This document shows, in pieces, positions 1 through 64,000 of a stretch of 64,000 nt of DNA. The DNA lies in the NCBI GenBank assembly GCA_025612245.1, contig JAAXKQ010000004.1, positions 124,001 through 188,000 of the forward strand. Direction: 5' to 3'. This DNA comes from Ignavibacteria bacterium (lineage in GTDB: Bacteria; Bacteroidota; Ignavibacteria; Ignavibacteriales; SURF-24). Below the pieces are notes generated by a model. That model saw nothing but the letters and a program-made list of their open reading frames with translations. It was not told the origin of the DNA and ran no database searches. Position 1 is the stretch's first letter. Every line of letters starts with the position of its first letter. The translations under genes were made by a program, and so were the position numbers.

Positions 1-326
1 TCCCCACGGCAAATATAGCTTCTGCTGGTAAAGAAAAGCTCCTTCCCGCAAGAGGAGTTTATGTGGTTGAAATAGTTGTCTCAGGCAGTCCTAAACACGG
101 CGTTATGAACATCGGAATGCGTCCCACCTTTGGCGATACCCCTGAACTTATTACTGAAATTAATATCTTTAACATGAGTGAGGATATCTACGGTGAAAGT
201 GTAGAGGTAAGTGTGCTGCAGAAGCTGCGCCCGGAGAGGAAATTTTCATCCAGGGAAGAGCTCATAAGGCAGATTGAGGAGGATAAAAAAACAGCTTTGA
301 ATTTTATAAATAACTTAAATAATTAA
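1..326 (+). CDS. ribF: Riboflavin kinase/FAD synthetase, C-terminal part (5' end outside window)
   Basis: The frame is open from base 3 to the stop at 326, so the gene enters from the left; the GTG at 63 is an internal valine codon, not a start. The visible ~107 residues are the riboflavin kinase domain, which phosphorylates riboflavin to FMN; the FAD-synthetase half must lie upstream. Recognisable family blocks are PTANI at the left edge, LLPARGVYVV, GVMNIGMRPTF (flavin/ATP site) and the basic tail LQKLRPERKF followed by a helix of the type FSSREELIRQI. The gene sits 48 bp before rpsO, the usual truB-ribF-rpsO-pnp order in many bacteria. Identity is secure; only the start is missing. Confidence 0.93.
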   Translation, partial: PTANIASAGKEKLLPARGVYVVEIVVSGSPKHGVMNIGMRPTFGDTPELITEINIFNMSEDIYGESVEVSVLQKLRPERKFSSREELIRQIEEDKKTALNFINNLNN

Positions 327-374
327 CCCTGGTCACCTCTGGGGTTACATCGTACAACATAATGGAGAAATGTA

Positions 375-644
375 ATGGCAATTACAAACGCAGAAAAACT
401 TGAACTTATCAAGAAATATGGTAAAAATGAAAAAGACAGCGGTACAGCCGAAGTCCAGATTGCGATCCTGACAAAAAGGATCAATGATTTGACAGGCCAC
501 TTCAGTGAGCACAAAAAAGATCATCACTCAAGACGCGGCCTGATGATGCTCGTCGGCAAAAGACGCAGATTACTGGACTATCTTGCCGCTAAAGACATCA
601 ATAGGTACAGAACTATAATCAAAGAATTAAATATCAGAAAGTAA
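375..644 (+). CDS. rpsO: 30S ribosomal protein S15
   Basis: 89 residues, the normal length for S15, which binds 16S rRNA in the small-subunit platform. The family blocks are visible: [33 protein letters not shown] and [13 protein letters not shown]. The ATG follows a GGAGA at 363-367. A small hairpin overlaps the ribF stop (AACCC at 325-329 pairing with GGGTT at 342-346); S15 autoregulates through leader structures in other bacteria, but whether this one does is unknown. Directly followed by pnp after 8 bp, so the two are almost certainly co-transcribed. Confidence 0.97.
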
Positions 645-652
645 GGTTTTGA

Positions 653-2749
653 ATGATTTACAAAAAAGAAGTTGAAATTGGTGGAAAAGTTCTCTCTTTA
701 GAAACCGGCAGGTTTGCTAAGCAGGCCAATGGTGCCATAATGGCCCGCCTGGGTGATACAATGGTGCTAGTTACGGCAGTTGCTGCCGAAGAAGCCAAAG
801 ACGACCAGGACTTTTTCCCTCTTTCGGTGGAATACAGGGAAAAATCTTCAGCTGCAGGAAAGATTCCTGGCGGATTTTTTAAGAGAGAGGGCAAACCTTC
901 AGAAAAAGAGATCTTAAGCTCACGACTTATCGACAGGCCAATTCGCCCATTGTTCGCAAAAAGCTTTAAGAATGAGACTCAGGTAATTGCTTTTGTCTAT
1001 TCATTTGACGGCGAGAACGATCCTGATGTTCTGGCAGCTATTGCTGCCTCGGCAGCGCTGACTATCTCGGATATTCCTTTCCTGGAGCCAATTGGTGAGG
1101 TAAGGGTAGGAAGAATCAACGGTGAACTCATCATCAATCCCACGCTTCAGCAGACAGCACAGAGCGAGCTGGAAATAGTTGTTGCCGGTACGGCAGACTC
1201 AATTATGATGGTTGAAGGCGAGGCAAACGAGATCAGTGAAGCTGAACTGCTGGACGCATTACGCTTTGCTCATGAGCACATAAAGGCAATCGTCAAGATG
1301 CAGAATGAGCTTCGTGAGGAAGCCGGAAAGCCGAAGAAAGTCTTCGAAGAGAAGGCAGTAGATGAAAACCTGCTTAAGGACGTAAAGGATCTGGCTTATG
1401 AGAGATATGCTACAATAGTGGCAACCGTTCTTAAGAAAGAAGAGCGCTCAGCACAGAACAAGGCTCTCAATGAAGAGGTTGTTGAAGCCCTGAAGGAAAA
1501 ATATCCAGAACAGGAGAAAGCCATCAGGGAAATCCTTCATGACATCGAAAAAGAGCTCATGCGCAAGAGGATAATTGAAGAAGGCCTCCGCCTCGATGGC
1601 AGAAACACGACACAGGTTAGACCAATTACGATCGAACTTGGTGTTTTGCCCAGGACGCACGGCTCGGCTCTATTTACGCGTGGTGAAACACAGAGTCTTA
1701 CGACGCTGACGCTCGGGACAAAGAATGATGAACAGACCATTGATGGCCTTCAGGAAGAATATACAAAGAAATTCCTGCTCCATTATAATTTCCCTCCCTT
1801 CTCGGTTGGTGAAGTCGGCAGAATGTCCGGCGTTGGAAGAAGGGAAGTAGGTCACGGTCATCTGGCAGAAAGAGCCTTAAAGAAGGTTGTGCCTTCAGAA
1901 ACCACATTTCCATACACCATTCGCCTTAATTCAGACATACTGGAGTCCAACGGATCTTCTTCCATGGCTACGGTTTGTGCCGGATCTCTGGCGCTAATGG
2001 ATGGCGGCGTTCCGGTTGCAAAGCCAATAGCCGGCATTGCAATGGGACTCGTAAAAGAAGAGGAAAAGTTTGTTGTTCTTACAGACATACTTGGCAACGA
2101 GGATCACCTGGGGGACATGGACTTCAAGGTTGCCGGTTCCACAGAAGGCATAACAGCCATTCAGATGGATATCAAGATACAGGGTATTTCCTTTGAGATT
2201 ATGGAAACAGCTCTAAAGCAGGCCAAGGACGGACGTTTTCACATTCTTGGTCTCATGAAGGAAGCTATCTCACAGCCCAAGGAAGCCATTTCTCCGTACG
2301 CTCCAAGCCTGATCACGATCAAGATACAAACCGATCAGATTGGCCTTCTTATCGGCCCGGGAGGAAAAACCGTCCAGGGTCTGCAGAAGCAGTACGGGGT
2401 TGATATCAACATCGAAGAAGACGGTACGGTTAACATTGCTTCGGCAAACAGCGAGTCGGCTAAGAAATGCAAAGAGCACATAAAGCTTTTGACCGCTACG
2501 CCTGAAGTTGGTGAGATCTATGACGGGAAAGTAATCAAGATCATGGATTTTGGTGCTTTTGTAGAGATCCTGCCGGGTAAGGAAGGACTTCTGCATATCT
2601 CACAGATTGAGAACAGGAAGATCAACAAGGTCTCTGACGTTCTTAAGGAAGGGGATCCTGTAAAAGTAAAGCTGGTTAAGATCGAAAACGGCAAGTTTAG
2701 CCTAAGCCGCAAAGCTCTGCTGAACGATAATCCGGCTGAAAACAAGTAA
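653..2749 (+). CDS. pnp: Polynucleotide phosphorylase
   Basis: 698 residues, full length for PNPase, a trimeric 3'-5' exoribonuclease that phosphorolyses RNA and takes part in mRNA decay. Domain order is as expected: RNase PH-like core 1 (about 10-140), a helical linker (about 240-300), RNase PH-like core 2 (about 315-540, with GRREVGHGHLAERAL and STEGITAIQMDIKI), a KH domain with the GPGG loop (about 555-610) and an S1 domain (about 620-690). The ATG follows rpsO by 8 bp. A 10-bp perfect hairpin lies just after the stop. Nothing is missing or unusual. Confidence 0.98.
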   Translation: MIYKKEVEIGGKVLSLETGRFAKQANGAIMARLGDTMVLVTAVAAEEAKDDQDFFPLSVEYREKSSAAGKIPGGFFKREGKPSEKEILSSRLIDRPIRPLFAKSFKNETQVIAFVYSFDGENDPDVLAAIAASAALTISDIPFLEPIGEVRVGRINGELIINPTLQQTAQSELEIVVAGTADSIMMVEGEANEISEAELLDALRFAHEHIKAIVKMQNELREEAGKPKKVFEEKAVDENLLKDVKDLAYERYATIVATVLKKEERSAQNKALNEEVVEALKEKYPEQEKAIREILHDIEKELMRKRIIEEGLRLDGRNTTQVRPITIELGVLPRTHGSALFTRGETQSLTTLTLGTKNDEQTIDGLQEEYTKKFLLHYNFPPFSVGEVGRMSGVGRREVGHGHLAERALKKVVPSETTFPYTIRLNSDILESNGSSSMATVCAGSLALMDGGVPVAKPIAGIAMGLVKEEEKFVVLTDILGNEDHLGDMDFKVAGSTEGITAIQMDIKIQGISFEIMETALKQAKDGRFHILGLMKEAISQPKEAISPYAPSLITIKIQTDQIGLLIGPGGKTVQGLQKQYGVDINIEEDGTVNIASANSESAKKCKEHIKLLTATPEVGEIYDGKVIKIMDFGAFVEILPGKEGLLHISQIENRKINKVSDVLKEGDPVKVKLVKIENGKFSLSRKALLNDNPAENK

Positions 2750-2761
2750 AGCCCGTTTTTA

Positions 2762-2790
2762 TTGGCGCCGCAATTACACTGCGGCGCCAA
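2762..2790 (+). terminator. Perfect 10-bp hairpin after pnp, no T-tract
   Basis: TTGGCGCCGC at 2762-2771 pairs perfectly with GCGGCGCCAA at 2781-2790 around a 9-base loop. A T-run lies before rather than after the hairpin on the + strand, so it is not a canonical intrinsic terminator; it may mark an mRNA 3' end or protect it from exonucleases. Confidence 0.45.
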
Positions 2791-2912
2791 ATATGTGATG
2801 CGGGATGCTCAAAATCTTAAAAGGCCGCGCTTATATTGCGGTTATTGAAGCCATATAAAGGCGGATTTGCTGCAACAAGTAAGGCGAACCCAGGCTAAGA
2901 AACGATGAAGTA

Positions 2913-3986
2913 ATGAAGATTGGAAATTTGGATATAGGGAAAAAGGCTATTCTCGCACCGATGGCAGAAGTTACCGATGCGCCCTTCAGGCAGATTTGCC
3001 GCGAACATGGCGCAGGTCTTACTTTTACACAAATGGTTAGTGCCAAGGGTGTTGTTGAAAATGCCTTTGCCACGCTTAAGGTACTTGCCTTTAGCCAGAG
3101 TGAAAAACCTATCGGTGTACAGCTTCTGGGCAGTGACCCGGAATATATAGCAAAAGCAATCCATGAACTTCATTCTTTTAAGCCTGACCTGATCGACCTG
3201 AACTGCGGATGCTCTGTTCCTAATGTCTGCCGGATTGGCCTGGGCGCCAGTATTCTAGACAAACCCGACCTTCTGGAAAAACTCGTTAAGACGATGGTAA
3301 AAGCTGCAGGGAAGATCCCGGTTTCGGTTAAAATCCGTGTTGGAGGCGACAGGCAGCACGTAACCTTGATGAGGAATGCCAAAATTATAGAGGATAACGG
3401 GGCCTCTTTAATTACGGTACATGCCCGTTTCAGATCCGACTCCTACAAGCAGGAAGCGGACTGGAGCTGGATTGGAAAAGTCAAGGAAGCAGTTTCCATT
3501 CCTGTCGTGGGCAATGGTTCACTCTTTGAACCTGAGGAATGCCTTCGGATGATGAATCAGACCGGATGCGACTCGGTATTTATTGCCAGGGGAGCGCTCG
3601 GCAACCCTTTTATCTTCAGCAGGCTTAATGCAATGCTTTCAACGGGAAAAGACCCCGGAAAGCCTAAAATTGATGAAGTTGCCTCAGCTGCTTTAAGGCA
3701 TCTTTCATTGTTAATTAAGGATTCAGGCCAATTGCAGGGAGTTAAAAAAGCCAGAAAGCACATGATCTGGTACTTCAGATCTTTTAAGGGAATCAGCAGT
3801 TTCATTGAAAAGATCTATTCCCTCGAAGAAGCCCCCTTAGTTGAAGAATACATCAGCGAGCATGCTGATAAAATTAAAAAGAACGTTTATCCCGAAGAGG
3901 ATTTAAGTAGTATAAGTCAAAGTTTTAAGGACCGGGTTCTCTTCTGGATGAATGAAAAACAAACACAGGAAGTTGCAAAACAATAG
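2913..3986 (+). CDS. dusB: tRNA-dihydrouridine synthase (DusB-like)
   Basis: 357 residues. The family is an FMN-dependent TIM barrel that reduces uridines in the tRNA D-loop. Visible blocks: ILAPMAEVTDAPFR (13-26, FMN site), the catalytic region LNCGCSVP (96-103) with the general-acid cysteine at C100, PVSVKIRVG in the middle and GNGSLFEPEEC plus IARGALGNPFIF (phosphate-binding loop) towards the end. Two deviations from the usual sequence are seen: the canonical N-x-G-C-P has Ser in place of Pro, and the usual HGRTR is HARFR. These are mild and leave the catalytic Cys intact. The gene lies alone between pnp and the RNase G gene, which starts 24 bp after its stop. Confidence 0.9.
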   Translation: MKIGNLDIGKKAILAPMAEVTDAPFRQICREHGAGLTFTQMVSAKGVVENAFATLKVLAFSQSEKPIGVQLLGSDPEYIAKAIHELHSFKPDLIDLNCGCSVPNVCRIGLGASILDKPDLLEKLVKTMVKAAGKIPVSVKIRVGGDRQHVTLMRNAKIIEDNGASLITVHARFRSDSYKQEADWSWIGKVKEAVSIPVVGNGSLFEPEECLRMMNQTGCDSVFIARGALGNPFIFSRLNAMLSTGKDPGKPKIDEVASAALRHLSLLIKDSGQLQGVKKARKHMIWYFRSFKGISSFIEKIYSLEEAPLVEEYISEHADKIKKNVYPEEDLSSISQSFKDRVLFWMNEKQTQEVAKQ

Positions 3987-4010
3987 TTCCATTAGAGAAA
4001 CGAAGTTTAC

Positions 4011-5606
4011 ATGGTAAAAGAAATAATAATTAATTCATCCTCGTCACAAAACCGTGTAGCTATTACTGAGGATGGTAATCTGGTAGATTTTTTTGTCGAC
4101 CACCCCGAAAAAAGAAGAATGGTTGGCGATATCTACCTGGGCAAAGTTGCACGTATACTGCCCGGCATTAAAGCCGCATTTATTGATATCGGGATGAAAC
4201 ACGACGCATTTCTGCACTTCTCCGATATAGGTGACCGTCTCGAAGGCCTTCAGAGCATTTTAGACGACGATTCCGAAATCGACGAAGTAGCCGATGATGC
4301 TGCAGTCCACGAACATCTGCCTCACGCCAGAAATACACAATCACAACAGGTTGATGAACAGGTTAGAAGGGAGCCATTTATCCCAAAACTGCACAAGGGG
4401 CAGGAAATTCTGGTACAGATTACCAAAGAGCCCGTAGGCAACAAAGGCGTCAGGGTTACCTCTTCAATATCGCTGCCAGGCAGGTTTTGTGTACTGCTTC
4501 CCTTCGACAGCAAGATTGGTATTTCCAAAAAAATAGCTGAATTCAGGGAACGCAGGCGCCTAAAAAGCATTGCCAAGGGCATACTGCCCGAAAACTGCGG
4601 ACTTATAATAAGAACCGCAGCAAAAGAACAATCCGAAGAATCGCTCTCGGACGACCTCAAGTACCTGGTTAAGACCTGGGAAGACATACAAAGCTCGGCC
4701 AAAACAGACACACCACCGGCAATTCTGTATCAGGATCTGAGTACCACATCGAGCGTCATACGTGACCTTTTTACGCCGGACATTTCAAAGGTATTTATCG
4801 ATTCGCGCAAGCTTTATAAACAGATCAAAAGCTATGTGCACCTGGTTCAGCCGGCACTGGTGGATAAGATTGAACTTTTCAGGGAAAACCAGTCGATTTT
4901 TGAAGCCTTTAAGATAGACGAGCAGATTAAGACGCTTATGGGTCGGAAGGTCATGCTCCCGAGCGGAGGCTACCTGATAATAGACCACACCGAGGCAATG
5001 GTTGTTGTTGACGTTAACAGCGGACGCTACGCGGCAAAAAAAGAGCAGGAGCTCAATTCGCTCAAAACGGACCTGGAAGCGGCCCGTGAAGTAGCACGCC
5101 AGTTAAGGCTCAGGGACATTGGCGGACTGATAGTCTGCGATTTTATAGACCTTGAGGACGAGAAAAACAGGAAGAAAATTTACGACGAGCTGAAAAAGGA
5201 GTTCAGGAAGGACAGGGCAAAGGTTTCCGTTCTGCCAATGACCGACTTCGGGCTCATTCAAATTACGCGTCAGCGCATCAGGGAAAACATTCTTCACACA
5301 ATGAACGAGGTCTGTCCGTTCTGTAACGGCACCGGACTACTGACGAAGAAGTCGAACCTTTTGCATGAAATTGAGACATGGCTCAAACGCTTCAAAAGCC
5401 AGTCTGCCGAGAAGTTCCTCATACTCAATGTTCATCCTTCGCTTGGAATTAAATTAAGGGAAGGAAGGGTAAAGAGGATAACAAAGCTTCAGTTCAAATA
5501 TTTTATTAAAATAAAGCTCGTTGAGGACGAGAATTTCAACCCCGCAACATTCAGCTTCCTTTCTGCCAAAACCGGGAAGGACATAACTGCGGATTATATA
5601 AGTTAA
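4011..5606 (+). CDS. rng: Ribonuclease G/E family endoribonuclease
   Basis: 531 residues, close to RNase G length rather than the much longer RNase E. The family cuts single-stranded 5'-monophosphorylated RNA and matures 16S rRNA. The S1 domain is split: its first strands (GDIYLGKVARILPGIKAAF, 39-57) are separated from the rest by an acidic, low-complexity insertion at about 76-122. The metal-binding catalytic aspartates are D334 (VVVDVNSGR) and D377 (VCDFIDLED), with the same 43-residue spacing as D303/D346 of E. coli RNase E. The Zn-link CPFC at 435-438 is present. Starts 24 bp after dusB and ends at a good terminator. Confidence 0.94.
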   Translation: MVKEIIINSSSSQNRVAITEDGNLVDFFVDHPEKRRMVGDIYLGKVARILPGIKAAFIDIGMKHDAFLHFSDIGDRLEGLQSILDDDSEIDEVADDAAVHEHLPHARNTQSQQVDEQVRREPFIPKLHKGQEILVQITKEPVGNKGVRVTSSISLPGRFCVLLPFDSKIGISKKIAEFRERRRLKSIAKGILPENCGLIIRTAAKEQSEESLSDDLKYLVKTWEDIQSSAKTDTPPAILYQDLSTTSSVIRDLFTPDISKVFIDSRKLYKQIKSYVHLVQPALVDKIELFRENQSIFEAFKIDEQIKTLMGRKVMLPSGGYLIIDHTEAMVVVDVNSGRYAAKKEQELNSLKTDLEAAREVARQLRLRDIGGLIVCDFIDLEDEKNRKKIYDELKKEFRKDRAKVSVLPMTDFGLIQITRQRIRENILHTMNEVCPFCNGTGLLTKKSNLLHEIETWLKRFKSQSAEKFLILNVHPSLGIKLREGRVKRITKLQFKYFIKIKLVEDENFNPATFSFLSAKTGKDITADYIS

Positions 5607-5650
5607 AATTAGACCAAAAATTTAATTGCTGAAAAATTAGTATCATATAG

Positions 5651-5680
5651 AGCCGAAGCTTTGCTTCGGCTTCTTTATTT
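5651..5680 (+). terminator. Rho-independent terminator after rng
   Basis: GCCGAAGC (5652-5659) pairs with GCTTCGGC (5663-5670) around TTT and is followed by TTCTTTATTT. It ends the dusB-rng transcript. Confidence 0.88.
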
Positions 5681-5934
5681 TCAGGTGTTATAGCCTGTTA
5701 CAAGCGGTAAAACAGGGCCCTGAAGTTCCGCAAAAAACCGTTAATTTCCCCGGCCTAAAGGGCCACTGTAATTTTGCCCCTGCATATTACTTCTTTACCC
5801 GTTTGTCCTTTGTACTTTGTCCGTGAATTTCGTAACTTTGTGCCTTAGTAATTCGTTTATGGGCAATAAGTTATCAAAAGCATTTGAACTTGTAACTAAC
5901 CCTGCACAGATGATTATAAAATGAGGAGCTGCAA
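5681..5934. other. Intergenic region before the transaldolase gene
   Basis: With the preceding terminator this makes a 328-base gap. No open frame with a recognisable product, no tRNA fold and no strong palindrome was found. It ends in AGGAG at 5922-5926, 8 bases before the next ATG, so it presumably carries that gene's promoter. Confidence 0.5.
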
Positions 5935-6579
5935 ATGAAATTTTTTATTGATACGGCCAGCATTTCAGAGATAAAAGAGGCTGCTGCCTTGGGTATACTG
6001 GATGGTGTTACCACGAACCCTTCACTTGTTGCAAAGGAAGGTAAAAACTTCCGCCAGCTTTTAGAGGAGATTCTTCAGGTTGTGGACGGCCCTGTAAGTG
6101 CCGAGGTTATTTCCACAGATTACGACGGTATTGTTAAAGAAGGCCGCGAGCTTTCTCAAATACACAATAATATTGTAGTTAAGGTTCCTTTGATTAAAGA
6201 GGGCTTAAAAGCCGTAAGGACTTTAAGTCAGGAAGGTATTGATACAAACGTAACACTTTGCTTTTCACCGGCGCAAGCGCTGCTGGCAGCAAAGGCAGGC
6301 GCAACATACATCAGCCCGTTCGTCGGCCGCCTGGATGACATAAGCCACGACGGCATGGAGCTTATCAGCCAGATAGTTCAGATATACCGCAACTATGGAT
6401 TTAGGACCGAAGTGCTGGTTGCCTCTATCCGTCACCCCCTGCACCTTGTAGATGCAGCTTTAATGGGAGCCGACGTTGCAACCATGCCCTTTAATGTTAT
6501 AGATAAGCTGTTCAAGCATCCCCTGACCGACATAGGTCTGGAGAACTTCTTAAAAGATTGGAAAAAATTAAACCAATAA
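5935..6579 (+). CDS. fsa: Fructose-6-phosphate aldolase/transaldolase, short TalC type
   Basis: 214 residues, the short (about 215-residue) transaldolase/FSA subfamily, a cytoplasmic TIM-barrel enzyme moving three-carbon units between sugar phosphates. Visible: [13 protein letters not shown] at the N-terminus, [10 protein letters not shown] (23-32), the Schiff-base lysine K83 in [24 protein letters not shown], and the phosphate-site region [10 protein letters not shown]. Sequence alone does not separate transaldolase from fructose-6-phosphate aldolase activity within this subfamily. A strong AGGAG precedes the ATG. The gcvT gene starts 11 bases after its stop, suggesting co-transcription without an obvious shared pathway. 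Confidence 0.9.
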
Positions 6580-6590
6580 TTGAAGGAACT

Positions 6591-7676
6591 ATGAAAAAGA
6601 CCACATTATTCCAAGTTCACGAAAGGCTGGGCGCCAAGCTAATCGATTTTGCGGGCTTTATGATGCCTGTACAGTACAGCTCAATTATTGCTGAGCACAA
6701 GGCCGTAAGAAACTCGGTCGGCGTTTTTGACGTCTCTCACATGGGCGAAGTTTTTATCAGGGGAAGCAAGGCTCTGGATTTCGTGCAGTACATTACTGTT
6801 AACGACGCCTCAAAGCTTACGCCGGGCAGGGTTCAGTATTCGGCAATGTGCTACCCGGATGGCGGCATAGTTGATGACCTCCTGGTCTATAAGGTTTCCG
6901 ACGAAGAATTCATGCTCGTCGTAAACGCATCCAATAAGGATAAAGATTACAACTGGATGAAGGAAAACAACAAGTTCGGCGTTGAGATTGCAGATGAAAG
7001 TGACGAATATTCGCTGCTTGCCGTACAGGGACCCGATTCGCAGCGGACCGTAGAGAAGCTCTGCGACAAAAAGCTGGAGATGGAATACTATCACTTCTTC
7101 AAGGCCAGGTGTGCCGGTGTGGACATGATAGTCTCGCGTACCGGATATACAGGCGAGCTCGGTTATGAGCTTTACTTCAAGGGAGATGAAAAAGTTGCAG
7201 AAAAAGTCTGGACGGAACTCTTTGAAGCAGGCAAGGAATTTGACATTCAGCCTGTAGGACTTGGCGCCAGGGACTCACTGCGTCTAGAAATGGGATTCTG
7301 CCTCTACGGGCACGACATCGACCAGACGACAAATCCCCTTGAAGCAGGGCTTGGTTGGATCACGAAGCTGAACAAAAACAGCGACTTTATTGCAAAGGAT
7401 GTACTTCTTAAGGTTAAAGCCGAGGGCCTGAAAAGGAAGCTCGTGGCTATGAGCTCAGAGGAAAAGGCTTTTCCAAGGCAGGGTTACGACATTACGGTTG
7501 ACTCTAAGAAGGTTGGCTGCGTGACCAGCGGAACCGTAAGTCCAATGCTGGAAAAACCGATTGCCATGGGCTACGTTGACACTGAGTATAGCCGGGAAGG
7601 CTCGCAGGTAAACTTTCTCATCAGGGGGAAGGAAATTCCGGCAAAGCTGGTTAAGCTTCCATTTATTAAAAAATAA
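6591..7676 (+). CDS. gcvT: Aminomethyltransferase, glycine cleavage T protein
   Basis: 361 residues from the chosen start. GcvT transfers the aminomethyl-derived one-carbon unit from lipoylated H protein to tetrahydrofolate and releases ammonia. The frame extends upstream to 6558 inside the transaldolase gene, but ATG 6591 is preferred: it follows GAAGGA by 4 bases and begins the family's N-terminus (KTTLFQVHERLGAKLIDFAG). Other family blocks are VGVFDVSHMGEV, YSLLAVQGP, SRTGYTGELGYELYF, PVGLGARDSLRLEMG (folate-site region) and GCVTSGTVSPMLEKPIAMGY. The other glycine cleavage genes are not in this window. Length and all key blocks look normal. Confidence 0.96.
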   Translation: MKKTTLFQVHERLGAKLIDFAGFMMPVQYSSIIAEHKAVRNSVGVFDVSHMGEVFIRGSKALDFVQYITVNDASKLTPGRVQYSAMCYPDGGIVDDLLVYKVSDEEFMLVVNASNKDKDYNWMKENNKFGVEIADESDEYSLLAVQGPDSQRTVEKLCDKKLEMEYYHFFKARCAGVDMIVSRTGYTGELGYELYFKGDEKVAEKVWTELFEAGKEFDIQPVGLGARDSLRLEMGFCLYGHDIDQTTNPLEAGLGWITKLNKNSDFIAKDVLLKVKAEGLKRKLVAMSSEEKAFPRQGYDITVDSKKVGCVTSGTVSPMLEKPIAMGYVDTEYSREGSQVNFLIRGKEIPAKLVKLPFIKK

Positions 7677-7693
7677 TTATAATTTGTATTTCC

Positions 7694-7728
7694 GGGTATG
7701 CAGCACCAATATATGTGAGTGCATACCC
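7694..7728 (+). terminator. 9-bp hairpin after gcvT
   Basis: GGGTATGCA at 7694-7702 pairs with TGCATACCC at 7720-7728 around a 17-base loop. It is followed by AAGTATTATCTTTA, a poor T-tract, so terminator function is tentative. Confidence 0.4.
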
Positions 7729-7837
7729 AAGTATTATCTTTAGCGGTGATATGCCTGTCTTAAAAATAGCGAATATTTCTAATTAACGCTAAGATTTGAT
7801 TTTAACGCACTGGAATTGATCATTAAAATTAAAGACT

Positions 7838-8587
7838 ATGAAACTAAATGTACATTTTTCACCCGCACAGACCGACGAGCTTTACTTCTCGGGTAAGACT
7901 TCAGTCGTCATTGATGTCCTTAGAGCAACTACAACAATTGTTACTGCACTCTTTAACGGCGCAAGGGAAGTCATTCCTGTAAACTCGATTGAGTTTGCAA
8001 TGAAGGTTTCCGGCAATGCATTCGGAGGACAAACGCTGCTGGGCGGTGAACGGAACACGAAGAAAATTGAAGGTTTTCAGCTCGGGAATTCCCCTTTCGA
8101 ATATTCACACGAGGTTGTGGCCGGAAAATCAATAATTCTTTTTACTACAAACGGCTCCAAGGCCATAGTTAAGGCAAAGTTTTCGGAAAACCTCTACGTC
8201 TGTTCTTTCCAGAACATACAGAGCGTTGCACAGCACCTGGCTGAACTGAATAAGGACGTTGAAATTATGTGTGCAGGCCGCGTAGGCAGCTTTTGCATAG
8301 ATGATACGATATGTGCCGGAAAGCTGGTTACGGAAATTCAGAAATTAAAGGAAGACGTGGAGCTTACGGATTCTTCCAAAGCCAGCGTTGTCCTCAGTAA
8401 ATCCTACGGGAAAAGCATTCAGAAGATACTTGCCGAATGCGAGCACGGGAAATTGCTCATTGAAAACGGGTTTGAGCAGGATATCGCCTACTGCGCTAAG
8501 CTTGGCGGTATGGAGATCATACCTTACTTTACGGGCGGAATGGTAAAAATTCTAAGTAAGCCCCGTAATAACGAATTTCATGGCTAA
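7838..8587 (+). CDS. comB: 2-phosphosulfolactate phosphatase family (ComB)
   Basis: 249 residues. Family blocks are clear: VVIDVLRATTTIVTAL near the N-terminus, GGERNTKKIEGFQLGNSP, ILFTTNGSKAI and CAGRVGSFCIDDTICAG. ComB is a Mg-dependent acid phosphatase named for dephosphorylating 2-phosphosulfolactate in coenzyme M biosynthesis. Coenzyme M is not expected here, and homologues are widespread in bacteria where the true substrate is uncertain, so only the family is claimed. No other sulfolactate pathway gene is nearby. The ftsK gene follows after 16 bp. Confidence 0.85.
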   Translation: MKLNVHFSPAQTDELYFSGKTSVVIDVLRATTTIVTALFNGAREVIPVNSIEFAMKVSGNAFGGQTLLGGERNTKKIEGFQLGNSPFEYSHEVVAGKSIILFTTNGSKAIVKAKFSENLYVCSFQNIQSVAQHLAELNKDVEIMCAGRVGSFCIDDTICAGKLVTEIQKLKEDVELTDSSKASVVLSKSYGKSIQKILAECEHGKLLIENGFEQDIAYCAKLGGMEIIPYFTGGMVKILSKPRNNEFHG

Positions 8588-8603
8588 ATGAGTATTTAGA
8601 ATA

Positions 8604-11075
8604 ATGGCAGTAAAGAAAAAGACCGGCAGCTCACCTGCAAGGGGAGAAAATTTTTTTGTCATCTCGATGGAAAAAAAGCAGAAGATACTCGGTATCTTTC
8701 TCGTTGTTTTTTCACTCCTCATACTGCTGAGTATAATTTCTTACTCGGCCAGCGATGAGGCTTTTCTCACAAACAGCATATCGGATGTTGCCGTGGACAA
8801 ACCGCAGTCCACGCACAACCTTGTAGGAATTGCCGGGGCTTACGTTGCCTCGTTTCTCGTAAACTCAATTTTCGGCTTCAGCTCGGTGGTCTTCCCGGTA
8901 ATCCTTTTTATCTGGGGCTATTCCATAGCCGTAAGCAAGAATTACCGCCTTGCCATAAACCTCTCGAACTTCCTTTTGGCCTCGGGTGCGCTTATATCTG
9001 CATTTTTCGGCGTCCTCCGTTTTAAGCTTAATCTCTTCAGGGACGTCAATGAGCTTTCGGGTAATGCCGGGGGATTTTTGGGCGTTTCACTCGGCAAACT
9101 CCTAGGCGGGCTTGGAAGCCTTATACTGATTTCAACGCTGATGCTCGTAACGCTCATTATTGCCTTCGACGTGAAGCTGGGCCGTGTAGTGGAGTTCTTT
9201 AAGAGCCTTTTTGAGCAGTCCGAAGCGATCATTGAAAGGGCGAAGGACAACATACAGGAGAAAAAAGAGGCAAAGTCGGCTGAAAACCTGGCGAAAATTA
9301 AAAACCTCAAGCCTGAAAAGCAGAAAAAGCAGAAGGCTTCTGCGGTTCCGGCTCCTGAGGTTGAGGATATCAGTGAGCCGATTGAAGAGGCTGCGGAAAC
9401 TACCATCAAGATCATCCATGCAAATGAGCCGGAAAAGGTGGAAGAGGCCGCCGTTGGAACGCTTTTAAGCGGGGCTGCTCCGCTTAAAGAAGATGGGAAA
9501 AAGGAAGAGAAGAAGAAGTTTACGGACCTTCCCGAAGACGTAATTGACAAGGACGAGGAAGCAAAGCTCCCGAACCAGTGGGAAGAGAAAATCCCATACA
9601 AGAAACCCCCACTGACGCTTTTGGACCAGGCGCCTGAAGAAAGCTACAAAGTAGCCGAAGAGGAACTAAAAAGAAATGCCGAGCTGTTGAAAGAAAAGCT
9701 GGCTCTTTTTGACATAAAAATTGAAGACATTACGGTTACTCCAGGGCCGGTAGTTACACTCTATGAAATTGTTCCGTCTCCAGGCGTTAAGATCAGCCGT
9801 ATAGTAAGTCTTGAGAACGACATAGCTCTTGCGCTTGCAGCGCGCGGCATAAGAATTATTGCCCCAATTCCGGGTAAGAGCGCAATTGGCGTGGAAATAC
9901 CGAATGCCGAGGCGGCACTGGTAAACGCGCGTTCAGCCATAGCAAAGATCAACGACGTGAAGGCGGAACTTCCGCTTGCACTAGGAAAAACAATTGCAGG
10001 CGACGTTTACATTACGGATCTGGCCAAGATGCCGCACATGCTAATTGCAGGCTCAACCGGTTCAGGTAAAAGTGTCGGCATCAACATGATAATTACGAGC
10101 CTCCTTTACGCAAAGGATCCTGCGGACGTGAAGTTTGTCATTGTCGATCCGAAGAAAATTGAGCTTTCGTTTTATGCCAAGCTGAACAAGCATTTCCTTG
10201 CCGTTTCTCCGGACCTGGAAGAGGAGATAATCACAAGTCCGCAGAATGCCCTGCTTGCCCTGAAATCTGTTGAATATGAGATGGAAAAGCGCTATAATAA
10301 GCTTGCTAAGGCGGGTGTAAGAAACATAGTTGATTACAACCTGAAGGTATCCGATCCCAAGCGAAAGCCGAAGGATACCGATGAGATGCAGCATTACAAA
10401 CTTCCATATATTATAGTTATCATAGATGAGCTGGCAGACCTTATGATTACGGCAGGCAAGGAGGTGGAAGAGCCGATTGCACGCCTTGCGCAGCTGGCAA
10501 GAGCCGTTGGAATTCACCTGGTGCTTGCAACGCAGAGGCCTTCGGTAAACGTCATTACGGGCGTCATTAAGGCAAACTTCTCGGCCCGCGTGGCTTATCA
10601 GGTTGCAACAAAAATTGATTCGCGCACAATTCTGGACATGAACGGTGCCGAGCAGCTCTTAGGGCGCGGCGACATGCTTTTTTTGCCCAGCGGAACTCCA
10701 AAGCCGATCAGAATTCAGAACGCTTTTATTTCCACCGACGAGGTGGAAAAAATTACAAATTACATTTATTCGCAGGAAGGGTTCTCAAAACGCTACTTCC
10801 TGCCTTCACTTTACGAGAAGAAAAAAGAAGCGCAGGGAGAATTCCTTGCCGACAAGGATCCGATGTTCGAGGATGCCGCAAGAGTAATCGTAAGGCACCA
10901 GCAGGGCTCGGTTTCCCTTCTTCAAAGAAGGCTTAAACTCGGGTATTCCCGCGCCGCCAGAATCGTGGACCAGCTCGAAGAGGCGGGCATCGTAGGCGGT
11001 GCAGACGGAAGCAAGGTAAGAGCAGTCTTGATTGAAGATGAAGAACAGTTAGAAACAATTTTAAGGGCTTTATAA
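8604..11075 (+). CDS. ftsK: DNA translocase FtsK/SpoIIIE
   Basis: 823 residues. An inner-membrane ATPase that pumps chromosomal DNA through the closing septum and activates dimer resolution. Four hydrophobic segments lie in the first ~200 residues (starting with ILGIFLVVFSLLILLSIISY), followed by a charged Lys/Glu-rich linker (about 200-345), then the motor: Walker A AGSTGSGKS (about 484-492), Walker B YIIVIIDELADLM, the arginine-rich block RLAQLARAVGIHLVLATQRP, and a C-terminal winged-helix gamma domain (about 750-823, QQGSVSLLQRRLKLGYSRAA) that reads polar sequence motifs. Full length, ordinary organisation. LolA follows after 14 bp. Confidence 0.97.
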   Translation: MAVKKKTGSSPARGENFFVISMEKKQKILGIFLVVFSLLILLSIISYSASDEAFLTNSISDVAVDKPQSTHNLVGIAGAYVASFLVNSIFGFSSVVFPVILFIWGYSIAVSKNYRLAINLSNFLLASGALISAFFGVLRFKLNLFRDVNELSGNAGGFLGVSLGKLLGGLGSLILISTLMLVTLIIAFDVKLGRVVEFFKSLFEQSEAIIERAKDNIQEKKEAKSAENLAKIKNLKPEKQKKQKASAVPAPEVEDISEPIEEAAETTIKIIHANEPEKVEEAAVGTLLSGAAPLKEDGKKEEKKKFTDLPEDVIDKDEEAKLPNQWEEKIPYKKPPLTLLDQAPEESYKVAEEELKRNAELLKEKLALFDIKIEDITVTPGPVVTLYEIVPSPGVKISRIVSLENDIALALAARGIRIIAPIPGKSAIGVEIPNAEAALVNARSAIAKINDVKAELPLALGKTIAGDVYITDLAKMPHMLIAGSTGSGKSVGINMIITSLLYAKDPADVKFVIVDPKKIELSFYAKLNKHFLAVSPDLEEEIITSPQNALLALKSVEYEMEKRYNKLAKAGVRNIVDYNLKVSDPKRKPKDTDEMQHYKLPYIIVIIDELADLMITAGKEVEEPIARLAQLARAVGIHLVLATQRPSVNVITGVIKANFSARVAYQVATKIDSRTILDMNGAEQLLGRGDMLFLPSGTPKPIRIQNAFISTDEVEKITNYIYSQEGFSKRYFLPSLYEKKKEAQGEFLADKDPMFEDAARVIVRHQQGSVSLLQRRLKLGYSRAARIVDQLEEAGIVGGADGSKVRAVLIEDEEQLETILRAL

Positions 11076-11089
11076 AAGTAGAATTTAAC

Positions 11090-11722
11090 ATGTTAAATAA
11101 AATTTCAGCAGCCGTAGTTTTCTTGTTAATCCCTTTCGTGCTATTTGCACAAAACGGCAACCAGGTCCTGAAGAATATTCAGAACAGGTTTAATTCCGTA
11201 AATACACTAAGCGCCGACTTTGTCCAAACCGGTGCTCTATCCATGGAGAAGAAACTCTCCTCGACCAAGGGGAAACTCTACTTCCAGAAAGACAACAAGT
11301 ACAGGATTGAATTCCGTAATCTTGAGTTCATCTCCGACGGAAGCACGGTGTGGAGTTACAACAAAAAGAATAAAAAAGTCGTCATTAATGACGTCAACAA
11401 CAACGACGCTTCGTCGTTTTCCTTAAAGAGGCTGGTTTACGACTATCCTGCCGGCAGCACCGTGGAACTGCTGCCTCAGGAGACCGTCAGCTCAGCCAAG
11501 TGCAACGTCCTACGTCTAAACTCCAAAGGGGGAAGGCAGAATTTCAAATCGGTTAAAATCTGGGCCGACATGAACAACATAATCCGCAAAGCCGAGGTTA
11601 CGGATAAGTCGGGAGCGATGTATGCTTTTGAACTTTCCAACATTAAAATAAATCCCTCGCTGAATTCAGGCATGTTCAGTTTTGAAACACCTAAAGGAAG
11701 TGAAGTTATTGACCTCAGATAA
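11090..11722 (+). CDS. lolA: Outer-membrane lipoprotein carrier LolA family
   Basis: 210 residues with a Sec signal peptide (MLNKISAAVVFLLIPFVLFAQ). The LolA fold is visible in order: VLKNIQNRFNSVNTLSADFVQ, KGKLYFQKDNKYRIEF, LEFISDGSTVWSYNKKNKKVVI and SVKIWADMNNIIRKAEVTD. In Proteobacteria LolA shuttles lipoproteins across the periplasm to the outer membrane. In Bacteroidota-related phyla the pathway is less well defined, but the fold and location fit. Overlaps the next reading frame, so ftsK-lolA and the following genes probably form one transcript. Confidence 0.88.
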   Translation: MLNKISAAVVFLLIPFVLFAQNGNQVLKNIQNRFNSVNTLSADFVQTGALSMEKKLSSTKGKLYFQKDNKYRIEFRNLEFISDGSTVWSYNKKNKKVVINDVNNNDASSFSLKRLVYDYPAGSTVELLPQETVSSAKCNVLRLNSKGGRQNFKSVKIWADMNNIIRKAEVTDKSGAMYAFELSNIKINPSLNSGMFSFETPKGSEVIDLR

Positions 11723-12782
11723 AGCGAAAAAAAGCAGGACGAGGAAAATTGCGGGGATAGGATTCTCCTTTTTGCTTACGGGCATTTTCCTTTATATAGC
11801 CTTCTATGGAGTCCGCTTTGGTGATGTACTTGGAATTATAGGTAAAGCCTCATGGGCATGGGTATTTGTGCTTACCGTGACGCTTCTGACCTCACACTTT
11901 TTGCGGGCAGTGCGCTGGAAGGTAATTTTAAGCTCCGTCAAGCCGGATACCTCGGTCTTGAACCTCTTCGGTTCACTCATGGTGGGCTACGGTGTAAACT
12001 GTGTCATTCCCCGACTGGGTGAAATCTCGCGCGCAGTTCTTCTTGGAAAGTGGGAAAACCTTTCCGGGACCTCCATGTTTGGCACCGTAATAGTGGAGAG
12101 GGTAATTGACGTCATATCTTTCATTGCCGCACTTTTAATAAGCGTTTTTATTTACAACGGCAACCTTTACGAGAGCTTTCCGTGGCTTAAGTCTAGCCTT
12201 TATGCGGCTTCGGTCCTGATGGCGGGAGTAATCATATTCCTGTTTCTTGTAATAAGGTTCAAGGAAAAGTTTTACAGCATAATACTTAAGCTGGTAAGCA
12301 GAATCTCCGTATCGGCGGCGCACAGGCTGGCTAACGTCTTCAACATGCTGATAGAGGGTTTTTCAAGCCTCAAGGGGCTGAAGAACATCGTTTATACAAT
12401 AATTCTTACTGTTGCCGTTATTTCCGTATACTCGCTCAATTCCTATTTAGGCTTCCTCTGCCTCGGTATGCAGAATATGAAAGAAGTCGGCTTCAGCACA
12501 GCCTGGGTCCTAATGAGCATAAGCTCTCTTGGCGTAGTTATTCCAACTCCGGGCGGCACGGGATCATACCACGTTATTACACAGACGGCGCTTGTACTTC
12601 TTTTTGGTTTCAGCAGCGAGATGGGGCTGGCGTATGCGGTCTTAAACCACGCGGTTTCTACGGTTGTTTTCATCATTACGGCGCTATTTTTCTTCTTTTT
12701 CCTGAATTACAAGTATTCGAAGAAGAGCGGCAAAAAGGAAAAACTGGTCGATTTTATTGAAACAAACATGGACAGCTTATGA
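11709..12782 (+). CDS. Lysylphosphatidylglycerol synthase TM region/UPF0104 family membrane protein
   Basis: About 357 residues with eight or so hydrophobic segments and the family patterns FLRAVRWKVIL near residue 70, YGVNCVIPRLGEISRAVLL and, near the C-terminus, SLGVVIPTPGGTGSYHVI. Members are flippase-like integral membrane proteins (the membrane half of MprF, AglD-like); stand-alone copies mostly have no assigned substrate. The frame is open from a TTG at 11682 inside lolA, but TTG 11709 is preferred because AAAGGAAG precedes it by about 8 bases. The stop overlaps the next ATG as ATGA, which shows tight co-translation with the beta-barrel gene. Confidence 0.82.
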   Translation: MTSDKAKKSRTRKIAGIGFSFLLTGIFLYIAFYGVRFGDVLGIIGKASWAWVFVLTVTLLTSHFLRAVRWKVILSSVKPDTSVLNLFGSLMVGYGVNCVIPRLGEISRAVLLGKWENLSGTSMFGTVIVERVIDVISFIAALLISVFIYNGNLYESFPWLKSSLYAASVLMAGVIIFLFLVIRFKEKFYSIILKLVSRISVSAAHRLANVFNMLIEGFSSLKGLKNIVYTIILTVAVISVYSLNSYLGFLCLGMQNMKEVGFSTAWVLMSISSLGVVIPTPGGTGSYHVITQTALVLLFGFSSEMGLAYAVLNHAVSTVVFIITALFFFFFLNYKYSKKSGKKEKLVDFIETNMDSL

Positions 12783-13441
12783 AAAAGACGTTATTTTTGG
12801 CTCTTTTACTGTTGTCTGCAAGTGTAAATGCCCAGTCGCAGCTCTTTGAAATCAATGCCGGAATGGGCATAGACCTGAATACCACGCCATCACTGAACGA
12901 TTACATTAATACCGGCTTTGCCACAAGCTCGGATGAGCGCCCTTCTATAAATACGAACGTGGAGTTTTACGGAGAGGTCGGGCGCCAGGTGACGGATCAT
13001 TTTCAGCTGGGAGTTGAGTACGCCCTTACGGTAGCATCTTACAATACTTTTAATGACAAGGCAGGAGGCCGTTACGACCTTTCGTACACCATGCACATGC
13101 CTTCTTTAATGGCTTATTACGTCATTAACGGCAGCGGCTACAAGTTCAAGTTTGGCGGAGGTGCCGGCTACAGGATTGCTTCGCTGGATGAGACGCTGGC
13201 AGTTTATCCCTCTGCCGTCAACTATAAGTCGACCGGCGTGGGATTTCTTCTTAAAGCCGACGGCAGTACCTCGCTCGGGGGAAACCTTTATGCAAACATC
13301 CAGGGGATTTTAAGGCTGGACTTTCTTGGCGCACCGGAACACAACAACATTAAATTATCTTATAGCACTTTTTCAAACGAAGATGTAAATCTTAATTCGT
13401 TTTCTGCCGGATTAAGGCTCGGTCTTACATACATGTTCTAA
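12779..13441 (+). CDS. Small outer-membrane beta-barrel protein, function unknown
   Basis: 220 residues. It begins with a clear signal peptide (MKKTLFLALLLLSASVNAQ) and continues as alternating hydrophobic/polar strands with many Gly, Tyr and Phe, ending SAGLRLGLTYMF; a terminal Phe on the last strand is typical of proteins inserted by the BAM machinery. It resembles 8-stranded OmpA/OmpW-like barrels but no specific family was recognised. Its ATG overlaps the stop of the membrane protein upstream, and uppP begins 13 bp after its stop, so it is in an envelope-related operon. Confidence 0.75.
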   Translation: MKKTLFLALLLLSASVNAQSQLFEINAGMGIDLNTTPSLNDYINTGFATSSDERPSINTNVEFYGEVGRQVTDHFQLGVEYALTVASYNTFNDKAGGRYDLSYTMHMPSLMAYYVINGSGYKFKFGGGAGYRIASLDETLAVYPSAVNYKSTGVGFLLKADGSTSLGGNLYANIQGILRLDFLGAPEHNNIKLSYSTFSNEDVNLNSFSAGLRLGLTYMF

Positions 13442-13454
13442 AACAGGAGTTACA

Positions 13455-14306
13455 GTGAACATAATTGAAGCAGTTATTTTGGGTATAATTCAGGGCTTAT
13501 CGGAATTCCTTCCCATAAGCAGTACGGCACACCTCACGCTGGCGGGTAAACTGATGGTGGGGCAGATGATTGAAGACTATCCTGAACGCTGGACGGCTTT
13601 CATGGCCGTTATTCAGCTTGGCACTTTATTGGCTGTACTGGTTTATTTCAGAAAGGATATCATGCACATAATTCTCGAGTTCCTGAAAGACAACCTTACA
13701 CAGAGGAAGAAATTTTCTGAACAGAGCCTTAACTCACGCCTCGGGTGGTATATCATCATAGGCACGATACCGGTTGTTTTGATCGGCCTGGGCTTTAAGG
13801 ACTTTATAGAAGGGGCATTGACAAAGAACCTTGTTGTTATCTCCTTCAGTCTGATAGTGCTGGGTATACTCCTTGCCGTTGCTGAAAAAGTCAGTACGTT
13901 TAGAAAGGACATTAACCAGGTAAGCTGGCTCGACTCGCTAATTGTAGGCCTGGCGCAGTCGCTGGCACTTATCCCGGGCTCGTCGCGTTCGGGGACAACC
14001 ATAACGGCGGGACTTTTCCTGGGGTTTACGCGTGAGACCGCGGCAAGGTTTTCTTTTCTTTTGAGCATTCCGGCTGTTCTTGCGAGCGGATTACTGGAGT
14101 TCAAGGAGTCGCTGCCTTATCTGGATAAAAGTGCATCGGTTAACCTTGTACTCGGTACGCTGGCAGCATTTATTTTCGGCTATCTGTCGATAGATTTCCT
14201 GCTCAAGTTTTTAAGGAAAAATTCTACTTTTATTTTTGTATTCTATAGAATAATATTAGGTGTGGTAATTTTAGGATTAATCGGTTTTAACATTATTCAA
14301 CCTTAA
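13455..14306 (+). CDS. uppP: Undecaprenyl-diphosphatase
   Basis: 283 residues, GTG start preceded by CAGGAGT. UppP (BacA) recycles the lipid carrier of peptidoglycan synthesis by dephosphorylating undecaprenyl diphosphate at the membrane. Both family signatures are present: the N-terminal GLSEFLPISSTAHL (residues about 14-27, including the catalytic glutamate region) and the PGSSRSGTT motif with its catalytic arginine and serines at about 176-184. Around eight hydrophobic segments. Overproduction of this protein confers bacitracin resistance in other bacteria. Ordinary copy in an envelope cluster. Confidence 0.96.
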   Translation: MNIIEAVILGIIQGLSEFLPISSTAHLTLAGKLMVGQMIEDYPERWTAFMAVIQLGTLLAVLVYFRKDIMHIILEFLKDNLTQRKKFSEQSLNSRLGWYIIIGTIPVVLIGLGFKDFIEGALTKNLVVISFSLIVLGILLAVAEKVSTFRKDINQVSWLDSLIVGLAQSLALIPGSSRSGTTITAGLFLGFTRETAARFSFLLSIPAVLASGLLEFKESLPYLDKSASVNLVLGTLAAFIFGYLSIDFLLKFLRKNSTFIFVFYRIILGVVILGLIGFNIIQP

Positions 14307-14324
14307 GACAAGGAGAATTCAGAA

Positions 14325-15035
14325 ATGTACAGGTATTTGATTTCGGTTTTTCTTATGGCAATACTCCTAGGGTGCCAGAAATCTGATTCCCAGGCAAATA
14401 AAGCGGAGAACGACGCCGCCACGCTTCAGGATTCGACCAAAAAGAGTTTTGACATCGATATGGCTGCAATCGGGAAGCTGATGAGTAAAAGTGCCGACAG
14501 CATTACGGTTGCAACAATTAAGACCAAGTTCGGGAACATTGAAATTGAGCTATATACAAAGGAAGCCCCAAAAACAACGGCCAACTTTGTAGGCTTAAGC
14601 CTTGCCGGTTACTACAACGGCGTGATATTCCACCGCATTGCAAAGGGCTACGTTCTTCAGGGAGGCGACCCGACCGGTACAGGTGCCGGCGGAAGCAGCA
14701 TCTATGGAAGCACATTTGAAGATGAGCTGAACCCGAATACGCAAAGCTACAAGGATGGCTACGTGCGCGGCGTGGTGGCAATGGCCAACCGCGGGCCAAA
14801 CACAAATTCCTCGCAGTTCTTTATCATTCTGGATGATGCCCCGCAATTGCCGAAGAATTATACCATATTCGGAAAAGTAATCAAGGGCATGAACGTGGTG
14901 GACAAGATTGCATCCGAGAAAATTAAGCCTCAGATGGGTCCAAATGACGGAAGGCCTGTAAATCCGGTAGCGATGGAAAAGGTGACAATAGAAAAGAGAT
15001 ACAAGAAAATTAACAGTATATTTGAAACCCGCTAA
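14325..15035 (+). CDS. Lipoprotein peptidyl-prolyl cis-trans isomerase (cyclophilin)
   Basis: 236 residues. A lipoprotein signal peptide ends at the lipobox LLGC (about residues 14-17), followed by a disordered Gln/Ser/Lys linker and then a cyclophilin domain (about 65-228): IKTKFGNIEIELY, TTANFVGLS, NGVIFHRIAKGYVLQGGDPTG with the catalytic arginine in FHR, and ANRGPNTNSSQFFIIL. It should assist folding of exported proteins from the inner or outer membrane face of the periplasm. The downstream DNA polymerase delta gene starts 3 bases after its stop. Confidence 0.92.
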   Translation: MYRYLISVFLMAILLGCQKSDSQANKAENDAATLQDSTKKSFDIDMAAIGKLMSKSADSITVATIKTKFGNIEIELYTKEAPKTTANFVGLSLAGYYNGVIFHRIAKGYVLQGGDPTGTGAGGSSIYGSTFEDELNPNTQSYKDGYVRGVVAMANRGPNTNSSQFFIILDDAPQLPKNYTIFGKVIKGMNVVDKIASEKIKPQMGPNDGRPVNPVAMEKVTIEKRYKKINSIFETR

Positions 15036-15038
15036 TAA

Positions 15039-16055
15039 ATGGCAAAAAGTAAAGTCCCCGTACCGTCCATATATTCAATAGGAAAGTTCCTCAAGAAGGA
15101 CTCGTTCCTTCCCGTTTACTTTTTCTACGGAGAGGATACCTACAGCATTGAAAACGCTGCAAGAGCCGTAGAGCAGGCCCTGCAGCCTCTGCTTTCATCC
15201 GACTTCGACAAGGAAGTGATAAGCGGAAAGGAAAGGACCGTAATGGAAATAATAGACGCGGCCTCAGCCTTCCCGTTCGGATCGGGAAGGAAGCTCATGC
15301 TCGTGAAGGATTTCGACGAGTTAAAAGGCGACAAGAAAAAGTTAAGTGGTTTTGCAAACAACCCTCCCTCCTTTACGACAATTGTATTTACAAAGAACGG
15401 CAACATTTCAAACGTGGAGGCCGAGCCATATTTTACGTTCTTAAAGCACGGGTATCTCTTTGAGGCAAACGAGTTAAAAGCCGGAGAATTGGCCTCCTGG
15501 ATCGTCAAGTATACAGCAAAGAAAGGAAAGACGATTTCCTCTGAGAATGCCGCCCTCCTAATGGACATGGTTGGTGAAAACAGAAGCCTCATCGAAATGC
15601 AGCTTCAGAAAATTTTAGCCTACCTGGGCAATGAAAAGGAAATTACGCGCGAGACGATATTCAACATTTCTTCAGCCCTGAAAGAATTTACGATTTTCGA
15701 CCTGCAGAATGCAATAGGAGCGGGAAACAGGGCAAAAGCCATGGAAACCGCCTATAACCTGCTTGAAAAGGGCAAGGACATACTGATGATCATTTCCATG
15801 CTCACCAGGTATTTTACCGCACTTGCACAGGTGCCGGAGCTTACAAGAAACAATGTGCCCGATAACGAGGCGGCAAGGATAATAGGGACGCACCCGTTTT
15901 ACTACAAGGATTACAAGAAAGCCGCCATGAATTACAAGGACCAGCGGATCTTGAGAATTGCACGAGCACTTTATAAGGCCGACCTGACGGTTAAGACTAC
16001 TTCAACTGACCCCAAGACAGTTGTTACTATCCTTCTGGCGGAGATTTTTCAGTGA
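15039..16055 (+). CDS. holA: DNA polymerase III delta subunit
   Basis: 338 residues, normal for HolA, the clamp-loader subunit that opens the sliding clamp. Family pattern: LPVYFFYGEDTYSIENA near the N-terminus, a Rossmann-like first third, GELASWIVKYTAKKGKTIS in the middle, then the helical collar domain with FDLQNAIGAGNRAKAMETAYNLL and a C-terminal KADLTVKTTSTDPKTVVTILL. As usual for delta, there is no functional Walker A. The ATG lies 3 bases after the cyclophilin stop, so it is the last gene of the ftsK-lolA-uppP run. A 135-base gap follows. Confidence 0.93.
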   Translation: MAKSKVPVPSIYSIGKFLKKDSFLPVYFFYGEDTYSIENAARAVEQALQPLLSSDFDKEVISGKERTVMEIIDAASAFPFGSGRKLMLVKDFDELKGDKKKLSGFANNPPSFTTIVFTKNGNISNVEAEPYFTFLKHGYLFEANELKAGELASWIVKYTAKKGKTISSENAALLMDMVGENRSLIEMQLQKILAYLGNEKEITRETIFNISSALKEFTIFDLQNAIGAGNRAKAMETAYNLLEKGKDILMIISMLTRYFTALAQVPELTRNNVPDNEAARIIGTHPFYYKDYKKAAMNYKDQRILRIARALYKADLTVKTTSTDPKTVVTILLAEIFQ

Positions 16056-16179
16056 TTTTGCGTAAATACGGTACATTTTAGCCTAAATGGAACTAAAACC
16101 GGCATTATTATATTTTGATTTATAGATTCATTTGTTTAAAATTCCTAACAATATCTGAAACATTTTTTAATTAATAGAG

Positions 16180-16185
16180 TATAAT
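16180..16185 (+). promoter_or_regulatory. TATAAT hexamer 5 bases before the sigma-factor TTG
   Basis: A perfect -10-like TATAAT lies only 5 bases before the TTG start at 16191. If used, transcription would begin at about the start codon and the message would be leaderless. It may also be coincidental in A+T-rich DNA. Confidence 0.3.
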
Positions 16186-16190
16186 TATCA

Positions 16191-16772
16191 TTGGCAAACA
16201 ATTTATCTGAACTTTCAGACGAAGAACTAATCAGTGAGTTCCAGGCAAACAACAATGTTGAAGCCTTTGAATTGCTGGTTAAACGCTATAAAGATCCGTT
16301 GACTAACTTCGTCTACAGATTTGTAGGGGACAGGGACGTCTCTACAGATGTGGTGCAGGATACCATGATACGCTTTTACCTGCACAAAGATTCATATAAA
16401 TCCTTTGCCAGATTTTCAACTTGGATTTATACAATTGCCACTAATCTGGCCAAAAATGAGCTGAAAAGGAGGAAAAGGAAGAACCTTTTCTCAATTCACA
16501 GCGGCGAGGATGATGAAACCATAGACCTTCCGGACAAATCAGCCACGCCTGAGGTTCTGGCAGATAGTGAAATTAAAAACAGGATAATTCAGAAAGCACT
16601 TTCCAGAGTTAAAGAGGTTTACCGCGAAGTGGTAATTATGAGAGATGTTCAGGACCTGTCGTACGAAGAAATAGCTGAAATTACTGGATTGTCGATCGGA
16701 ACGGTAAAATCGCGCATTAACCGCGGAAGAGCACAGCTTCAGAAATTATTAAAGCCAATTTATAAAGAGTAA
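16191..16772 (+). CDS. ECF-type RNA polymerase sigma factor
   Basis: 193 residues, TTG start. Sigma region 2 is seen at about 25-90 (DPLTNFVYRFVGDRDVSTDV, then QDTMIRFYLHK and TWIYTIATNLAKNELKRRKR) and region 4 at about 130-190 (YREVVIMRDVQDLSYEEIAE, TGLSIGTVKSRINRGRAQL). Regions 1.1 and 3 are absent, as in the ECF (sigma-E-like) group that redirects RNA polymerase to stress regulons. The next gene overlaps by one base (TAATG) and encodes a small single-pass membrane protein, the classic sigma/anti-sigma pair. The TTG is the only plausible start because no other start codon follows before region 2. Confidence 0.9.
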   Translation: MANNLSELSDEELISEFQANNNVEAFELLVKRYKDPLTNFVYRFVGDRDVSTDVVQDTMIRFYLHKDSYKSFARFSTWIYTIATNLAKNELKRRKRKNLFSIHSGEDDETIDLPDKSATPEVLADSEIKNRIIQKALSRVKEVYREVVIMRDVQDLSYEEIAEITGLSIGTVKSRINRGRAQLQKLLKPIYKE

Positions 16773-17476
16773 TGCCTATGACTAAAAGATACGATATTGA
16801 AGATGAAAACTTTAAGGGTGTAATTAAATCACTTAAGGAATTGCCGCGGGTGACGGCTCCTCCGGATTTTGAGATGAATCTGAGGAGGAAGCTAAACGGG
16901 CTTAATTCCGCACGGGAGCGCAAAAAGCCTCTTTTTACGTTCAATCTGAGGAACGTCCTTATTCCCGCGGGTGCTTTAGCCGCAACAGTTGTGCTTGCTT
17001 TCCTGTTTTTGGGCCGGGAATCTGCCGAGTTGGAAAACCCGTTCATGTCCAAGCCTTCTGTGCGTACACAGGCGCACAATGAATCCATGCAGAATGAGCA
17101 GAAACAAAACCTCCTTATCAAGCCAGGCGAGATCTCTTCGACTGATGTAGTAATGAAAAAGCCGTCTCAAAAGCAGCTTCAGGGCCACAGCCCCAGGCTC
17201 AGCAGTCCTGCAAAGGATGCAGATCAGATGGCTGCAAACGACAGGCTCATCAGGCGCTTAAGAGAGCTGAACATGCAGGATGGAGGCAGCAGCAATGGAG
17301 ACATAGACAGGAGCCTGCGCGAAAAACCTTCTCCTTATGGAGCGGACCAGTACGGAAATGGACCCAATACGGTTAATTTCGACGGATTTAACATCTACCA
17401 GGGAGGCGACAGGAGCCTTGAGCAGCTGCGCGCACGGGTAGATTCAATCAGGAGAATAATGAGAAGCAGGAGGTAA
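16772..17476 (+). CDS. Putative membrane anti-sigma factor
   Basis: 234 residues. A charged cytoplasmic N-terminus (about 1-60, with LPRVTAPPDFEMNLRRKL) precedes one transmembrane segment (about 65-85, VLIPAGALAATVVLAFLFLG); the rest is a polar Gln/Ser/Asn-rich periplasmic tail ending in Arg-rich LRARVDSIRRIMRSRR. No HxxxCxxC zinc motif is present, so it is not a zinc anti-sigma factor. Assignment rests on the one-base overlap with the ECF sigma gene and on topology. A second in-frame ATG two codons later (16778) is an equally possible start. Ends at a strong terminator. Confidence 0.7.
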   Translation: MPMTKRYDIEDENFKGVIKSLKELPRVTAPPDFEMNLRRKLNGLNSARERKKPLFTFNLRNVLIPAGALAATVVLAFLFLGRESAELENPFMSKPSVRTQAHNESMQNEQKQNLLIKPGEISSTDVVMKKPSQKQLQGHSPRLSSPAKDADQMAANDRLIRRLRELNMQDGGSSNGDIDRSLREKPSPYGADQYGNGPNTVNFDGFNIYQGGDRSLEQLRARVDSIRRIMRSRR

Positions 17477-17530
17477 AGCCCCCGCTCCTTTCAGGTTCTT
17501 TCTTCAGATTATTTAGCCGATTTTCCCAAT

Positions 17531-17572
17531 GCCTCAAAACCGGCCCGAAAGGGTTTGCTTTGAGGCTTTTTT
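17531..17572 (+). terminator. Rho-independent terminator after the sigma/anti-sigma pair
   Basis: GCCTCAAA (17531-17538) pairs with TTTGAGGC (17559-17566), with an inner CCC-GAAA-GGG hairpin, followed by TTTTTTA. Confidence 0.9.
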
Positions 17573-17641
17573 ATTCCGTGTAATTACTGATCCCGTTACT
17601 TCTATGCGTTTTTGATCTTTACCCAAATTTTTAAATTGTTT

Positions 17642-17682
17642 TTATTGTTGGCAAATTGTTCAATAAATTCTTATTGTTGGCA
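17642..17682 (+). promoter_or_regulatory. Twin 12-bp direct repeat, candidate operator of the sugar genes
   Basis: TTATTGTTGGCA occurs at 17642-17653 and again at 17671-17682, 29 bp apart start to start (close to three helical turns), 67 bp before the permease ATG. Identical, phased direct repeats in a promoter suggest a regulator site; no regulator gene lies next to it. Confidence 0.5.
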
Positions 17683-17748
17683 TATTCCTAAAAGGAATTC
17701 TATACAACTTATTGCTTTAATGTCTGTCAAGTAAAAAGAGAGTTAATA

Positions 17749-19029
17749 ATGAAAAGAAGTTATTACATCATAGGACTAATTTTTCTCACATTTTTTGTCA
17801 TTTCACTTCTGACAAATATTCTGGGTCCTATCATTCCGGATATCATAAAGAGTTTTGATTTAAGCCTTACGCTTGCGGCCTTATTCCCGTTTTCATTTTT
17901 CATTGCCTACGGCGTAATGTCAATTCCATCGGGAATGCTGGTAGACAAATACAAGGAAAAGCCCGTCATGGGGGCTGCATTTCTGATTGCCTTTGCAGGT
18001 GCTTTTCTTTTTGCCGTTACACCCTCTTACAGTGTTGCAATTATTTCCCTGTTTTTAATTGGCGCCGGTATGGCAATGCTGCAGGTTGCAATAAACCCTC
18101 TGCTCAGGGTAGCCGGGGGTGAAGAGCACTTTGCGTTTAACTCGGTTTTTGCACAGCTCATATTCGGCCTTGCTTCTTTCTTAAGCCCTTACATATATTC
18201 TTACCTGGTAAGAAACATTCATCAGCCCGTAGCGGACAAAAATTTTATCATTACCTCGCTTGAGAAGGTAGTTCCTGTAAGCCTTCCCTGGATATCATTA
18301 TACTGGGTTTTTGCCTTTGTTGCGGCAATAATGGTAGTGCTCATGTTTGCATCCAAATTCCCTGAAGTCCAGAGAAAGGAAGATGAAGTTGCAGGAGCCT
18401 GGGAAACACACAAGAATCTTTTTAAGGAAAAAACGGTAATTCTTTATTTTATCGGTGTATTTGCTTACGTAGGTACAGAGCAGGGTGTAGCCAACTGGAT
18501 ATCGCAGTTCCTTTACACCTACCACGGCCTGGATCCTCAGACTGCAGGAGCCTCAACGGTTGCCTGGTTCTGGGGTATGCTTACGGCTGGATGCCTTTTG
18601 GGCATGGTATTCCTGAAATTTTTTGACAGCAGGAAAGTCCTCCTGGGTTTTGTGATTTCGGCCATAGTCTGGCTTTCAGTTGCATTTTTCGGAAGCAGGG
18701 CCATGGCGCTAATAGCATTCCCGATGGTAGGATTTTCGGCCTCGGTCATGTGGTCAATCGTATTTTCGCTTGCCTTAAACTCCCTCGACAGGCATCACGG
18801 GTCGTTTTCAGGCATTCTCTGTACTGCAATTATTGGCGGAGCCATTGTGCCGCTTGTAATTGGCTGGCTTGGCGACATATTCGGCCTCAAGTACGGCATG
18901 TTCTTCCTTTACTTAACGCTGGGCTACATATTCAGCATTGGTCTCTGGGCTAAGCCTATAATTGCCAACGAGACGATCAGCATGAAGAAAAAGAAAGCTG
19001 AAGCCGTGCATGAGGAGAGCAACAGATGA
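17749..19029 (+). CDS. MFS sugar permease, FucP/GluP (FHS) family
   Basis: 426 residues with about twelve hydrophobic segments. The fucose/glucose/galactose:H+ symporter subgroup is suggested by TNILGPIIPDIIKSFDLSLT at the start, FPFSFFIAYGVMSIPSGMLVD (family-like first-loop region), GAGMAMLQVAINPLLR and EQGVANWISQFL in the second half. The partner gene is a ROK-family sugar kinase whose ATG overlaps the stop (ATGA), so the pair probably imports and then phosphorylates a hexose. The exact sugar cannot be read from sequence. Two phased direct repeats lie in the promoter. Confidence 0.85.
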   Translation: MKRSYYIIGLIFLTFFVISLLTNILGPIIPDIIKSFDLSLTLAALFPFSFFIAYGVMSIPSGMLVDKYKEKPVMGAAFLIAFAGAFLFAVTPSYSVAIISLFLIGAGMAMLQVAINPLLRVAGGEEHFAFNSVFAQLIFGLASFLSPYIYSYLVRNIHQPVADKNFIITSLEKVVPVSLPWISLYWVFAFVAAIMVVLMFASKFPEVQRKEDEVAGAWETHKNLFKEKTVILYFIGVFAYVGTEQGVANWISQFLYTYHGLDPQTAGASTVAWFWGMLTAGCLLGMVFLKFFDSRKVLLGFVISAIVWLSVAFFGSRAMALIAFPMVGFSASVMWSIVFSLALNSLDRHHGSFSGILCTAIIGGAIVPLVIGWLGDIFGLKYGMFFLYLTLGYIFSIGLWAKPIIANETISMKKKKAEAVHEESNR

Positions 19030-19871
19030 AACTTCTGGGAATCGATCTTGGCGGCACAAACGTCCGCGTGGGGCTGATAGAGGATAAAAGCCTGAAGAAA
19101 ACCGTTTCATCGCCTGTAAGCACGGCCTCCGGGGAGGGTGTGGTCTTAAATGAAATTTGTCTACTCATTGATGAGCTGATGGACGCTGAAATTTCGGGCA
19201 TAGGGGTTGGGGTTCCAAGCGTAGTGGACGTTGAAAAAGGGATTGTCTATGACGTGCAGAATATTCCATCCTGGAAGGAAGTTCACCTTAAGGAGATACT
19301 GGAGAAAAAGTACTCGGTTCCGGTTTACATAAACAACGACGCCAACTGCTTTGCCGCGGGGGAGAAATATTTCGGCAAGATGAAAAACTGCCGTAACGGC
19401 GTCGGCGTTATAATGGGTACCGGTCTTGGTGCCGGCATAATTGCAGACGGGAGGCTTTACTCGGGCACAAACTGCGGAGCCGGGGAATTCGGAATGATTC
19501 CCTATGAAGACGGCATATTTGAGCATTACTGCAGCGGGCAGTTCTTCAAAAATGAATATGGTGTTTCTGGACAGGAGGCATATAGCAGGGCTATTTGCGG
19601 GGATAAAGAAGCGCTTGACATGTTTACTTCTCTGGGAGAACACATAGGAAATGCCATAAAAGTGGTACTTTATACCTATGACCCGGAGGTAATTATACTA
19701 GGGGGCTCGGTAAGCAAAGCTTTCAGTCTTTTTAAGGAAAGCATGTGGAAAGAGGTAAGGAGTTTTGCGTACCGGAATTCGCTCAACAGGCTCGTAATTG
19801 AGCCTTCGGAGCTCGAGCAGGTTGCTCTCCTGGGTGCCGCAGCCCTGTATTACGACGCAGTAAACAGGTAA
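19026..19871 (+). CDS. ROK-family sugar kinase (glucokinase-like)
   Basis: 281 residues. ATP-binding and sugar-binding blocks of the ROK family are seen: LGIDLGGTNVRVGLIED (4-20), YINNDANCFAAGEKYFGK with the catalytic aspartate in NNDAN, IMGTGLGAGII, and GAGEFGMIPYEDG; a late adenosine-site motif is VIILGGSVSKAF. The zinc-binding block expected after the catalytic half (CxCGxxGCxE) is missing: only EHYCSGQFF with one Cys is found. Substrate is therefore less certain than glucose. Translationally coupled to the sugar permease. Confidence 0.83.
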   Translation: MKLLGIDLGGTNVRVGLIEDKSLKKTVSSPVSTASGEGVVLNEICLLIDELMDAEISGIGVGVPSVVDVEKGIVYDVQNIPSWKEVHLKEILEKKYSVPVYINNDANCFAAGEKYFGKMKNCRNGVGVIMGTGLGAGIIADGRLYSGTNCGAGEFGMIPYEDGIFEHYCSGQFFKNEYGVSGQEAYSRAICGDKEALDMFTSLGEHIGNAIKVVLYTYDPEVIILGGSVSKAFSLFKESMWKEVRSFAYRNSLNRLVIEPSELEQVALLGAAALYYDAVNR

Positions 19872-19890
19872 ATTTATATAAAAGCGAACT

Positions 19891-21006
19891 ATGGATTACG
19901 ATTTTTTAGTCATAGGAGCAGGCGTTGTAGGCCTGGCGCAGGCAGAAATTCTTTCAAGAAACGGAAAGCGCGTACTTGTAATTGAAAAGGAAGCACGCAT
20001 CGGAACGGGTGTCTCAAGCCGTAACAGCGAGGTAATCCATGCCGGGATCTACTATCCCAAGGGATCGCTGAAATCAAGGCTCTGCATACGCGGCAAAGAG
20101 CTTATTTATGACTGGTGCCGTAAAAAGAATGTTCCTCACAGAAATGTTGGGAAGTATATCATTGCCGTCGATGAAACGGAAATGGAGAAGCTTGAGCAGA
20201 TAAGGCTCAACGCCTCTGAAGCGGGAATGGGGGATTTATACACGGTTTCAAAAAAAGAAATTGCAAAGGAAGAACCCTACGTTTTCTCTTCAGGCGGGCT
20301 ATTTTCGCCTACAACAGGAATTATCTCGGCTCACGGGCTGATGGATTCACTCAAGCATGCATCCGAGGAAAGAGGATGTGATTATCTCTTTAACTCGAAG
20401 CTTGTAGCCTTTTCCAAGAATTCTTCCTCAGGGTACCTGGCCAAGATTAAAGATTCTTCGGGTGAGGAGACGGAAATTGAGGTAGGAGGCGTCATAAACT
20501 CGGCCGGGCTATATTCGGACCAGGTAGCTGAACTCTTAGGTGTGAAGAATGCGGACTACAGGCTAAAAATGGTTAAAGGTAATTACTTCCGCCTGAGGGG
20601 TAAAAAAGAAGTCTTCCGCCACCTCATCTACCCGGTTCCGATGCCAAAGCTTCACGGACTGGGTGTTCACGTAACGCTCGACTTGAACGGCGGCGTAAGG
20701 TTTGGCCCTGACGTTGAAAAAGAGCCATTAAGCGAGGAAAAGTACTTTGTGGATGAGTCGAGGCAGGGGAAGTTCTACAATGCCATAAAGGCCTATTTCC
20801 CTTCGGTCCGGTATGACGACATTTACCCCGATATGGCAGGCATCAGGCCGCGCCTGGCTTCAGAGAGGGATTTCAATGATTTTATAATTAATGAGGAATC
20901 GGCCAGCGCACTGCCGCAAGTGATCAACTTAGTGGGGATTGAATCCCCGGGGCTTACGGCCTCAATGGCAATAGCAGAATATGTATATACCCGCTTTATA
21001 GTTTAA
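19891..21006 (+). CDS. lhgO: FAD-dependent L-2-hydroxyglutarate oxidase/dehydrogenase family
   Basis: 371 residues of the DAO fold. The FAD Rossmann motif is DFLVIGAGVVGLAQAEIL at the N-terminus; next come SSRNSEVIHAGIYYPKGSLK (typical of the LhgO group), NVGKYIIAVDE, LFSPTTGIISAHGLM, VINSAGLYSDQVAELLG and the C-terminal IRPRLASERDFNDFII. The family oxidises L-2-hydroxyglutarate to 2-oxoglutarate as metabolite repair, feeding electrons to the membrane. It starts 19 bases after the ROK kinase stop, so it is likely in the same operon, though the metabolic link is unclear. A terminator overlaps its stop. Confidence 0.87.
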   Translation: MDYDFLVIGAGVVGLAQAEILSRNGKRVLVIEKEARIGTGVSSRNSEVIHAGIYYPKGSLKSRLCIRGKELIYDWCRKKNVPHRNVGKYIIAVDETEMEKLEQIRLNASEAGMGDLYTVSKKEIAKEEPYVFSSGGLFSPTTGIISAHGLMDSLKHASEERGCDYLFNSKLVAFSKNSSSGYLAKIKDSSGEETEIEVGGVINSAGLYSDQVAELLGVKNADYRLKMVKGNYFRLRGKKEVFRHLIYPVPMPKLHGLGVHVTLDLNGGVRFGPDVEKEPLSEEKYFVDESRQGKFYNAIKAYFPSVRYDDIYPDMAGIRPRLASERDFNDFIINEESASALPQVINLVGIESPGLTASMAIAEYVYTRFIV

Positions 21007-21019
21007 GGCGGGTTTTTTT
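20989..21019 (+). terminator. Rho-independent terminator overlapping the lhgO stop
   Basis: ACCCGC (20989-20994) pairs with GCGGGT (21008-21013), with the TAA stop inside the loop, followed by a run of seven T. Confidence 0.85.
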
Positions 21020-21207
21020 ATTAATATGACCGATTTCTTTGCGTAGCCTCTAGCCCAGGGCTTTTAGATGAATTTCCGGCGAAAGGGCGGGGGCACAAAA
21101 ACCAGCTGCAATAATCTTAACTAAAACAGTTTCACTTAAGTAATCAATTTTATATCTTGCCATATTCAATTTGTCCTTGTTAAACTTATAAACGGTATCG
21201 AGGTTTT

Positions 21208-22845
21208 ATGGGAAAAATTAGGCCCGGCATGTTAAGTGAGGAGGCCCCTGATGCTGACGGCGTTTCCGCCGGTATTTCGCCACATAATGGTGAAAACGGA
21301 TTTCCCGCGTGTAAAAGGACCCCAAAAATATCGGCTGCCGCGGCGGCAGAGGATGAAGTAAGCTTCCTTAAAAGTGAGCTCGAGAAATACCGCAGAATAA
21401 CGTCAAACATAGATGAATTCCTCTGGTCTCTTACTTCTGAGGACGGGGTTGAGGACGTGTTTTACACGGAATCCATAAAGAAAGTAACCGGATATACTGC
21501 CGAAGAAGTCATAAATATGCCCGGCCGCGGCCTGGCGCTGGTTCACGCTGCAGATGCTTTTGCAGTAAGAAAACAGCTGACCGACTTTGAAAATGACCCT
21601 TTGCAAAAAACACTCAGGCTTCAGTACAGGATATTGAACAAAAGTCAGGAAACGCTGTGGCTTAAGGAAGAAATTTCCGCAGAACGCGACGCCAGGGGCA
21701 GAATTAAATGCTGGGATGGGATTGTACTTAACATTACCGAACTTAAGAAGACCGAAGAAGTCCTGAGGAAATCGCAGGAAAACCTCACCGGGCTTAACGA
21801 GGCAAAAGACAGGTTTATCTCAATTATCTCGCACGACCTGAGGGCGCCTTTTACCAGCATACTCGGCTTTGCGGAGATTCTCCTTTTTGAGCAGAGTCTG
21901 CCCGAAGCCGAAAAGCACGAATACCTGAACTACATATATGAATCCTCACAAAGCCAGCTCAAACTTGTTAACTACCTGCTCGACTGGTCGCGCCTGCAGA
22001 CGGGGAGCGTAAAGTTTGTACCACAGCGCTTAAAGGCAACGACGATTGTTTACAACTGTGTTTCTTCTTTAACCGGAAATGCCATCAGGAAAAACATTGA
22101 AATAAAGGTAAATGTGCCTGAAAGCATCAGCATACAGGCTGATGAAAAGCTCATAACACAGGCTGTAACAAACCTTTTGAGCAACGCTATTAAGTTTACA
22201 GAAGAAAATAAATCCATAGAAGTTACGGTAAACAACTTCAAGAAGGGGTTTATTGAATTTACGGTTAAGGATGAGGGCGTGGGAATTTCCGATGCCAATA
22301 AAAGGAAAATATTCCATTTCGACCAGAAGTTTTCTTCGGAAGGAACGAAAGGGGAAAAAGGCACCGGTCTGGGCCTTACGCTGGTAAAAGAGATTGTGGA
22401 AAAGCATGGCGGTGATATTTGGTTTTATTCGGAGACAGGCAAGGGCAGTGAATTTCATTTTATTATTCCGGAGGCACCAAACATTGTACTTCTGGTAGAG
22501 GATGACCCGCCTGCGCGGTCGCTCTGGGTAAAGCTGGTCAAAAAGGCGCTGCCCGACTTTGAGATCATTGAGACATCAAACGGCTATGAGGCAATAGGCA
22601 TTATTCAGGAAAAGGTTCCTTCGCTTGTAATTACGGATCACAGCATGCCTTTAATGAACGGCATTCAGCTCATCGAATCGATGAGAAAAAGAGATGAAAG
22701 CAATAAGATTCCGGTAATTGTAGTTGCTGGAACGCTGACCGAGGAGCTGATGGAAAAATATTACGTGCTAGGTGCAGAAGCAATACTGGCTAAACCTGTT
22801 GATGTAAAGGAATTTATGGATGCGCTTTCTGTTCTTATCAGGTAG
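21208..22845 (+). CDS. Hybrid PAS sensor histidine kinase with C-terminal receiver
   Basis: 545 residues, no transmembrane segment, so cytoplasmic. Order: a low-complexity N-terminus; a PAS domain (about 55-180) whose family sense is SITTVTGYTAEEV-like (here IKKVTGYTAEEVINMPG); dimerisation/phosphoacceptor helix DRFISIISHDLRAPFTSI with the phospho-His in SHDLR; HATPase with NLLSNAIKFTEEN (N box), VKDEGVGISD and GEKGTGLGLTLVKEI; then a receiver domain from about 430 with acidic pair LVEDDPP and the phospho-Asp in ITDHSMPLMNG. The C-terminal receiver suggests a phosphorelay to an unlinked partner. It stands alone with its own promoter gap. Confidence 0.9.
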   Translation: MGKIRPGMLSEEAPDADGVSAGISPHNGENGFPACKRTPKISAAAAAEDEVSFLKSELEKYRRITSNIDEFLWSLTSEDGVEDVFYTESIKKVTGYTAEEVINMPGRGLALVHAADAFAVRKQLTDFENDPLQKTLRLQYRILNKSQETLWLKEEISAERDARGRIKCWDGIVLNITELKKTEEVLRKSQENLTGLNEAKDRFISIISHDLRAPFTSILGFAEILLFEQSLPEAEKHEYLNYIYESSQSQLKLVNYLLDWSRLQTGSVKFVPQRLKATTIVYNCVSSLTGNAIRKNIEIKVNVPESISIQADEKLITQAVTNLLSNAIKFTEENKSIEVTVNNFKKGFIEFTVKDEGVGISDANKRKIFHFDQKFSSEGTKGEKGTGLGLTLVKEIVEKHGGDIWFYSETGKGSEFHFIIPEAPNIVLLVEDDPPARSLWVKLVKKALPDFEIIETSNGYEAIGIIQEKVPSLVITDHSMPLMNGIQLIESMRKRDESNKIPVIVVAGTLTEELMEKYYVLGAEAILAKPVDVKEFMDALSVLIR

Positions 22846-22946
22846 TTATGCAGATTATTTGGTCGGAAAGCCACATTCCCCTTGTAAATATCGGGCATTT
22901 GGGTTTATATTACCAAATGTGCAAATATTAACAGACCTTCAGTTTT

Positions 22947-23516
22947 ATGGAATATAATTACAGACCGGAAAATAACACTACTCAGGCCAGACACTGGTTT
23001 GCATTGTATACAAAGCCCCGTCATGAATTTACAGCCGCGCAGCAGTTTAGTGAGTTAGGAATTGAATACTACCTTCCGACCGTAGTTAAAATAAAGCAGT
23101 GGAGCGACAGGAAAAAGAAAATAGTTGAGCCTTTGATTAAGGGCTACATATTTATTTATTCCAATGAGAAAGAAAGAATAATTGCCCTGCAGCAGAGGGG
23201 AGTTGTAAGCTGTGTATTTTTTAACGGACGTCCGGCAACAATTCCAAATTGGCAGATTGACAATCTTCGCCTGATGCTTGAAACAGAATCCGATTTCCAG
23301 ATCACCGACCAGATAGAGGTAGGTACAAAAGTAAAGATCATTTCGGGTCCTTTCGAGGGGGTTCTGGGTGAGGTTAATGAGACATCCAACGGAAAAGTTC
23401 TTTCAATTACAATAGACCTTTTGAAGAGGTCGGTTACCGCAATTTTACCCGCCGAGAGTGTAATAAAAGTAGTGGACGAAGAGACAGACAAGAAAAACAA
23501 CGGGTCTGAGGAATAA
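22947..23516 (+). CDS. NusG-paralogue transcription antiterminator, UpxY type
   Basis: 189 residues. The NusG N-terminal domain is visible: HWFALYTKPRHEFTAAQQF, YYLPTVVKIKQWSDRKK and PLIKGYIFIYSN; a KOW domain follows at about 130-165 (VGTKVKIISGPFEGVLGEV). The region binding RNA polymerase is thus present, and the sequence matches the UpxY-like specialised paralogues that keep polymerase going through long exopolysaccharide operons in Bacteroidota. Here, however, there is no polysaccharide operon after it: the next gene is convergent. It may act in trans or be left over from a moved locus. Own promoter likely upstream. Confidence 0.85.
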   Translation: MEYNYRPENNTTQARHWFALYTKPRHEFTAAQQFSELGIEYYLPTVVKIKQWSDRKKKIVEPLIKGYIFIYSNEKERIIALQQRGVVSCVFFNGRPATIPNWQIDNLRLMLETESDFQITDQIEVGTKVKIISGPFEGVLGEVNETSNGKVLSITIDLLKRSVTAILPAESVIKVVDEETDKKNNGSEE

Positions 23517-23722
23517 GAGAAAGACTCTTTGAAAGCTGCAAGATAATATTTCTGATTATCCGGAGAGGGATCTGGGACAAAAGTCCCCTGGATGAATCCC
23601 TAAACCACGACCAGAAGCCGGGGCCGGTCAATCGGAATAAATCAGGGGTGCGGCCATTTAGATTATGGCAATCCCGAATCGAAGCGGTTTATGGCCGCGG
23701 AAATCCAAAGAAAAAAGTGCTG
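23517..23722. other. Gap between the NusG paralogue and the convergent radical SAM gene
   Basis: 206 bases with no credible open frame. It holds a GC-rich stretch and a small hairpin (GGGAC at 23575-23579, AAAA loop, GTCCC at 23584-23588) without a T-tract. Whether it is a transcribed RNA cannot be told. Confidence 0.35.
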
Positions 23723-25198
23723 CTAGCTGCTCGTTGAAACCTTTCGGAAATGGAAGCCGTAGATTGACAGGTGGATTGCAAGGGAAAACAGCCTGGGTCT
23801 GGTAAAAAGGGACCAGAAGAAAAGCTTCCAGTAGTAAAACCTTTCCTTGCCCAGTATTCCTAATACAATTACGGACCTACCCAGAGCCCTGAGATACCCG
23901 AAATTAAAGTGAAAAATGTGCTTCTGCTGCGGCTTGAATTCCTTCAGGAAACTAAGCACCCTTTCGTAGTAGTGCCGTGGGGAGTAGATTGTATCGAGGA
24001 CTTTTTTATACCCGGCCATTAAAGCCTCGATATTCATGCTGGGGATGAAATTAATTGCAAAAGCATTGTTCCCCGAAAAGGCTCCAAGGAGCCTGCCTTC
24101 TTTCAAGAGGCGGTTGTAGAGCCGGGTTCCCTTGGGTGCATTAAGGAGCCCTACCATGGCCGTTACGACCCCACTTTCCTGTATAAATGCCGTAAGTCGG
24201 TCGAAAATAGTAGGCGGATCGTGGTCGAAGCCGACGATAAAGCCTCCCTGGACTTCAAGTCCAGAGCTTTGTATTTTTTTTATGCTGGAAATGAGGTCGC
24301 GGTTCCGGTTCTGGTTTTTCTTTGCCTCGAGGAGGCTTTCTTCGTTCGGGGTTTCGATTCCGATGAAAACGGCTTCAAAGCCCGTCAGTACCATCCACCT
24401 GATCAGTTCGTCGTCATCGGCGAGGTTGATGGAGGCCTCGGTGCTGAACCAGAAGGGGTGTTCGTGTTCTTCAAGCCAGTTGTATATTGCAGGAAGAATT
24501 TCATTTTTCAATTTGAGCTTGTTGCCTATAAAATTGTCATCCACAAAAAACACCGGTCCTCTCCAGCCCGTATCGTATAGATGGTTCAGCTCGGCAACAA
24601 CCTGTCCCTTTGATTTTGTCCTTGGCTTTCTGCCATAAAGGACCGTAATGTCGCAGAACTCGCAGTCGAAAGGGCAGCCCCTGGAGTACTGCAGGTTCAT
24701 AGAAGAGTAACTGTTCATTTTTGCAAGCTTCCACATTGGAAGCGGAGTTTCCGTAATGTCGGCCCATTTATCCGATGTATAGAGCTTCTTCGGGTCTCCT
24801 TTCTCCAGGTCGCTTAAAAAGTCGGGGAGGGTTATTTCAGCCTCATTCAGCACGAAGAAGTCGACGCTGGGAAATGACTCGTAGCTGCTGGTAAAAAGGG
24901 GCCCCCCGGCAACGACGGGTACGCCAAGATGGTTGCACTTTTCAATTACAGATTTAGCCGAATCACCCTGAATGGACATTGCGCTGATAAAAACGTAATC
25001 GGCCCAAAGCAGGTCCTTTTCTTCAAGCGCCTCAATGTTCATGTCTATTAGCCTGAGCTCCCAGTCCCGGGGAAGCATGGAAGCAATTGTAAGAAGCCCA
25101 AGCGGCGGAAAGGGAGCTTTTTTACGGACAAACTTAAGCGCATACTTAAAGCTCCAGAATGTATCGGGATACTGCGGGTAAAGAAGAAGGACTCTCAT
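23723..25198 (-). CDS. B12-binding radical SAM protein (HpnP/DUF4070-like)
   Basis: 491 residues. The N-terminal cobalamin-binding Rossmann domain is recognisable (VLLLYPQYPDTFW, PPLGLLTIASMLP, DYVFISAMSIQGDS, VVAGGPLF). The radical SAM domain starts near 185 with the cluster motif CPFDCEFCDI (CxxxCxxC), followed by FFVDDNFIGN and FIGIETPNEESL. A C-terminal DUF4070-like extension follows. This architecture is that of cobalamin-dependent methylases such as HpnP (hopanoid 2-methylase), but related proteins methylate or modify other lipids and antibiotics, so the substrate is not assigned. Alone on the minus strand, divergent from the YhaM-like gene. Confidence 0.85.
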   Translation of the reverse strand: MRVLLLYPQYPDTFWSFKYALKFVRKKAPFPPLGLLTIASMLPRDWELRLIDMNIEALEEKDLLWADYVFISAMSIQGDSAKSVIEKCNHLGVPVVAGGPLFTSSYESFPSVDFFVLNEAEITLPDFLSDLEKGDPKKLYTSDKWADITETPLPMWKLAKMNSYSSMNLQYSRGCPFDCEFCDITVLYGRKPRTKSKGQVVAELNHLYDTGWRGPVFFVDDNFIGNKLKLKNEILPAIYNWLEEHEHPFWFSTEASINLADDDELIRWMVLTGFEAVFIGIETPNEESLLEAKKNQNRNRDLISSIKKIQSSGLEVQGGFIVGFDHDPPTIFDRLTAFIQESGVVTAMVGLLNAPKGTRLYNRLLKEGRLLGAFSGNNAFAINFIPSMNIEALMAGYKKVLDTIYSPRHYYERVLSFLKEFKPQQKHIFHFNFGYLRALGRSVIVLGILGKERFYYWKLFFWSLFTRPRLFSLAIHLSIYGFHFRKVSTSS

Positions 25199-25421
25199 TG
25201 GATTTTTACTCCTAAATTATATTTTTTTCAGGGGAGTTATATCTTACAACTTATATTTATCCGGATAAAATAAAAGCACAAAATTCGGGCAAAGGAGTGG
25301 AAAGGGGCTTAAAAAATTAAAGAAAAGCATTTTCAAAGGGCATTTTTTCAGAACTATTATCAAAAATTTCTTATCTTGTGCAGAAACAATTATTCGTGCT
25401 AATTATTAAAGTCTGACATAT
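25199..25421. other. Divergent promoter region
   Basis: 223 A+T-rich bases between two divergently transcribed genes, so it should contain both promoters. I could not pick convincing -35/-10 pairs or an operator palindrome. Confidence 0.5.
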
Positions 25422-26480
25422 ATGCAGAACCAGAAAGCCTTATCGAAACTTGTCAAAGGAGAAAGCGTCCTTCACTTTTTGCTGCTTAAAAGGTGTGAAC
25501 TTAAGACCAGCAGCACAGGCCAAAAGCAGTATCTTTTTCTTGAAGTGGGCGACCAGCATTCCTCGCTTGTAGCATTCATGTGGAGTAACTACGAAGAGCA
25601 CCTGCGCTATCTTACGCCCGGGGGCGTAATAAAAATTGCTGGGACCATCGAGGAATACAAGGGACAGTTTAACATAAGGGTAAGCAGGATCAGGGCTGCC
25701 GTGCCATCGGATGAGGTTTCGCCGGAGGACTTTATAGCGAAGTCAAAAAGGGATCTCTCCGTAATGGAAGAGGAGCTGCAAAACAGGATTGGCAGAATAG
25801 AAAACCCTTTCTTGAGGGATTTGATGCGGCTGATACTTTGCGGCGAGGCTTATCAGAAATTTATAAGGGTCCCGGCAGGAAAATCGTGGCACCACGCATA
25901 TCTTTACGGGCTCCTGGAGCACACGCTTGAGATTGTAAGGATCTGTGACCTCATGTGCGACATACACGCTGAGGCCAAACGCGACCTTCTTGTTTGCGGT
26001 GCCATACTGCACGACTTCGGGAAAATTGAGGAGCTGACATTTGAGCAGGGGTTCGACTATTCTGAAAAGGGCAAGCTTTTAGGGCACATTGTCATTGCGG
26101 CCATGATGGTTTCGGAAAAGACAGCCATGCTGCCGGAATTCCCCGAGAGCCTTAAAAGCCAGCTGCTTCACCTGATCTTAAGTCATCAGGGAAAGCTTGA
26201 GTTTGCGTCTCCGGTAACGCCTAAAACACTGGAATCCATCATTCTCTACCAGGCCGATGAACTGAGTGCAAAGACAAATGCTTATAAATCGGCCATCCTG
26301 GCCGAGTCCAATGGGACTGCCCGTTGGACTAAATTTCTGCCACTTATTGCTTCCTCGCTCTATATACCCGAGGACTTTGAAAAGGAAAACCTTGGAAAAA
26401 CAGAACCTGAAAAGGATGACCTTGAAGATGCAGGCTTTCAGGACCTGGACGCTTTGCCAGGGCAGAGGGTACTGGACTAA
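25422..26480 (+). CDS. YhaM-type 3'-5' exoribonuclease (OB fold plus HD domain)
   Basis: 352 residues. An OB-fold nucleic-acid-binding domain comes first (about 15-100; YLFLEVGDQHSSLVAFMWSN, GGVIKIAGTIEEYKGQFNI), then an HD phosphohydrolase domain (about 145-300) with WHHAYLYGLLEHTLEIV, the HD pair in GAILHDFGKIEEL, GHIVIAA and ILSHQGKLEFASPVTPKT. In Firmicutes YhaM is a Mn-dependent 3'-5' exoribonuclease of RNA turnover; it also counteracts DNA damage in some species. An acidic C-terminal tail (EKDDLEDAGFQDLD) is extra. No operon partner is evident; the sirtuin gene begins about 140 bases later. Confidence 0.85.
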   Translation: MQNQKALSKLVKGESVLHFLLLKRCELKTSSTGQKQYLFLEVGDQHSSLVAFMWSNYEEHLRYLTPGGVIKIAGTIEEYKGQFNIRVSRIRAAVPSDEVSPEDFIAKSKRDLSVMEEELQNRIGRIENPFLRDLMRLILCGEAYQKFIRVPAGKSWHHAYLYGLLEHTLEIVRICDLMCDIHAEAKRDLLVCGAILHDFGKIEELTFEQGFDYSEKGKLLGHIVIAAMMVSEKTAMLPEFPESLKSQLLHLILSHQGKLEFASPVTPKTLESIILYQADELSAKTNAYKSAILAESNGTARWTKFLPLIASSLYIPEDFEKENLGKTEPEKDDLEDAGFQDLDALPGQRVLD

Positions 26481-26620
26481 AGGAATTTTCTTTTACAAAG
26501 AGCTGTTTTGAACAGCAGTAAGCAGCCTGCGCAATTACAGTTATGGGCTCCGGGGGAAATTGAATATTAATATGCCGGGTGCAGATTTTGAGAGGCACGA
26601 GAGACAATATTGGAGGTAAT

Positions 26621-27385
26621 GTGAAAAGTTTAAGAAAAGATTTTATTGAAGTACTGAAGGATGCCGAGAACGTGGTTTTCTTTACCGGGGCTGGCATTTC
26701 TGCCGAAAGCGGAATTTCCACTTTCCGCGGCGCCGATGGCATCTGGAATAAGCTCAAGCCCGAAGAGCTGGCCAATTTTGACGCCTTTCTGAAAAATCCC
26801 GACCGCGTATGGGATTGGTATCAGTACCGCAGGCATATAATTGAAAATTCGAAGCCGAACCCTGCGCACCTGGCCATTGCCGAAATGCAGGAATATTTCA
26901 GAAATGTAGCAGTGGTAACACAGAACATAGACAACCTGCACCGCAGGGCCGGAAGCCGCAAGGTTTATGAGCTGCACGGCAACATTGAAAGGAATTACTG
27001 CATCGAGTGTCATACGTGGTATAATGCTCCCGGTTTTGCCTCCTCTACTGAGGACTCCAAGGTGCCGAGGTGTGAGAAGTGCGGGGGTTTGATAAGGCCG
27101 GATATAGTATGGTTTGGCGAGCTCCTGCCGGAGGAGGATTTTTCAAATTCAGAGAAAGCCGCAGAAAAATGCAATATTATGTTTGCCGTTGGCACCTCGG
27201 CCGTGGTTTATCCGGCGGCCAGGATTCCGCTGATGGCAAAAAGGCTGGGTGCATACCTCGTGGAAATAAACCTTGAGGAAACAGAGCTCTCACCGCTTGC
27301 AGACTATGTACTTTTGGGAAAAGCCGGTGAAATACTGCCCGGCATACTCGAAGAAGTCAAAAAACTGAAGGAGAAAAGGGCTTAA
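26621..27385 (+). CDS. cobB: NAD-dependent protein deacylase, sirtuin (CobB-like)
   Basis: 254 residues from GTG 26621, chosen because GGAGG lies 4 bases upstream; the frame is open to a GTG at 26579 that has no ribosome site. Sir2 blocks in order: FFTGAGISAESGISTFRG (NAD site), TQNIDNLHRRAG, LHGNIERNYC with catalytic His, zinc cysteines CIECHTWY and CEKCGGLIRPDIVW, and LVEINLEETEL. The motif YQYRR fits the YxxR pattern that marks SIRT5-like sirtuins acting on succinyl- or malonyl-lysine, so it may be a desuccinylase as well as a deacetylase. This is family inference, not shown here. Confidence 0.93.
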   Translation: MKSLRKDFIEVLKDAENVVFFTGAGISAESGISTFRGADGIWNKLKPEELANFDAFLKNPDRVWDWYQYRRHIIENSKPNPAHLAIAEMQEYFRNVAVVTQNIDNLHRRAGSRKVYELHGNIERNYCIECHTWYNAPGFASSTEDSKVPRCEKCGGLIRPDIVWFGELLPEEDFSNSEKAAEKCNIMFAVGTSAVVYPAARIPLMAKRLGAYLVEINLEETELSPLADYVLLGKAGEILPGILEEVKKLKEKRA

Positions 27386-27424
27386 AATGCGGGAAAATAT
27401 TGTCAGCAAAAAAAAAGTATAAAG

Positions 27425-27453
27425 TTGACATAAAATCAGCAAATGTATATATT
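27425..27453 (+). promoter_or_regulatory. Sigma70-type promoter of rpsT
   Basis: TTGACA at 27425-27430, 17-base spacer, TATATT at 27448-27453, 33 bases before the rpsT ATG. It is the most canonical promoter in the window. Confidence 0.75.
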
Positions 27454-27485
27454 TAATTTTCAAAATAAAAAAATTAAGGTAAGAG

Positions 27486-27773
27486 ATGGCTCATCATAAG
27501 TCAGCGAAAAAAAGAATCAAGGTCAGCGAAAAAAGAAGAGTAGAGAATAAGGCTGCCATTTCAGAGATCAAAACTTTGGTCAAGAAAGTTTTGGATACTG
27601 AAAGCGTAACTGAAGTCGGTACAAGTTACAAAGAAGCAGTTGCTCTTATTGATAAGAATGTCTGCAAAGGCAGATTGCATAAGAACACTGCTGCCAGAAG
27701 AAAATCTGCGTTAACCAGACATATAAATGAATTGAATTCTGCTGCTGAACCTGCTGCTCCAACTGCAGAATAA
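27486..27773 (+). CDS. rpsT: 30S ribosomal protein S20
   Basis: 95 residues, strongly basic, MAHHKSAKKRIKVSEKRRVE at the N-terminus, NKAAISEIKTLVKKVLD and the C-terminal KGRLHKNTAARRKSALTRHI. S20 binds 16S rRNA early in small-subunit assembly. AAGGTAAGAG sits just before the ATG, and a canonical sigma70 promoter lies 33 bases upstream. A short Ala/Pro/Glu tail (AAEPAAPTAE) is added at the C-terminus, a common variation. Monocistronic, ended by a two-way terminator. Confidence 0.97.
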   Translation: MAHHKSAKKRIKVSEKRRVENKAAISEIKTLVKKVLDTESVTEVGTSYKEAVALIDKNVCKGRLHKNTAARRKSALTRHINELNSAAEPAAPTAE

Positions 27774-27795
27774 GCTTTTTTTCTTAGTAGAAATT

Positions 27796-27830
27796 AAAAA
27801 AGCAATGTATGTGCTACATTGCTTTTTTAT
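27796..27830. terminator. Bidirectional terminator between rpsT and the GlmU-like gene
   Basis: AGCAATGTA (27801-27809) pairs with TACATTGCT (27815-27823), flanked by A-run upstream and T-run downstream, so it can stop transcription from both converging genes. Confidence 0.92.
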
Positions 27831-27856
27831 TTTGCGGTCGTATTTTTACTCAAAAA

Positions 27857-29365
27857 CTACAGGTCTTCTATTGTGTCGGCTCCTTCCGGCATAGGCAGGT
27901 AGAACCTCACTTTCTGAAGGCTGCCGTCTTTCTTGAACAATCTTTCCACTTTTTTCTTAATCAGCACGCTGTGTTCAATAAATATCCCGTCTTCGACCAC
28001 CGAGCCGAATATGTAGCTCGTGCCTTTTATGAGCACGTTTTTGCCGATTATGAGCGGGTGCTCGTCGCTTCCGGTCATATTGACGCTGGACTCTATAACG
28101 GAGTTATCGCCAATTATAATATTGCCCTTAATGATGTCCCCCCAGAGAATTTCCACGTTATCGCCGATTATGAAAGTCTGGTGCGGGAAGCAGGAGAGGT
28201 GGACATTTTCCCAGACCGTTACGTTTTTCCCGAAAGTAACGTTGCAGTTGACGAAAGCATTTTTCTTGAGTGTCAGGTTATAGTTCAGTTTCACTCCTTT
28301 CCCAATATAGACCCCCTTGCCGATTTTGATGTCGAGCGGAATGCCCTTGCCATCCATTTCAAGAATGTCTTCAATTACGCTTTCGTCGATGAAGAAGTCA
28401 TCCGGGTCGGCAATTTCAATTACGTCTTTGAGCTTCTCGTATGCATTTTCGCGTGCAACGGCTTCCATTTCCCTGAGAACGGACTTGTTATTAAAGCCCA
28501 TGAGGACGTACTGTTGTTTAGGGCTGACGGCGTTAACGGAATATCCGCTTTTATTGAACAGGTCGATCAGGTCAGTAATATAAATTTCTTTCTGTACGTT
28601 ATTGCTGCTGAGTTTTGAGACCAGGGTTATAAGTTTTTTATAGTCGAAGGCATAGACGCCTGAATTGAACTCGTTATTGTTGATGAGTTCTTCTTTGGAG
28701 TAGCAGTATTTTTTATTATTGTAATAAAGTTCATAAGGCTTATTTTCATTCAGGTGAAGTATGTCCTTGTGCTCAATAATTTCAATTACCTTTCCGAAGT
28801 CTTCGCCGGAAGTGTTGCCATCGGCATCTGTCCGCTTAACGCGAATGATTCTTCCGTAGCTGTTTAGTTCCGGGTCGCCCGAGTAAATACCCGTTAAGAC
28901 CATCATGTCGCTTTCTGAGTGCCTGAACTCATCCCTGAACATAGCAATGGTTTCGGCGTCGATAAGTCCCATATCGCCTGGAAGCACGTAAACGGTGCCC
29001 TCGTATTTTTCTGGAACAATTTTCTCCAGAGCCACCTGAACGGCATGGCCCGTACCGTTTTGCTGTTCCTGGAATGCGAAAGTTGTGCTTTCCCTTTTAC
29101 CGATGACCCTCATTACATCCTTGGCTTTAATGCCAACGACGAGAAGAATATTAAGCCCGTTTAATGCCTTGCGGCAGGCGTTGTAAACTCTTTCAACCGT
29201 AGGAACGCCCCAGATTTCGTGCAGCATTTTGGAGGTCTGTGACTTGATCCTTTTGCCGTGTCCTGCTGCCAGAATTATGGCCACTTCCTTATAATCGTAA
29301 TTGAACTTGGATGAGAGTTTTTCCACCATTTCCTGAACAGTTCCGGATGCTTGTTTCAATTCCAT
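27857..29365 (-). CDS. GlmU-like bifunctional sugar nucleotidyltransferase/left-handed beta-helix protein
   Basis: 502 residues. The nucleotidyltransferase signature IILAAGHGKRIKSQTSKMLH appears near residue 30, after an unusual ~28-residue N-terminal extension. QNGTGHAVQVAL and YVLPGDMGLID follow, then FNSGVYAFDYK. From about 330 on, hexapeptide repeats (e.g. IKIGKGVYIGKGVKLNYN, IIIGDNSVIE) form a left-handed beta-helix as in GlmU or glucose-1-phosphate thymidylyltransferase-like proteins. Sugar-1-phosphate uridylylation is likely; acetyltransferase activity is uncertain because the canonical GlmU C-terminal block is diverged (IFIEHSVLIKKKVERLF). Monocistronic. Confidence 0.8.
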   Translation of the reverse strand: MELKQASGTVQEMVEKLSSKFNYDYKEVAIILAAGHGKRIKSQTSKMLHEIWGVPTVERVYNACRKALNGLNILLVVGIKAKDVMRVIGKRESTTFAFQEQQNGTGHAVQVALEKIVPEKYEGTVYVLPGDMGLIDAETIAMFRDEFRHSESDMMVLTGIYSGDPELNSYGRIIRVKRTDADGNTSGEDFGKVIEIIEHKDILHLNENKPYELYYNNKKYCYSKEELINNNEFNSGVYAFDYKKLITLVSKLSSNNVQKEIYITDLIDLFNKSGYSVNAVSPKQQYVLMGFNNKSVLREMEAVARENAYEKLKDVIEIADPDDFFIDESVIEDILEMDGKGIPLDIKIGKGVYIGKGVKLNYNLTLKKNAFVNCNVTFGKNVTVWENVHLSCFPHQTFIIGDNVEILWGDIIKGNIIIGDNSVIESSVNMTGSDEHPLIIGKNVLIKGTSYIFGSVVEDGIFIEHSVLIKKKVERLFKKDGSLQKVRFYLPMPEGADTIEDL

Positions 29366-29634
29366 TTATTCCTCACTTTATTAACTTTAATTAAATTCCC
29401 GGTTACCTGTAAAATGTCTTCATTCTGACGGGCTGGTTCGGGCGGTAATCAGTCAGGTCCAAAGCGACTTAAATTTCAGGTGACACAATAATAAAAATAA
29501 TTGCTGGATAAATCAAAGACAAATTTTATGGGGTAAACAGGTCCATGGTCGCCAAAATGACCATGAGAAGAGAGAAAAGTTGCGTGAAATAAGAGTTTTA
29601 TTGTTTTATAGATAAAATGTACTAACCGCTTTAG
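29366..29634. other. Left edge of the accessory island, non-coding
   Basis: 269 bases with no credible gene. A perfect inverted repeat CATGGTC (29544-29550)/GACCATG (29559-29565) is present without a T-tract. This gap separates the ordinary glmU-like gene from a headless PAS gene fragment. Confidence 0.45.
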
Positions 29635-30210
29635 CGGCTACTCAAAGAGAAACTCCTTTCAGGAGAAATAAAATCCTGCCCGCTGGAGAAAAGGTTTCTG
29701 AGGAAAGACGGCTCGGTCCTTTGGGCATCCTTGACTGCATCACTATACTGCGACCAGAATGGGGAAGCCAGGTATTTCATAATTGTTGCTGAGGATGTAG
29801 CAGAACGCAAGCGTTCCGAAAGGAAGCATAACGAAACAATACAGCTTCTTAAAGGCATCATTGATCACATGAACATGCTTGTTGTTACAACGGACAGGCA
29901 GTTTAACATTCTAGAAGTAAACTCTTCTTTTGCTGCAGTTTTTGGCGGAAGCTTAGAAGATTATGCCGGAAGGAACTTCTTTAATAAATTTCCCGGTGCG
30001 GAGGATAGAGCGATTTTTGAGAATGCGCTTGAAAAGGGGGGAGGCTATTCATATTACGGCAAAAGCATGCCTGCGGCTCCAAACCCCTGGAATACAGCTC
30101 ATCTCTGGGATTTCAGTCTTATTCCGATTACAAATGAAGGCGGAACGGTAACAGAGGTGGTACTGACACTCATGGATATGACGGACAGGATGAGGGAATT
30201 AAAAAATTAA
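29635..30210 (+). pseudogene. PAS-domain fragment of a sensor kinase, both ends missing
   Basis: The frame is open from just after a TAG at 29632 to the TAA at 30208, about 191 codons. Its first residues already lie inside a PAS domain (EKRFLRKDGSVLWASLTAS, then IIVAEDVAERKRSERK), so the N-terminal sensor part is missing. A second PAS follows (GIIDHMNMLVVTTDRQFNIL, with LMDMTDRMRELKN at the end), and then the frame stops before any histidine kinase domain. A TTG at 29731 could start a 159-residue product, but no ribosome site supports it. Best read as a remnant of a larger PAS histidine kinase cut at both sides, ending in a heptamer repeat. Confidence 0.7.
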
Positions 30211-30250
30211 AAATTAAAAATTAAAAAGTTAAAAGTTAAAAATTAAAAAG
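30197..30250 (+). repeat. A+T heptamer tandem repeat
   Basis: About seven imperfect copies of a 7-base unit, ATTAAAA drifting to AGTTAAA, run across the stop of the PAS fragment. The period and purity suggest slippage. It marks the point where the kinase gene is lost. Confidence 0.75.
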
Positions 30251-30493
30251 CAGAAAACTGTAATAGATGTGACATACAGACTTGAGCCTAATTTAATTTC
30301 GCCATTAATTCCTGTTTCGCATGTATTTGTGGGAATCTTATTGAAGCCTGACCAGTTATATATGCGCAGAAAACGGAGCTCCGAAGGCGGCGCTCAGTCT
30401 GTAGCCCCTTTCTTTTAAGTTGTCATCCTAAATCGAGCAGTGGATCTGTAATAAAAATTTGTCATTAATAGCGAAAATCTAAAGCAGGGCATC
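30251..30493. other. Non-coding stretch with decayed fragments
   Basis: No gene is seen. It holds a partial copy of the GC-rich repeat at 30379-30407 (CCGAAGGCGGCGCTC core) and directly after it a 44-base scar (30408-30451) that matches part of the intact hicB at 33044-33087 on the same strand. Confidence 0.55.
30408..30451 (-). pseudogene. hicB scar (44 bases)
   Basis: Thirty-odd of 44 positions match bases 33044-33087 inside intact hicB, including an uninterrupted CATCCTAAATCGAGCAG. On the minus strand it reads TDPLLDLG, then a TGA stop where intact hicB has TDVLLDLGWKLQ. Only this short piece survives; it is dead. Confidence 0.65.
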
Positions 30494-30613
30494 TGTTACG
30501 AAAATGGCCATAATAATAGGATCGCGGCAAATAATATTAGATAAATGAACGAAATATTCTTGTTTTATGTTACAAAAATGAGTATTGTATAATAAATATT
30601 GCTTTTCGGTAAC
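30494..30613 (+). promoter_or_regulatory. Candidate promoter and operator repeats of the XRE operon
   Basis: TGTTACGAAAATG (30494-30506) and TGTTACAAAAATG (30568-30580) differ at one base. A -10-like TATAAT lies at 30588-30593 just after the second copy, and an inverted GGTAAC is at 30608-30613. Repeats around the promoter fit autoregulation by the XRE protein. Confidence 0.5.
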
Positions 30614-30650
30614 AAAATAATTATTTTTTCTACCCTTATGAAGAGGTATT

Positions 30651-31013
30651 ATGGAAAAACAGAATATTATTGGGGAAAATCTTAGGGCATTTCGCGAGAA
30701 AATGGGGCTGTCACAGCAGGAGGTGGCGGATTTCCTTGGAATTCAACGGGCAAATATCAGCTATTATGAGACCGAGGCAAGAAATATACCCCTCAAACAC
30801 CTTGAAAGCCTGACCGACCTTTTTGGCGTTGAACTGGCCGACCTCCTGGAAGAGGATTCTTTCCAGAAAAATGTAAATATTGCTTTTGCTTTTAGAACCG
30901 ATACTTTGAACGGCCAGGATCTGGAGGCTATTGCGGGTTTTAGAAAAATTGTGAAGAACTATATTAAGCTTACTAATATTGAGAGAAAACATGCAGTCAA
31001 AGCTGGCTATTAA
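30651..31013 (+). CDS. XRE-family HTH protein, likely antitoxin/regulator
   Basis: 120 residues. An HTH_3 domain spans about 9-62 (IGENLRAFREKMGLSQQEVA, ADFLGIQRANISYYETEARN). The C-terminal half (VNIAFAFRTDTLNGQDLEAI, FRKIVKNYIKL) is the extension typically found in HTH partners of ImmA/IrrE proteases. The next gene (ImmA/IrrE) overlaps it by 23 bases and the PIN gene overlaps that one, so three genes are translationally coupled. It should bind the TGTTAC repeats upstream and repress its own operon until the protease cleaves it or is otherwise released. Confidence 0.88.
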   Translation: MEKQNIIGENLRAFREKMGLSQQEVADFLGIQRANISYYETEARNIPLKHLESLTDLFGVELADLLEEDSFQKNVNIAFAFRTDTLNGQDLEAIAGFRKIVKNYIKLTNIERKHAVKAGY

Positions 31014-31707
31014 GAAGGCCGCAATTGAGTTCAGGGAACTAAAAGGATTTGGATCCTGTGATTCAATAGACACACATAAATTGCTGAAAGACAATAATGT
31101 GATTACAGTTTTCAGAAAACTGGACCCCGACTTCTCCGGAATGGCTCTAAAAGCAGATGAAATGAATTTCATCCTGATCAATGCATCCCATTCAATAGGC
31201 CGGCAGAACTTTACAATTTTGCATGAGATGTACCATCTTTTTATACAGACAAGCTTCAGCTCTATGTTATGTAATGCCGGTGCATTTGATAAGCAACAGG
31301 GCATTGAGTATGAAGCCGACTGGTTTGCGGCCAATGCTTTAATGCCTGAGCAGGGAATACTCGAACGAATTCCCGCTTCCGAACTGAAGAAAAACATCTC
31401 TCTTGCAACAATATTAGACATCGAACAATATTTCGCATGCTCACGCTCGGCTTTACTAATTCAATTGAAGGAAATGAATCTTATTACATCAGAGCAGTTC
31501 CATGAATTCAAAAATAAGGTAAAGTATAATGCGAAGCTTTATGGGTATGATACTGCATTGTATAATGAAGGCAATGATGGCATGGTAATAGGCGATTACG
31601 GGCTAAAGGCCAGAACCCTGTTTGAAAGGGAATTTATCTCGGAATCAAACTATGCTTCATTAATGCGGGAAATCGGAATAGATGTTGATTCTGAGGAAAG
31701 TGAGTAA
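30991..31707 (+). CDS. ImmA/IrrE family metallopeptidase
   Basis: 238 residues from ATG 30991 (a TTG four codons earlier is less likely). The zinc motif HExxH is LHEMYHLF with H78, E79 and H82; the third ligand region is probably EYEADWFAANALMPEQG, the usual ImmA block. Such proteases cleave a partner XRE repressor on a stress or phage signal (ImmA/ImmR of ICEBs1, IrrE/DdrO of Deinococcus). The gene overlaps XRE by 23 bases and the PIN gene by one base. It could therefore be the sensor that releases the PIN protein from XRE control; that is inference from the family. Confidence 0.9.
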   Translation: MQSKLAIKKAAIEFRELKGFGSCDSIDTHKLLKDNNVITVFRKLDPDFSGMALKADEMNFILINASHSIGRQNFTILHEMYHLFIQTSFSSMLCNAGAFDKQQGIEYEADWFAANALMPEQGILERIPASELKKNISLATILDIEQYFACSRSALLIQLKEMNLITSEQFHEFKNKVKYNAKLYGYDTALYNEGNDGMVIGDYGLKARTLFEREFISESNYASLMREIGIDVDSEESE

Positions 31708-32246
31708 TGTCGGGAAAGCAGCCGGGAAAAACCATACTGCTGGATGCGGATGTAATTATTCACTTTATGAAAGGGGATAAAATATTAAAGTTAGCTGGCA
31801 TCTTTCCTCATAGGCTTGCCGTTCTGGATGTAGTAAAAGACGAAGTGTGCAAATGGCACTCGCGAATTGCAATGTTCGATCTCTTTGTAAGGAGTACGAA
31901 GGTGCCAGTAATTCCTTTTCCCACCGGAGATATTGAAATATTCAAAGAGTATGCTTTTCTGCTAAAAAGTTTTGGCCCTGGTGAATCTGCGTGTATGGCT
32001 TATGCCCGGTATAAGAAAAACATTATTGCAAGCAGTAACTTAAAGGATATAAAAGAATACTGTGAACATAACGGAATCAAATATCTGACGACTATGGCAG
32101 TTTTAGCTGCGGCTGTTGACAGAAAAATAATGGATGCTAAAGAGTGCAACAAATTTATTGCTGAGGTAAAATCTAAAGGAAGCAAGTTGCCTTTTGATAC
32201 TATTGAAGAATACATGACTTCCCCTGAGTATCAGCCATTTGATTAA
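31707..32246 (+). CDS. PIN-domain protein, putative RNase toxin
   Basis: 179 residues. PIN-fold acidic residues are visible: D13 and D15 in LLDADVIIHF, E93 in GPGESACMAYAR and D114 in ASSNLKDIKEY. PIN proteins are Mg-dependent RNases, most often VapC toxins, but VapC is about 130 residues and paired with a small antitoxin; here the third gene of an XRE-ImmA operon carries it, and the C-terminal ~50 residues (CNKFIAEVKSKGSKLPFD) are extra. The ATG overlaps the ImmA stop (TAATG). Most likely the effector of the module, with XRE plus protease as control. Confidence 0.82.
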   Translation: MSGKQPGKTILLDADVIIHFMKGDKILKLAGIFPHRLAVLDVVKDEVCKWHSRIAMFDLFVRSTKVPVIPFPTGDIEIFKEYAFLLKSFGPGESACMAYARYKKNIIASSNLKDIKEYCEHNGIKYLTTMAVLAAAVDRKIMDAKECNKFIAEVKSKGSKLPFDTIEEYMTSPEYQPFD

Positions 32247-32312
32247 TAATATTTGGAGTTACTGTCAGACGACAAATTCTTTACTTTACTTGCCGACGAA
32301 AAAAATCATACT

Positions 32313-32395
32313 AATCCCCCAATCCCGCAAAAATATAATTATTTTTCAAGAAAATTTTCAGAAAACGCCCCCCACCGTCACCATATATTTAATAA
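32313..32395 (+). repeat. Direct repeat copy A flanking hicAB
   Basis: 83 bases that align, same orientation, to 33390-33470: shared blocks are CAATCCC, TTATTTT, GAAAACGCCC and CGTCACCATATAT, with small indels. The two copies enclose the hicAB pair. Confidence 0.75.
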
Positions 32396-32469
32396 CTCAT
32401 GTTACGCAAAATTGTAGTTTTAATCAGATCAGACATTCTTCTATATTCCTGATATGCTCAGATTCCCAA

Positions 32470-32600
32470 GCCCCGAATGCGGCGCTCTGCCGATAGCCCC
32501 GGGTGATCAAATCCGCCGCGACGGATGTAGGAACCCGGGGTATAAGATCCTCAATCCATCCCGGAGCCCCGTCAGGCGGCGGCACAATTCAGGGCTGTCT
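32470..32600 (+). repeat. GC-rich palindromic element
   Basis: Much richer in G+C than its surroundings. CCCCGGGT (32497-32504) pairs with ACCCGGGG (32533-32540), and inside it ATCCG (32511-32515) pairs with CGGAT (32522-32526). The left part CCGAATGCGGCGCTCTGCCG recurs in degraded form at 30379 and, inverted, at 36064. A transposon-free intergenic repeat family is the simplest reading. Confidence 0.65.
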
Positions 32601-32682
32601 TTCCCATATGGAAATAAAAGATCATCCAGTTGGAAAGAACCATGGAACTGAGGCCTTTTAATAAGCACAATTTTTTTGCTTG

Positions 32683-32914
32683 TTATAACTTTTTAATAGT
32701 CTCTAGGAAATCTTTCAGCGTTACATTCAGCGTTTTGAGGTTTGTTTTAATATGGAGGAGGGGGAATATCTCCTTTCGCTCTGAATATAATTGGCCTCTT
32801 TAACCCCGGTTTCGTATAAACTACGTGATCACCGCTGGTTCTTTTATATAAGCAGCCAATGTATTCAAGATACTTGCGGAATTCCTTATTTGTAATGGAG
32901 TCTTTTTCCCCCAT
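32683..32914 (-). pseudogene. hicA: HicA-like toxin gene, frameshifted
   Basis: It starts at ATG (32914) 9 bases after the hicB stop, giving the order hicB then hicA. As read it ends after 55 codons at 32747. Deleting one C in the run CCCCCTCCTCC (forward 32753-32763) continues the protein with HIKTNLKTLNVTLKDFLETI to a TAA at 32683, which restores the normal ~76-residue HicA, an mRNA interferase of the double-stranded-RNA-binding fold. The catalytic histidine is in TSGDHVVY (H30). So the N-terminus is intact but the C-terminal helix is lost; the toxin is probably inactive, unless the base is an assembly error or a programmed slip. Confidence 0.8.
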
Positions 32915-32923
32915 GATGAATTC

Positions 32924-33262
32924 CTAAACAGGTATTCTTATAGGCTTTCTTTCGGTCTTAATAAATCTGGAAGTTTGAGGAAGTCTTTTACTGCTTTTAA
33001 TGGAATTCCTGTTAAAAACCGGGGGTGTATATTTGGCTACGGGTTTTCTTTGAAGTTTCCATCCTAAATCGAGCAGCACATCTGTAAGTGTGTGGGCCTC
33101 AGTGGTCTCTTCAAGAAAAATGCGCAGTACCTGCCCGAAATCTTCCTGTGCCTCTTCCATCGTGGGCCCATAGGCTGAAAGTTCAAGTGCGGGCGCATAG
33201 GCAACGTAAAAATCGCCCTTTTTTATCATAAATATCTGCACATCTACCTGGATATTTTTCAT
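32924..33262 (-). CDS. hicB: HicB-family antitoxin
   Basis: 112 residues. The HicB partial RNase H-like fold is seen at the N-terminus (VDVQIFMIKKGDFYVAYAPA, GPTMEEAQEDFGQVLRIFLE). After it comes a basic tail (FNRNSIKSSKRLPQTSRFIK) without a clear HTH or ribbon-helix-helix DNA-binding domain. It should neutralise HicA by binding. Gene order antitoxin-first is less common than toxin-first but known. The partner directly downstream is frameshifted, so this antitoxin may be an orphan that can still neutralise incoming HicA toxins. Confidence 0.85.
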   Translation of the reverse strand: MKNIQVDVQIFMIKKGDFYVAYAPALELSAYGPTMEEAQEDFGQVLRIFLEETTEAHTLTDVLLDLGWKLQRKPVAKYTPPVFNRNSIKSSKRLPQTSRFIKTERKPIRIPV

Positions 33263-33624
33263 CGTATTAAATTACTTTTGGGTATTATTTCCAGCTATAA
33301 TTATTACAAATGTAACAATTGCAGAAGGCGTAATCAAGACAATTGACTAAATAACACAAGTCCTGGCAGATACCGCAAAAAATTGTTCAAATCCCGCCAA
33401 TCCCTCAAAAAAATACTTATTTTCAAAAAAAATTCCGAAAACGCCCCTCGTCACCATATATATATAATAAATGGATTTGTCGGATTATGTAGCCGGGAGG
33501 CTTTTTAAGCATAAATATTACGTTTAACCGATAAAAAATGTAAATTTAGCCTCATATCCTCAGGATTATGCCAAGAATAAGAATTCGAAAAGGGAAGCAA
33601 GAGATAATATGATCCATGAATTAA
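33263..33624. other. Non-coding gap with repeat copy B
   Basis: 362 bases with no gene. It presumably contains the hicB promoter at its left end and holds the second direct repeat at 33390-33470. Confidence 0.55.
33390..33470 (+). repeat. Direct repeat copy B flanking hicAB
   Basis: 81 bases aligning with 32313-32395 in the same orientation (GAAAACGCCC and CGTCACCATATAT blocks), about 1.08 kb away. Confidence 0.75.
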
Positions 33625-33783
<159 letters not shown>

Positions 33784-33875
33784 AGATATTTCATACAAAA
33801 CAAGAGACTTTTCTTTAATTGGTAATAAATTCGCTTAAGTAGTGAAAAAGCCTAAATACAATAATTAGAGATAAC

Positions 33876-35309
33876 ATGGAAGCTCCAAAATTATTTATTT
33901 CGTATAGCTGGTCAAGCCAGGAACAAGAAGCTAATGTAATTCAGCTCGCAACAGAACTTAGGGAATCAGGTGTTGATGCTATTCTTGACAAATGGGATCT
34001 AAAAGAAGGACATGATGCGATTGCATTTATGGAGAAAATGGTTAATGATCCTGATATTAAAAAAGTTCTGATATTGTGCGATAAAACCTATGTTGAAAAG
34101 GCAAATGGACGTTTGGGGGGTGTTGGGACTGAAACACAAATAATTTCTCAAGAGGTCTATGAAAAACAAGACCAGAATAAATTTGTCGTAGTAGTCATGG
34201 AAAGAGATGAACGGGGAAAGGTATATTTGCCCACATATTATAAAAGCCGTATTTATATAGACTTAAGCCAACCTGAAAAATACTCGGAGAATTTTGAAAA
34301 ACTCATTAGATGGGTGTTTGATCAACCCCTTCACGTAAAGCCTGAAATTGGGAAAAAACCAACTTTTTTAGATGACGAAGTTATTTTACTCAATAATTCT
34401 GTCCCTTTTAAAAGAGTAATTGATGCATTACAGAATGGCAAACCAATCGCATTGGGTGCATTAGATGAATTTCTGTCAAATTTTGCTATGGAAATGGAGA
34501 AATTTAGAATTGTGGATTATTCTGGCGAATTTGATGAAATTGTAATTAAAAGTATTGAAGCATTTCTTCCTTATAGGAACCAACTCATTCAATTGTTTTT
34601 TTATATTTGTCGATATTCTCCCACGGAAGATTTTATCCAAAAGCTCCACCGATTCTTTGAAAAACTTATTCCTTATATGTTTACTCCAAAAAACATATCA
34701 CATTACCGGGAATGGGATTACGATAATTTCAGATTTATAATCCATGAACTTTTCTTATACTCTATTACTACATTAATTCAGCATGAACAGTTTGAATTGG
34801 CCAGCCTTCTGCTGGAACGGCCTTACTATTTGGAAAGAAATACTGATTATGGAAATAATCCGATTATTAATTTTGATGTATTTAGACAATATACTCAATC
34901 GTTGGAATACCGTAATAAAAGGCTTGAATTAAGAAGATTATCTCTCAGGGCCGATCTTCTGAAACAACGAAGTTCTGGAACTGGGCTGGAGTTTATACAT
35001 ATAATGCAGACTGATTTCTTACTGTTTATGAGGTCATCAGTTGGACTGATGGACGGATATTGGCCCTGGTATCCAGAGACATTAGTCTATCTTGGACACT
35101 TTCAAAAGCAATTTGAAATATTTGCACGTGCATCCTCAAAGAAATATTTCGATAAAATAAAATGCCTTATATCCATTAATACTCCGAAGGATTTGGAGGA
35201 ATTATTAAATAATTTTCAGACAAATAAAAGAAGACTTCCTATGTGGGAATTCGAATCGATAAATCCAAGTGCCCTGCTTGACTACAATAACTTAGCTACT
35301 AAGCCTTGA
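33876..35309 (+). CDS. SEFIR-domain protein, candidate anti-phage effector
   Basis: 477 residues. The N-terminal SEFIR domain (3-150) is clear: KLFISYSWSSQEQEANVIQL, LDKWDLKEGHDAIAFMEKMV, VLILCDKTYVEKANGR and the acidic GVGTETQIISQEVYEKQ. The SEFIR fold is related to TIR; in bacteria, stand-alone SEFIR proteins such as bSEFIR stop phages by abortive infection with NAD depletion. The rest (about 155-477) looks mainly helical with Leu/Glu/Phe-rich segments, has no transmembrane stretch, and no named domain was recognised; it would be the sensor. Base composition is visibly A+T-richer than core genes, as expected for acquired DNA. Alone, with its own promoter gap. No partner gene is obvious. Confidence 0.85.
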   Translation: MEAPKLFISYSWSSQEQEANVIQLATELRESGVDAILDKWDLKEGHDAIAFMEKMVNDPDIKKVLILCDKTYVEKANGRLGGVGTETQIISQEVYEKQDQNKFVVVVMERDERGKVYLPTYYKSRIYIDLSQPEKYSENFEKLIRWVFDQPLHVKPEIGKKPTFLDDEVILLNNSVPFKRVIDALQNGKPIALGALDEFLSNFAMEMEKFRIVDYSGEFDEIVIKSIEAFLPYRNQLIQLFFYICRYSPTEDFIQKLHRFFEKLIPYMFTPKNISHYREWDYDNFRFIIHELFLYSITTLIQHEQFELASLLLERPYYLERNTDYGNNPIINFDVFRQYTQSLEYRNKRLELRRLSLRADLLKQRSSGTGLEFIHIMQTDFLLFMRSSVGLMDGYWPWYPETLVYLGHFQKQFEIFARASSKKYFDKIKCLISINTPKDLEELLNNFQTNKRRLPMWEFESINPSALLDYNNLATKP

Positions 35310-35512
35310 TAGAAACAGAAAATTATTTATTAAGATTCAAAGTTATATTAATGGCTGGCGGGTAATAGTCCTTGACACTCCTCTGCCAGACGAAATATGA
35401 GAGAGTACATATATGGAAAATTCTGATCTTTGAGGAAGAGAATAGTGCTGGACAGGATCCCTTTTAATGAGAGATAAATATTTATAATTACTTATTCCAA
35501 TTTAAGGGACAA

Positions 35513-36238
35513 ATGAGTATTAAATTGGTTGAACTAAATATCAGGCATGGCGGCGGCAACCGTATTTCCAAAATTCTGAAAAGAATTACAGAATACAACG
35601 CTGATGTTATTGTCCTGACTGAATTCAGGCACAACAAGAATTATGATATTATAAGAAATAAATTGCATGAAGAAGGTTTCGAGTGGCAGGCTGCCGCAAT
35701 TGAAAACAGCAGGGCAAATACTGTATTTATAGCCTCAAAGTTACAGTTTACAATATACTTTTTGATTGATCTTCCTGTCGAATGCACCGGAAGGTCAATC
35801 CTGGTAAGATTTGAGCAGTTCTCCTTAATGGGTGTTTACTTTGCTCAAAAGAAAGAGAAGAAACTTTTGTCCGATTTTATCATGAATAACATTACTCCAG
35901 CCTTAGGAAGCAGGGGATTGATCATTGGCGACTTCAATACAGGCAGGCATTATATAGATGAACCAGGCAAAACATTTTATTGCGCTGATTCCTTTGTCAG
36001 CCTTGAAGATTCCGGCCTTATTGATTCCTGGCGAAAACGAATATCGATAAGGGGGAGGTTTTTCTATAGGCAGAGCGCACCTTCGGTGCTTAATAAATGC
36101 GTTATTATCCATGCCCTTAAAGAATTTCTTCGAACGCCGTATTCGCCACAAACGGAAACGTCAAACGTCGAACCTGCTGCAGGCGCTTTCCTGCGCCACC
36201 CATCCCTGAAATCGCTTGGAATTTTAGCCTTTTTTTGA
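35513..36238 (+). CDS. Endonuclease/exonuclease/phosphatase-family protein with overwritten 3' end
   Basis: 241 residues in the open frame. The first ~178 residues are EEP-like: KLVELNIRHGGGNRI, DVIVLTEFRHNKNY, GRSILVRFEQFSLMGVYF and the metal-site GDFNTGRHYI. The family then needs a DSWRxxN...GFRIDHxF...SDHS block carrying the last catalytic His/Asp, but after DSWRKR (near 36040) the sequence stops resembling it. Bases 36064-36089 are a degraded GC-rich repeat, and the last ~65 codons come from it and adjacent junk. The essential SDH motif is missing, so activity is doubtful. Could be called a pseudogene. Confidence 0.6.
   Translation: MSIKLVELNIRHGGGNRISKILKRITEYNADVIVLTEFRHNKNYDIIRNKLHEEGFEWQAAAIENSRANTVFIASKLQFTIYFLIDLPVECTGRSILVRFEQFSLMGVYFAQKKEKKLLSDFIMNNITPALGSRGLIIGDFNTGRHYIDEPGKTFYCADSFVSLEDSGLIDSWRKRISIRGRFFYRQSAPSVLNKCVIIHALKEFLRTPYSPQTETSNVEPAAGAFLRHPSLKSLGILAFF
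36064..36089 (-). repeat. Inverted copy of the GC-rich repeat core inside the EEP gene
   Basis: Read on the minus strand, the sequence GCACCGAAGGTGCGCTCTGC followed by CTATAG matches the core of the element at 32470 (CCGAATGCGGCGCTCTGCCG). GCACC at 36077-36081 and GGTGC at 36085-36089 pair as a 5-bp stem. Confidence 0.6.
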
Positions 36239-36305
36239 TATTGTTACATATAGCTTCCCGGAATATTATTATATTAAGAAAGAGAAGTCAAAAGGAGTCT
36301 ATAAG

Positions 36306-37586
36306 ATGGAACATACTTATAAAGAACCCGCTCCTATTACTGACAAAGAGAACCCATTTGAATCTATGATGGCCCGCTTTGAGCATGCGGCTCAGATACT
36401 CGGCCTGGAAGACGGGGCTTATCAATACTTAAAGTCTCCTGTTAAACAGATAATTACCTCAATTCCGATAATAATGGATAACGGGAGCATCCAGGTTTTT
36501 GAAGGCTACAGGGTTATTCACAATGATATTCTGGGGCCTTCAAAGGGGGGGCTCAGGTTTGCTCCCGACGTTACGCTGGATGAAATGAAAGCGCTGGCCG
36601 CTTGGATGACGTGGAAATGCGCCGTGGTCAATATTCCCTTTGGGGGTGCAAAAGGGGGCATTAAATGCGACCCGGCGAAGCTGAGCCTTAATGAGCTTGA
36701 AAAGCTGACTCGCAGGTTTACTGCCAATCTGCTCGATATATTCGGCCCCGAAAGGGACATCCCGGCACCCGATATGAATACGAACGAGCAGGTAATGGCC
36801 TGGGTTATGGATACCTACAGCATGCATACCAAAACAACTGCAAGAGCTGTAGTTACGGGAAAACCCCTAATCCTAGGCGGCTCACTGGGAAGGAGGGAGG
36901 CAACGGGCCGAGGCGTTATGATGGTTTCCATTGCAGCCTTGAAGAAAAAAGGTATTAGTCCCGACGCCGCAACGGCTGTCGTGCAGGGTTTTGGCAATGT
37001 CGGCTCGGTCTCGGCGCAACTGCTGGCCGAGAAGGGAATTAAGATAATTGGGCTTGGTGACATAAGCGGCGGAATTTATAACAGCCGCGGTCTCAGTATT
37101 GCCCAGGTTATGGAATATTTTACGCGCAACAGGGCCCTTACCGGTTTTCCTGAAGCCGAGTCCATCAGCAACGAGGATCTTCTTGAACTTCAGTGCGACC
37201 TGCTCGTTCCGGCGGCAAAGGAAGACCAGATTACAAAGCACAATGCCCCGCGCCTGCGCTGCAAGATAATTACTGAAGGTGCAAACGGTCCCACGACGGC
37301 TGCAGCCGACCCGATTCTGGAAGACAAGGGTATACTTGTGGTGCCCGACATACTGGCAAATGCAGGCGGGGTTACGGTTTCATATTTCGAATGGGTGCAG
37401 GACCGTACGGGCTATTTTTGGTCGCTCGATAAGGTAAACAAGCGCTTAGAAAGGATGATGCACGAGGCTTTTGATAATGTTTATCACCATGCCGGGACGT
37501 ATAAGGTTTCTTTAAGGCTGGGTGCTTACGTGCTTGCAATAAATAAGGTGGCCAGTACGCTTAAAATCCGCGGCATATATGGCTGA
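36306..37586 (+). CDS. gdhA: Glutamate/leucine-type dehydrogenase
   Basis: 426 residues, usual length for hexameric NAD(P)-dependent glutamate dehydrogenase, which interconverts glutamate with 2-oxoglutarate and ammonia. Blocks: GPSKGGLRFAPDVT (substrate site), MTWKCAVVNIPFGGAKGGI with the catalytic lysine, PAPDMNTNEQVMAWVMDTYS, KPLILGGSLGRREATGRGV, the Rossmann signature VQGFGNVGSVSA, and NAGGVTVSYFEWVQD. Cofactor preference cannot be decided from sight. A AAGGAGT site precedes the ATG. This gene marks the return from the accessory island to conserved chromosome. Confidence 0.95.
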   Translation: MEHTYKEPAPITDKENPFESMMARFEHAAQILGLEDGAYQYLKSPVKQIITSIPIIMDNGSIQVFEGYRVIHNDILGPSKGGLRFAPDVTLDEMKALAAWMTWKCAVVNIPFGGAKGGIKCDPAKLSLNELEKLTRRFTANLLDIFGPERDIPAPDMNTNEQVMAWVMDTYSMHTKTTARAVVTGKPLILGGSLGRREATGRGVMMVSIAALKKKGISPDAATAVVQGFGNVGSVSAQLLAEKGIKIIGLGDISGGIYNSRGLSIAQVMEYFTRNRALTGFPEAESISNEDLLELQCDLLVPAAKEDQITKHNAPRLRCKIITEGANGPTTAAADPILEDKGILVVPDILANAGGVTVSYFEWVQDRTGYFWSLDKVNKRLERMMHEAFDNVYHHAGTYKVSLRLGAYVLAINKVASTLKIRGIYG

Positions 37587-37615
37587 AAATTTCCGGGAGA
37601 TTCTCTTAGCATAAA

Positions 37616-38308
37616 ATGGGAAAAATGAATATTTATAGAAGGAGAATTGGAGTCAAATCATCAAACTTTAACTTCTTTGCCATCTTTTCCTTGAAGGGGC
37701 TTAAGGCACTGACTGTCCTATGCCTTTTATTATTTCTACTGGCGCCCGCGAAGCTTTTTTCTCAGAGCAGCCCTCCGGCAAATCTGGAAGTTTTCTATAA
37801 ACTGGCGGATTCTTCCGTTACAAAGGTTTTAACCTCATTGCCTGAAAGCAATAGCCCGGTATACCTGAGGCTCGACCTGCCGGAAGGGTATTCCGTTTTC
37901 AGGAACAGGATTATTCAGGATTTAATTCAAAGCGGTAAAAAAGTGCTCCTTGCCTCAGACAGCCTGGCGCCTTCGCTGGATATTTCCATAGACAGGGCGA
38001 AGGTTACCTACTCGGACCTTTTCAGGCAGGGCCTCTTCGGGAGCTACGAATCCGAAAGGATTGTAAGCCTTGGCGGAAGCTTTATACTTTCTTCCGGGGC
38101 AATGGTTAAAAATACTGGCGATTTTTCTTTTACAGCCAGGGATACGGTAAAATACGACGACTTAAGGGGGCTTGAAGACATTTCAATTCCATTTACCAGG
38201 GGAGAAATTCCCTCTGAACCGCTGTTTTCAACATTGTGGGAGCCCGTGGTGGCCCTGGGAACAGCAGCTGTTGCCGTTTATCTTTTCTTTACGGTAAGAA
38301 GCAAATAA
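37616..38308 (+). CDS. Membrane-anchored exported protein of unknown function
   Basis: 230 residues. An N-terminal hydrophobic segment (about 33-50, ALTVLCLLLFLLAPAKLF) acts as signal or anchor, followed by a soluble domain (LEVFYKLADSSVTKVLTSLP, YLRLDLPEGYSVFRNRI, FRQGLFGSYESERIVSLGG) and a second hydrophobic stretch near the C-terminus (EPVVALGTAAVAVYLFFTV). I recognise no family. It starts 29 bases after the glutamate dehydrogenase stop. ATG 37616 is used, but the second ATG at 37625 is also possible. Confidence 0.65.
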   Translation: MGKMNIYRRRIGVKSSNFNFFAIFSLKGLKALTVLCLLLFLLAPAKLFSQSSPPANLEVFYKLADSSVTKVLTSLPESNSPVYLRLDLPEGYSVFRNRIIQDLIQSGKKVLLASDSLAPSLDISIDRAKVTYSDLFRQGLFGSYESERIVSLGGSFILSSGAMVKNTGDFSFTARDTVKYDDLRGLEDISIPFTRGEIPSEPLFSTLWEPVVALGTAAVAVYLFFTVRSK

Positions 38309-38338
38309 AAGCCTAAGAAAAAAACGAGGGGCCTGTTA

Positions 38339-38352
38339 TGCGCGCGCGCGTG
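38339..38352. repeat. Alternating CG run, potential Z-DNA
   Basis: TGCGCGCGCGCGTG, 14 bases of strict purine-pyrimidine alternation in a gap otherwise A+T-rich. Confidence 0.5.
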
Positions 38353-38496
38353 GAAACTTCCATTTTGCTGGAACTTCTACGGGCTTGCGGTTTATAAGCT
38401 GAAAGGCTTGCCTTATGATAAACTTTTGCCTTTGAAGATGGCTCATTTTTCTTTAATTTTGTTAATTATTAATTATATCATCAATACTTTGGATAT

Positions 38497-39243
38497 ATGA
38501 AAAAATTTTTGGCTCTGGTTATTTTGTCTGTTGCATTATGGGGCTGTTCAAGTACCGTAAATACGACAAACATGACTGCAGATGAACATCTGAACTATGC
38601 AATGAAACTTTTTAATGACGGCGATTATATGGAATCCATCAATGAATTCCAGGCACTACTGTTGCAGTATCCCGGAAGTGCCGTAGCGGACCAGGCTCAG
38701 TACTACCTGGCAGAAAGCCATTATAAAAGAGACGAGTACATTCTTGCAGCCTATGAATACAGCCGCCTGATAAAGGATATTCCTGCAAGCAAGCTTGTGC
38801 CGCAGGCCCAGTTCATGCTTGCCGAATCCTACTACCAGCTTTCTCCATATTACCAGCTCGACCAGCGCTATACAAACAAGAGTATTGAGGAATTTCAGGC
38901 ATTTATAGATTTCTTCCCGACAGACCCCAGGGTTCCAGAAGCAGAGCAGAAGATAAAAGAGCTGAACAACAAGCTTGCTGAAAAAGAATTCCATACAGCA
39001 GAAATTTACGAGAAAATGGAAAATTACGACGCCGCAATTTACTATTACAATATTGTTACCGATACATACCACGATTCCAAATTTGCAGCCACGGCGCAGT
39101 ATAATAAAATCAGGACACTAATACAGATAAAGGAAAATAAGACTGCACTGAAGGAAATTGCCTCATTTCTGCAGAGGTATCCTTCGGATGGCAACGTAGC
39201 CGCGGTAAAGAAACTACAGGAATCTTTGAGTAAAAACGGGTGA
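38497..39243 (+). CDS. bamD: BamD-like outer-membrane assembly lipoprotein
   Basis: 248 residues. Lipoprotein signal with lipobox WGCS (about 15-18). Repeating TPR-like helices follow: NYAMKLFNDGDYMESINEFQ, LLQYPGSAVADQAQYYLAES, YHDSKFAATAQYNKIRTL. BamD is the essential partner of BamA in inserting beta-barrel proteins into the outer membrane. Its FLQRYPSDGNVAAV repeat and total length fit. The thioesterase gene overlaps its stop by 4 bases. The small outer-membrane barrel near 13 kb is the kind of client this machinery inserts. Confidence 0.9.
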   Translation: MKKFLALVILSVALWGCSSTVNTTNMTADEHLNYAMKLFNDGDYMESINEFQALLLQYPGSAVADQAQYYLAESHYKRDEYILAAYEYSRLIKDIPASKLVPQAQFMLAESYYQLSPYYQLDQRYTNKSIEEFQAFIDFFPTDPRVPEAEQKIKELNNKLAEKEFHTAEIYEKMENYDAAIYYYNIVTDTYHDSKFAATAQYNKIRTLIQIKENKTALKEIASFLQRYPSDGNVAAVKKLQESLSKNG

Positions 39244-39740
39244 TTGGTGTGTCAATAACAGGAACTGAGGGCAAGAAGGCTTCCGATTCAATTATTACCA
39301 TGACCGAACTGGTGCTGCCCAATCATACAAATGAGCTGGGTAATCTCCTGGGCGGGCAGCTGATGCACTGGATTGATATCTGTGCCGCATTGTCCGCTGC
39401 AAAACACAATAACAGAATCTGCGTTACGGCCTCGGTTGACAAAATAGATTTTCATCATCCTATCAGGTTGGGGGAAGCTGTTACTTTAATGGCCTGTGTA
39501 AACAGGGTTTTCAATACTTCTCTTGAAGTTGGGGTAAAGGTTTTTTCAGAAAGCTTCAGAAAAGGAACCAGGACGCATACAAATTCTGCTTACCTGACGT
39601 TCGTTTCTGTAGATGACGAAACCAAACCGGTAAAGGCTGTTAAGGTGATCCCTGAAACCGAAGACGAAATACGCCGTTACAATGAAGCTTTACAGAGAAG
39701 GGAACATAGACTTAAGACGCGTAACCTTAACAGTTTTTAG
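39240..39740 (+). CDS. Acyl-CoA thioesterase, hotdog fold
   Basis: 166 residues; start GTG overlaps bamD's stop (GTGA), though GTG at 39249 is also possible. YciA/BFIT-like family pattern: LPNHTNELGNLLGGQLMHWID (with the catalytic Asp-bearing helix), AAKHNNRICVTASVDKIDF, and HPIRLGEAVTLMACVNRVFNTSLEVGVKVF. Such enzymes hydrolyse acyl-CoA esters to free acid and CoA. Partner or pathway not evident; co-transcription with bamD may be chance. The last ~60 bases overlap the next frame. Confidence 0.85.
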   Translation: MIGVSITGTEGKKASDSIITMTELVLPNHTNELGNLLGGQLMHWIDICAALSAAKHNNRICVTASVDKIDFHHPIRLGEAVTLMACVNRVFNTSLEVGVKVFSESFRKGTRTHTNSAYLTFVSVDDETKPVKAVKVIPETEDEIRRYNEALQRREHRLKTRNLNSF

Positions 39741-41841
39741 CATTTTACTCATAAGCCGTTGCTTTTCCGGGCAGCTGAAGGCGCAGATCCCCATCAAGGG
39801 TTTCTGCAGGTATCAGAGCTTTCCGGTCCGCCAGGGCTTTCATAGCTTTATGCCTTTAAGCTTTAACGGCGATCCTTATACAGACCTTGCGTTATTCGAC
39901 TCTCAAAAAAAAGAACTCATTACCTTAACCGGACAGGCCGAAGGCGCATTCGGGAGGCAAAAGGTCAGTTCCCTGAAAGAGGAAATCTCGTTCATGGAGC
40001 CCATAGATAATAACCTGCCCGGAAGCCTCTGTGCCTTTATTTCCAGGAAAAACAGGAAAGCAGGCCTGATCAGCTTTACTTCTTCCGGCAGCCCTGAAAT
40101 TTTAAGCCAGCTTAAGTTCGATTCGTACCCGGGCGGAATGAGCCTTGCGGACATAAATTCCGACGGGCACGAGGAAATTCTTGTCTATGGCGAGGCTTTT
40201 AACGGACTGTCCATAATTTCCAGGAAAAAGAACCGCCTTTACGAAAAGAAAGTCATAAGCAAAAAGATCTTTTCGCACGCAGTCATCACCGACTTAAACC
40301 ACGACTCCTATCCCGACATTGTGGCTGTCGATTTGTTCAGCAATTCACTCAAATTTTTGTATAACAATTCCATGGGCGGGTTTTATGAGGCCAGGGAAAT
40401 AAAAGCCCGGCAGAAGATTACTTCTTTAATGTCCTATGACTTCGACCTGGATGGGACAAAAGACATTATTGTGACGCAGGGAAACGGCATTTTCGTCCTT
40501 TTTGGCGACTATGTATCTTCGTTTTCAAGAACAAGGACCATTTCTACGGAATTTCAGCCCGACGAGGTTGTAGTTTCCGACTTCAACCGCGACGGGCTTA
40601 ACGACATTGCCTATCTTAACAGGCAGCACTCGGTTATGTCGGTTGCTTATTCCACAGGCGGGGGCTCCTTCTGCCGGGAAGTAAATTATCTTAATAAGGA
40701 CCATCTCTGCTCTATAGCGCCATTCTACAGTAAATTCCTGACCGGAATTCTGTCTCTGGATTCAAAGGGTGAGATTTACCTTATCAGTAATTTAAGCGTA
40801 ATTAAAAGCGGTACCAGTATGTGGCTTGGGGCATACCCTTCGGCAATTTCTTATTTTGATGCCGGAAATGACGACATAACAGATATCTGTTCAGTTGACA
40901 AATTCCGCCCCGCACTCGACATAATGATAAGGGATAACGCGGGAATTCCTTCATATTTTTACCCGGTTGATCTTGTTGACAGCTGTACGAATGTTGAAAT
41001 ATATGACCAGAAAGCCGATGAAAAAACTTTCTTCTGCTATACAAAGGGTAAAAGGCTCATTCAGGCAGTAACCGTAAACTTTAAGAATAACCGGGTTTCA
41101 AAGAATAACTTTTATGCCGCAGGTCCGCTTTACGATCTTAAGGTAATGAACAGCAGCGGGGGCAGCAGGGCGAAACTCTATGCCGCACTGATAAGCAGCG
41201 GAAACCTCAGGCTGGAAGTCTTTGAATACGTCAATTATAAGTATACCTCGCTTTTATCCAGGAATCTGGAAACCAATACCATTGATGCGCGGGTGGACCA
41301 GTACAGTCCTCTTTCCATTTTTTATTGGAAAAAAGGGAGTAATTGCTTTTATTTTAAAAAGCTGGTGCTCGACGGTGAGTTAAAACAGCAGAATTACCTG
41401 AATGAGTTTACGCTGCCCGCGTCCCGTGCAAATGCTTACTGGAGCTGGGTAACGGGGGACATATTTAACCAGGACAGAGGCTGCGCTGTTAATTTTATAT
41501 TTGATACTGATTATTATTATGCTTTTATTTCCAGCATGGAAAAGAGTACAAAGCTGAAGCTGAAGGGGAAATTTTCAAACCTAAAGATCAGAAACAGCAG
41601 CATGCTTTTCATTGGGGAGGTAAAGTTTAACGGACTTAAAAAACTCCTCGTCTACAACGATGCCGACAGGGCACTGGAAAAACTGGACGTTATAAATAAG
41701 TCCGGGATACTGCTTTCAAGCAGGCTGGCCGAAGGCAGTGATGTTGAAAGTTATTTCGTGAAAAACATGAATTTTAAGAAGTACCACTTCGTCTATACCG
41801 ATAAGAGTGAAAAATGCGTGACAATAAAAGAATTACACTAG
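39682..41841 (+). CDS. Secreted FG-GAP/VCBS-repeat protein
   Basis: 719 residues. A signal peptide-like stretch (VTLTVFSILLISRCFSGQLK) sits ~13 residues in, and calcium-binding FG-GAP/VCBS repeats follow, e.g. DINSDGHEEILVYG, DLNHDSYPDIVAVD, DFDLDGTKDIIVTQGNG and DFNRDGLNDIAYL, forming a beta-propeller. The C-terminal half is beta-rich but no sorting domain with PNPFN is seen. The start overlaps the thioesterase by 59 bases and has no good ribosome site, so the true start could be later. The metalloprotease gene overlaps its 3' end by 28 bases, suggesting both are secreted together. Confidence 0.75.
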   Translation: MKLYREGNIDLRRVTLTVFSILLISRCFSGQLKAQIPIKGFCRYQSFPVRQGFHSFMPLSFNGDPYTDLALFDSQKKELITLTGQAEGAFGRQKVSSLKEEISFMEPIDNNLPGSLCAFISRKNRKAGLISFTSSGSPEILSQLKFDSYPGGMSLADINSDGHEEILVYGEAFNGLSIISRKKNRLYEKKVISKKIFSHAVITDLNHDSYPDIVAVDLFSNSLKFLYNNSMGGFYEAREIKARQKITSLMSYDFDLDGTKDIIVTQGNGIFVLFGDYVSSFSRTRTISTEFQPDEVVVSDFNRDGLNDIAYLNRQHSVMSVAYSTGGGSFCREVNYLNKDHLCSIAPFYSKFLTGILSLDSKGEIYLISNLSVIKSGTSMWLGAYPSAISYFDAGNDDITDICSVDKFRPALDIMIRDNAGIPSYFYPVDLVDSCTNVEIYDQKADEKTFFCYTKGKRLIQAVTVNFKNNRVSKNNFYAAGPLYDLKVMNSSGGSRAKLYAALISSGNLRLEVFEYVNYKYTSLLSRNLETNTIDARVDQYSPLSIFYWKKGSNCFYFKKLVLDGELKQQNYLNEFTLPASRANAYWSWVTGDIFNQDRGCAVNFIFDTDYYYAFISSMEKSTKLKLKGKFSNLKIRNSSMLFIGEVKFNGLKKLLVYNDADRALEKLDVINKSGILLSSRLAEGSDVESYFVKNMNFKKYHFVYTDKSEKCVTIKELH

Positions 41842-43622
41842 TAAGCATAAGCCTGCTTGTTTTAATCTGCTGTATCCAGCCCGTAAGGCTAAGAGCCGGG
41901 GATAACGGGACTCAGGGTGAGATAACGAATTCAGTCCTGGATTCGCTTTATAATGCTTTTCTGAGGATGAAGGGAGTGCAGCGCCTGTTTCCCTCAATGC
42001 CGGGAATTGGTGAAGCCATTCCCCAGAAAGAAGGTGAGTTCCCAGGCAAATGCGGGTTTTCGCTGATAGCTCAGGTGCGAAGAAATTTCAACAATTTTTC
42101 ATCCGGGCAGAGGGCTGTCTTAAAAAAACTCCTCGATGAGCGTCCTGTTCTGGAGTCGAGTATCGTATCGCCTTCGGGTTTCTTCAGGATACATTTCAAT
42201 ACCCGGGGCGACAGCATTCCCAATTATGATACAACGCTTTCGGTTATGGAAAACGTCAACCGCGTTGCCTTTGCCCTGGATTCGGCATATAATTATGAGG
42301 TGAATTACCTGGGATTTCTTCCCCCTCCACAGGATAACGGAGCGGGTGGTGATGACCTGTATGACGTTTATATTATGGACATAAGTGACTACGGCTACAC
42401 GCAGGTAGGCGAAACTTTGGATCCGCAGGGCATGACTGCCACGAGTTTTATGACAATTGACAATGACTTTAGCCGTGCTCAGCACTTTTACTCACCGGGT
42501 CTTGGCGGGCTTTATGTTACGGCTGCCCATGAATTTCACCACGCCATTCAGCTCGGGAACTATAACGCACTGATTGAGGATAGGGATCTGTACTTCTATG
42601 AGGGCACGTCGACTGCAATGGAAGAGCTGGTTTTTGACACCGTAAATGATTATTACCAGTACCTGCATAACTACTTCAGCCAGCCGGAACTATCTTTCTA
42701 CCAGTATAAAGCAACCGACTCTTATACTGCAGTGCTCTGGATGCTTTTCCAGCATTATAACTTCGGGCCGAATAGCTTGGGAAAGGATATACTTGAAAGT
42801 GAGTGGGAGAACTTCAAGCGTGAACCCAGCCTGAAGGCCATGAATACCGCGCTTGCCGCCAGGGGGTCTTCCTTAAAACAGGCAGTGAATCTTTTTGGCG
42901 ACTGGACATATTTTACAAATTCCAGGACAAAGCCCGGGATGTACTTCAAAGAATCTGCAGCTTACCCGCTGCTCAAGCCTAATTATTCGCTTCTGCTTAC
43001 CTCGAGCCAGCAGATGGTGGACGTTTTTACAGATCCCGTCTCCAATAATTTTATCCGTTATCTTGCCGATAACGGAGCAACTATGGATACCATAGTGATA
43101 ATTCTGACAAACGGGGACCTGCAGAGCGCCCTGACAAACATGGAAAATGCCACGGGTGGCGGGGATTTAATAAACGAAAGGGCAAGGCTGACGCTTTATA
43201 ATTACGAAGTTTCCGGAGCAAAGAAAGTGGCAAATAACTATTATTACACGTTCAGCGCCGATAAGCCCGATATTTTCCTTAAAAGCGAGGTTTTTAACAA
43301 TATCCTAAACAACGACGGCACATTTACGATTTCCGAGGTGGATTTCGCCTTCCCGAATCCTTTTAATTACAGTAAAAACCAGTTTATTTACCTGCCCGTC
43401 AAGCCGAACAGGTTAAATTCCGCGGGACTTAGCATTTTTTCTTCGAGCATGGATTTAGTATTTTCGGGCGAAAAGAACATTATTCCCATGTACGATTCCT
43501 ACACTGTGCAGTGGGATGCCACGGATTCCAAGGGCCGGCGGCTGCCTACAGGGGTCTATTTTTATGTTACTGATTCAGAAGGGAATCTGAAGAAAGGGAA
43601 AATAGTAATTCAAAATGAGTGA
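41814..43622 (+). CDS. MXAN_6640-family secreted putative metalloprotease with T9SS-like tail
   Basis: 602 residues. Signal peptide (ITLVSISLLVLICCIQPVR), then a domain with the zinc motif HEFHH at 239-243 within LGGLYVTAAHEFHHAIQLGN; the downstream EGTSTAMEELVFD gives the likely third ligand region. The family is a zincin-like putative peptidase first described in Myxococcus. The tail carries FPNPFNYSKNQFIYLP, and DATDSKGRRLPTGVYFYVTD, a FlgD-like/T9SS-type C-terminal domain. This points to secretion by the type IX system. The next gene (ccmA) overlaps by 8 bases, which is probably accidental because its job is quite different. Confidence 0.8.
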   Translation: MRDNKRITLVSISLLVLICCIQPVRLRAGDNGTQGEITNSVLDSLYNAFLRMKGVQRLFPSMPGIGEAIPQKEGEFPGKCGFSLIAQVRRNFNNFSSGQRAVLKKLLDERPVLESSIVSPSGFFRIHFNTRGDSIPNYDTTLSVMENVNRVAFALDSAYNYEVNYLGFLPPPQDNGAGGDDLYDVYIMDISDYGYTQVGETLDPQGMTATSFMTIDNDFSRAQHFYSPGLGGLYVTAAHEFHHAIQLGNYNALIEDRDLYFYEGTSTAMEELVFDTVNDYYQYLHNYFSQPELSFYQYKATDSYTAVLWMLFQHYNFGPNSLGKDILESEWENFKREPSLKAMNTALAARGSSLKQAVNLFGDWTYFTNSRTKPGMYFKESAAYPLLKPNYSLLLTSSQQMVDVFTDPVSNNFIRYLADNGATMDTIVIILTNGDLQSALTNMENATGGGDLINERARLTLYNYEVSGAKKVANNYYYTFSADKPDIFLKSEVFNNILNNDGTFTISEVDFAFPNPFNYSKNQFIYLPVKPNRLNSAGLSIFSSSMDLVFSGEKNIIPMYDSYTVQWDATDSKGRRLPTGVYFYVTDSEGNLKKGKIVIQNE

Positions 43623-44256
43623 TTACAGACTGACAGCGGAGGCCGTAGGCAAAACATTCGGCAGAAGGCTAATCTTTAAGGACGTTAATTTCTCATTTGA
43701 AAATAACGGCATTCACGGTATTGCCGGGCACAACGGCAGCGGAAAGTCCACGCTGGTTAAGATAATAACGGGCATACTGGGTCCTTCGAAGGGTGCCATT
43801 TCCCACACGAACGGCGGAAAGAAAATACCGGTAGAAAAGCTGCACGATTTTATCGGTTTTGTGGCTCCTTACCTGGTCTTATACGACGAGTTCAGCGCCG
43901 AGGAAAACCTGCGTCACTTTGCAAATATCCGCGGAATTCAGTACGATAAGGAAAGAATAGACCATCTTTTTAACGCTTTTCTTCTCTACGACCGCAGGCT
44001 CGATGAGGTTAAGACCTATTCGTCGGGCATGAAGCAGAGGCTCAAATATATATTTGCAATGATGCACAGGCCGAAGCTTCTTGTTCTGGATGAACCGACT
44101 TCGAACCTGGATTCTGCGGGGAAGGATACGGTCTACAGGCTGATTGAAGCCGAGAGTGCAACCTCAGTAGTGCTTATTGCATCAAACGAGGGGAGCGACC
44201 TGGCACTCTGCAGAAGCGTTTTGCAGCTGGAAAACTATAAAAACAATTCTAACTAA
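43615..44256 (+). CDS. ccmA: ABC transporter ATP-binding protein, CcmA-like
   Basis: 213 residues. Walker A GIAGHNGSGKSTLVKI, an LSGG-like signature reading YSSGMKQRLKYIF, Walker B PKLLVLDEPTSNLDSAG. As the first gene of a contiguous ccmA-ccmB-ccmC-ccmD-ccmE-ccmF set it should be the ATPase of System I cytochrome c maturation, which releases haem-loaded CcmE from the CcmC complex. It overlaps the secreted protease gene by 8 bases. The motor is fully conserved. Confidence 0.9.
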   Translation: MSDYRLTAEAVGKTFGRRLIFKDVNFSFENNGIHGIAGHNGSGKSTLVKIITGILGPSKGAISHTNGGKKIPVEKLHDFIGFVAPYLVLYDEFSAEENLRHFANIRGIQYDKERIDHLFNAFLLYDRRLDEVKTYSSGMKQRLKYIFAMMHRPKLLVLDEPTSNLDSAGKDTVYRLIEAESATSVVLIASNEGSDLALCRSVLQLENYKNNSN

Positions 44257-44268
44257 AAGCTGGCTCAG

Positions 44269-44928
44269 ATGAAATCATTTGCCCTTTTCAAGAAAGACCT
44301 GCATTCCGAACTAAGGACACGTTATGCCATAAATGCGCTTGTAATGTTCATTCTGGTGACAATAAGTGTGATTTTGTTCTCCATAGGCAGTGAAAAGATA
44401 TCCGAGACGCTTACCGGGGGGCTTTTCTGGGTAGTGATATTCTTTTCTGCCATGTCGGGCCTTTCACGTGCATTTGTTTCAGAGGAAGAAAGGGGAACGG
44501 TTTTGACGCTGCACCTGATAGCCTCTCCAAACACCATATTTTCAGGCAAGCTTTTATTTAACCTCATACTCGTCTTTGCCATGAATATAGTTATTGCATT
44601 GCTATATTCAGTGCTTTTTGATTCCTTTATTATACGGAACTTTTCTTTGTTTTTTCTGGCGTTTGTGCTGGGGAACATAGGCATAGCCGCAGCCTCAACA
44701 ATTATTGCGGCAATTATAGCAAAAACCGGATCTAAAGGAACTTTATACCCGGTACTTTCATTTCCTATATTATTACCACTAATTTTAATTTTGCTGGAGC
44801 TGACAAAGTTTGCAATTGATGGCACGGTAATTGGAGAATCATTAGTAGAGTTAACCGTTCTTGTCTGTTATGATGTGGTAATACTGACGGCCTCTTACCT
44901 GCTGTTCGATTTTATCTGGAAAGATTAG
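44269..44928 (+). CDS. ccmB: Cytochrome c maturation permease CcmB
   Basis: 219 residues with six hydrophobic segments, RTRYAINALVMFILVTISVI and SEEERGTVLTLHLIASPNTI being CcmB-typical (the -EER/K- and AxP loop). Partner of CcmA in the CcmABCD haem-handling complex. It starts 12 bases after ccmA and ends 32 bases before ccmC. Confidence 0.88.
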   Translation: MKSFALFKKDLHSELRTRYAINALVMFILVTISVILFSIGSEKISETLTGGLFWVVIFFSAMSGLSRAFVSEEERGTVLTLHLIASPNTIFSGKLLFNLILVFAMNIVIALLYSVLFDSFIIRNFSLFFLAFVLGNIGIAAASTIIAAIIAKTGSKGTLYPVLSFPILLPLILILLELTKFAIDGTVIGESLVELTVLVCYDVVILTASYLLFDFIWKD

Positions 44929-44960
44929 TATATTTAAAGACAAAATATCGGAATTAAAAT

Positions 44961-45659
44961 ATGATATGGAAGACCGTCCTATTCCTGTTAATGCTTTTTG
45001 TAATTATTGCGGGAATTTCCTTTCCAATTGTTGAGAATCCCACGGCTTGGTATCAGTTTCCCGTAATTCCCGGACTGGAAGAGAAGGCAAAGATAATCTT
45101 CTTCCACGTTCCTACGGCCTGGCTTACAGTAGTAGCATTTCTGGTTTCGACAGTATACTCAATAAAATACCTGAAGACTAAGGATCTGGATGACGATGCC
45201 AGGAGCATTGCCGCGGCACAGATAGGCATCATGTTCTGCATACTGGCTACGGTTACGGGTTCTATCTGGGCGAAGTTCAACTGGGGCTCTTACTGGAACT
45301 GGGATCCCAGGGAGACGAGCATATTCATGCTGCTGCTGATATATGGCGCTTTCTTTGCTTTGCGTTCGGCCATAGAGGCAGAGGAGAAGAGGGCCGCACT
45401 GTCTGCCGTATATTCAATTATTGCCTTTGTAACGGTGCCGTTTTTCATCTTTATAATGCCCAGGATTATGACCGGCCTGCACCCGGGAAGTGCCAACGAC
45501 ACCAATGCCGGTCCGGTGGTAAATTTCAAGATGAACGGCAATATGATGCTGGTATTCTTCACGTCGCTGGTTGCCTTTACAATTCTTTTCTTCTGGATGT
45601 GGCGGCTTAACTACAAATCAATTATCTATAAAGATAAACTAACTAAAAACATACTTTGA
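44961..45659 (+). CDS. ccmC: Haem-handling protein CcmC
   Basis: 232 residues with six hydrophobic segments. The WWD signature is WGSYWNWDPRETSIFMLLLI (about 110-130), the haem-binding loop shared by CcmC and CcmF. Conserved histidines flank it: FFHVPTAWLT and GLHPGSANDTN. CcmC attaches haem to CcmE in the periplasm. The size and position after ccmB decide against CcsA (larger). A small CcmD frame follows 8 bases after the stop. Confidence 0.93.
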   Translation: MIWKTVLFLLMLFVIIAGISFPIVENPTAWYQFPVIPGLEEKAKIIFFHVPTAWLTVVAFLVSTVYSIKYLKTKDLDDDARSIAAAQIGIMFCILATVTGSIWAKFNWGSYWNWDPRETSIFMLLLIYGAFFALRSAIEAEEKRAALSAVYSIIAFVTVPFFIFIMPRIMTGLHPGSANDTNAGPVVNFKMNGNMMLVFFTSLVAFTILFFWMWRLNYKSIIYKDKLTKNIL

Positions 45660-45667
45660 GGTGAGGC

Positions 45668-45820
45668 TTGGAAAACCTGTATAAATTCCTTGAGGCAAAT
45701 TCGATCTATATAGTTCTATTTATTGTCCTTGTCATTTGGCTCGGAATCTTTTTATTTTTGTCCAGCATGGATAAGAGAATTAAGCAAATTGAAAAGGAAA
45801 TTAAAGGGAGCAAAGCGTAG
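45668..45820 (+). CDS. ccmD: CcmD-like small haem-export membrane protein
   Basis: 50 residues. TTG start preceded by GAGGTGAGG. One transmembrane helix (about 12-31; NSIYIVLFIVLVIWLGIFLF) and a short Lys/Glu-rich cytoplasmic tail (MDKRIKQIEKEIKG) match the shape of CcmD, the small subunit that stabilises the CcmABC-E complex. It lies exactly between ccmC and ccmE; its TAG is followed immediately by the ccmE ATG. It is easy to miss because of its size and TTG start. Confidence 0.85.
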   Translation: MENLYKFLEANSIYIVLFIVLVIWLGIFLFLSSMDKRIKQIEKEIKGSKA

Positions 45821-46210
45821 ATGAAAAATAAATATATCTTTGGCGGAGCCATTATAGTTGTATTCCTGGGGGTAATGATATACCTCTTCACGCAGACAAA
45901 TGTGCAGTATGAAGCCGATTTTGCGAAAATTCAGAGTAAAGCCAGGACATTCAAGGCAACGGGCACCTGGGTAAGGGAGAAAAACTACGAAGTAAATAAA
46001 GAAGAGAGAACTTTCTCGTTTTATATGAAGGACCAGTCGGGGCGCGAGATGAAAGTTATACTGGCAGGTACGATGCCGAATAACTTTGAAAGTGCACAGA
46101 GCGTAGTTGCTACGGGCAAATATAAGGATGGCTGTTTTTATGCAACCGACCTGCTGACAAAATGTCCATCCAAGTATGAGGGTAAGCCTCAAATCAGCTC
46201 CGGTATGTAA
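45821..46210 (+). CDS. ccmE: Periplasmic haem chaperone CcmE, CXXXY type
   Basis: 129 residues. One N-terminal anchor (6-24, IFGGAIIVVFLGVMIYLF), then a beta-barrel OB fold with ARTFKATGTWVREKNYEVNK and VILAGTMPNNFESAQSVVATG. Standard CcmE binds haem through a histidine in an HxxxY motif. Here the site reads KCPSKYE: C115 replaces the His and Y119 is kept (CXXXY). This variant is known from Desulfovibrio and archaea, where Cys ligates haem covalently. Directly follows ccmD without a gap. Confidence 0.9.
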   Translation: MKNKYIFGGAIIVVFLGVMIYLFTQTNVQYEADFAKIQSKARTFKATGTWVREKNYEVNKEERTFSFYMKDQSGREMKVILAGTMPNNFESAQSVVATGKYKDGCFYATDLLTKCPSKYEGKPQISSGM

Positions 46211-46318
46211 ATTTATTAAGCAGTTAAGTTTTTTTATAAGTCTCTGCCTCCGGGGGAAAAGGGCACATTTTCCCGGAAACTTTTCAAAATTATCAACGAC
46301 AAGTAAGGATATAAATAA

Positions 46319-48721
46319 ATGATAGGTAGTATTTTACTAACCCTGGCTTTAGTAGCCGGACTGGCATCTACCATTATGTATTTTTTAAGCTTTCGCGGGC
46401 AAGAAAATACGCTAAAAGTTGCCAGAATAAGCTACCATGCAATGGCCATTCTTGTAATTGTGGCTGCAACCCTGTTCCTTCAGGCAATAATTACCCACCA
46501 GTACCAGTATAAATATATATATGAGTATAGCGGAAGCGGGCTGTCACTCGGGCTTTTGATTTCAACTTTCTATGCGGGCCAGGAAGGGAGCTTTTTCCTC
46601 TGGACGTTCTTTACCGTAGTAATAGGGCTTCTGCTTCAGCAGTATGCATCCAGAAGGGGCGACCTGGAGCCGCGCGTAATGAGCGTTTACACGCTGGCAG
46701 CCTCATTCCTTCTGATGATGGTTTCCCCGATGCTTAAAAATCCTTTTGCCTATATCTGGGCGGAACCTAATTTCATTGCTGCCTCGAACATTAACCCTGC
46801 AATTCTGAACATGCCCTTCATGCAGAGCTTTTTCTTTACCGACGGTAATTCGGGGCAGGCATTCATCAAGATGAGTTCGGAGCTATACACAACGCTTCAG
46901 AAGAGCGGCATAGCAATAAATGACTTTATCGTTCAGGGTAAGGGGCTTAATCCATTGCTTCAGAACTTCTGGATGCAGATTCATCCGCCCATACTTTTCA
47001 TGGGCTTTGCGCTTTCTACAGTTCCATTTGCCTTTGCAATGTCGGCCCTGATGAAAAATGAATATAAGGACTGGATCAGGCAGGCTTTCCCGTGGGTGCT
47101 TGCAGGCTCCATGGTTCTTGGCCTTGCAATCATGCTTGGAGGCTACTGGGCCTATGGAGTTTTAGGATGGGGCGGATACTGGGGTTGGGATCCCGTTGAA
47201 AATTCAAGCCTGGTGCCATGGCTAATTGGAGTTGCCTCAATTCACACGATGCTCGTGCAGAGAAAAAGCCTTGCAAGGCATGAGACGGACGGGATAGGCG
47301 AATTTGCCAGGACGAACCTGGTACTCTGCATTATGACATATGTGCTTGTTCTCTACAGCACGTTTCTTACCAGGAGCGGTATTCTGGGTGATGCCTCGGT
47401 GCACGCATTTACAGATCCCGGGCGCTCTGTATACGTATTCCTTGTGATCCTCATTCTCAGCTTTACGATACTTGGCATTGGGATGATGATTTACCGCTGG
47501 AGGTACCTGAGCAAGCAGGTTGAAGCATACAAGAATCTCCTTAACCGCGAGCTTGCGCTCTTTACGGGTTCGGTTGCGCTTATTGCCTCGGCGGTAATAG
47601 TGATAGTTGGAACTTCAGCTCCGTTGTTCAAGACTTCGGTTGAGACAAAGTTCTATAACGATATGAACCTTCCCATTGCAATTTTAATAGGTGTCTTGAA
47701 CGGGCTGAGCCTTCTTGTAAAGTGGAGGTTCACGGAAGGAAAAGAAGTCATTAGGAAATCCATTTTCTCAGTCGCTGCCTCCTTTGTACTGACGGCCTTA
47801 ATGGCGCTTGTTGGGGGAGTGCACGGCTTGATGATGATAATTCTGACTTTCAGTTCCGCCTTTGCACTTTTTGCCAATGCCGAAGTTGCCTACAAGATCA
47901 TGCGCGGAAACAAGATGGCGCTTGGGGCATACGTAGCCCACATAGGAATTGCGGTATTCTTGCTTGGTGTTGTAGGCTCATCGGTTGCAAGCGGGCAGAA
48001 GCAGGTGGAGCTTCCCAAAGGCGAACCAAGGCAGGCATTCGGCTACACACTGACGTTCAAGGGCTACCACCCGGTTGATGACGGGCAGAAGTTCGGTTTT
48101 GACATAGAAGTAAGAAAGGGGAACGTAAGGAAGGTGGTTTCTCCCGTGATGTTCTTCAGCCAGTATAATAACGGGCTAATGAGAGAGCCTGACATAATTT
48201 CGGAGTTCTCGAAGGATTTTTACGTTTCACCAGTTAATTTTGACGACGGCTCGCAGCAGTCGAAAGGAAGCCAGCTGACGCTGAACAAGGGAGAGGCAGC
48301 GCAGTTTGAAGGGGCGAAAATTACCTTCTCGGGCTTTAACTTCCCGAAGGACGCCATGAACACGATGATGTCGGGAGGCGACTTCCAGGTAGGCGCCAGG
48401 GTTGCAGTTGAGTATAACGGCAAGTCTTTCCAGACCGAGCCTCTGATGAAAGCCGTAAGCGGTCAGAAAGAGTTTGTTCCTGTAGAAGTAAAGGACGCCA
48501 ACATTAGAATACAGATGGAAGGAATGGATGCCTCGGGCAAAGTTAACCTGGTAGTAACGAAGCTGGACGGAAAGGCGGCAGCAATGTCTGGGCCAAAAGA
48601 AGTGCTTTCAATTGAGGCAAGCGTGAAGCCTTTCATAAACCTTGTATGGACGGGTGTACTTGTAATGGTACTTGGTTTTATTGTATCCGTAGTAAGAAGG
48701 TCCAAAGAGTCACTTGCCTGA
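46319..48721 (+). CDS. ccmF: Haem lyase subunit CcmF
   Basis: 800 residues, long but in the range for CcmF. The WWD haem-binding signature is WGGYWGWDPVENSSLVPWL (about 280-300) with flanking histidines (LQNFWMQIHPPILFMG before it, GVASIHTMLV after it). About a dozen or more hydrophobic segments, then a ~180-residue periplasmic domain (LTFKGYHPVDDG, AKITFSGFNFPKDAMN) and a last hydrophobic segment (LVWTGVLVMVLGFIVSVV). It ligates haem to apocytochromes. No ccmG or ccmH is present in this window. Ends with a good terminator. Confidence 0.93.
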   Translation: MIGSILLTLALVAGLASTIMYFLSFRGQENTLKVARISYHAMAILVIVAATLFLQAIITHQYQYKYIYEYSGSGLSLGLLISTFYAGQEGSFFLWTFFTVVIGLLLQQYASRRGDLEPRVMSVYTLAASFLLMMVSPMLKNPFAYIWAEPNFIAASNINPAILNMPFMQSFFFTDGNSGQAFIKMSSELYTTLQKSGIAINDFIVQGKGLNPLLQNFWMQIHPPILFMGFALSTVPFAFAMSALMKNEYKDWIRQAFPWVLAGSMVLGLAIMLGGYWAYGVLGWGGYWGWDPVENSSLVPWLIGVASIHTMLVQRKSLARHETDGIGEFARTNLVLCIMTYVLVLYSTFLTRSGILGDASVHAFTDPGRSVYVFLVILILSFTILGIGMMIYRWRYLSKQVEAYKNLLNRELALFTGSVALIASAVIVIVGTSAPLFKTSVETKFYNDMNLPIAILIGVLNGLSLLVKWRFTEGKEVIRKSIFSVAASFVLTALMALVGGVHGLMMIILTFSSAFALFANAEVAYKIMRGNKMALGAYVAHIGIAVFLLGVVGSSVASGQKQVELPKGEPRQAFGYTLTFKGYHPVDDGQKFGFDIEVRKGNVRKVVSPVMFFSQYNNGLMREPDIISEFSKDFYVSPVNFDDGSQQSKGSQLTLNKGEAAQFEGAKITFSGFNFPKDAMNTMMSGGDFQVGARVAVEYNGKSFQTEPLMKAVSGQKEFVPVEVKDANIRIQMEGMDASGKVNLVVTKLDGKAAAMSGPKEVLSIEASVKPFINLVWTGVLVMVLGFIVSVVRRSKESLA

Positions 48722-48745
48722 AAGGATTTACAGGCATAAGAATTC

Positions 48746-48787
48746 AAAAAAAGAGCGTCACTACTCTGGTGGGACGCTCTTTTTTTA
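48746..48787. terminator. Bidirectional terminator after ccmF
   Basis: AGAGCGTC (48752-48759) pairs with GACGCTCT (48773-48780), with A-run before and T-run after. Confidence 0.92.
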
Positions 48788-49088
48788 TCCCATTCCATCC
48801 CGATACAGTTTTCGGCATGCCTCCAATAGAAGCCCCGCATTTAGATCAGCACAAACATCTTTAACAAATATTTGAAGAAAAAGGTCATTGATTGCGAGTT
48901 AGATGGCACTGCCGTTGCAAAGGGGATTTCAGCCGTCAGTACCGGCAAAAATGGAAGGTAGAGCCGGTGGTACCGCACTGAAATTCTTGCCAAGGCTGTT
49001 TTTAGTATGAATGTCTTGAATTTATTGCTCGTAACCCTTAGTTTTGGCTAGAGTTTTACTTTATTCACTTTTTTACAGGCACCCGGGA
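48788..49088. other. Gap before the carboxypeptidase, with an imperfect long hairpin
   Basis: 301 bases, no gene. ATTTCAG at 48926-48932 and CTGAAAT at 48978-48984 pair, and inside them ACCGGC (48941-48946) pairs with GCCGGT (48963-48968): an interrupted stem of ~60 bases that could be part of the 5' leader of the next gene. It matches no riboswitch I know. Confidence 0.45.
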
Positions 49089-50933
49089 ATGAAAAAATTT
49101 ACTTTTATTTTATTACTCTTCGCTCTTCAGTCCGTTATCTCAGCACAGATTAAGTTTGACGCAAATTTCGAAAGCGGAAACCTGGCTACCGTTTCAACAA
49201 CTGATTCCGTAAATTACATGGTTACAACAAATGAGGATATAGGAGGCAGATGGTTCTACTTCAGGATCACAGGCGTTAAGGATAAGCATATTTCGGTTGA
49301 TATCCCTTCGAGCGACGTTAACAGGCCTTTTTACTCTTACGACAACAAGGAATTCTACCGCTTTACAATGTTTGAAAGCCCCAAACAGAACAACTTCGCA
49401 AAGACGTTTGAAAAAGATACTGTCTATGTATCCTATTATATTCCATATAATTACAGCTACCTTCAGGGAAGGATAAAGAAGTGGGAGGAAAGTAGCGACG
49501 TGAAGGTGGATACAATTGGATATACAAAGCATCACCTTCCGCTTCAGATGCTGACAATTACGGATAATTCCGTTCCCGCCAGCGAAAAGCGCGCAGTCTG
49601 GATCCACGCCCGTACGCATCCGAGCGAAACCCCGGGGTCGTGGCATACCGACGGCATTATAAGGGAGCTCCTGAGCAACAATGAGGTGGTGAACTACTAC
49701 AAGAAAAAACTGATCTTCTACATTGTTCCCTTTACAAATCCCGACGGTGTTTACTATGGAAATTCAAGGACTAACCCGGATAATGTAGATATTGAGTCAA
49801 ACTGGGGCTTGGCCGATGCGCAGACTACACTTGAAGTGCAGGCATTAAAGAAGAAATTTGCCGAAGTCAACAGCACGGGGCAAATGGCTGTATTTCTTAA
49901 CATACATTCACAGGCGAGCCAATTTGCCACATTCTGGATCCATTCGGCCACATCGACGACACAGGACTTTTACTTAAGGCAGAACCAGTTTGCAAACCTT
50001 AATACTTCCGACAATCCGTACTTTACAAAAAATGATTACAGCTACTCGAATCTTGGATATTATTTCCCAGAGGGGTGGATTTATAAAAACTACGGGCAGT
50101 CTGTTATGGCGCTTACGTATGAAACTCCCTACGACCAGTATTCAACCGGGGAATGGGTGACGAACGAAAGCCTTTTTAAGATTGGGCAGCGCACGCTCTA
50201 TGCCATTGCGGAATACCTCGGGATTTCACATCCAAAGCACTTTCAAATGGACAACTCACAGGCCGTGGTTGAGGGAACTGCAAAGGCAGATTCAGCGGGG
50301 ATCTTATTCTTCGGGCGGAATTTTCTTTATATGAATAAGAGCGCCGTAAAAGCCTCTGTTACTTACCGTACAGAGACACTCCCCTCCGGTATTTACCGTG
50401 TTGACGGCTGGTGGCCTTCAGCAGCGGGAACTTATATGTCGGACAAGGCGAAAATTACCATGGAAACCAATGGAGGGAGCATACAGGTTCTCAGGAATCA
50501 GAGAACTGACGGGGGGCAGTGGAACATGCTCAAAGACAGCCTAATGCTTTCCTCAACTTCGGCAATTACAATCAATGTAGAGAACAATGAATCCGGTGTG
50601 GTTGCTGCCGATGCATTCAGAATAATTTATGAAGGACAGGTAAGCAGCGTTGAGGATAAAGTCATTCCCGAAGACTTTTCACTTTGCCAGAACTATCCGA
50701 ATCCCTTTAATCCAGAAACCACGATCAGGTATAGCCTTGTTGAAGGCTCATATGTCAGGCTGACAGTCTACGACATACTTGGTAAAGAGGTCCGAATTCT
50801 GGAAGACAGCTTTAAGTCGAAGGGAATGCACGAAGTTCATTTCAATGCCAGGAACTTAGCGAGCGGCATATATATTTACCGTCTTAGTGCCGGCAACATG
50901 TCGCTATCCAAAAAGATGCTCTTGCTGAAGTAA
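49089..50933 (+). CDS. Secreted M14 metallocarboxypeptidase with type IX sorting domain
   Basis: 614 residues from ATG 49089, chosen because it begins the signal peptide (MKKFTFILLLFALQSVISAQ); the frame extends upstream to 49044 without a signal. An N-terminal beta-domain as in cytosolic carboxypeptidase-like M14 members is followed by the zinc site ARTHPSETPGSWH (H177, E180), then FLNIHS with the third ligand His near 273, and the general base glutamate in ALTYETPYD near 344. The C-terminus has a T9SS type A sorting domain: FSLCQNYPNPFNPETTIRYS and LASGIYIYRLSAGN. It is secreted and probably cell-surface attached. Confidence 0.9.
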   Translation: MKKFTFILLLFALQSVISAQIKFDANFESGNLATVSTTDSVNYMVTTNEDIGGRWFYFRITGVKDKHISVDIPSSDVNRPFYSYDNKEFYRFTMFESPKQNNFAKTFEKDTVYVSYYIPYNYSYLQGRIKKWEESSDVKVDTIGYTKHHLPLQMLTITDNSVPASEKRAVWIHARTHPSETPGSWHTDGIIRELLSNNEVVNYYKKKLIFYIVPFTNPDGVYYGNSRTNPDNVDIESNWGLADAQTTLEVQALKKKFAEVNSTGQMAVFLNIHSQASQFATFWIHSATSTTQDFYLRQNQFANLNTSDNPYFTKNDYSYSNLGYYFPEGWIYKNYGQSVMALTYETPYDQYSTGEWVTNESLFKIGQRTLYAIAEYLGISHPKHFQMDNSQAVVEGTAKADSAGILFFGRNFLYMNKSAVKASVTYRTETLPSGIYRVDGWWPSAAGTYMSDKAKITMETNGGSIQVLRNQRTDGGQWNMLKDSLMLSSTSAITINVENNESGVVAADAFRIIYEGQVSSVEDKVIPEDFSLCQNYPNPFNPETTIRYSLVEGSYVRLTVYDILGKEVRILEDSFKSKGMHEVHFNARNLASGIYIYRLSAGNMSLSKKMLLLK

Positions 50934-50971
50934 CAATTTTTTGGTACAAACGTTAAATTAAGGTTATTCAG

Positions 50972-51001
50972 GTGCCTCCGGTGAAAGAATACCGGAGGCA
51001 C
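50972..51001 (+). terminator. 11-bp perfect hairpin between the carboxypeptidase and amylase genes
   Basis: GTGCCTCCGGT (50972-50982) pairs with ACCGGAGGCAC (50991-51001) around an 8-base loop. No T-tract follows. Confidence 0.5.
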
Positions 51002-51115
51002 ATTAACTCCTTCCTTCAAAAAGCAAATCCGAAACAGCCGACAGATAATTACCGGAATTAATCATATATTTGAAAACCGAAACTTATAATTATCAATTGC
51101 GGAGGAATAGCTGAA

Positions 51116-52954
51116 ATGTCACTTAAACTGAAAAGTATATTATTTCTGTTTGTTTTTTCTCTTCAGGCAACTTTTGCGCAGTCTGTAAGGATCTCCAAAG
51201 TAGAGCCCCCGAACTGGTGGACCGGCATGAAATATAACCGTGTGCAGCTGATGGTTTATGGTGAGGGTCTGGAGGGCGTAAAGGCGAGCTTTAATTCGCC
51301 CGGGCTGAAAGTTGTTAAAGTCAACAAATCTGATAATCCCTCTTATGCTTTTATTGATATCGATATCCCTTCTAATGCTGCTCCCGGCACATACAAGCTC
51401 ACGCTTCAGAAGGGGCATGATAAAGCTACGCTGGATTTCCCGCTCCTCAGAAGGGAGAATCCTTCCGGGCGTTTCCAGGGCTTCGGTACCAAGGACGTTC
51501 TTTATATGATAACACCCGACCGTTTTGCCAACGGCGACAGGACAAACGATGAGGTTGCCGGTATGAATGACCATTATCTGCCCGATTCCGCATACGGGCG
51601 CCACGGGGGTGACCTTCAGGGTATCATAGATCATCTTGATTACATTAAGGAGCTGGGCGTTACGACCATCTGGATTAACCCCCTGGTTGAGAACAACACA
51701 CGCTTAAGCTATCACGGCTATGCGGTAACGGATCACTACAAAATCGATCCGCGCTTCGGTACAAACGAGTTGTATAAAAAGTTTGTTGAAGAAGCCCACA
51801 AGCGCGGACTAAAGGTAATACTGGATCACGTCAATAACCATATAAGCTCATTTCATCCTTGGCTTAAAAGCCTTCCGGCAAAGGACTGGCTTAACGGTTC
51901 AAAGGAGGACCACCACACTACGCGTCACATTAACTCCTCGGTCTACGATGTTCACAGCGACCCTGCCGTAAGGGATTTTAATAACCACGGCTGGTTTGTT
52001 AATGAAATGCCCGACTTAAACCAGAAGAATCCCTATCTTGCAAAGTACCTGACTGAGAATACAATCTGGTGGGTGGAATACACGGGTCTGGACGGAATAA
52101 GGGAAGACACGTATCCATATTCCGATCAGAAGTTTCTTTCGGAATGGAACAAAACCATACTTAATGAGTATCCCGGCTTTAATATTGTAGGCGAAGTATG
52201 GATGGGTGATCCTGCATTTCTGGCACCTTTCCAGGCAGGAAGCTTCATACCGAAAGCCTTTGACACCAACCTGCCGACGCTTACGGATTTTGCATTCCGG
52301 GATGCGGCAGCAGACGTATTTGCCAATGCCAGGGGAATGAGAAGGATGTACGACGACATTGCAAAGGATTATCTGTTTGCAAACCCTTCTAACCTGGTTA
52401 CATTCCTGGATAACCACGATGTGGAAAGGATCATGTACCTGCTTCATAGCGACATGAATATGTTCAAGCTGGCTGTAGAGCTGCTTCTAACGACCAGGGG
52501 AATTCCGCAGATTTATTACGGGACCGAGGTCGGTATTGTGGGCGGGCCGGATGACGGGCGCAAGCGTGCCGATTTCCCGGGCGGATTTCCAAACAGCACT
52601 CACAACGCTTTTACAAAGGCAGGCCGCACGGAAAAAGAAAACGAGATATACGACTTTGTGCATAAGCTCCTTGAAATAAGGAAGAACAGTGAAGCCCTTC
52701 AGGATGGAAAACTCATTCATTTCCCGCCTTTTGATGAGGTGTATCCTTATCTGAGAGTATCGGATAAGCAGACAGTTCTGGTTGTTTTGAACGGGAATAA
52801 GGAGGCGCAGAAGCTCAAGGTTTCGTCCCTGGGGGATCATTTTAAGGGTGTGAAAGTCTTAAAGAGTCTTTTGACGGGTAAAGAAATAAACTATACTCCG
52901 GATATTCAGCTTGAGTTAGGCGCCCTGGCGGGTGACATATTTGAAGTTAAATAA
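51116..52954 (+). CDS. Exported GH13 alpha-amylase/cyclomaltodextrinase-like enzyme
   Basis: 612 residues. A signal peptide (LKSILFLFVFSLQATFAQ) is followed by an N-terminal beta-sandwich (VRISKVEPPNWWTGMKYNRV) as in cyclomaltodextrinases/SusA, then the (beta/alpha)8 barrel from about 125: YMITPDRFANGDRTND, ILDHVNNHISSF, the nucleophile in GIREDTYPY (about D331), the acid/base in IVGEVW (about E360), and the transition-state stabiliser in FLDNHDVERIM (about D435). Starch-like alpha-glucans are the expected substrate. GGAGG precedes the ATG. No susC/susD genes are near, so it stands alone. Confidence 0.93.
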   Translation: MSLKLKSILFLFVFSLQATFAQSVRISKVEPPNWWTGMKYNRVQLMVYGEGLEGVKASFNSPGLKVVKVNKSDNPSYAFIDIDIPSNAAPGTYKLTLQKGHDKATLDFPLLRRENPSGRFQGFGTKDVLYMITPDRFANGDRTNDEVAGMNDHYLPDSAYGRHGGDLQGIIDHLDYIKELGVTTIWINPLVENNTRLSYHGYAVTDHYKIDPRFGTNELYKKFVEEAHKRGLKVILDHVNNHISSFHPWLKSLPAKDWLNGSKEDHHTTRHINSSVYDVHSDPAVRDFNNHGWFVNEMPDLNQKNPYLAKYLTENTIWWVEYTGLDGIREDTYPYSDQKFLSEWNKTILNEYPGFNIVGEVWMGDPAFLAPFQAGSFIPKAFDTNLPTLTDFAFRDAAADVFANARGMRRMYDDIAKDYLFANPSNLVTFLDNHDVERIMYLLHSDMNMFKLAVELLLTTRGIPQIYYGTEVGIVGGPDDGRKRADFPGGFPNSTHNAFTKAGRTEKENEIYDFVHKLLEIRKNSEALQDGKLIHFPPFDEVYPYLRVSDKQTVLVVLNGNKEAQKLKVSSLGDHFKGVKVLKSLLTGKEINYTPDIQLELGALAGDIFEVK

Positions 52955-52993
52955 ATGTGAGATTCAGCCTTAAAACAGCCGTGGATTTCGGAG

Positions 52994-53109
52994 CCGGGAG
53001 GGAGCATTAGCTTCTTGGCAATTATTCCCCTCCCGGACTGTGAAATGCCGGGCCTGGTAAATCTGCGGCAATTCGCAGGATCTGGCAATTCAAGCCTAAA
53101 ATTGCCAGA
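52994..53109. other. Three consecutive hairpins in the 346-base gap after the amylase
   Basis: The gap 52955-53300 has no gene. It contains CCGGGAGGG (52994-53002) with CCCTCCCGG (53028-53036), CTGCG (53063-53067) with CGCAG (53074-53078), and the perfect 10-bp TCTGGCAATT (53081-53090) with AATTGCCAGA (53100-53109). No T-tract follows any of them. A structured transcript or a decayed palindromic repeat are possible. Confidence 0.5.
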
Positions 53110-53300
53110 ATTCCGTGGCACTTCTTCTTGCCAACTTATCCAGGCTATCAGCGCAAAGACTCCTCAAAAATTCAGTTCCTTATTTTGACATAGATTGCCA
53201 GCCCGATTTTCTTTTCTTTTGCAGCGTGCATGCCGAACTTTTTTTTGATCCGGATGTTCAATAATATGGCATGTTGACTATTTATTTTATTTATTGAAGT

Positions 53301-56300
53301 ATGACCAATCAGAATAAACCCGTCTTCTCAAGCGAATCCGATAAAAGGTGGAGAGCCTTCAAGGGAACTATACGCTTTATTATTGTTTTAGTGCTTCTGG
53401 CAGGCATTGCCCTTGGCGTTGATATTATTAGCGAAAGCGGAGCCTCACTGCCAAGGCTTCGCGAGCAGAATGAGCTCTACAGGAAAGTATTGAACCCGGA
53501 GCATATTACCACAATTCCCACCAAGGAAAACAGGCTTTACCATAAGTCGCGCAAGGAGCTCATGAGGCTTGTTTCAGCGGGCCATAATAAAAACCACAGG
53601 CAAAGCCTGGTGAAAACGGACCAGATACGTGCCGGATTCTACGTGAACTGGGACGCACAGTCGTTTTACTCCCTCAGGGACAATATAGACAAGATGAACA
53701 TGGTAATGCCCGAATGGCTTTTTGTGCCGGATAATGCGGATACGGTAGTATCGGACATAGATTACCGTGCACTTTCTCTGATGGAAAGCCATAAGGTTAA
53801 GATAATTCCCATGGTTTCAAACTATTTTAACGAGAAATGGAACCCTGGAAACGTTGAACGCATTATTTCCTCCAGGGAACGCCGCACGAAATTTATTCAG
53901 AGCCTCGTATCCATACTCTCAAGGTACAGGTTTCAGGGCGTGAACATAGACTTTGAGAACCTGGAACTAAAGGATAAGCCGAATATGCTGGAATTCCAGA
54001 AGGAACTTTTCTACGAGCTTTCCAGGCGAAGCCTCATTGTAACGCAGGACGTCCCGGTTGGTGACGAGGCTTACGACTACGCTCAGCTGCAGAACTACAA
54101 TAATTACCTCATCCCTATGGCATACGACCTTCATTATTCTGCCAGCAATCCCGGTCCAATTGCAGACATTAAATGGGTGGAATACAATCTTTACAAGATA
54201 GTGAAAGAAACCTCACCCGGGAAAATTATTCTGGGAATTCCAGCCTATGGATACGACTGGCCGCAGGGCGACGAGGGTGAGGATATTACGTATCAGGAAG
54301 CCCTCGTAAGAGCCAAGGAATCTGAGGGGAAAATTGATTTTGACAACAATAATTACAACCTGGATTATACCTATTACGACGACAACGACGAGCCTCATAC
54401 GGTCTGGTTTACCGATGCCGCAACGTGCTATAACCTGATCAGGACGGCAGAGGATTTCGGGACTGCAGGAGTAGCTCTCTGGCGCCTGGGGGGCGAGGAC
54501 CCGAGGCTTTGGACTTTCTACGATAAGAGCCTGAAGCTGGATTCACTAAACCGTAAGCCGCTGGACACCGGGAAACTGCAGACAATTGATCATACCACAA
54601 GCCTCGACTTTGAGGGCGAGGGTGAAATACTGGATATAGTTTCAACCCCTCAGAAGGGCATCATTAATATCGAATACGATAAAGCCGACCAGGTGATTTC
54701 CGAGGAGAATTATGAACAGCTGCCCTCTTCTTTTCTCATTAGAAAATTCGGAAAATCGGAAAAGAAGGTTATTGTGCTTACCTTCGACGACGGTCCCGAC
54801 AGGCGTTATACGCCGGCAATACTGGACATACTGAAGCGCGAGCACGTCCCAGCCGCTTTTTTTGTGCTCGGCGTTAATGCCGAGAACAACCTCAGCCTCA
54901 TAAAAAGGATGTACGACGAAGGCCATGAGATAGGAAACCATTCCTTCATGCATCCGAACCTGGCAATAACAAGCCTTGAAAGGACGCGCTTTGAACTGAA
55001 TTCCACGAGGCGACTCATTGAAAGCATTACAGGGCATTCGACGGTCCTCTTCCGTCCGCCTTATGACGCTGACACGGAACCAGAGCACATCCAGGAAATC
55101 CTTCCTATTATTGAAGCCAGAAACGAGAACTACTATACCGTAGGTGCCTCAATTGACCCGTTGGACTGGCAGGAGGGTGTTTTGGCCGATTCAATTATGG
55201 CAAGAATTAAAAGGGAGGAAAGCTTTGGAAGCATCATACTTCTGCACGACGCAGGCGGGGACCGCTCTCAGACTGTAAAGGAGCTGCCGGAAATTATAAA
55301 ATATTTTAAGGACAGGGGGTATACGTTTGTTTCAGTTGCAAGTCTGCTCGGAAAAACTCGCGATGATGTGATGCCGGCTCTGAAAAATACAAAAGACGTG
55401 TTTCTTTCTAAGGTAAACTGGTCAATTGCAGAGGTTATTTACTGGATTACGCGCTCCATCTTTGCGCTCTTCTTTCTGGGAATTATACTAGCGCTGGGCC
55501 GGCTGATACTGGTTGGAATATTTGCTGCAATGCAGAAGAATAAAAGGCATAGTGAGAAGGCTGTGTTAAAAAAGGATCTGCCCGAAGTAAGCCTCATTGT
55601 TCCGGCATATAATGAAGCCGTGCATGCGGTTAAAAATGTAAAAAACCTATTGCGGTGCAATTACCCGTGTTTTGAAATTGTTTTTGTTGACGACGGTTCC
55701 AGGGATGATACCTACAAAGTGGTAAGTGAAGCCTTTAAGGAAGATTCCAAGGTCAGGGTATTTACAAAGCCCAACGGGGGAAAGGCAACCGCACTAAACT
55801 ACGGCCTTGCACAGGCAAGAGGAGAAGTAGTCGTCTGCATTGATGCCGATACGCAGTTACTGCCCGATGCCGTTTCGGAGCTGGTTAAAACAATACTGGA
55901 AGATGAGAACATAGCCGCCGTAGCAGGTAACGTTAAGGTAGGAAACGAGCGCAACTTTTTAACGAAGTGGCAGTCAATTGAATACATTACGAGCCAGAAT
56001 TTCGACCGCCGGGCATTCGATCTTTTGAATGCAATTACTGTAGTACCGGGTGCAATAGGAGCCTTCAGAAAAAAAGACATACTTGAGGCCGAAGGCTTTA
56101 CCTCCGATACGCTGGCTGAGGATTGCGACATAACGATAAGGCTATTGAGAAACGGGCACATTATAAGGTATAACGAGCACGCCCTGGCATATACCGAAGC
56201 TCCTGAAACCGTAAGGATGTTTTTGCGTCAGCGCTTCCGCTGGTCATTTGGAATTATGCAGAGCCTCTGGAAGCACAGGGATGCAATTTTTAACCACAAA

Positions 56301-56675
56301 TATAAGAATCTCGGGCTCATTGCGCTTCCGAACATTCTCCTGTTTCATTTTATACTGCCTCTTTTCTCGCCCCTGGCAGAGCTGATGATGGTGCTTGGAA
56401 TTCTGGGCGGGTACTGGCAGCAGATGCTGGGTTATTATGCCTTATTCCTCATACTGGATTTTGTTTCGGCTGCAGTTGCATTTATGTTTGAAAAAGAAAA
56501 GCTGAAGCGCCTCTGGCTCATACTGCCGCAGAGGTTTTTATACCGGCAGCTCATGTACTGGGTACTTATCAAGTCGTTTATTGCAGCAATAAAAGGCACA
56601 CTGGTAGGCTGGGGAATACTAAAAAGGACAGGGAAGGTGCAGCTGGATCTTTCTTCTTCAGGCAGAAAAGCTTAA
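53301..56675 (+). CDS. Trifunctional membrane protein: GH18-like hydrolase, NodB deacetylase and GT2 glycosyltransferase
   Basis: 1124 residues. A first membrane helix at about 23-45 (GTIRFIIVLVLLAGIALGVD) leads to a GH18-like YaaH/spore-germination-type domain (about 108-405) with GVNIDFENLE (catalytic Glu 219). Then comes a NodB polysaccharide deacetylase domain (about 488-690): LTFDDGPDRRYTPAIL, GNHSFMHPN (zinc His pair) and LFRPPYD. A second membrane helix (about 715-740) precedes a family 2 glycosyltransferase domain: LIVPAYNEAVHAVKN, FVDDGSRDDTYK (about 794), DADTQ (about 847), EDCD (about 937) and LRQRFRW (about 977), followed by several membrane helices. Combined synthesis, deacetylation and cleavage of a beta-1,6/1,4-GlcNAc exopolysaccharide is a reasonable inference. 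No other export gene is adjacent. Confidence 0.88.
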   Translation: MTNQNKPVFSSESDKRWRAFKGTIRFIIVLVLLAGIALGVDIISESGASLPRLREQNELYRKVLNPEHITTIPTKENRLYHKSRKELMRLVSAGHNKNHRQSLVKTDQIRAGFYVNWDAQSFYSLRDNIDKMNMVMPEWLFVPDNADTVVSDIDYRALSLMESHKVKIIPMVSNYFNEKWNPGNVERIISSRERRTKFIQSLVSILSRYRFQGVNIDFENLELKDKPNMLEFQKELFYELSRRSLIVTQDVPVGDEAYDYAQLQNYNNYLIPMAYDLHYSASNPGPIADIKWVEYNLYKIVKETSPGKIILGIPAYGYDWPQGDEGEDITYQEALVRAKESEGKIDFDNNNYNLDYTYYDDNDEPHTVWFTDAATCYNLIRTAEDFGTAGVALWRLGGEDPRLWTFYDKSLKLDSLNRKPLDTGKLQTIDHTTSLDFEGEGEILDIVSTPQKGIINIEYDKADQVISEENYEQLPSSFLIRKFGKSEKKVIVLTFDDGPDRRYTPAILDILKREHVPAAFFVLGVNAENNLSLIKRMYDEGHEIGNHSFMHPNLAITSLERTRFELNSTRRLIESITGHSTVLFRPPYDADTEPEHIQEILPIIEARNENYYTVGASIDPLDWQEGVLADSIMARIKREESFGSIILLHDAGGDRSQTVKELPEIIKYFKDRGYTFVSVASLLGKTRDDVMPALKNTKDVFLSKVNWSIAEVIYWITRSIFALFFLGIILALGRLILVGIFAAMQKNKRHSEKAVLKKDLPEVSLIVPAYNEAVHAVKNVKNLLRCNYPCFEIVFVDDGSRDDTYKVVSEAFKEDSKVRVFTKPNGGKATALNYGLAQARGEVVVCIDADTQLLPDAVSELVKTILEDENIAAVAGNVKVGNERNFLTKWQSIEYITSQNFDRRAFDLLNAITVVPGAIGAFRKKDILEAEGFTSDTLAEDCDITIRLLRNGHIIRYNEHALAYTEAPETVRMFLRQRFRWSFGIMQSLWKHRDAIFNHKYKNLGLIALPNILLFHFILPLFSPLAELMMVLGILGGYWQQMLGYYALFLILDFVSAAVAFMFEKEKLKRLWLILPQRFLYRQLMYWVLIKSFIAAIKGTLVGWGILKRTGKVQLDLSSSGRKA

Positions 56676-56708
56676 AAGGGAAGTCCGTGGGGAAGGCTGA
56701 AAATTCTT

Positions 56709-57188
56709 TTAGTCAAAATCCAGTCCATCTCCATAAGACTCATAGAATCTGCCTTTTAAGGCCAGGACAAGGATGCCGATGAAAAGAATAACAACCGGTA
56801 TGAAGGCGAGGGCCATTGCCGAATATTCAAGCATATTTGGCATCCATGCCCCGTCTGCAATTGTGGCAATTGCAAAGACTATGGCCGAGTACATGAGGAC
56901 GCTCAGATTCAGCAATCCCACAAAAAGCCGCCATCTTGAATGTGCAAAATAGCCCCAGATGAAGGCCAGTGTGAGCAGGCAGTTCAGCGCGTCCATAATT
57001 CCCATGCCAATCAGGAAGTTCCCGGCCTGCCAGTGCCATCCGTTCATAGGAGGCGAAGCGGGAAAGACAAAGATCTTAAATTGAATGAGCAATTGTGCTG
57101 CCCTGAGCAGGAAGGTAAGGTGTGCTATCTGAAATACTGCATACCAGATTACAAGGACCCTTATAAAACCACTGTTTAGATTTTTCAT
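56709..57188 (-). CDS. Small four-helix membrane protein of unknown function
   Basis: 159 residues with four hydrophobic segments (VLVIWYAVFQIAHLTFLL, LIGMGIMDALNCLLTLAFIW, LLNLSVLMYSAIVFAIATIA, LAFIPVVILFIGILVLAL) and a short polar C-terminus (RFYESYGDGLDFD). No family recognised. It converges on the fusion enzyme and diverges from the PAS kinase gene; it could be part of neither. Confidence 0.65.
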   Translation of the reverse strand: MKNLNSGFIRVLVIWYAVFQIAHLTFLLRAAQLLIQFKIFVFPASPPMNGWHWQAGNFLIGMGIMDALNCLLTLAFIWGYFAHSRWRLFVGLLNLSVLMYSAIVFAIATIADGAWMPNMLEYSAMALAFIPVVILFIGILVLALKGRFYESYGDGLDFD

Positions 57189-57474
57189 ACCTAAGTTATT
57201 TTGTGTTGCTGTTTTGCAAAAGCCGGCCTCTTTTAAGCAGTACTTTAAGCTGTACTTTTCTAATAAAGAAATAAAGAATTTATTAAAACGAAAGGCTTAA
57301 AGACGGGTCCAATGTACGGGGTCTTTTGTGTGCGCTAAGTGGCTTTTCGCATCTTTTCGTGCCATTTTTATTGCCTTCCGGGAACAAACCGCCGGGTTTT
57401 ATTTTAGAAAAATAATACTTATTTTTTATCGTTTTTTTGCTAAATTTGCTAAAAGTAAACAAAATCAGAGACTT
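57189..57474. other. Divergent gap before the PAS kinase
   Basis: 286 bases, A+T-rich in its middle. No gene of its own; an upstream extension of the kinase frame (to 57328) lies in it but starts without a signal. It should contain the two divergent promoters, not resolved by eye. Confidence 0.45.
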
Positions 57475-59565
57475 ATGGGCTACATTAAACAGTTCCTGCT
57501 TTTATTCCTGATGATTGTAGTATGCGGATACTTGTTCTATGACGCCTATTACGACGTGAAGGAAGAAACAGTTAAGCAGTTCAATAAAGAACAGAATGTT
57601 CATGCCCTGCAGGCTGCTACCGGGATCCGGACATTTTTTAACCATTACAAAGACCAGCTGGGTTATTTTTCCGTCCAGGATGAAGTTGCCAATTTGAACC
57701 GGGACGGAAAAGAGCTGCTTACACGTTTTTATTTCAGCCACAGGCATGAAATTATGGCCGTAACCCGTATCGATTCCGCCGGGAGGGTCCTTTTTACGGC
57801 TCCTTACAACAGCTTTCTCATGGGCCGGAATATATCTTATCAGGAGCACGTTAAAAGATTCCTTAAGTTCCGCAAAGATGTTTTAAGTGACGTTTTTAAT
57901 GCAGTCCAGGGCTACAGGAGCGTAGCCTATTATGTGCCGGTATTTCAGAACGGCAGGTTTAAAGGCGGAATTGCAGTCCTTGTTCCGTTTGAAAACCTGA
58001 GCAAAAATTTCCTGAAGGACATTAAGGTGCGCGACCACGGTACGGCGTGGATTGTAAGTCATGAGGGAACGATACTCTACGATTCTGTTGCAGCAAACAA
58101 CTTTAAGCCGGTTTATGAAGTCTTCAGGAACTCTCCCACGGCACTTTCAATGATAAGAAAGATACTCAAGGGGCAGACCGGTTCGGGTGAGTATTATAAG
58201 ATCAGTCCGGACGCAAAAAGCGGCAGCTCCGAGGTGAGAATGCACGCCGTTTACCTTCCGGTTCATATAGCCGACCAGTTCTGGTCAATTATCGTTTCAA
58301 CGCCTGAAAAAGAAGTGCTTGGGGCAATGAGGGGGTTCATAATTAAGTGGCTCTCCATAATTATTCTACTCATCAGCGGGATTCTGGTCTACCTTTATTA
58401 TGCCGTCAAAGCCGAGGCAATCATAAAGGAGGAGAAAAGGCGAAGGCTGGCTGAAAGGGCCCTGAAGGATTCGGAAAAGAAATTCAGGACGTTAGTGGAA
58501 CTTTCTCCTGATGCCATAACGCTTATTGACCTTGACTCAAGGATCCTGGCCTGCAATAAGCAGGCGGCGCAGATGCTGGGGTTTGTCTCACCGGAAGATC
58601 TGATTGGAAAAAACTCGCTGGATATGATAGTCCCGGGCGACAGGCGAGAGGTTGAAAAACGTTTCCTTGAGCTCCTAAAAGAAGGCAGCCTGAGGAATGT
58701 GGAAACTAAATTTATACGGAAGGACGGGCATGAGTTTCCGGTGGAATTCAGCACAGGGCTTGTTTGCGACTCAAGCGGGAAGCCCCTTTCTTTTACCTGT
58801 GTCGCACGCGACATTACGAGCCGCAAAGAGGCTGAAAAGGAGCTCCTTGAGGCCAAGGAAAGGGCTGAGAAGTTGGACAAGCTTAAATCGGAATTCCTGG
58901 CGCAGATGTCGCATGAAATCCGCAGCCCTATAAATTCGGTCCTTAGTTTTTCTGGCCTCCTGGAAGAAGAGCTCGACGGCAGGCTGAGTGAGGATCTGCA
59001 GACAAGCTTTTCCATCATAAGAAATGCAGGAAAGAGGATTATACGTACGGTGGATCTGATACTTAACATGTCGGAAATTCAGACCGGCACCTACGAACTG
59101 ATGCCCAGGAAATTTGACCTGATGAAAGACGTGCTCGAAAAGCTTCAGATGGAATTCTGCCATCAGGCAAAGGACAAAGGAATTGAGCTCTTGCTTGAAA
59201 ACAGAACTGGCAAGCAGGAGGTAAAGATCTTTGCAGATGAGTACACTGTAGGACAGATATTCAATAATCTTGTGAACAACGCGGTTAAGTACACGGACAG
59301 GGGAAAGATCAGCATGTGCGTGGAAAGGAATGAAAGTGACGATTTAGTTGTGAGCGTACGTGATACGGGAATAGGGATTTCGGAGGAGTACCTGCCGAAC
59401 CTATTTAAGCCTTTTACACAGGAAGAGCAGGGCTATACAAGAAAGTATGAAGGAAACGGGCTTGGCCTTGCGCTCGTAAAAAAGTACTGTGAAATGAATG
59501 ATCTTAAGATTGAAGTGGAGAGTAAGAAGGGACTGGGCTCTGTATTCAGGATAATGTTCAGTTAA
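57475..59565 (+). CDS. Membrane PAS sensor histidine kinase with periplasmic Cache-like domain
   Basis: 696 residues from ATG 57475, chosen because it starts directly before the first membrane segment (MGYIKQFLLLFLMIVVCGYL); the frame is open to 57328. A periplasmic dCache-like domain (about 30-290; AVTRIDSAGRVLFTAPYNSF) is followed by a second membrane helix (about 295-320, WLSIIILLISGILVYLYYAV), a PAS domain (FRTLVELSPDAITLIDLDSR, VARDITSRKEAEKEL), HisKA with phospho-His in AQMSHEIRSPINS and HATPase with NLVNNAVKYTDRGK and YEGNGLGLALVKKY. No response regulator is fused or adjacent, so the partner is elsewhere. A terminator follows. Confidence 0.9.
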   Translation: MGYIKQFLLLFLMIVVCGYLFYDAYYDVKEETVKQFNKEQNVHALQAATGIRTFFNHYKDQLGYFSVQDEVANLNRDGKELLTRFYFSHRHEIMAVTRIDSAGRVLFTAPYNSFLMGRNISYQEHVKRFLKFRKDVLSDVFNAVQGYRSVAYYVPVFQNGRFKGGIAVLVPFENLSKNFLKDIKVRDHGTAWIVSHEGTILYDSVAANNFKPVYEVFRNSPTALSMIRKILKGQTGSGEYYKISPDAKSGSSEVRMHAVYLPVHIADQFWSIIVSTPEKEVLGAMRGFIIKWLSIIILLISGILVYLYYAVKAEAIIKEEKRRRLAERALKDSEKKFRTLVELSPDAITLIDLDSRILACNKQAAQMLGFVSPEDLIGKNSLDMIVPGDRREVEKRFLELLKEGSLRNVETKFIRKDGHEFPVEFSTGLVCDSSGKPLSFTCVARDITSRKEAEKELLEAKERAEKLDKLKSEFLAQMSHEIRSPINSVLSFSGLLEEELDGRLSEDLQTSFSIIRNAGKRIIRTVDLILNMSEIQTGTYELMPRKFDLMKDVLEKLQMEFCHQAKDKGIELLLENRTGKQEVKIFADEYTVGQIFNNLVNNAVKYTDRGKISMCVERNESDDLVVSVRDTGIGISEEYLPNLFKPFTQEEQGYTRKYEGNGLGLALVKKYCEMNDLKIEVESKKGLGSVFRIMFS

Positions 59566-59585
59566 AAAAGCCAAGCAAATGTTTT

Positions 59586-59629
59586 AAGGCATGGCTGTGA
59601 ATACTAATGAATCAGCCATGCCTTTTTTA
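59586..59629. terminator. Terminator after the PAS kinase
   Basis: GGCATGGCTG (59588-59597) pairs with CAGCCATGCC (59613-59622), followed by TTTTTT. The rubrerythrin gene, convergent, ends a few bases beyond. Confidence 0.92.
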
Positions 59630-59630
59630 G

Positions 59631-60251
59631 CTAAAGCTTGAAAATCTTAAACCTGTCTTTTGGCGTCATTGAGATGCCGCACCTGTTTGGCGCCGGCCCA
59701 TCGTATGTATTTCCGCAGGTAGTGCAAACGGCATATGTTCCTGAAAGCGAGCCCTCTTTCCCAGCCTCAAGCTGCTCAAGGGCGTTTCTGTACATTTCCT
59801 TGTGCTTTTTTTCTGTCAGGTATGCATAATTAAGGGAAATTTTTTCTATGCCATCGGCTGAAGCTTTTATGAACTCGGGGTACATGGTAGTAACTTCGTA
59901 TGTTTCACCCTTGATTGCATCCTGAAGGTTTTCCTTCGTGGACTTAACTTCAAATTTCGGGGCTATTTTCTCAACCGACTGGCCCATTTCGGAAAGGGCC
60001 GATTTATGGTTGTTTGCGTGTATTGCCTCCGACTGAGAGGCAGCTTCAAACAACAGTGCAATTCTGGGGTATCCTTCTTCCTTAGCTTTCTTTGCATAAG
60101 CAGCATACTTGGCGCTTGCAGTACTTTCCCCTTCAAATGCAGCCTTGAGGTTGGAGACCGTAAGGGTTGAAACTTTTTCCGGTTTAACGGTGAAAGCAAG
60201 TGAAGCTGCAAAGGCGAGGGCCATAAACATTACGAAAGACTTTCTGAACAT
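59631..60251 (-). CDS. Exported rubrerythrin with an incomplete rubredoxin site
   Basis: 206 residues. A signal peptide-like start (MFRKSFVMFMALAFAASLAF) is unusual, since rubrerythrin is normally cytoplasmic. The di-iron ferritin-like domain shows FEGESTASAKYAAYA (E40/E42), the ExxH motif SEAIH (E75, H78), GETYEVTTMYPEF and EKKH (E147, H150). The rubredoxin-like tail has CTTC (C176, C179) and NRCGISMTP, where the fourth cysteine position is Ser194. So it may hold a three-Cys/one-Ser or lost iron site. Typical role: peroxide reduction. The sensor kinase gene lies 103 bases upstream on the same strand's far side, and may be functionally linked. Confidence 0.85.
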   Translation of the reverse strand: MFRKSFVMFMALAFAASLAFTVKPEKVSTLTVSNLKAAFEGESTASAKYAAYAKKAKEEGYPRIALLFEAASQSEAIHANNHKSALSEMGQSVEKIAPKFEVKSTKENLQDAIKGETYEVTTMYPEFIKASADGIEKISLNYAYLTEKKHKEMYRNALEQLEAGKEGSLSGTYAVCTTCGNTYDGPAPNRCGISMTPKDRFKIFKL

Positions 60252-60354
60252 GGTTTTTCTCCTTTTATATTGTTGAATACTTAATTAAGTATATCAGTTT
60301 TCCTAAAAAGGAGGTTAATGAAATCTTAAAAATTGCTTAAAATAAGGGTATAGC

Positions 60355-61749
60355 TTAACCATTAAAATAAATTGAGAATGTGGTGCCCTCTCCGGGCCGG
60401 CTTTCGACATTAAGGAAGAGCTTCTGGAGGTCTGAGAGCCTTTTTACAATTGCAAGTCCCAGTCCGTTTCCGCTGATAAGTGAGCTGTGCGACTCTTCGA
60501 CGCGGTAGAAACGGTCGAAAATTTTTTCAATTTCTTCTTTTTCTATCCCGATGCCGCAATCCCGTATGATGCAGACGGCTTTGCCATTTTCATTTTTGAG
60601 CGTAATCTCTATGGCTTTGCCTTCTTCGGAATACTTTATAGAGTTGGAGATTATGTTCTCCAGAATTATCTCCAGCATTGCCGGGTCGGCATTTGCAAAG
60701 ATGGGTGTTTTGTTTTCAAAGCTTACAGGTATTCTTTTGGCATTTATCTGGTGCTGCATTCTGAGGATTATCTTTTCCAGGGTTTCGGCAATATTCAATT
60801 TCTGCGTATGCGGCTGAATTTTTCCGCTCTCATATCGTGCCAGCATTAAAAGCTGTTCAACCAGGTTTGCCATGCGGTTAACTTCACTAATGCAGTATTT
60901 AATCTTTGCTTCGTACTGTTCCGTGCTCCTGGGCTTTCTTATTAAAACCTCAAGCGTGCCTTTTATTACGGCAAGAGGGGTGCGGAGTTCATGTGAGGCA
61001 TCGGAAGTAAACTGCTTTTCCCTTAAGACCGCATCCTGCAGGCGGTCGAGAAGATTATTGATCGTATATGTAAGGGTATAGAGCTCATCCTTGTGAAGCG
61101 GGAGCTCAATTCTTTCGTCGATATTTTCTTTTGTGATCTTTTCAGCCGTTGAAATTACGGTGTTAATAGGGGAAATGCTCTTGCCCGCAATAAATTTTGT
61201 GATAAAATAAAGGAATATCAGTACCAGTGGAATTGCCACGAATAAAACGTTGCGCAGGTTTCTTAAGACAAGTGCCGATTCCTCAAGAGGAATTGCGATA
61301 ATAAGATATCCAAGCGTGAGGCCCGAGGGGTTCTGAATAGGGATTTGCGCCTGCCTTATAGGGGCACCTGAAAGCATGCCGTCGAAAAACGTTTTATTCT
61401 TAAAGGCAGGATAGAACTTCAGTTTTCCGTAAAGCAGGTTGCCGGTCTTTTTGATGAGGCTGCCTTTAATATCGACTATCTGGACGAAAGTAGGGTTTAC
61501 CTCTATCTGCCTGTGCTCCTTTTCCATCCATTCATCTGAATTTGTAATTACAAAGCGGTCGTTGAGTATGACAAGATTCCTGTGGACTTCGACCGACTCG
61601 GCATCGAGGTCCGAATCCAGGTGGCTGAAGACCGTATTATAGACGACAAGATATATAGTCGTAAAGAGTAATGTAATCAGTACGGCCGTTGCCATCATAA
61701 AAAAGAAAGCAATTCTGTTCTTAAGACTTAAGTTATTCTTCACGTGCAA
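60355..61749 (-). CDS. Two-component sensor histidine kinase (OmpR-type partner)
   Basis: 464 residues. Two membrane helices (about 12-33, FFMMATAVLITLLFTTIYLV, and about 165-187, VLFVAIPLVLIFLYFITKFI) enclose a ~130-residue periplasmic sensor. HAMP-like linker, then HisKA with phospho-His in DASHELRTPLAVIKG, HATPase with IISNSIKYSEEGK, RDCGIGIEKEEIE and SGNGLGLAIVKRL. Its start overlaps the response regulator by 17 bases, so both are translated together. Signal unknown. Confidence 0.92.
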   Translation of the reverse strand: MHVKNNLSLKNRIAFFFMMATAVLITLLFTTIYLVVYNTVFSHLDSDLDAESVEVHRNLVILNDRFVITNSDEWMEKEHRQIEVNPTFVQIVDIKGSLIKKTGNLLYGKLKFYPAFKNKTFFDGMLSGAPIRQAQIPIQNPSGLTLGYLIIAIPLEESALVLRNLRNVLFVAIPLVLIFLYFITKFIAGKSISPINTVISTAEKITKENIDERIELPLHKDELYTLTYTINNLLDRLQDAVLREKQFTSDASHELRTPLAVIKGTLEVLIRKPRSTEQYEAKIKYCISEVNRMANLVEQLLMLARYESGKIQPHTQKLNIAETLEKIILRMQHQINAKRIPVSFENKTPIFANADPAMLEIILENIISNSIKYSEEGKAIEITLKNENGKAVCIIRDCGIGIEKEEIEKIFDRFYRVEESHSSLISGNGLGLAIVKRLSDLQKLFLNVESRPGEGTTFSIYFNG

Positions 61750-62404
61750 TGTAACCTGCGCCTCTTACGGTATGAATAAAACTTTTGCCGCTTCCAGCTT
61801 CGTCGAGCTTTTTTCTGAGGAAGTTAATATAGACGTCGATAACCGAGGTATCGGCCTCAAAGTGGATATCCCATACGTGTTCAATTATCCGGGTCCTGGT
61901 GCAGACTTTTCCTTTATTCCTGATGAGGAATTCCAGAAGTGCGAACTCTTTCTGTGTCAATAGCACTTCTTTTGAACCCTTAAAGACCTGGTGTGTATCC
62001 GGGTTAAGTTCAATGCTGCCAAGCTTAAGTACAGAATCCTCGCTGTCCTTAGGCCTTAGCTGCACGCGGATGCGAGCCAGGAGCTCCTCGAACTCGAAAG
62101 GTTTGCGGATGTAATCGTTTGCCCCGCTTTCGAGCCCAAAGACGGCATCCTGCGCTGTATCTTTTGCCGTAAGGAAAATAATGGGTGTGAGGCTTTTGGA
62201 TTTGCGGAGCTGGCGGCAGAGTTCAATTCCGCTTATTCCGGGGAGCATCCAGTCCAGCAGTATCAGGTCGTAGTCGTTCACTTCTGCCATCCGGAGGCCC
62301 GACCTGCCCTCCAAGGCAACATCCACGGCAAAGGATTCCTCTTCAAGGCCGTCTTTCAGGAATTCAGCAATTCCTTTTTCATCTTCTACAACCAGGACTC
62401 TCAT
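61733..62404 (-). CDS. OmpR/PhoB-family response regulator
   Basis: 223 residues from ATG 62404, preferred over the TTG at 62413 because GGAG at the ribosome site is too close to the latter. Receiver domain: VLVVEDEKGIAEF, phospho-Asp at about 51 in LILLDWMLPG, and conserved LTAKD. DNA-binding winged helix (about 125-223; ELNPDTHQVFKGSKEVLLTQ, LEFLIRNKGKVCTRTRIIEH, DVYINFLRKKLDEAG). It pairs with the overlapping histidine kinase. Upstream is the DUF2231 gene, 31 bases away and probably in the same operon. Confidence 0.94.
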   Translation of the reverse strand: MRVLVVEDEKGIAEFLKDGLEEESFAVDVALEGRSGLRMAEVNDYDLILLDWMLPGISGIELCRQLRKSKSLTPIIFLTAKDTAQDAVFGLESGANDYIRKPFEFEELLARIRVQLRPKDSEDSVLKLGSIELNPDTHQVFKGSKEVLLTQKEFALLEFLIRNKGKVCTRTRIIEHVWDIHFEADTSVIDVYINFLRKKLDEAGSGKSFIHTVRGAGYIAREE

Positions 62405-62435
62405 AATGTTCAACGCTCCGTGATTATAGGATCAT

Positions 62436-62915
62436 TTATTCTTTTTCGGAATCTCCGGCACCCGAATCAAAGCCAAGGTTGAACTGAACGCCGGCAGCGT
62501 GCCTGAATACCAGGTCACCCCCGTAGTACCCGGTCCTGGCAATTGCCAGAACGCCCAGAAGGAAGAGTACCAGTGCAGCGTACTTAAATCCGCCCTGGTA
62601 TTTTTTTGTTGCCACGAGGGCAATTCTTACAACAGCAGTAATGACCATGAGCCAGAGTGCAAGCTCTGCGGCTCCCTCGTGTGTTTCAAGGGCCTGTTTA
62701 AGTGTTCCGGCCTCAGTAATGCCGCTTCCGGCGGATGTGCCGGAAAAAAAAGCTGCCACTACACCGAGCGTGCCAAGTATAAGCAGGTAAAAGCCCGCGG
62801 TGCTGAAGAATTCCTTTTTTACGAAAAGGCTGATTGCATCGAATAAAAATCCAACTATGATCAATGCAATGGGGAAGTGAACTATCATCGGATGAAGGTG
62901 CGATGTTTCAAACAT
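62436..62915 (-). CDS. DUF2231 membrane protein
   Basis: 159 residues with four hydrophobic segments and the DUF2231 pattern HPMIVHFPIALIIVGFLFDA at the N-terminus, LALWLMVITAVVRIALV in the middle, and TGYYGGDLVFRHAAGVQFN near the C-terminus. The histidine pair HPMIVHFP and late H suggest haem or redox-linked membrane proteins, but no function is established. An A GGATCC region with GGAGG at the end precedes the ATG. First gene of the operon with the two-component pair, so it may be a sensed or regulated partner. Confidence 0.85.
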   Translation of the reverse strand: MFETSHLHPMIVHFPIALIIVGFLFDAISLFVKKEFFSTAGFYLLILGTLGVVAAFFSGTSAGSGITEAGTLKQALETHEGAAELALWLMVITAVVRIALVATKKYQGGFKYAALVLFLLGVLAIARTGYYGGDLVFRHAAGVQFNLGFDSGAGDSEKE

Positions 62916-63120
62916 GGGATCCTCCTTTAATGGTTTTAATTTAAGGTAAAAACGGATTCTTAAATATCCCTAAGGAGAATCTTAAAATTTGATTAAAAAC
63001 GCCCCCGGTAATTCCCGTGCAACATAAGCCTCTTTCAGTTAAAAGATAGCTCATAAGGGTATAAATATCAAATTTCAGTGCAAGGACGGCTGAATTTGTC
63101 TTAAAGGGGGTAAAAACAGA

Positions 63121-63155
63121 AATGCCCGCGCGGGGAAAAACCCCCGGCGGGCATT
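63121..63155 (-). terminator. Terminator of argH
   Basis: AATGCCCGC (63121-63129) pairs with GCGGGCATT (63147-63155), with an inner GGGG-AAAAA-CCCC hairpin; on the minus strand it is followed by TCTGTTTTTA. It is the only feature seen in the 273-base gap 62916-63188. Confidence 0.75.
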
Positions 63156-63188
63156 TATCGATCTATATTGAAAGATAATTATTTCTAA

Positions 63189-64000
63189 TTACCTGTTTAA
63201 TTTCTTCTTCCAGAAATTTACCTGTTCTTCAACAAGCGCAGGGTTCGGTGAGCCGAAGGTTTTCTTTCTTTCCAGGGCAGAACTGATGTTAAGGCATTCA
63301 AGCGCAGAGGCGTCGAAAACAGGGTTTATCGTCTTCATCTCTTCAACTGAAATATTCTCAAAGTTTACTGCCTTATTCTCTGCATACTTTACGAGCTCCC
63401 CGACAATCTTATGGGCCTCCCTGAAGGGGATTCCCTTCATTACAAGCCAGTCGGCCAGGTCAGTTGCAAGCGAGAAGTCGCCTTTTAGTTCACCAGGAAA
63501 TCTTGCGGTGTTGACTTCCATTGTTTCCACCATTTTCCCAGCCAAGAGAAGACTGTGCAGGTATGTCTCGTAGGAATCGAATACGGGTTCCTTATCCTCC
63601 TGCAGGTCGCGGTTGTAGCTCAAAGGAAGTCCCTTCAATGTTGCAAGAAGAGAAACCTGGTTGCCGAAGACCCGTCCGGATTTACCCCGTGTAAGCTCGG
63701 CCATGTCGGGATTTTTTTTCTGCGGCATTAAAGAAGAGCCCGTGGAATATTTATCCGAAAGCCTGATGAATTTCCATTCGGAAGTAGACCAAAGGACAAT
63801 CTCCTCGGCAAGGCGGCTTAAGTGCATCATTCCTGTAGAGCAGGCATTCAGAAAGTCCAGAAGAAAATCCCTGTCGGAAACCGCATCGAGTGCGTTTCTG
63901 CACGGCTCCTCAAAGCCCAGGAGCTCAGTCGTAAGATGCCTGTCCAGAGGAAGTGTCGATCCGGCAAGGGCGCCTGAGCCCAGGGGAAGCTTGTTTGCCC
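63189..64000 (-). CDS. argH: Argininosuccinate lyase, C-terminal part (gene continues beyond window)
   Basis: The frame is open from the right edge (63998) down to the stop at 63189; about 269 residues are visible and the N-terminus lies outside. ArgH splits argininosuccinate into arginine and fumarate, the last step of arginine synthesis. The edge of the window reads NKLPLGSGALAGS, a typical block; the superfamily signature GSSLMPQKKNPDMAEL is in the middle, with the lyase catalytic Ser in GSS. Then LKGLPLSYNRDLQEDKEPVF and the C-terminal helical PFREAHKIVGELVKYAE. No arg neighbour is seen. A terminator follows. Confidence 0.96.
   Translation of the reverse strand, partial: ANKLPLGSGALAGSTLPLDRHLTTELLGFEEPCRNALDAVSDRDFLLDFLNACSTGMMHLSRLAEEIVLWSTSEWKFIRLSDKYSTGSSLMPQKKNPDMAELTRGKSGRVFGNQVSLLATLKGLPLSYNRDLQEDKEPVFDSYETYLHSLLLAGKMVETMEVNTARFPGELKGDFSLATDLADWLVMKGIPFREAHKIVGELVKYAENKAVNFENISVEEMKTINPVFDASALECLNISSALERKKTFGSPNPALVEEQVNFWKKKLNR

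Follow-up and report, generated by a model that had tools for sequence, protein, structure and literature searches.

A GH18-CE4-GT2 membrane protein of an Ignavibacteria bacterium as a probable single-gene synthase and processor of poly-N-acetylglucosamine

Enzymes that make, deacetylate and cut N-acetylglucosamine polymers have been described in several arrangements. PgaB is described as a deacetylase fused to a dPNAG-cleaving hydrolase (PMC5933820), and its CE4 domain is reported to be circularly permuted (PMC5855634). The Streptomyces protein MatB (SCO2962/SLI_3306), with the order CE4-TM-GT2, is needed for dispersin-B-sensitive PNAG; its GT2 domain is nearest to PgaC and its CE4 domain nearest to PgdA, and tests with antibody F598, dispersin B and periodate identified its product as PNAG (PMC5972031, PMC4391728). 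A protein of Acetivibrio cellulolyticus, ZP_09465738, appears as "GH18-CE4-GT2" in a table of a 2012 paper (PMC3413522). The GH18-CE4-GT2 architecture is thus already known, from that listing and from many bacteria, and in the open-access literature, to which the search was confined, no experimental study of such a protein was found. Added here are its spread, a check of its catalytic residues and the finding that particular lineages have lost the GH18 site.

The window analysed is a stretch of 64,000 nucleotides from the genome of an Ignavibacteria bacterium (contig JAAXKQ010000004.1), in which one open reading frame encodes the fusion protein. Its features are as follows.

53301..56675, + strand: open reading frame of the GH18-CE4-GT2 membrane protein, 1124 aa, ATG start, no internal stops.
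53376..53432, + strand: N-terminal membrane helix, aa 26-44, N-terminus predicted inside (hydropathy 2.72; K/R 5 before and 2 after; model helix 14-46).
53619..54539, + strand: GH18 TIM-barrel domain, aa 107-413, predicted outside (Pfam; Z 33.2 to 5jh8 and 33.0 to SleL 4s3k).
53949..53957, + strand: D217-F-E219 of the GH18 domain, predicted assisting Asp and acid Glu (alignment to solved GH18s; both kept in 31 of 39 rows).
54753..55355, + strand: CE4/NodB deacetylase domain, aa 485-685, predicted outside (Pfam; PgdA 2c1g at E 4.8e-38; site residues kept in 42 of 42 rows).
55458..55514, + strand: middle membrane helix, aa 720-738 (hydropathy 2.72; K/R 1 before and 4 after; model helix 697-751).
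55587..56300, + strand: processive-type GT2 catalytic domain, aa 763-1000, predicted cytosolic (Pfam; D, DxD, ED and QxxRW intact in 42 of 42 rows; aa 717-1101 with Z 29.2 to 6yv7).
56310..56489, + strand: C-terminal membrane helices, aa 1004-1063 (hydropathy 1004-1022 and 1045-1063; model helices 999-1036, 1039-1064 and 1068-1098).

The three domains score far above their Pfam cut-offs, with E-values far below chance: Glyco_hydro_18 (PF00704, aa 156-397) with 88.5 bits against 29.6, Polysacc_deac_1 (PF01522, aa 485-589) with 119.7 against 23.1, and Glycos_transf_2 (aa 764-925) with 114.1 against 23.3. A sequence-only reading of this DNA had proposed three enzyme domains in a single membrane protein with all key catalytic motifs visible. 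The first point is borne out by Pfam, the catalytic residues, the GH18 fold and hydropathy; the second is confirmed by alignment to solved GH18s and to PgdA and by the motif positions, which place the key residues of GH18, CE4 and GT2 in register.

The GH18 and CE4 domains are predicted to lie outside and the GT2 domain inside, because lysine and arginine number five against two across the first helix and four against one across the second, with the larger count on the inner side in each case (positive-inside rule). This agrees with the two outward enzyme domains and the inward transferase of the earlier reading; hydropathy and the positive-inside rule split the domains between the two sides of the membrane in this prediction rather than leaving them all on one. 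Hydropathy also gave a possible further, weaker helix at aa 1084-1102. Twelve rows were submitted to the helix scan, two of them CE4-GT2 only and one returning no result, and a helix pair flanks GH18-CE4 in all nine fusions scanned, the window protein among them. The helices of an AlphaFold model made with 8 sequences agree with hydropathy; since its mean pLDDT is 70.6 and its pTM 0.44, it was not used for the mutual placement of the domains.

With this arrangement, the fusion is probably a one-gene membrane synthase and processor of partly deacetylated poly-N-acetylglucosamine. The cytosolic GT2 would add GlcNAc from UDP-GlcNAc, the presumed donor, and would pass the growing chain outward through the surrounding membrane helices. 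Tethered on the outer face, the CE4 domain would take off some of the acetyl groups and the GH18 domain would cut or trim the chain as it emerges, either to set its length or to release it from the synthase. All three domains would then work on one chain, and if they do, a single gene could serve to study how a biofilm-type polymer is made, deacetylated and controlled in length, and could be transferred to a laboratory host.

In GH18 enzymes, which cleave beta-1,4 links, the textbook motif is DGxDxDxE, and the catalytic D-x-E is accompanied by MxYD and a C-terminal tryptophan. All three elements are in register in the window protein, as D217/E219 (in QGVNIDFE), M273-A-Y275-D276 and W394 (the tryptophan of ALWRLG). 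QGVNIDFE aligns with GINVDFE of 5jh8, GVTIDFE of YdhD (3cz8) and IHFDFE of 4s3k; Q212 and N215 replace the first two Asp of DGxDxDxE, and the second of these is likewise missing in 5jh8, 3cz8 and 4s3k. The GH18 part of the AlphaFold model superposes on 5jh8 and SleL 4s3k over 303 aligned residues each, with rmsd 2.4 and 2.7, respectively. The fold-comparison list consists mostly of GH18 structures and says little on CE4.

The CE4 domain was judged by its motifs and by profile and sequence matches. CE4/NodB enzymes carry D-D, H-x3-H, R-P-P-Y, D-W and H-D motifs, and the fusion has them in canonical order as D496/D497, H547/H551, R585-PPY, D622-W623 and H649-D650, lining up with those of Streptococcus PgdA. 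PgdA 2c1g is the nearest solved relative of this domain; 4wcj, presumably an IcaB-type deacetylase, reaches only E 2. The outer domains might accordingly be thought to act on peptidoglycan, by PgdA-like deacetylation and SleL-like cutting, with the GT2 polymer attached to the wall or guided through it: PgdA and SleL, their solved relatives, act on peptidoglycan, and the gene occurs in Gram-positives and Gram-negatives alike. Against this, the two domains are fused to a PgaC-like synthase, MatB offers a precedent for a PNAG product, and a wall-binding domain is absent among the Pfam matches of the protein, which leaves the wall reading very unlikely.

The residues of the GT2 domain are D798, D848-A-D850, E940-D941 and Q977RFR980W981, completing the processive D, DxD, ED, QxxRW set, and aa 717-1101 of the model match the GT2-type enzyme 6yv7 over 340 aligned residues with rmsd 3.5. 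Among the NCBIfam profiles the best for this domain is PgaC_IcaA (TIGR03937) with 194.2 bits, below its curated cut-off of 422.3, followed by NodC with 92.4 and CelA with 72.6. PgaC_IcaA, NodB and NodC each match 8 of 8 aligned members.

These types bear on the linkage of the product. PNAG is a fair first guess because MatB, with the same mix of PgaC-like GT2 and PgdA-like CE4, gives PNAG. The CE4 and GH18 types seen here act on beta-1,4 links, which counts against a beta-1,6 product, and a chitosan-like reading is kept open because of the extra GH18 domain, a family of beta-1,4 cutters. Here the product would be a beta-1,4 chitosan-like polymer or oligomer made by a GT2 acting as a chitin or NodC-type synthase, deacetylated by CE4 and cut or set in length by GH18. 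This is a tenable if tentative alternative: the GH18 domain is nearest to the Chromobacterium chitinase structure and SleL, the CE4 domain to PgdA, and both Nod profiles match throughout the aligned members, but on the GT2 domain the PgaC_IcaA profile reaches about twice the NodC score (194 against 92 bits), and MatB, as described, has the same GT2 and CE4 types and yet a product that behaves as PNAG. Weighed by judgement rather than computed, a PNAG-like beta-1,6 chain has about an even chance and is somewhat more likely than the beta-1,4 chitosan-like one, which keeps a substantial minority share, other products taking the rest. More specifically, the family might be a widespread single-gene chitosan-type machine in which GH18 and the PgdA-like CE4 process the beta-1,4 GlcNAc chain leaving their own GT2 into partly deacetylated chains of defined length, the GH18 having turned into a non-catalytic chain guide in some lineages; we regard this as rather doubtful, and the synthase and processor of partly deacetylated poly-N-acetylglucosamine is the reading carried forward.

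The homologue search, which the earlier reading had proposed as a check, recovered the same domain order in the window's own phylum and beyond. At E 1e-60, matches were found in 51 of 296 phylum genomes; 17 of these, the window's own genome included, span all three domains, and the other 34 are GT2 only. Within the order, 9 of 164 genomes match at E 1e-100, the copies in G320 and G386 ending at contig edges. Seven further loci, from a Bacteroidota MAG (L043, 72% identity), Flavihumibacter, a Sphingobacteriales MAG, Bacillus sp. J33, Sutcliffiella horikoshii, a Gemmatimonadetes MAG and Sinisalibacter, are all collinear with the window protein over GH18, CE4 and GT2 by alignment; the GH18 part is below the Pfam cut-off in L048 and missed by Pfam in L049. 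Among 72,556 plasmid records there were 32 matches, 22 of them covering at least 80% of the query, with Prevotella nigrescens, Deinococcus, Sphingobium, Novosphingobium and Sulfitobacter among the hosts and most annotated as plain glycosyltransferase. Members beyond the phylum thus belong to Bacillota, Gemmatimonadota, Alphaproteobacteria and Deinococcota, and the GH18-CE4-GT2 protein is a widespread family that is patchy within the window's own order. In two Bacillota members an in-frame extra N-terminal stretch of about 135-160 aa (L045:7272-7748 and L046:7596-8000) holds many hydrophobic segments and has no Pfam match; it is possibly a fourth domain.

In a tree of 31 rows, the window protein clusters with L043 and with its order-mates L050, L052 and L053. 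Three other members of the order (L055-L057) are placed apart, beside the two Bacillota rows; because this placement carries a long-branch warning, horizontal transfer is not claimed for them.

The active sites were compared in an alignment of 42 rows, comprising 17 from the phylum (the window's included), 7 from the order, the 7 named loci and 11 of the 32 plasmid records, with L051, which duplicates L043, left out. All 42 rows share D496, D497, H547, H551, R585, D622 and H649 in CE4 and D798, D848, D850, D941, Q977, R980 and W981 in GT2, which suggests that selection acts on both activities. D217 and E219 occur together in 31 of the 39 rows with a GH18-like segment; the site is broken in the other 8, a biased rate, since the plasmid rows were picked by hand and enriched in Rhodobacterales after the broken site of L049 had been seen. 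The remaining three rows have no GH18 segment (L054, which is cut, and L066 and L067, which are CE4-GT2 only). The broken sites fall in one Bacteroidota genus (L008, L011, L012) and in Rhodobacterales (L049, L072-L075). GH18 cutting is thus not essential to the family, and the pattern suggests, as far as conserved residues can tell, that synthesis and deacetylation form a fixed core and GH18 cutting a losable step. Repeated loss of the GH18 site alone would offer a natural comparison for what cutting adds.

The same losses can be taken to mean that GH18 is mainly a binding or guiding barrel that holds the emerging chain, with hydrolysis dispensable, since D-x-E is missing from those eight rows and the CE4 and GT2 sites are complete in all 42. 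This is unlikely: D217 and E219, which mere binding does not need, are kept in the window protein and 30 other rows, down to a GH18-domain identity to the window of about 32% (L048, L055). A cutting GH18, as in the synthase and processor proposed above, remains the preferred reading for the window protein.

Both groups with broken sites show further particulars. In L008, L011 and L012, D217 or E219 is changed and Y275 is replaced by I; L021 and L022, from a different genus of that family, are unchanged. All five Rhodobacterales members examined (L049, L072-L075) have a broken GH18 site. In the four annotated Rhodobacterales loci, L072-L075, a gene annotated DUF3131 comes next on the same strand and is possibly a partner of these fusions; no Pfam family was found in two cut copies of this neighbour (L072, L073), and the name rests on the record annotation.

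Around the window's gene, flanks were compared at length in its two nearest relatives of those examined in this way, L043 and L080, a same-genus genome whose copy is 88% identical. The upstream gene at 51116-52954, alpha-amylase-like by reading of its sequence, is kept in both, as is a small hydrophobic ORF at 56709-57188 (- strand) after the fusion gene, which has no Pfam match. Neither flanking gene was seen in the other named loci or in L081 (62% identity), L080 and L081 being judged from ORF lists. The neighbourhoods of L043-L049 were compared by BLAST against the window proteins, which speaks to synteny only, and ORF calls are unreliable in the GC-rich L048 and L049. Just downstream, an ORF at 57328-59565 (+ strand) reads as a sensor histidine kinase; a similar one is present in L080, and none at that place in L043. 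Elsewhere, an AcvB/VirJ-type gene adjoins the fusion in Sphingomonadales (L070:2777-3529, - strand, and 9956-11027; L076:4617-5354), in L070 it is annotated as lysyl-phosphatidylglycerol hydrolase, and mprF lies close to it. Next to the fusion gene of Deinococcus sp. KNUC1210 is a gene for a sensor diguanylate cyclase (L068:7327-8862), which hints at regulation by c-di-GMP. In Kocuria rosea, a CE4-GT2 gene adjoins a separate gene annotated as chitinase; the view of this pair as a split-gene version is weakened by a GH18 match of 22.9 bits against the cut-off of 29.6 and by a BLAST match to the window's GH18 at E 0.16.

No pga or ica genes lie beside the fusion in the annotated plasmid loci examined. 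In the window's own genome (97% complete, 44 contigs), the PgaA family (TIGR03939) gave only sub-cut-off matches, the best with 30.8 bits against 366.65, and the PgaB family (TIGR03938) gave no match at E 1e-5; a classical pga system was rejected there because neither family has a member over its cut-off. The fusion gene therefore seems to stand alone. The earlier suggestion of a self-contained machine that needs no multi-gene locus fits in so far as pga- and ica-type genes are absent next to the fusion in the annotated homologue loci; full self-sufficiency is unsupported: neither the PgaA nor the PgaB family scores over cut-off in the genome, MatB needs MatA, and in a Gram-negative cell the chain would still have to leave through the outer membrane.

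Compared with known systems, the SleL/YdhD-type GH18s and the Chromobacterium chitinase 5jh8 resemble the window's GH18 domain in fold and D-x-E site and, to our knowledge, are not fused to a polymer synthase. The Acetivibrio cellulolyticus protein, compared by its listing alone, combines these three modules in a single polypeptide and is listed with them in this order; it is a table row among non-cellulosomal enzymes, and its function is not given in that table. E. coli PgaB and PgaC likewise provide synthesis, deacetylation and hydrolysis of a single GlcNAc polymer, but as separate proteins, with CE4 followed by GH153 rather than GH18 in PgaB, and with PgaA and PgaD as partners. MatB, by its description, has CE4 outside, a membrane helix and GT2 inside in the same order as the window protein, and a Streptomyces plasmid relative (H24) matches the window protein at 35% over aa 564-1114; unlike the window protein, MatB is described without GH18, works with MatA and has PNAG proven by experiment. 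The single gene would thus cover the roles of E. coli PgaC and PgaB (GT2; CE4 and GH153), or those of Streptomyces MatB plus a hydrolase.
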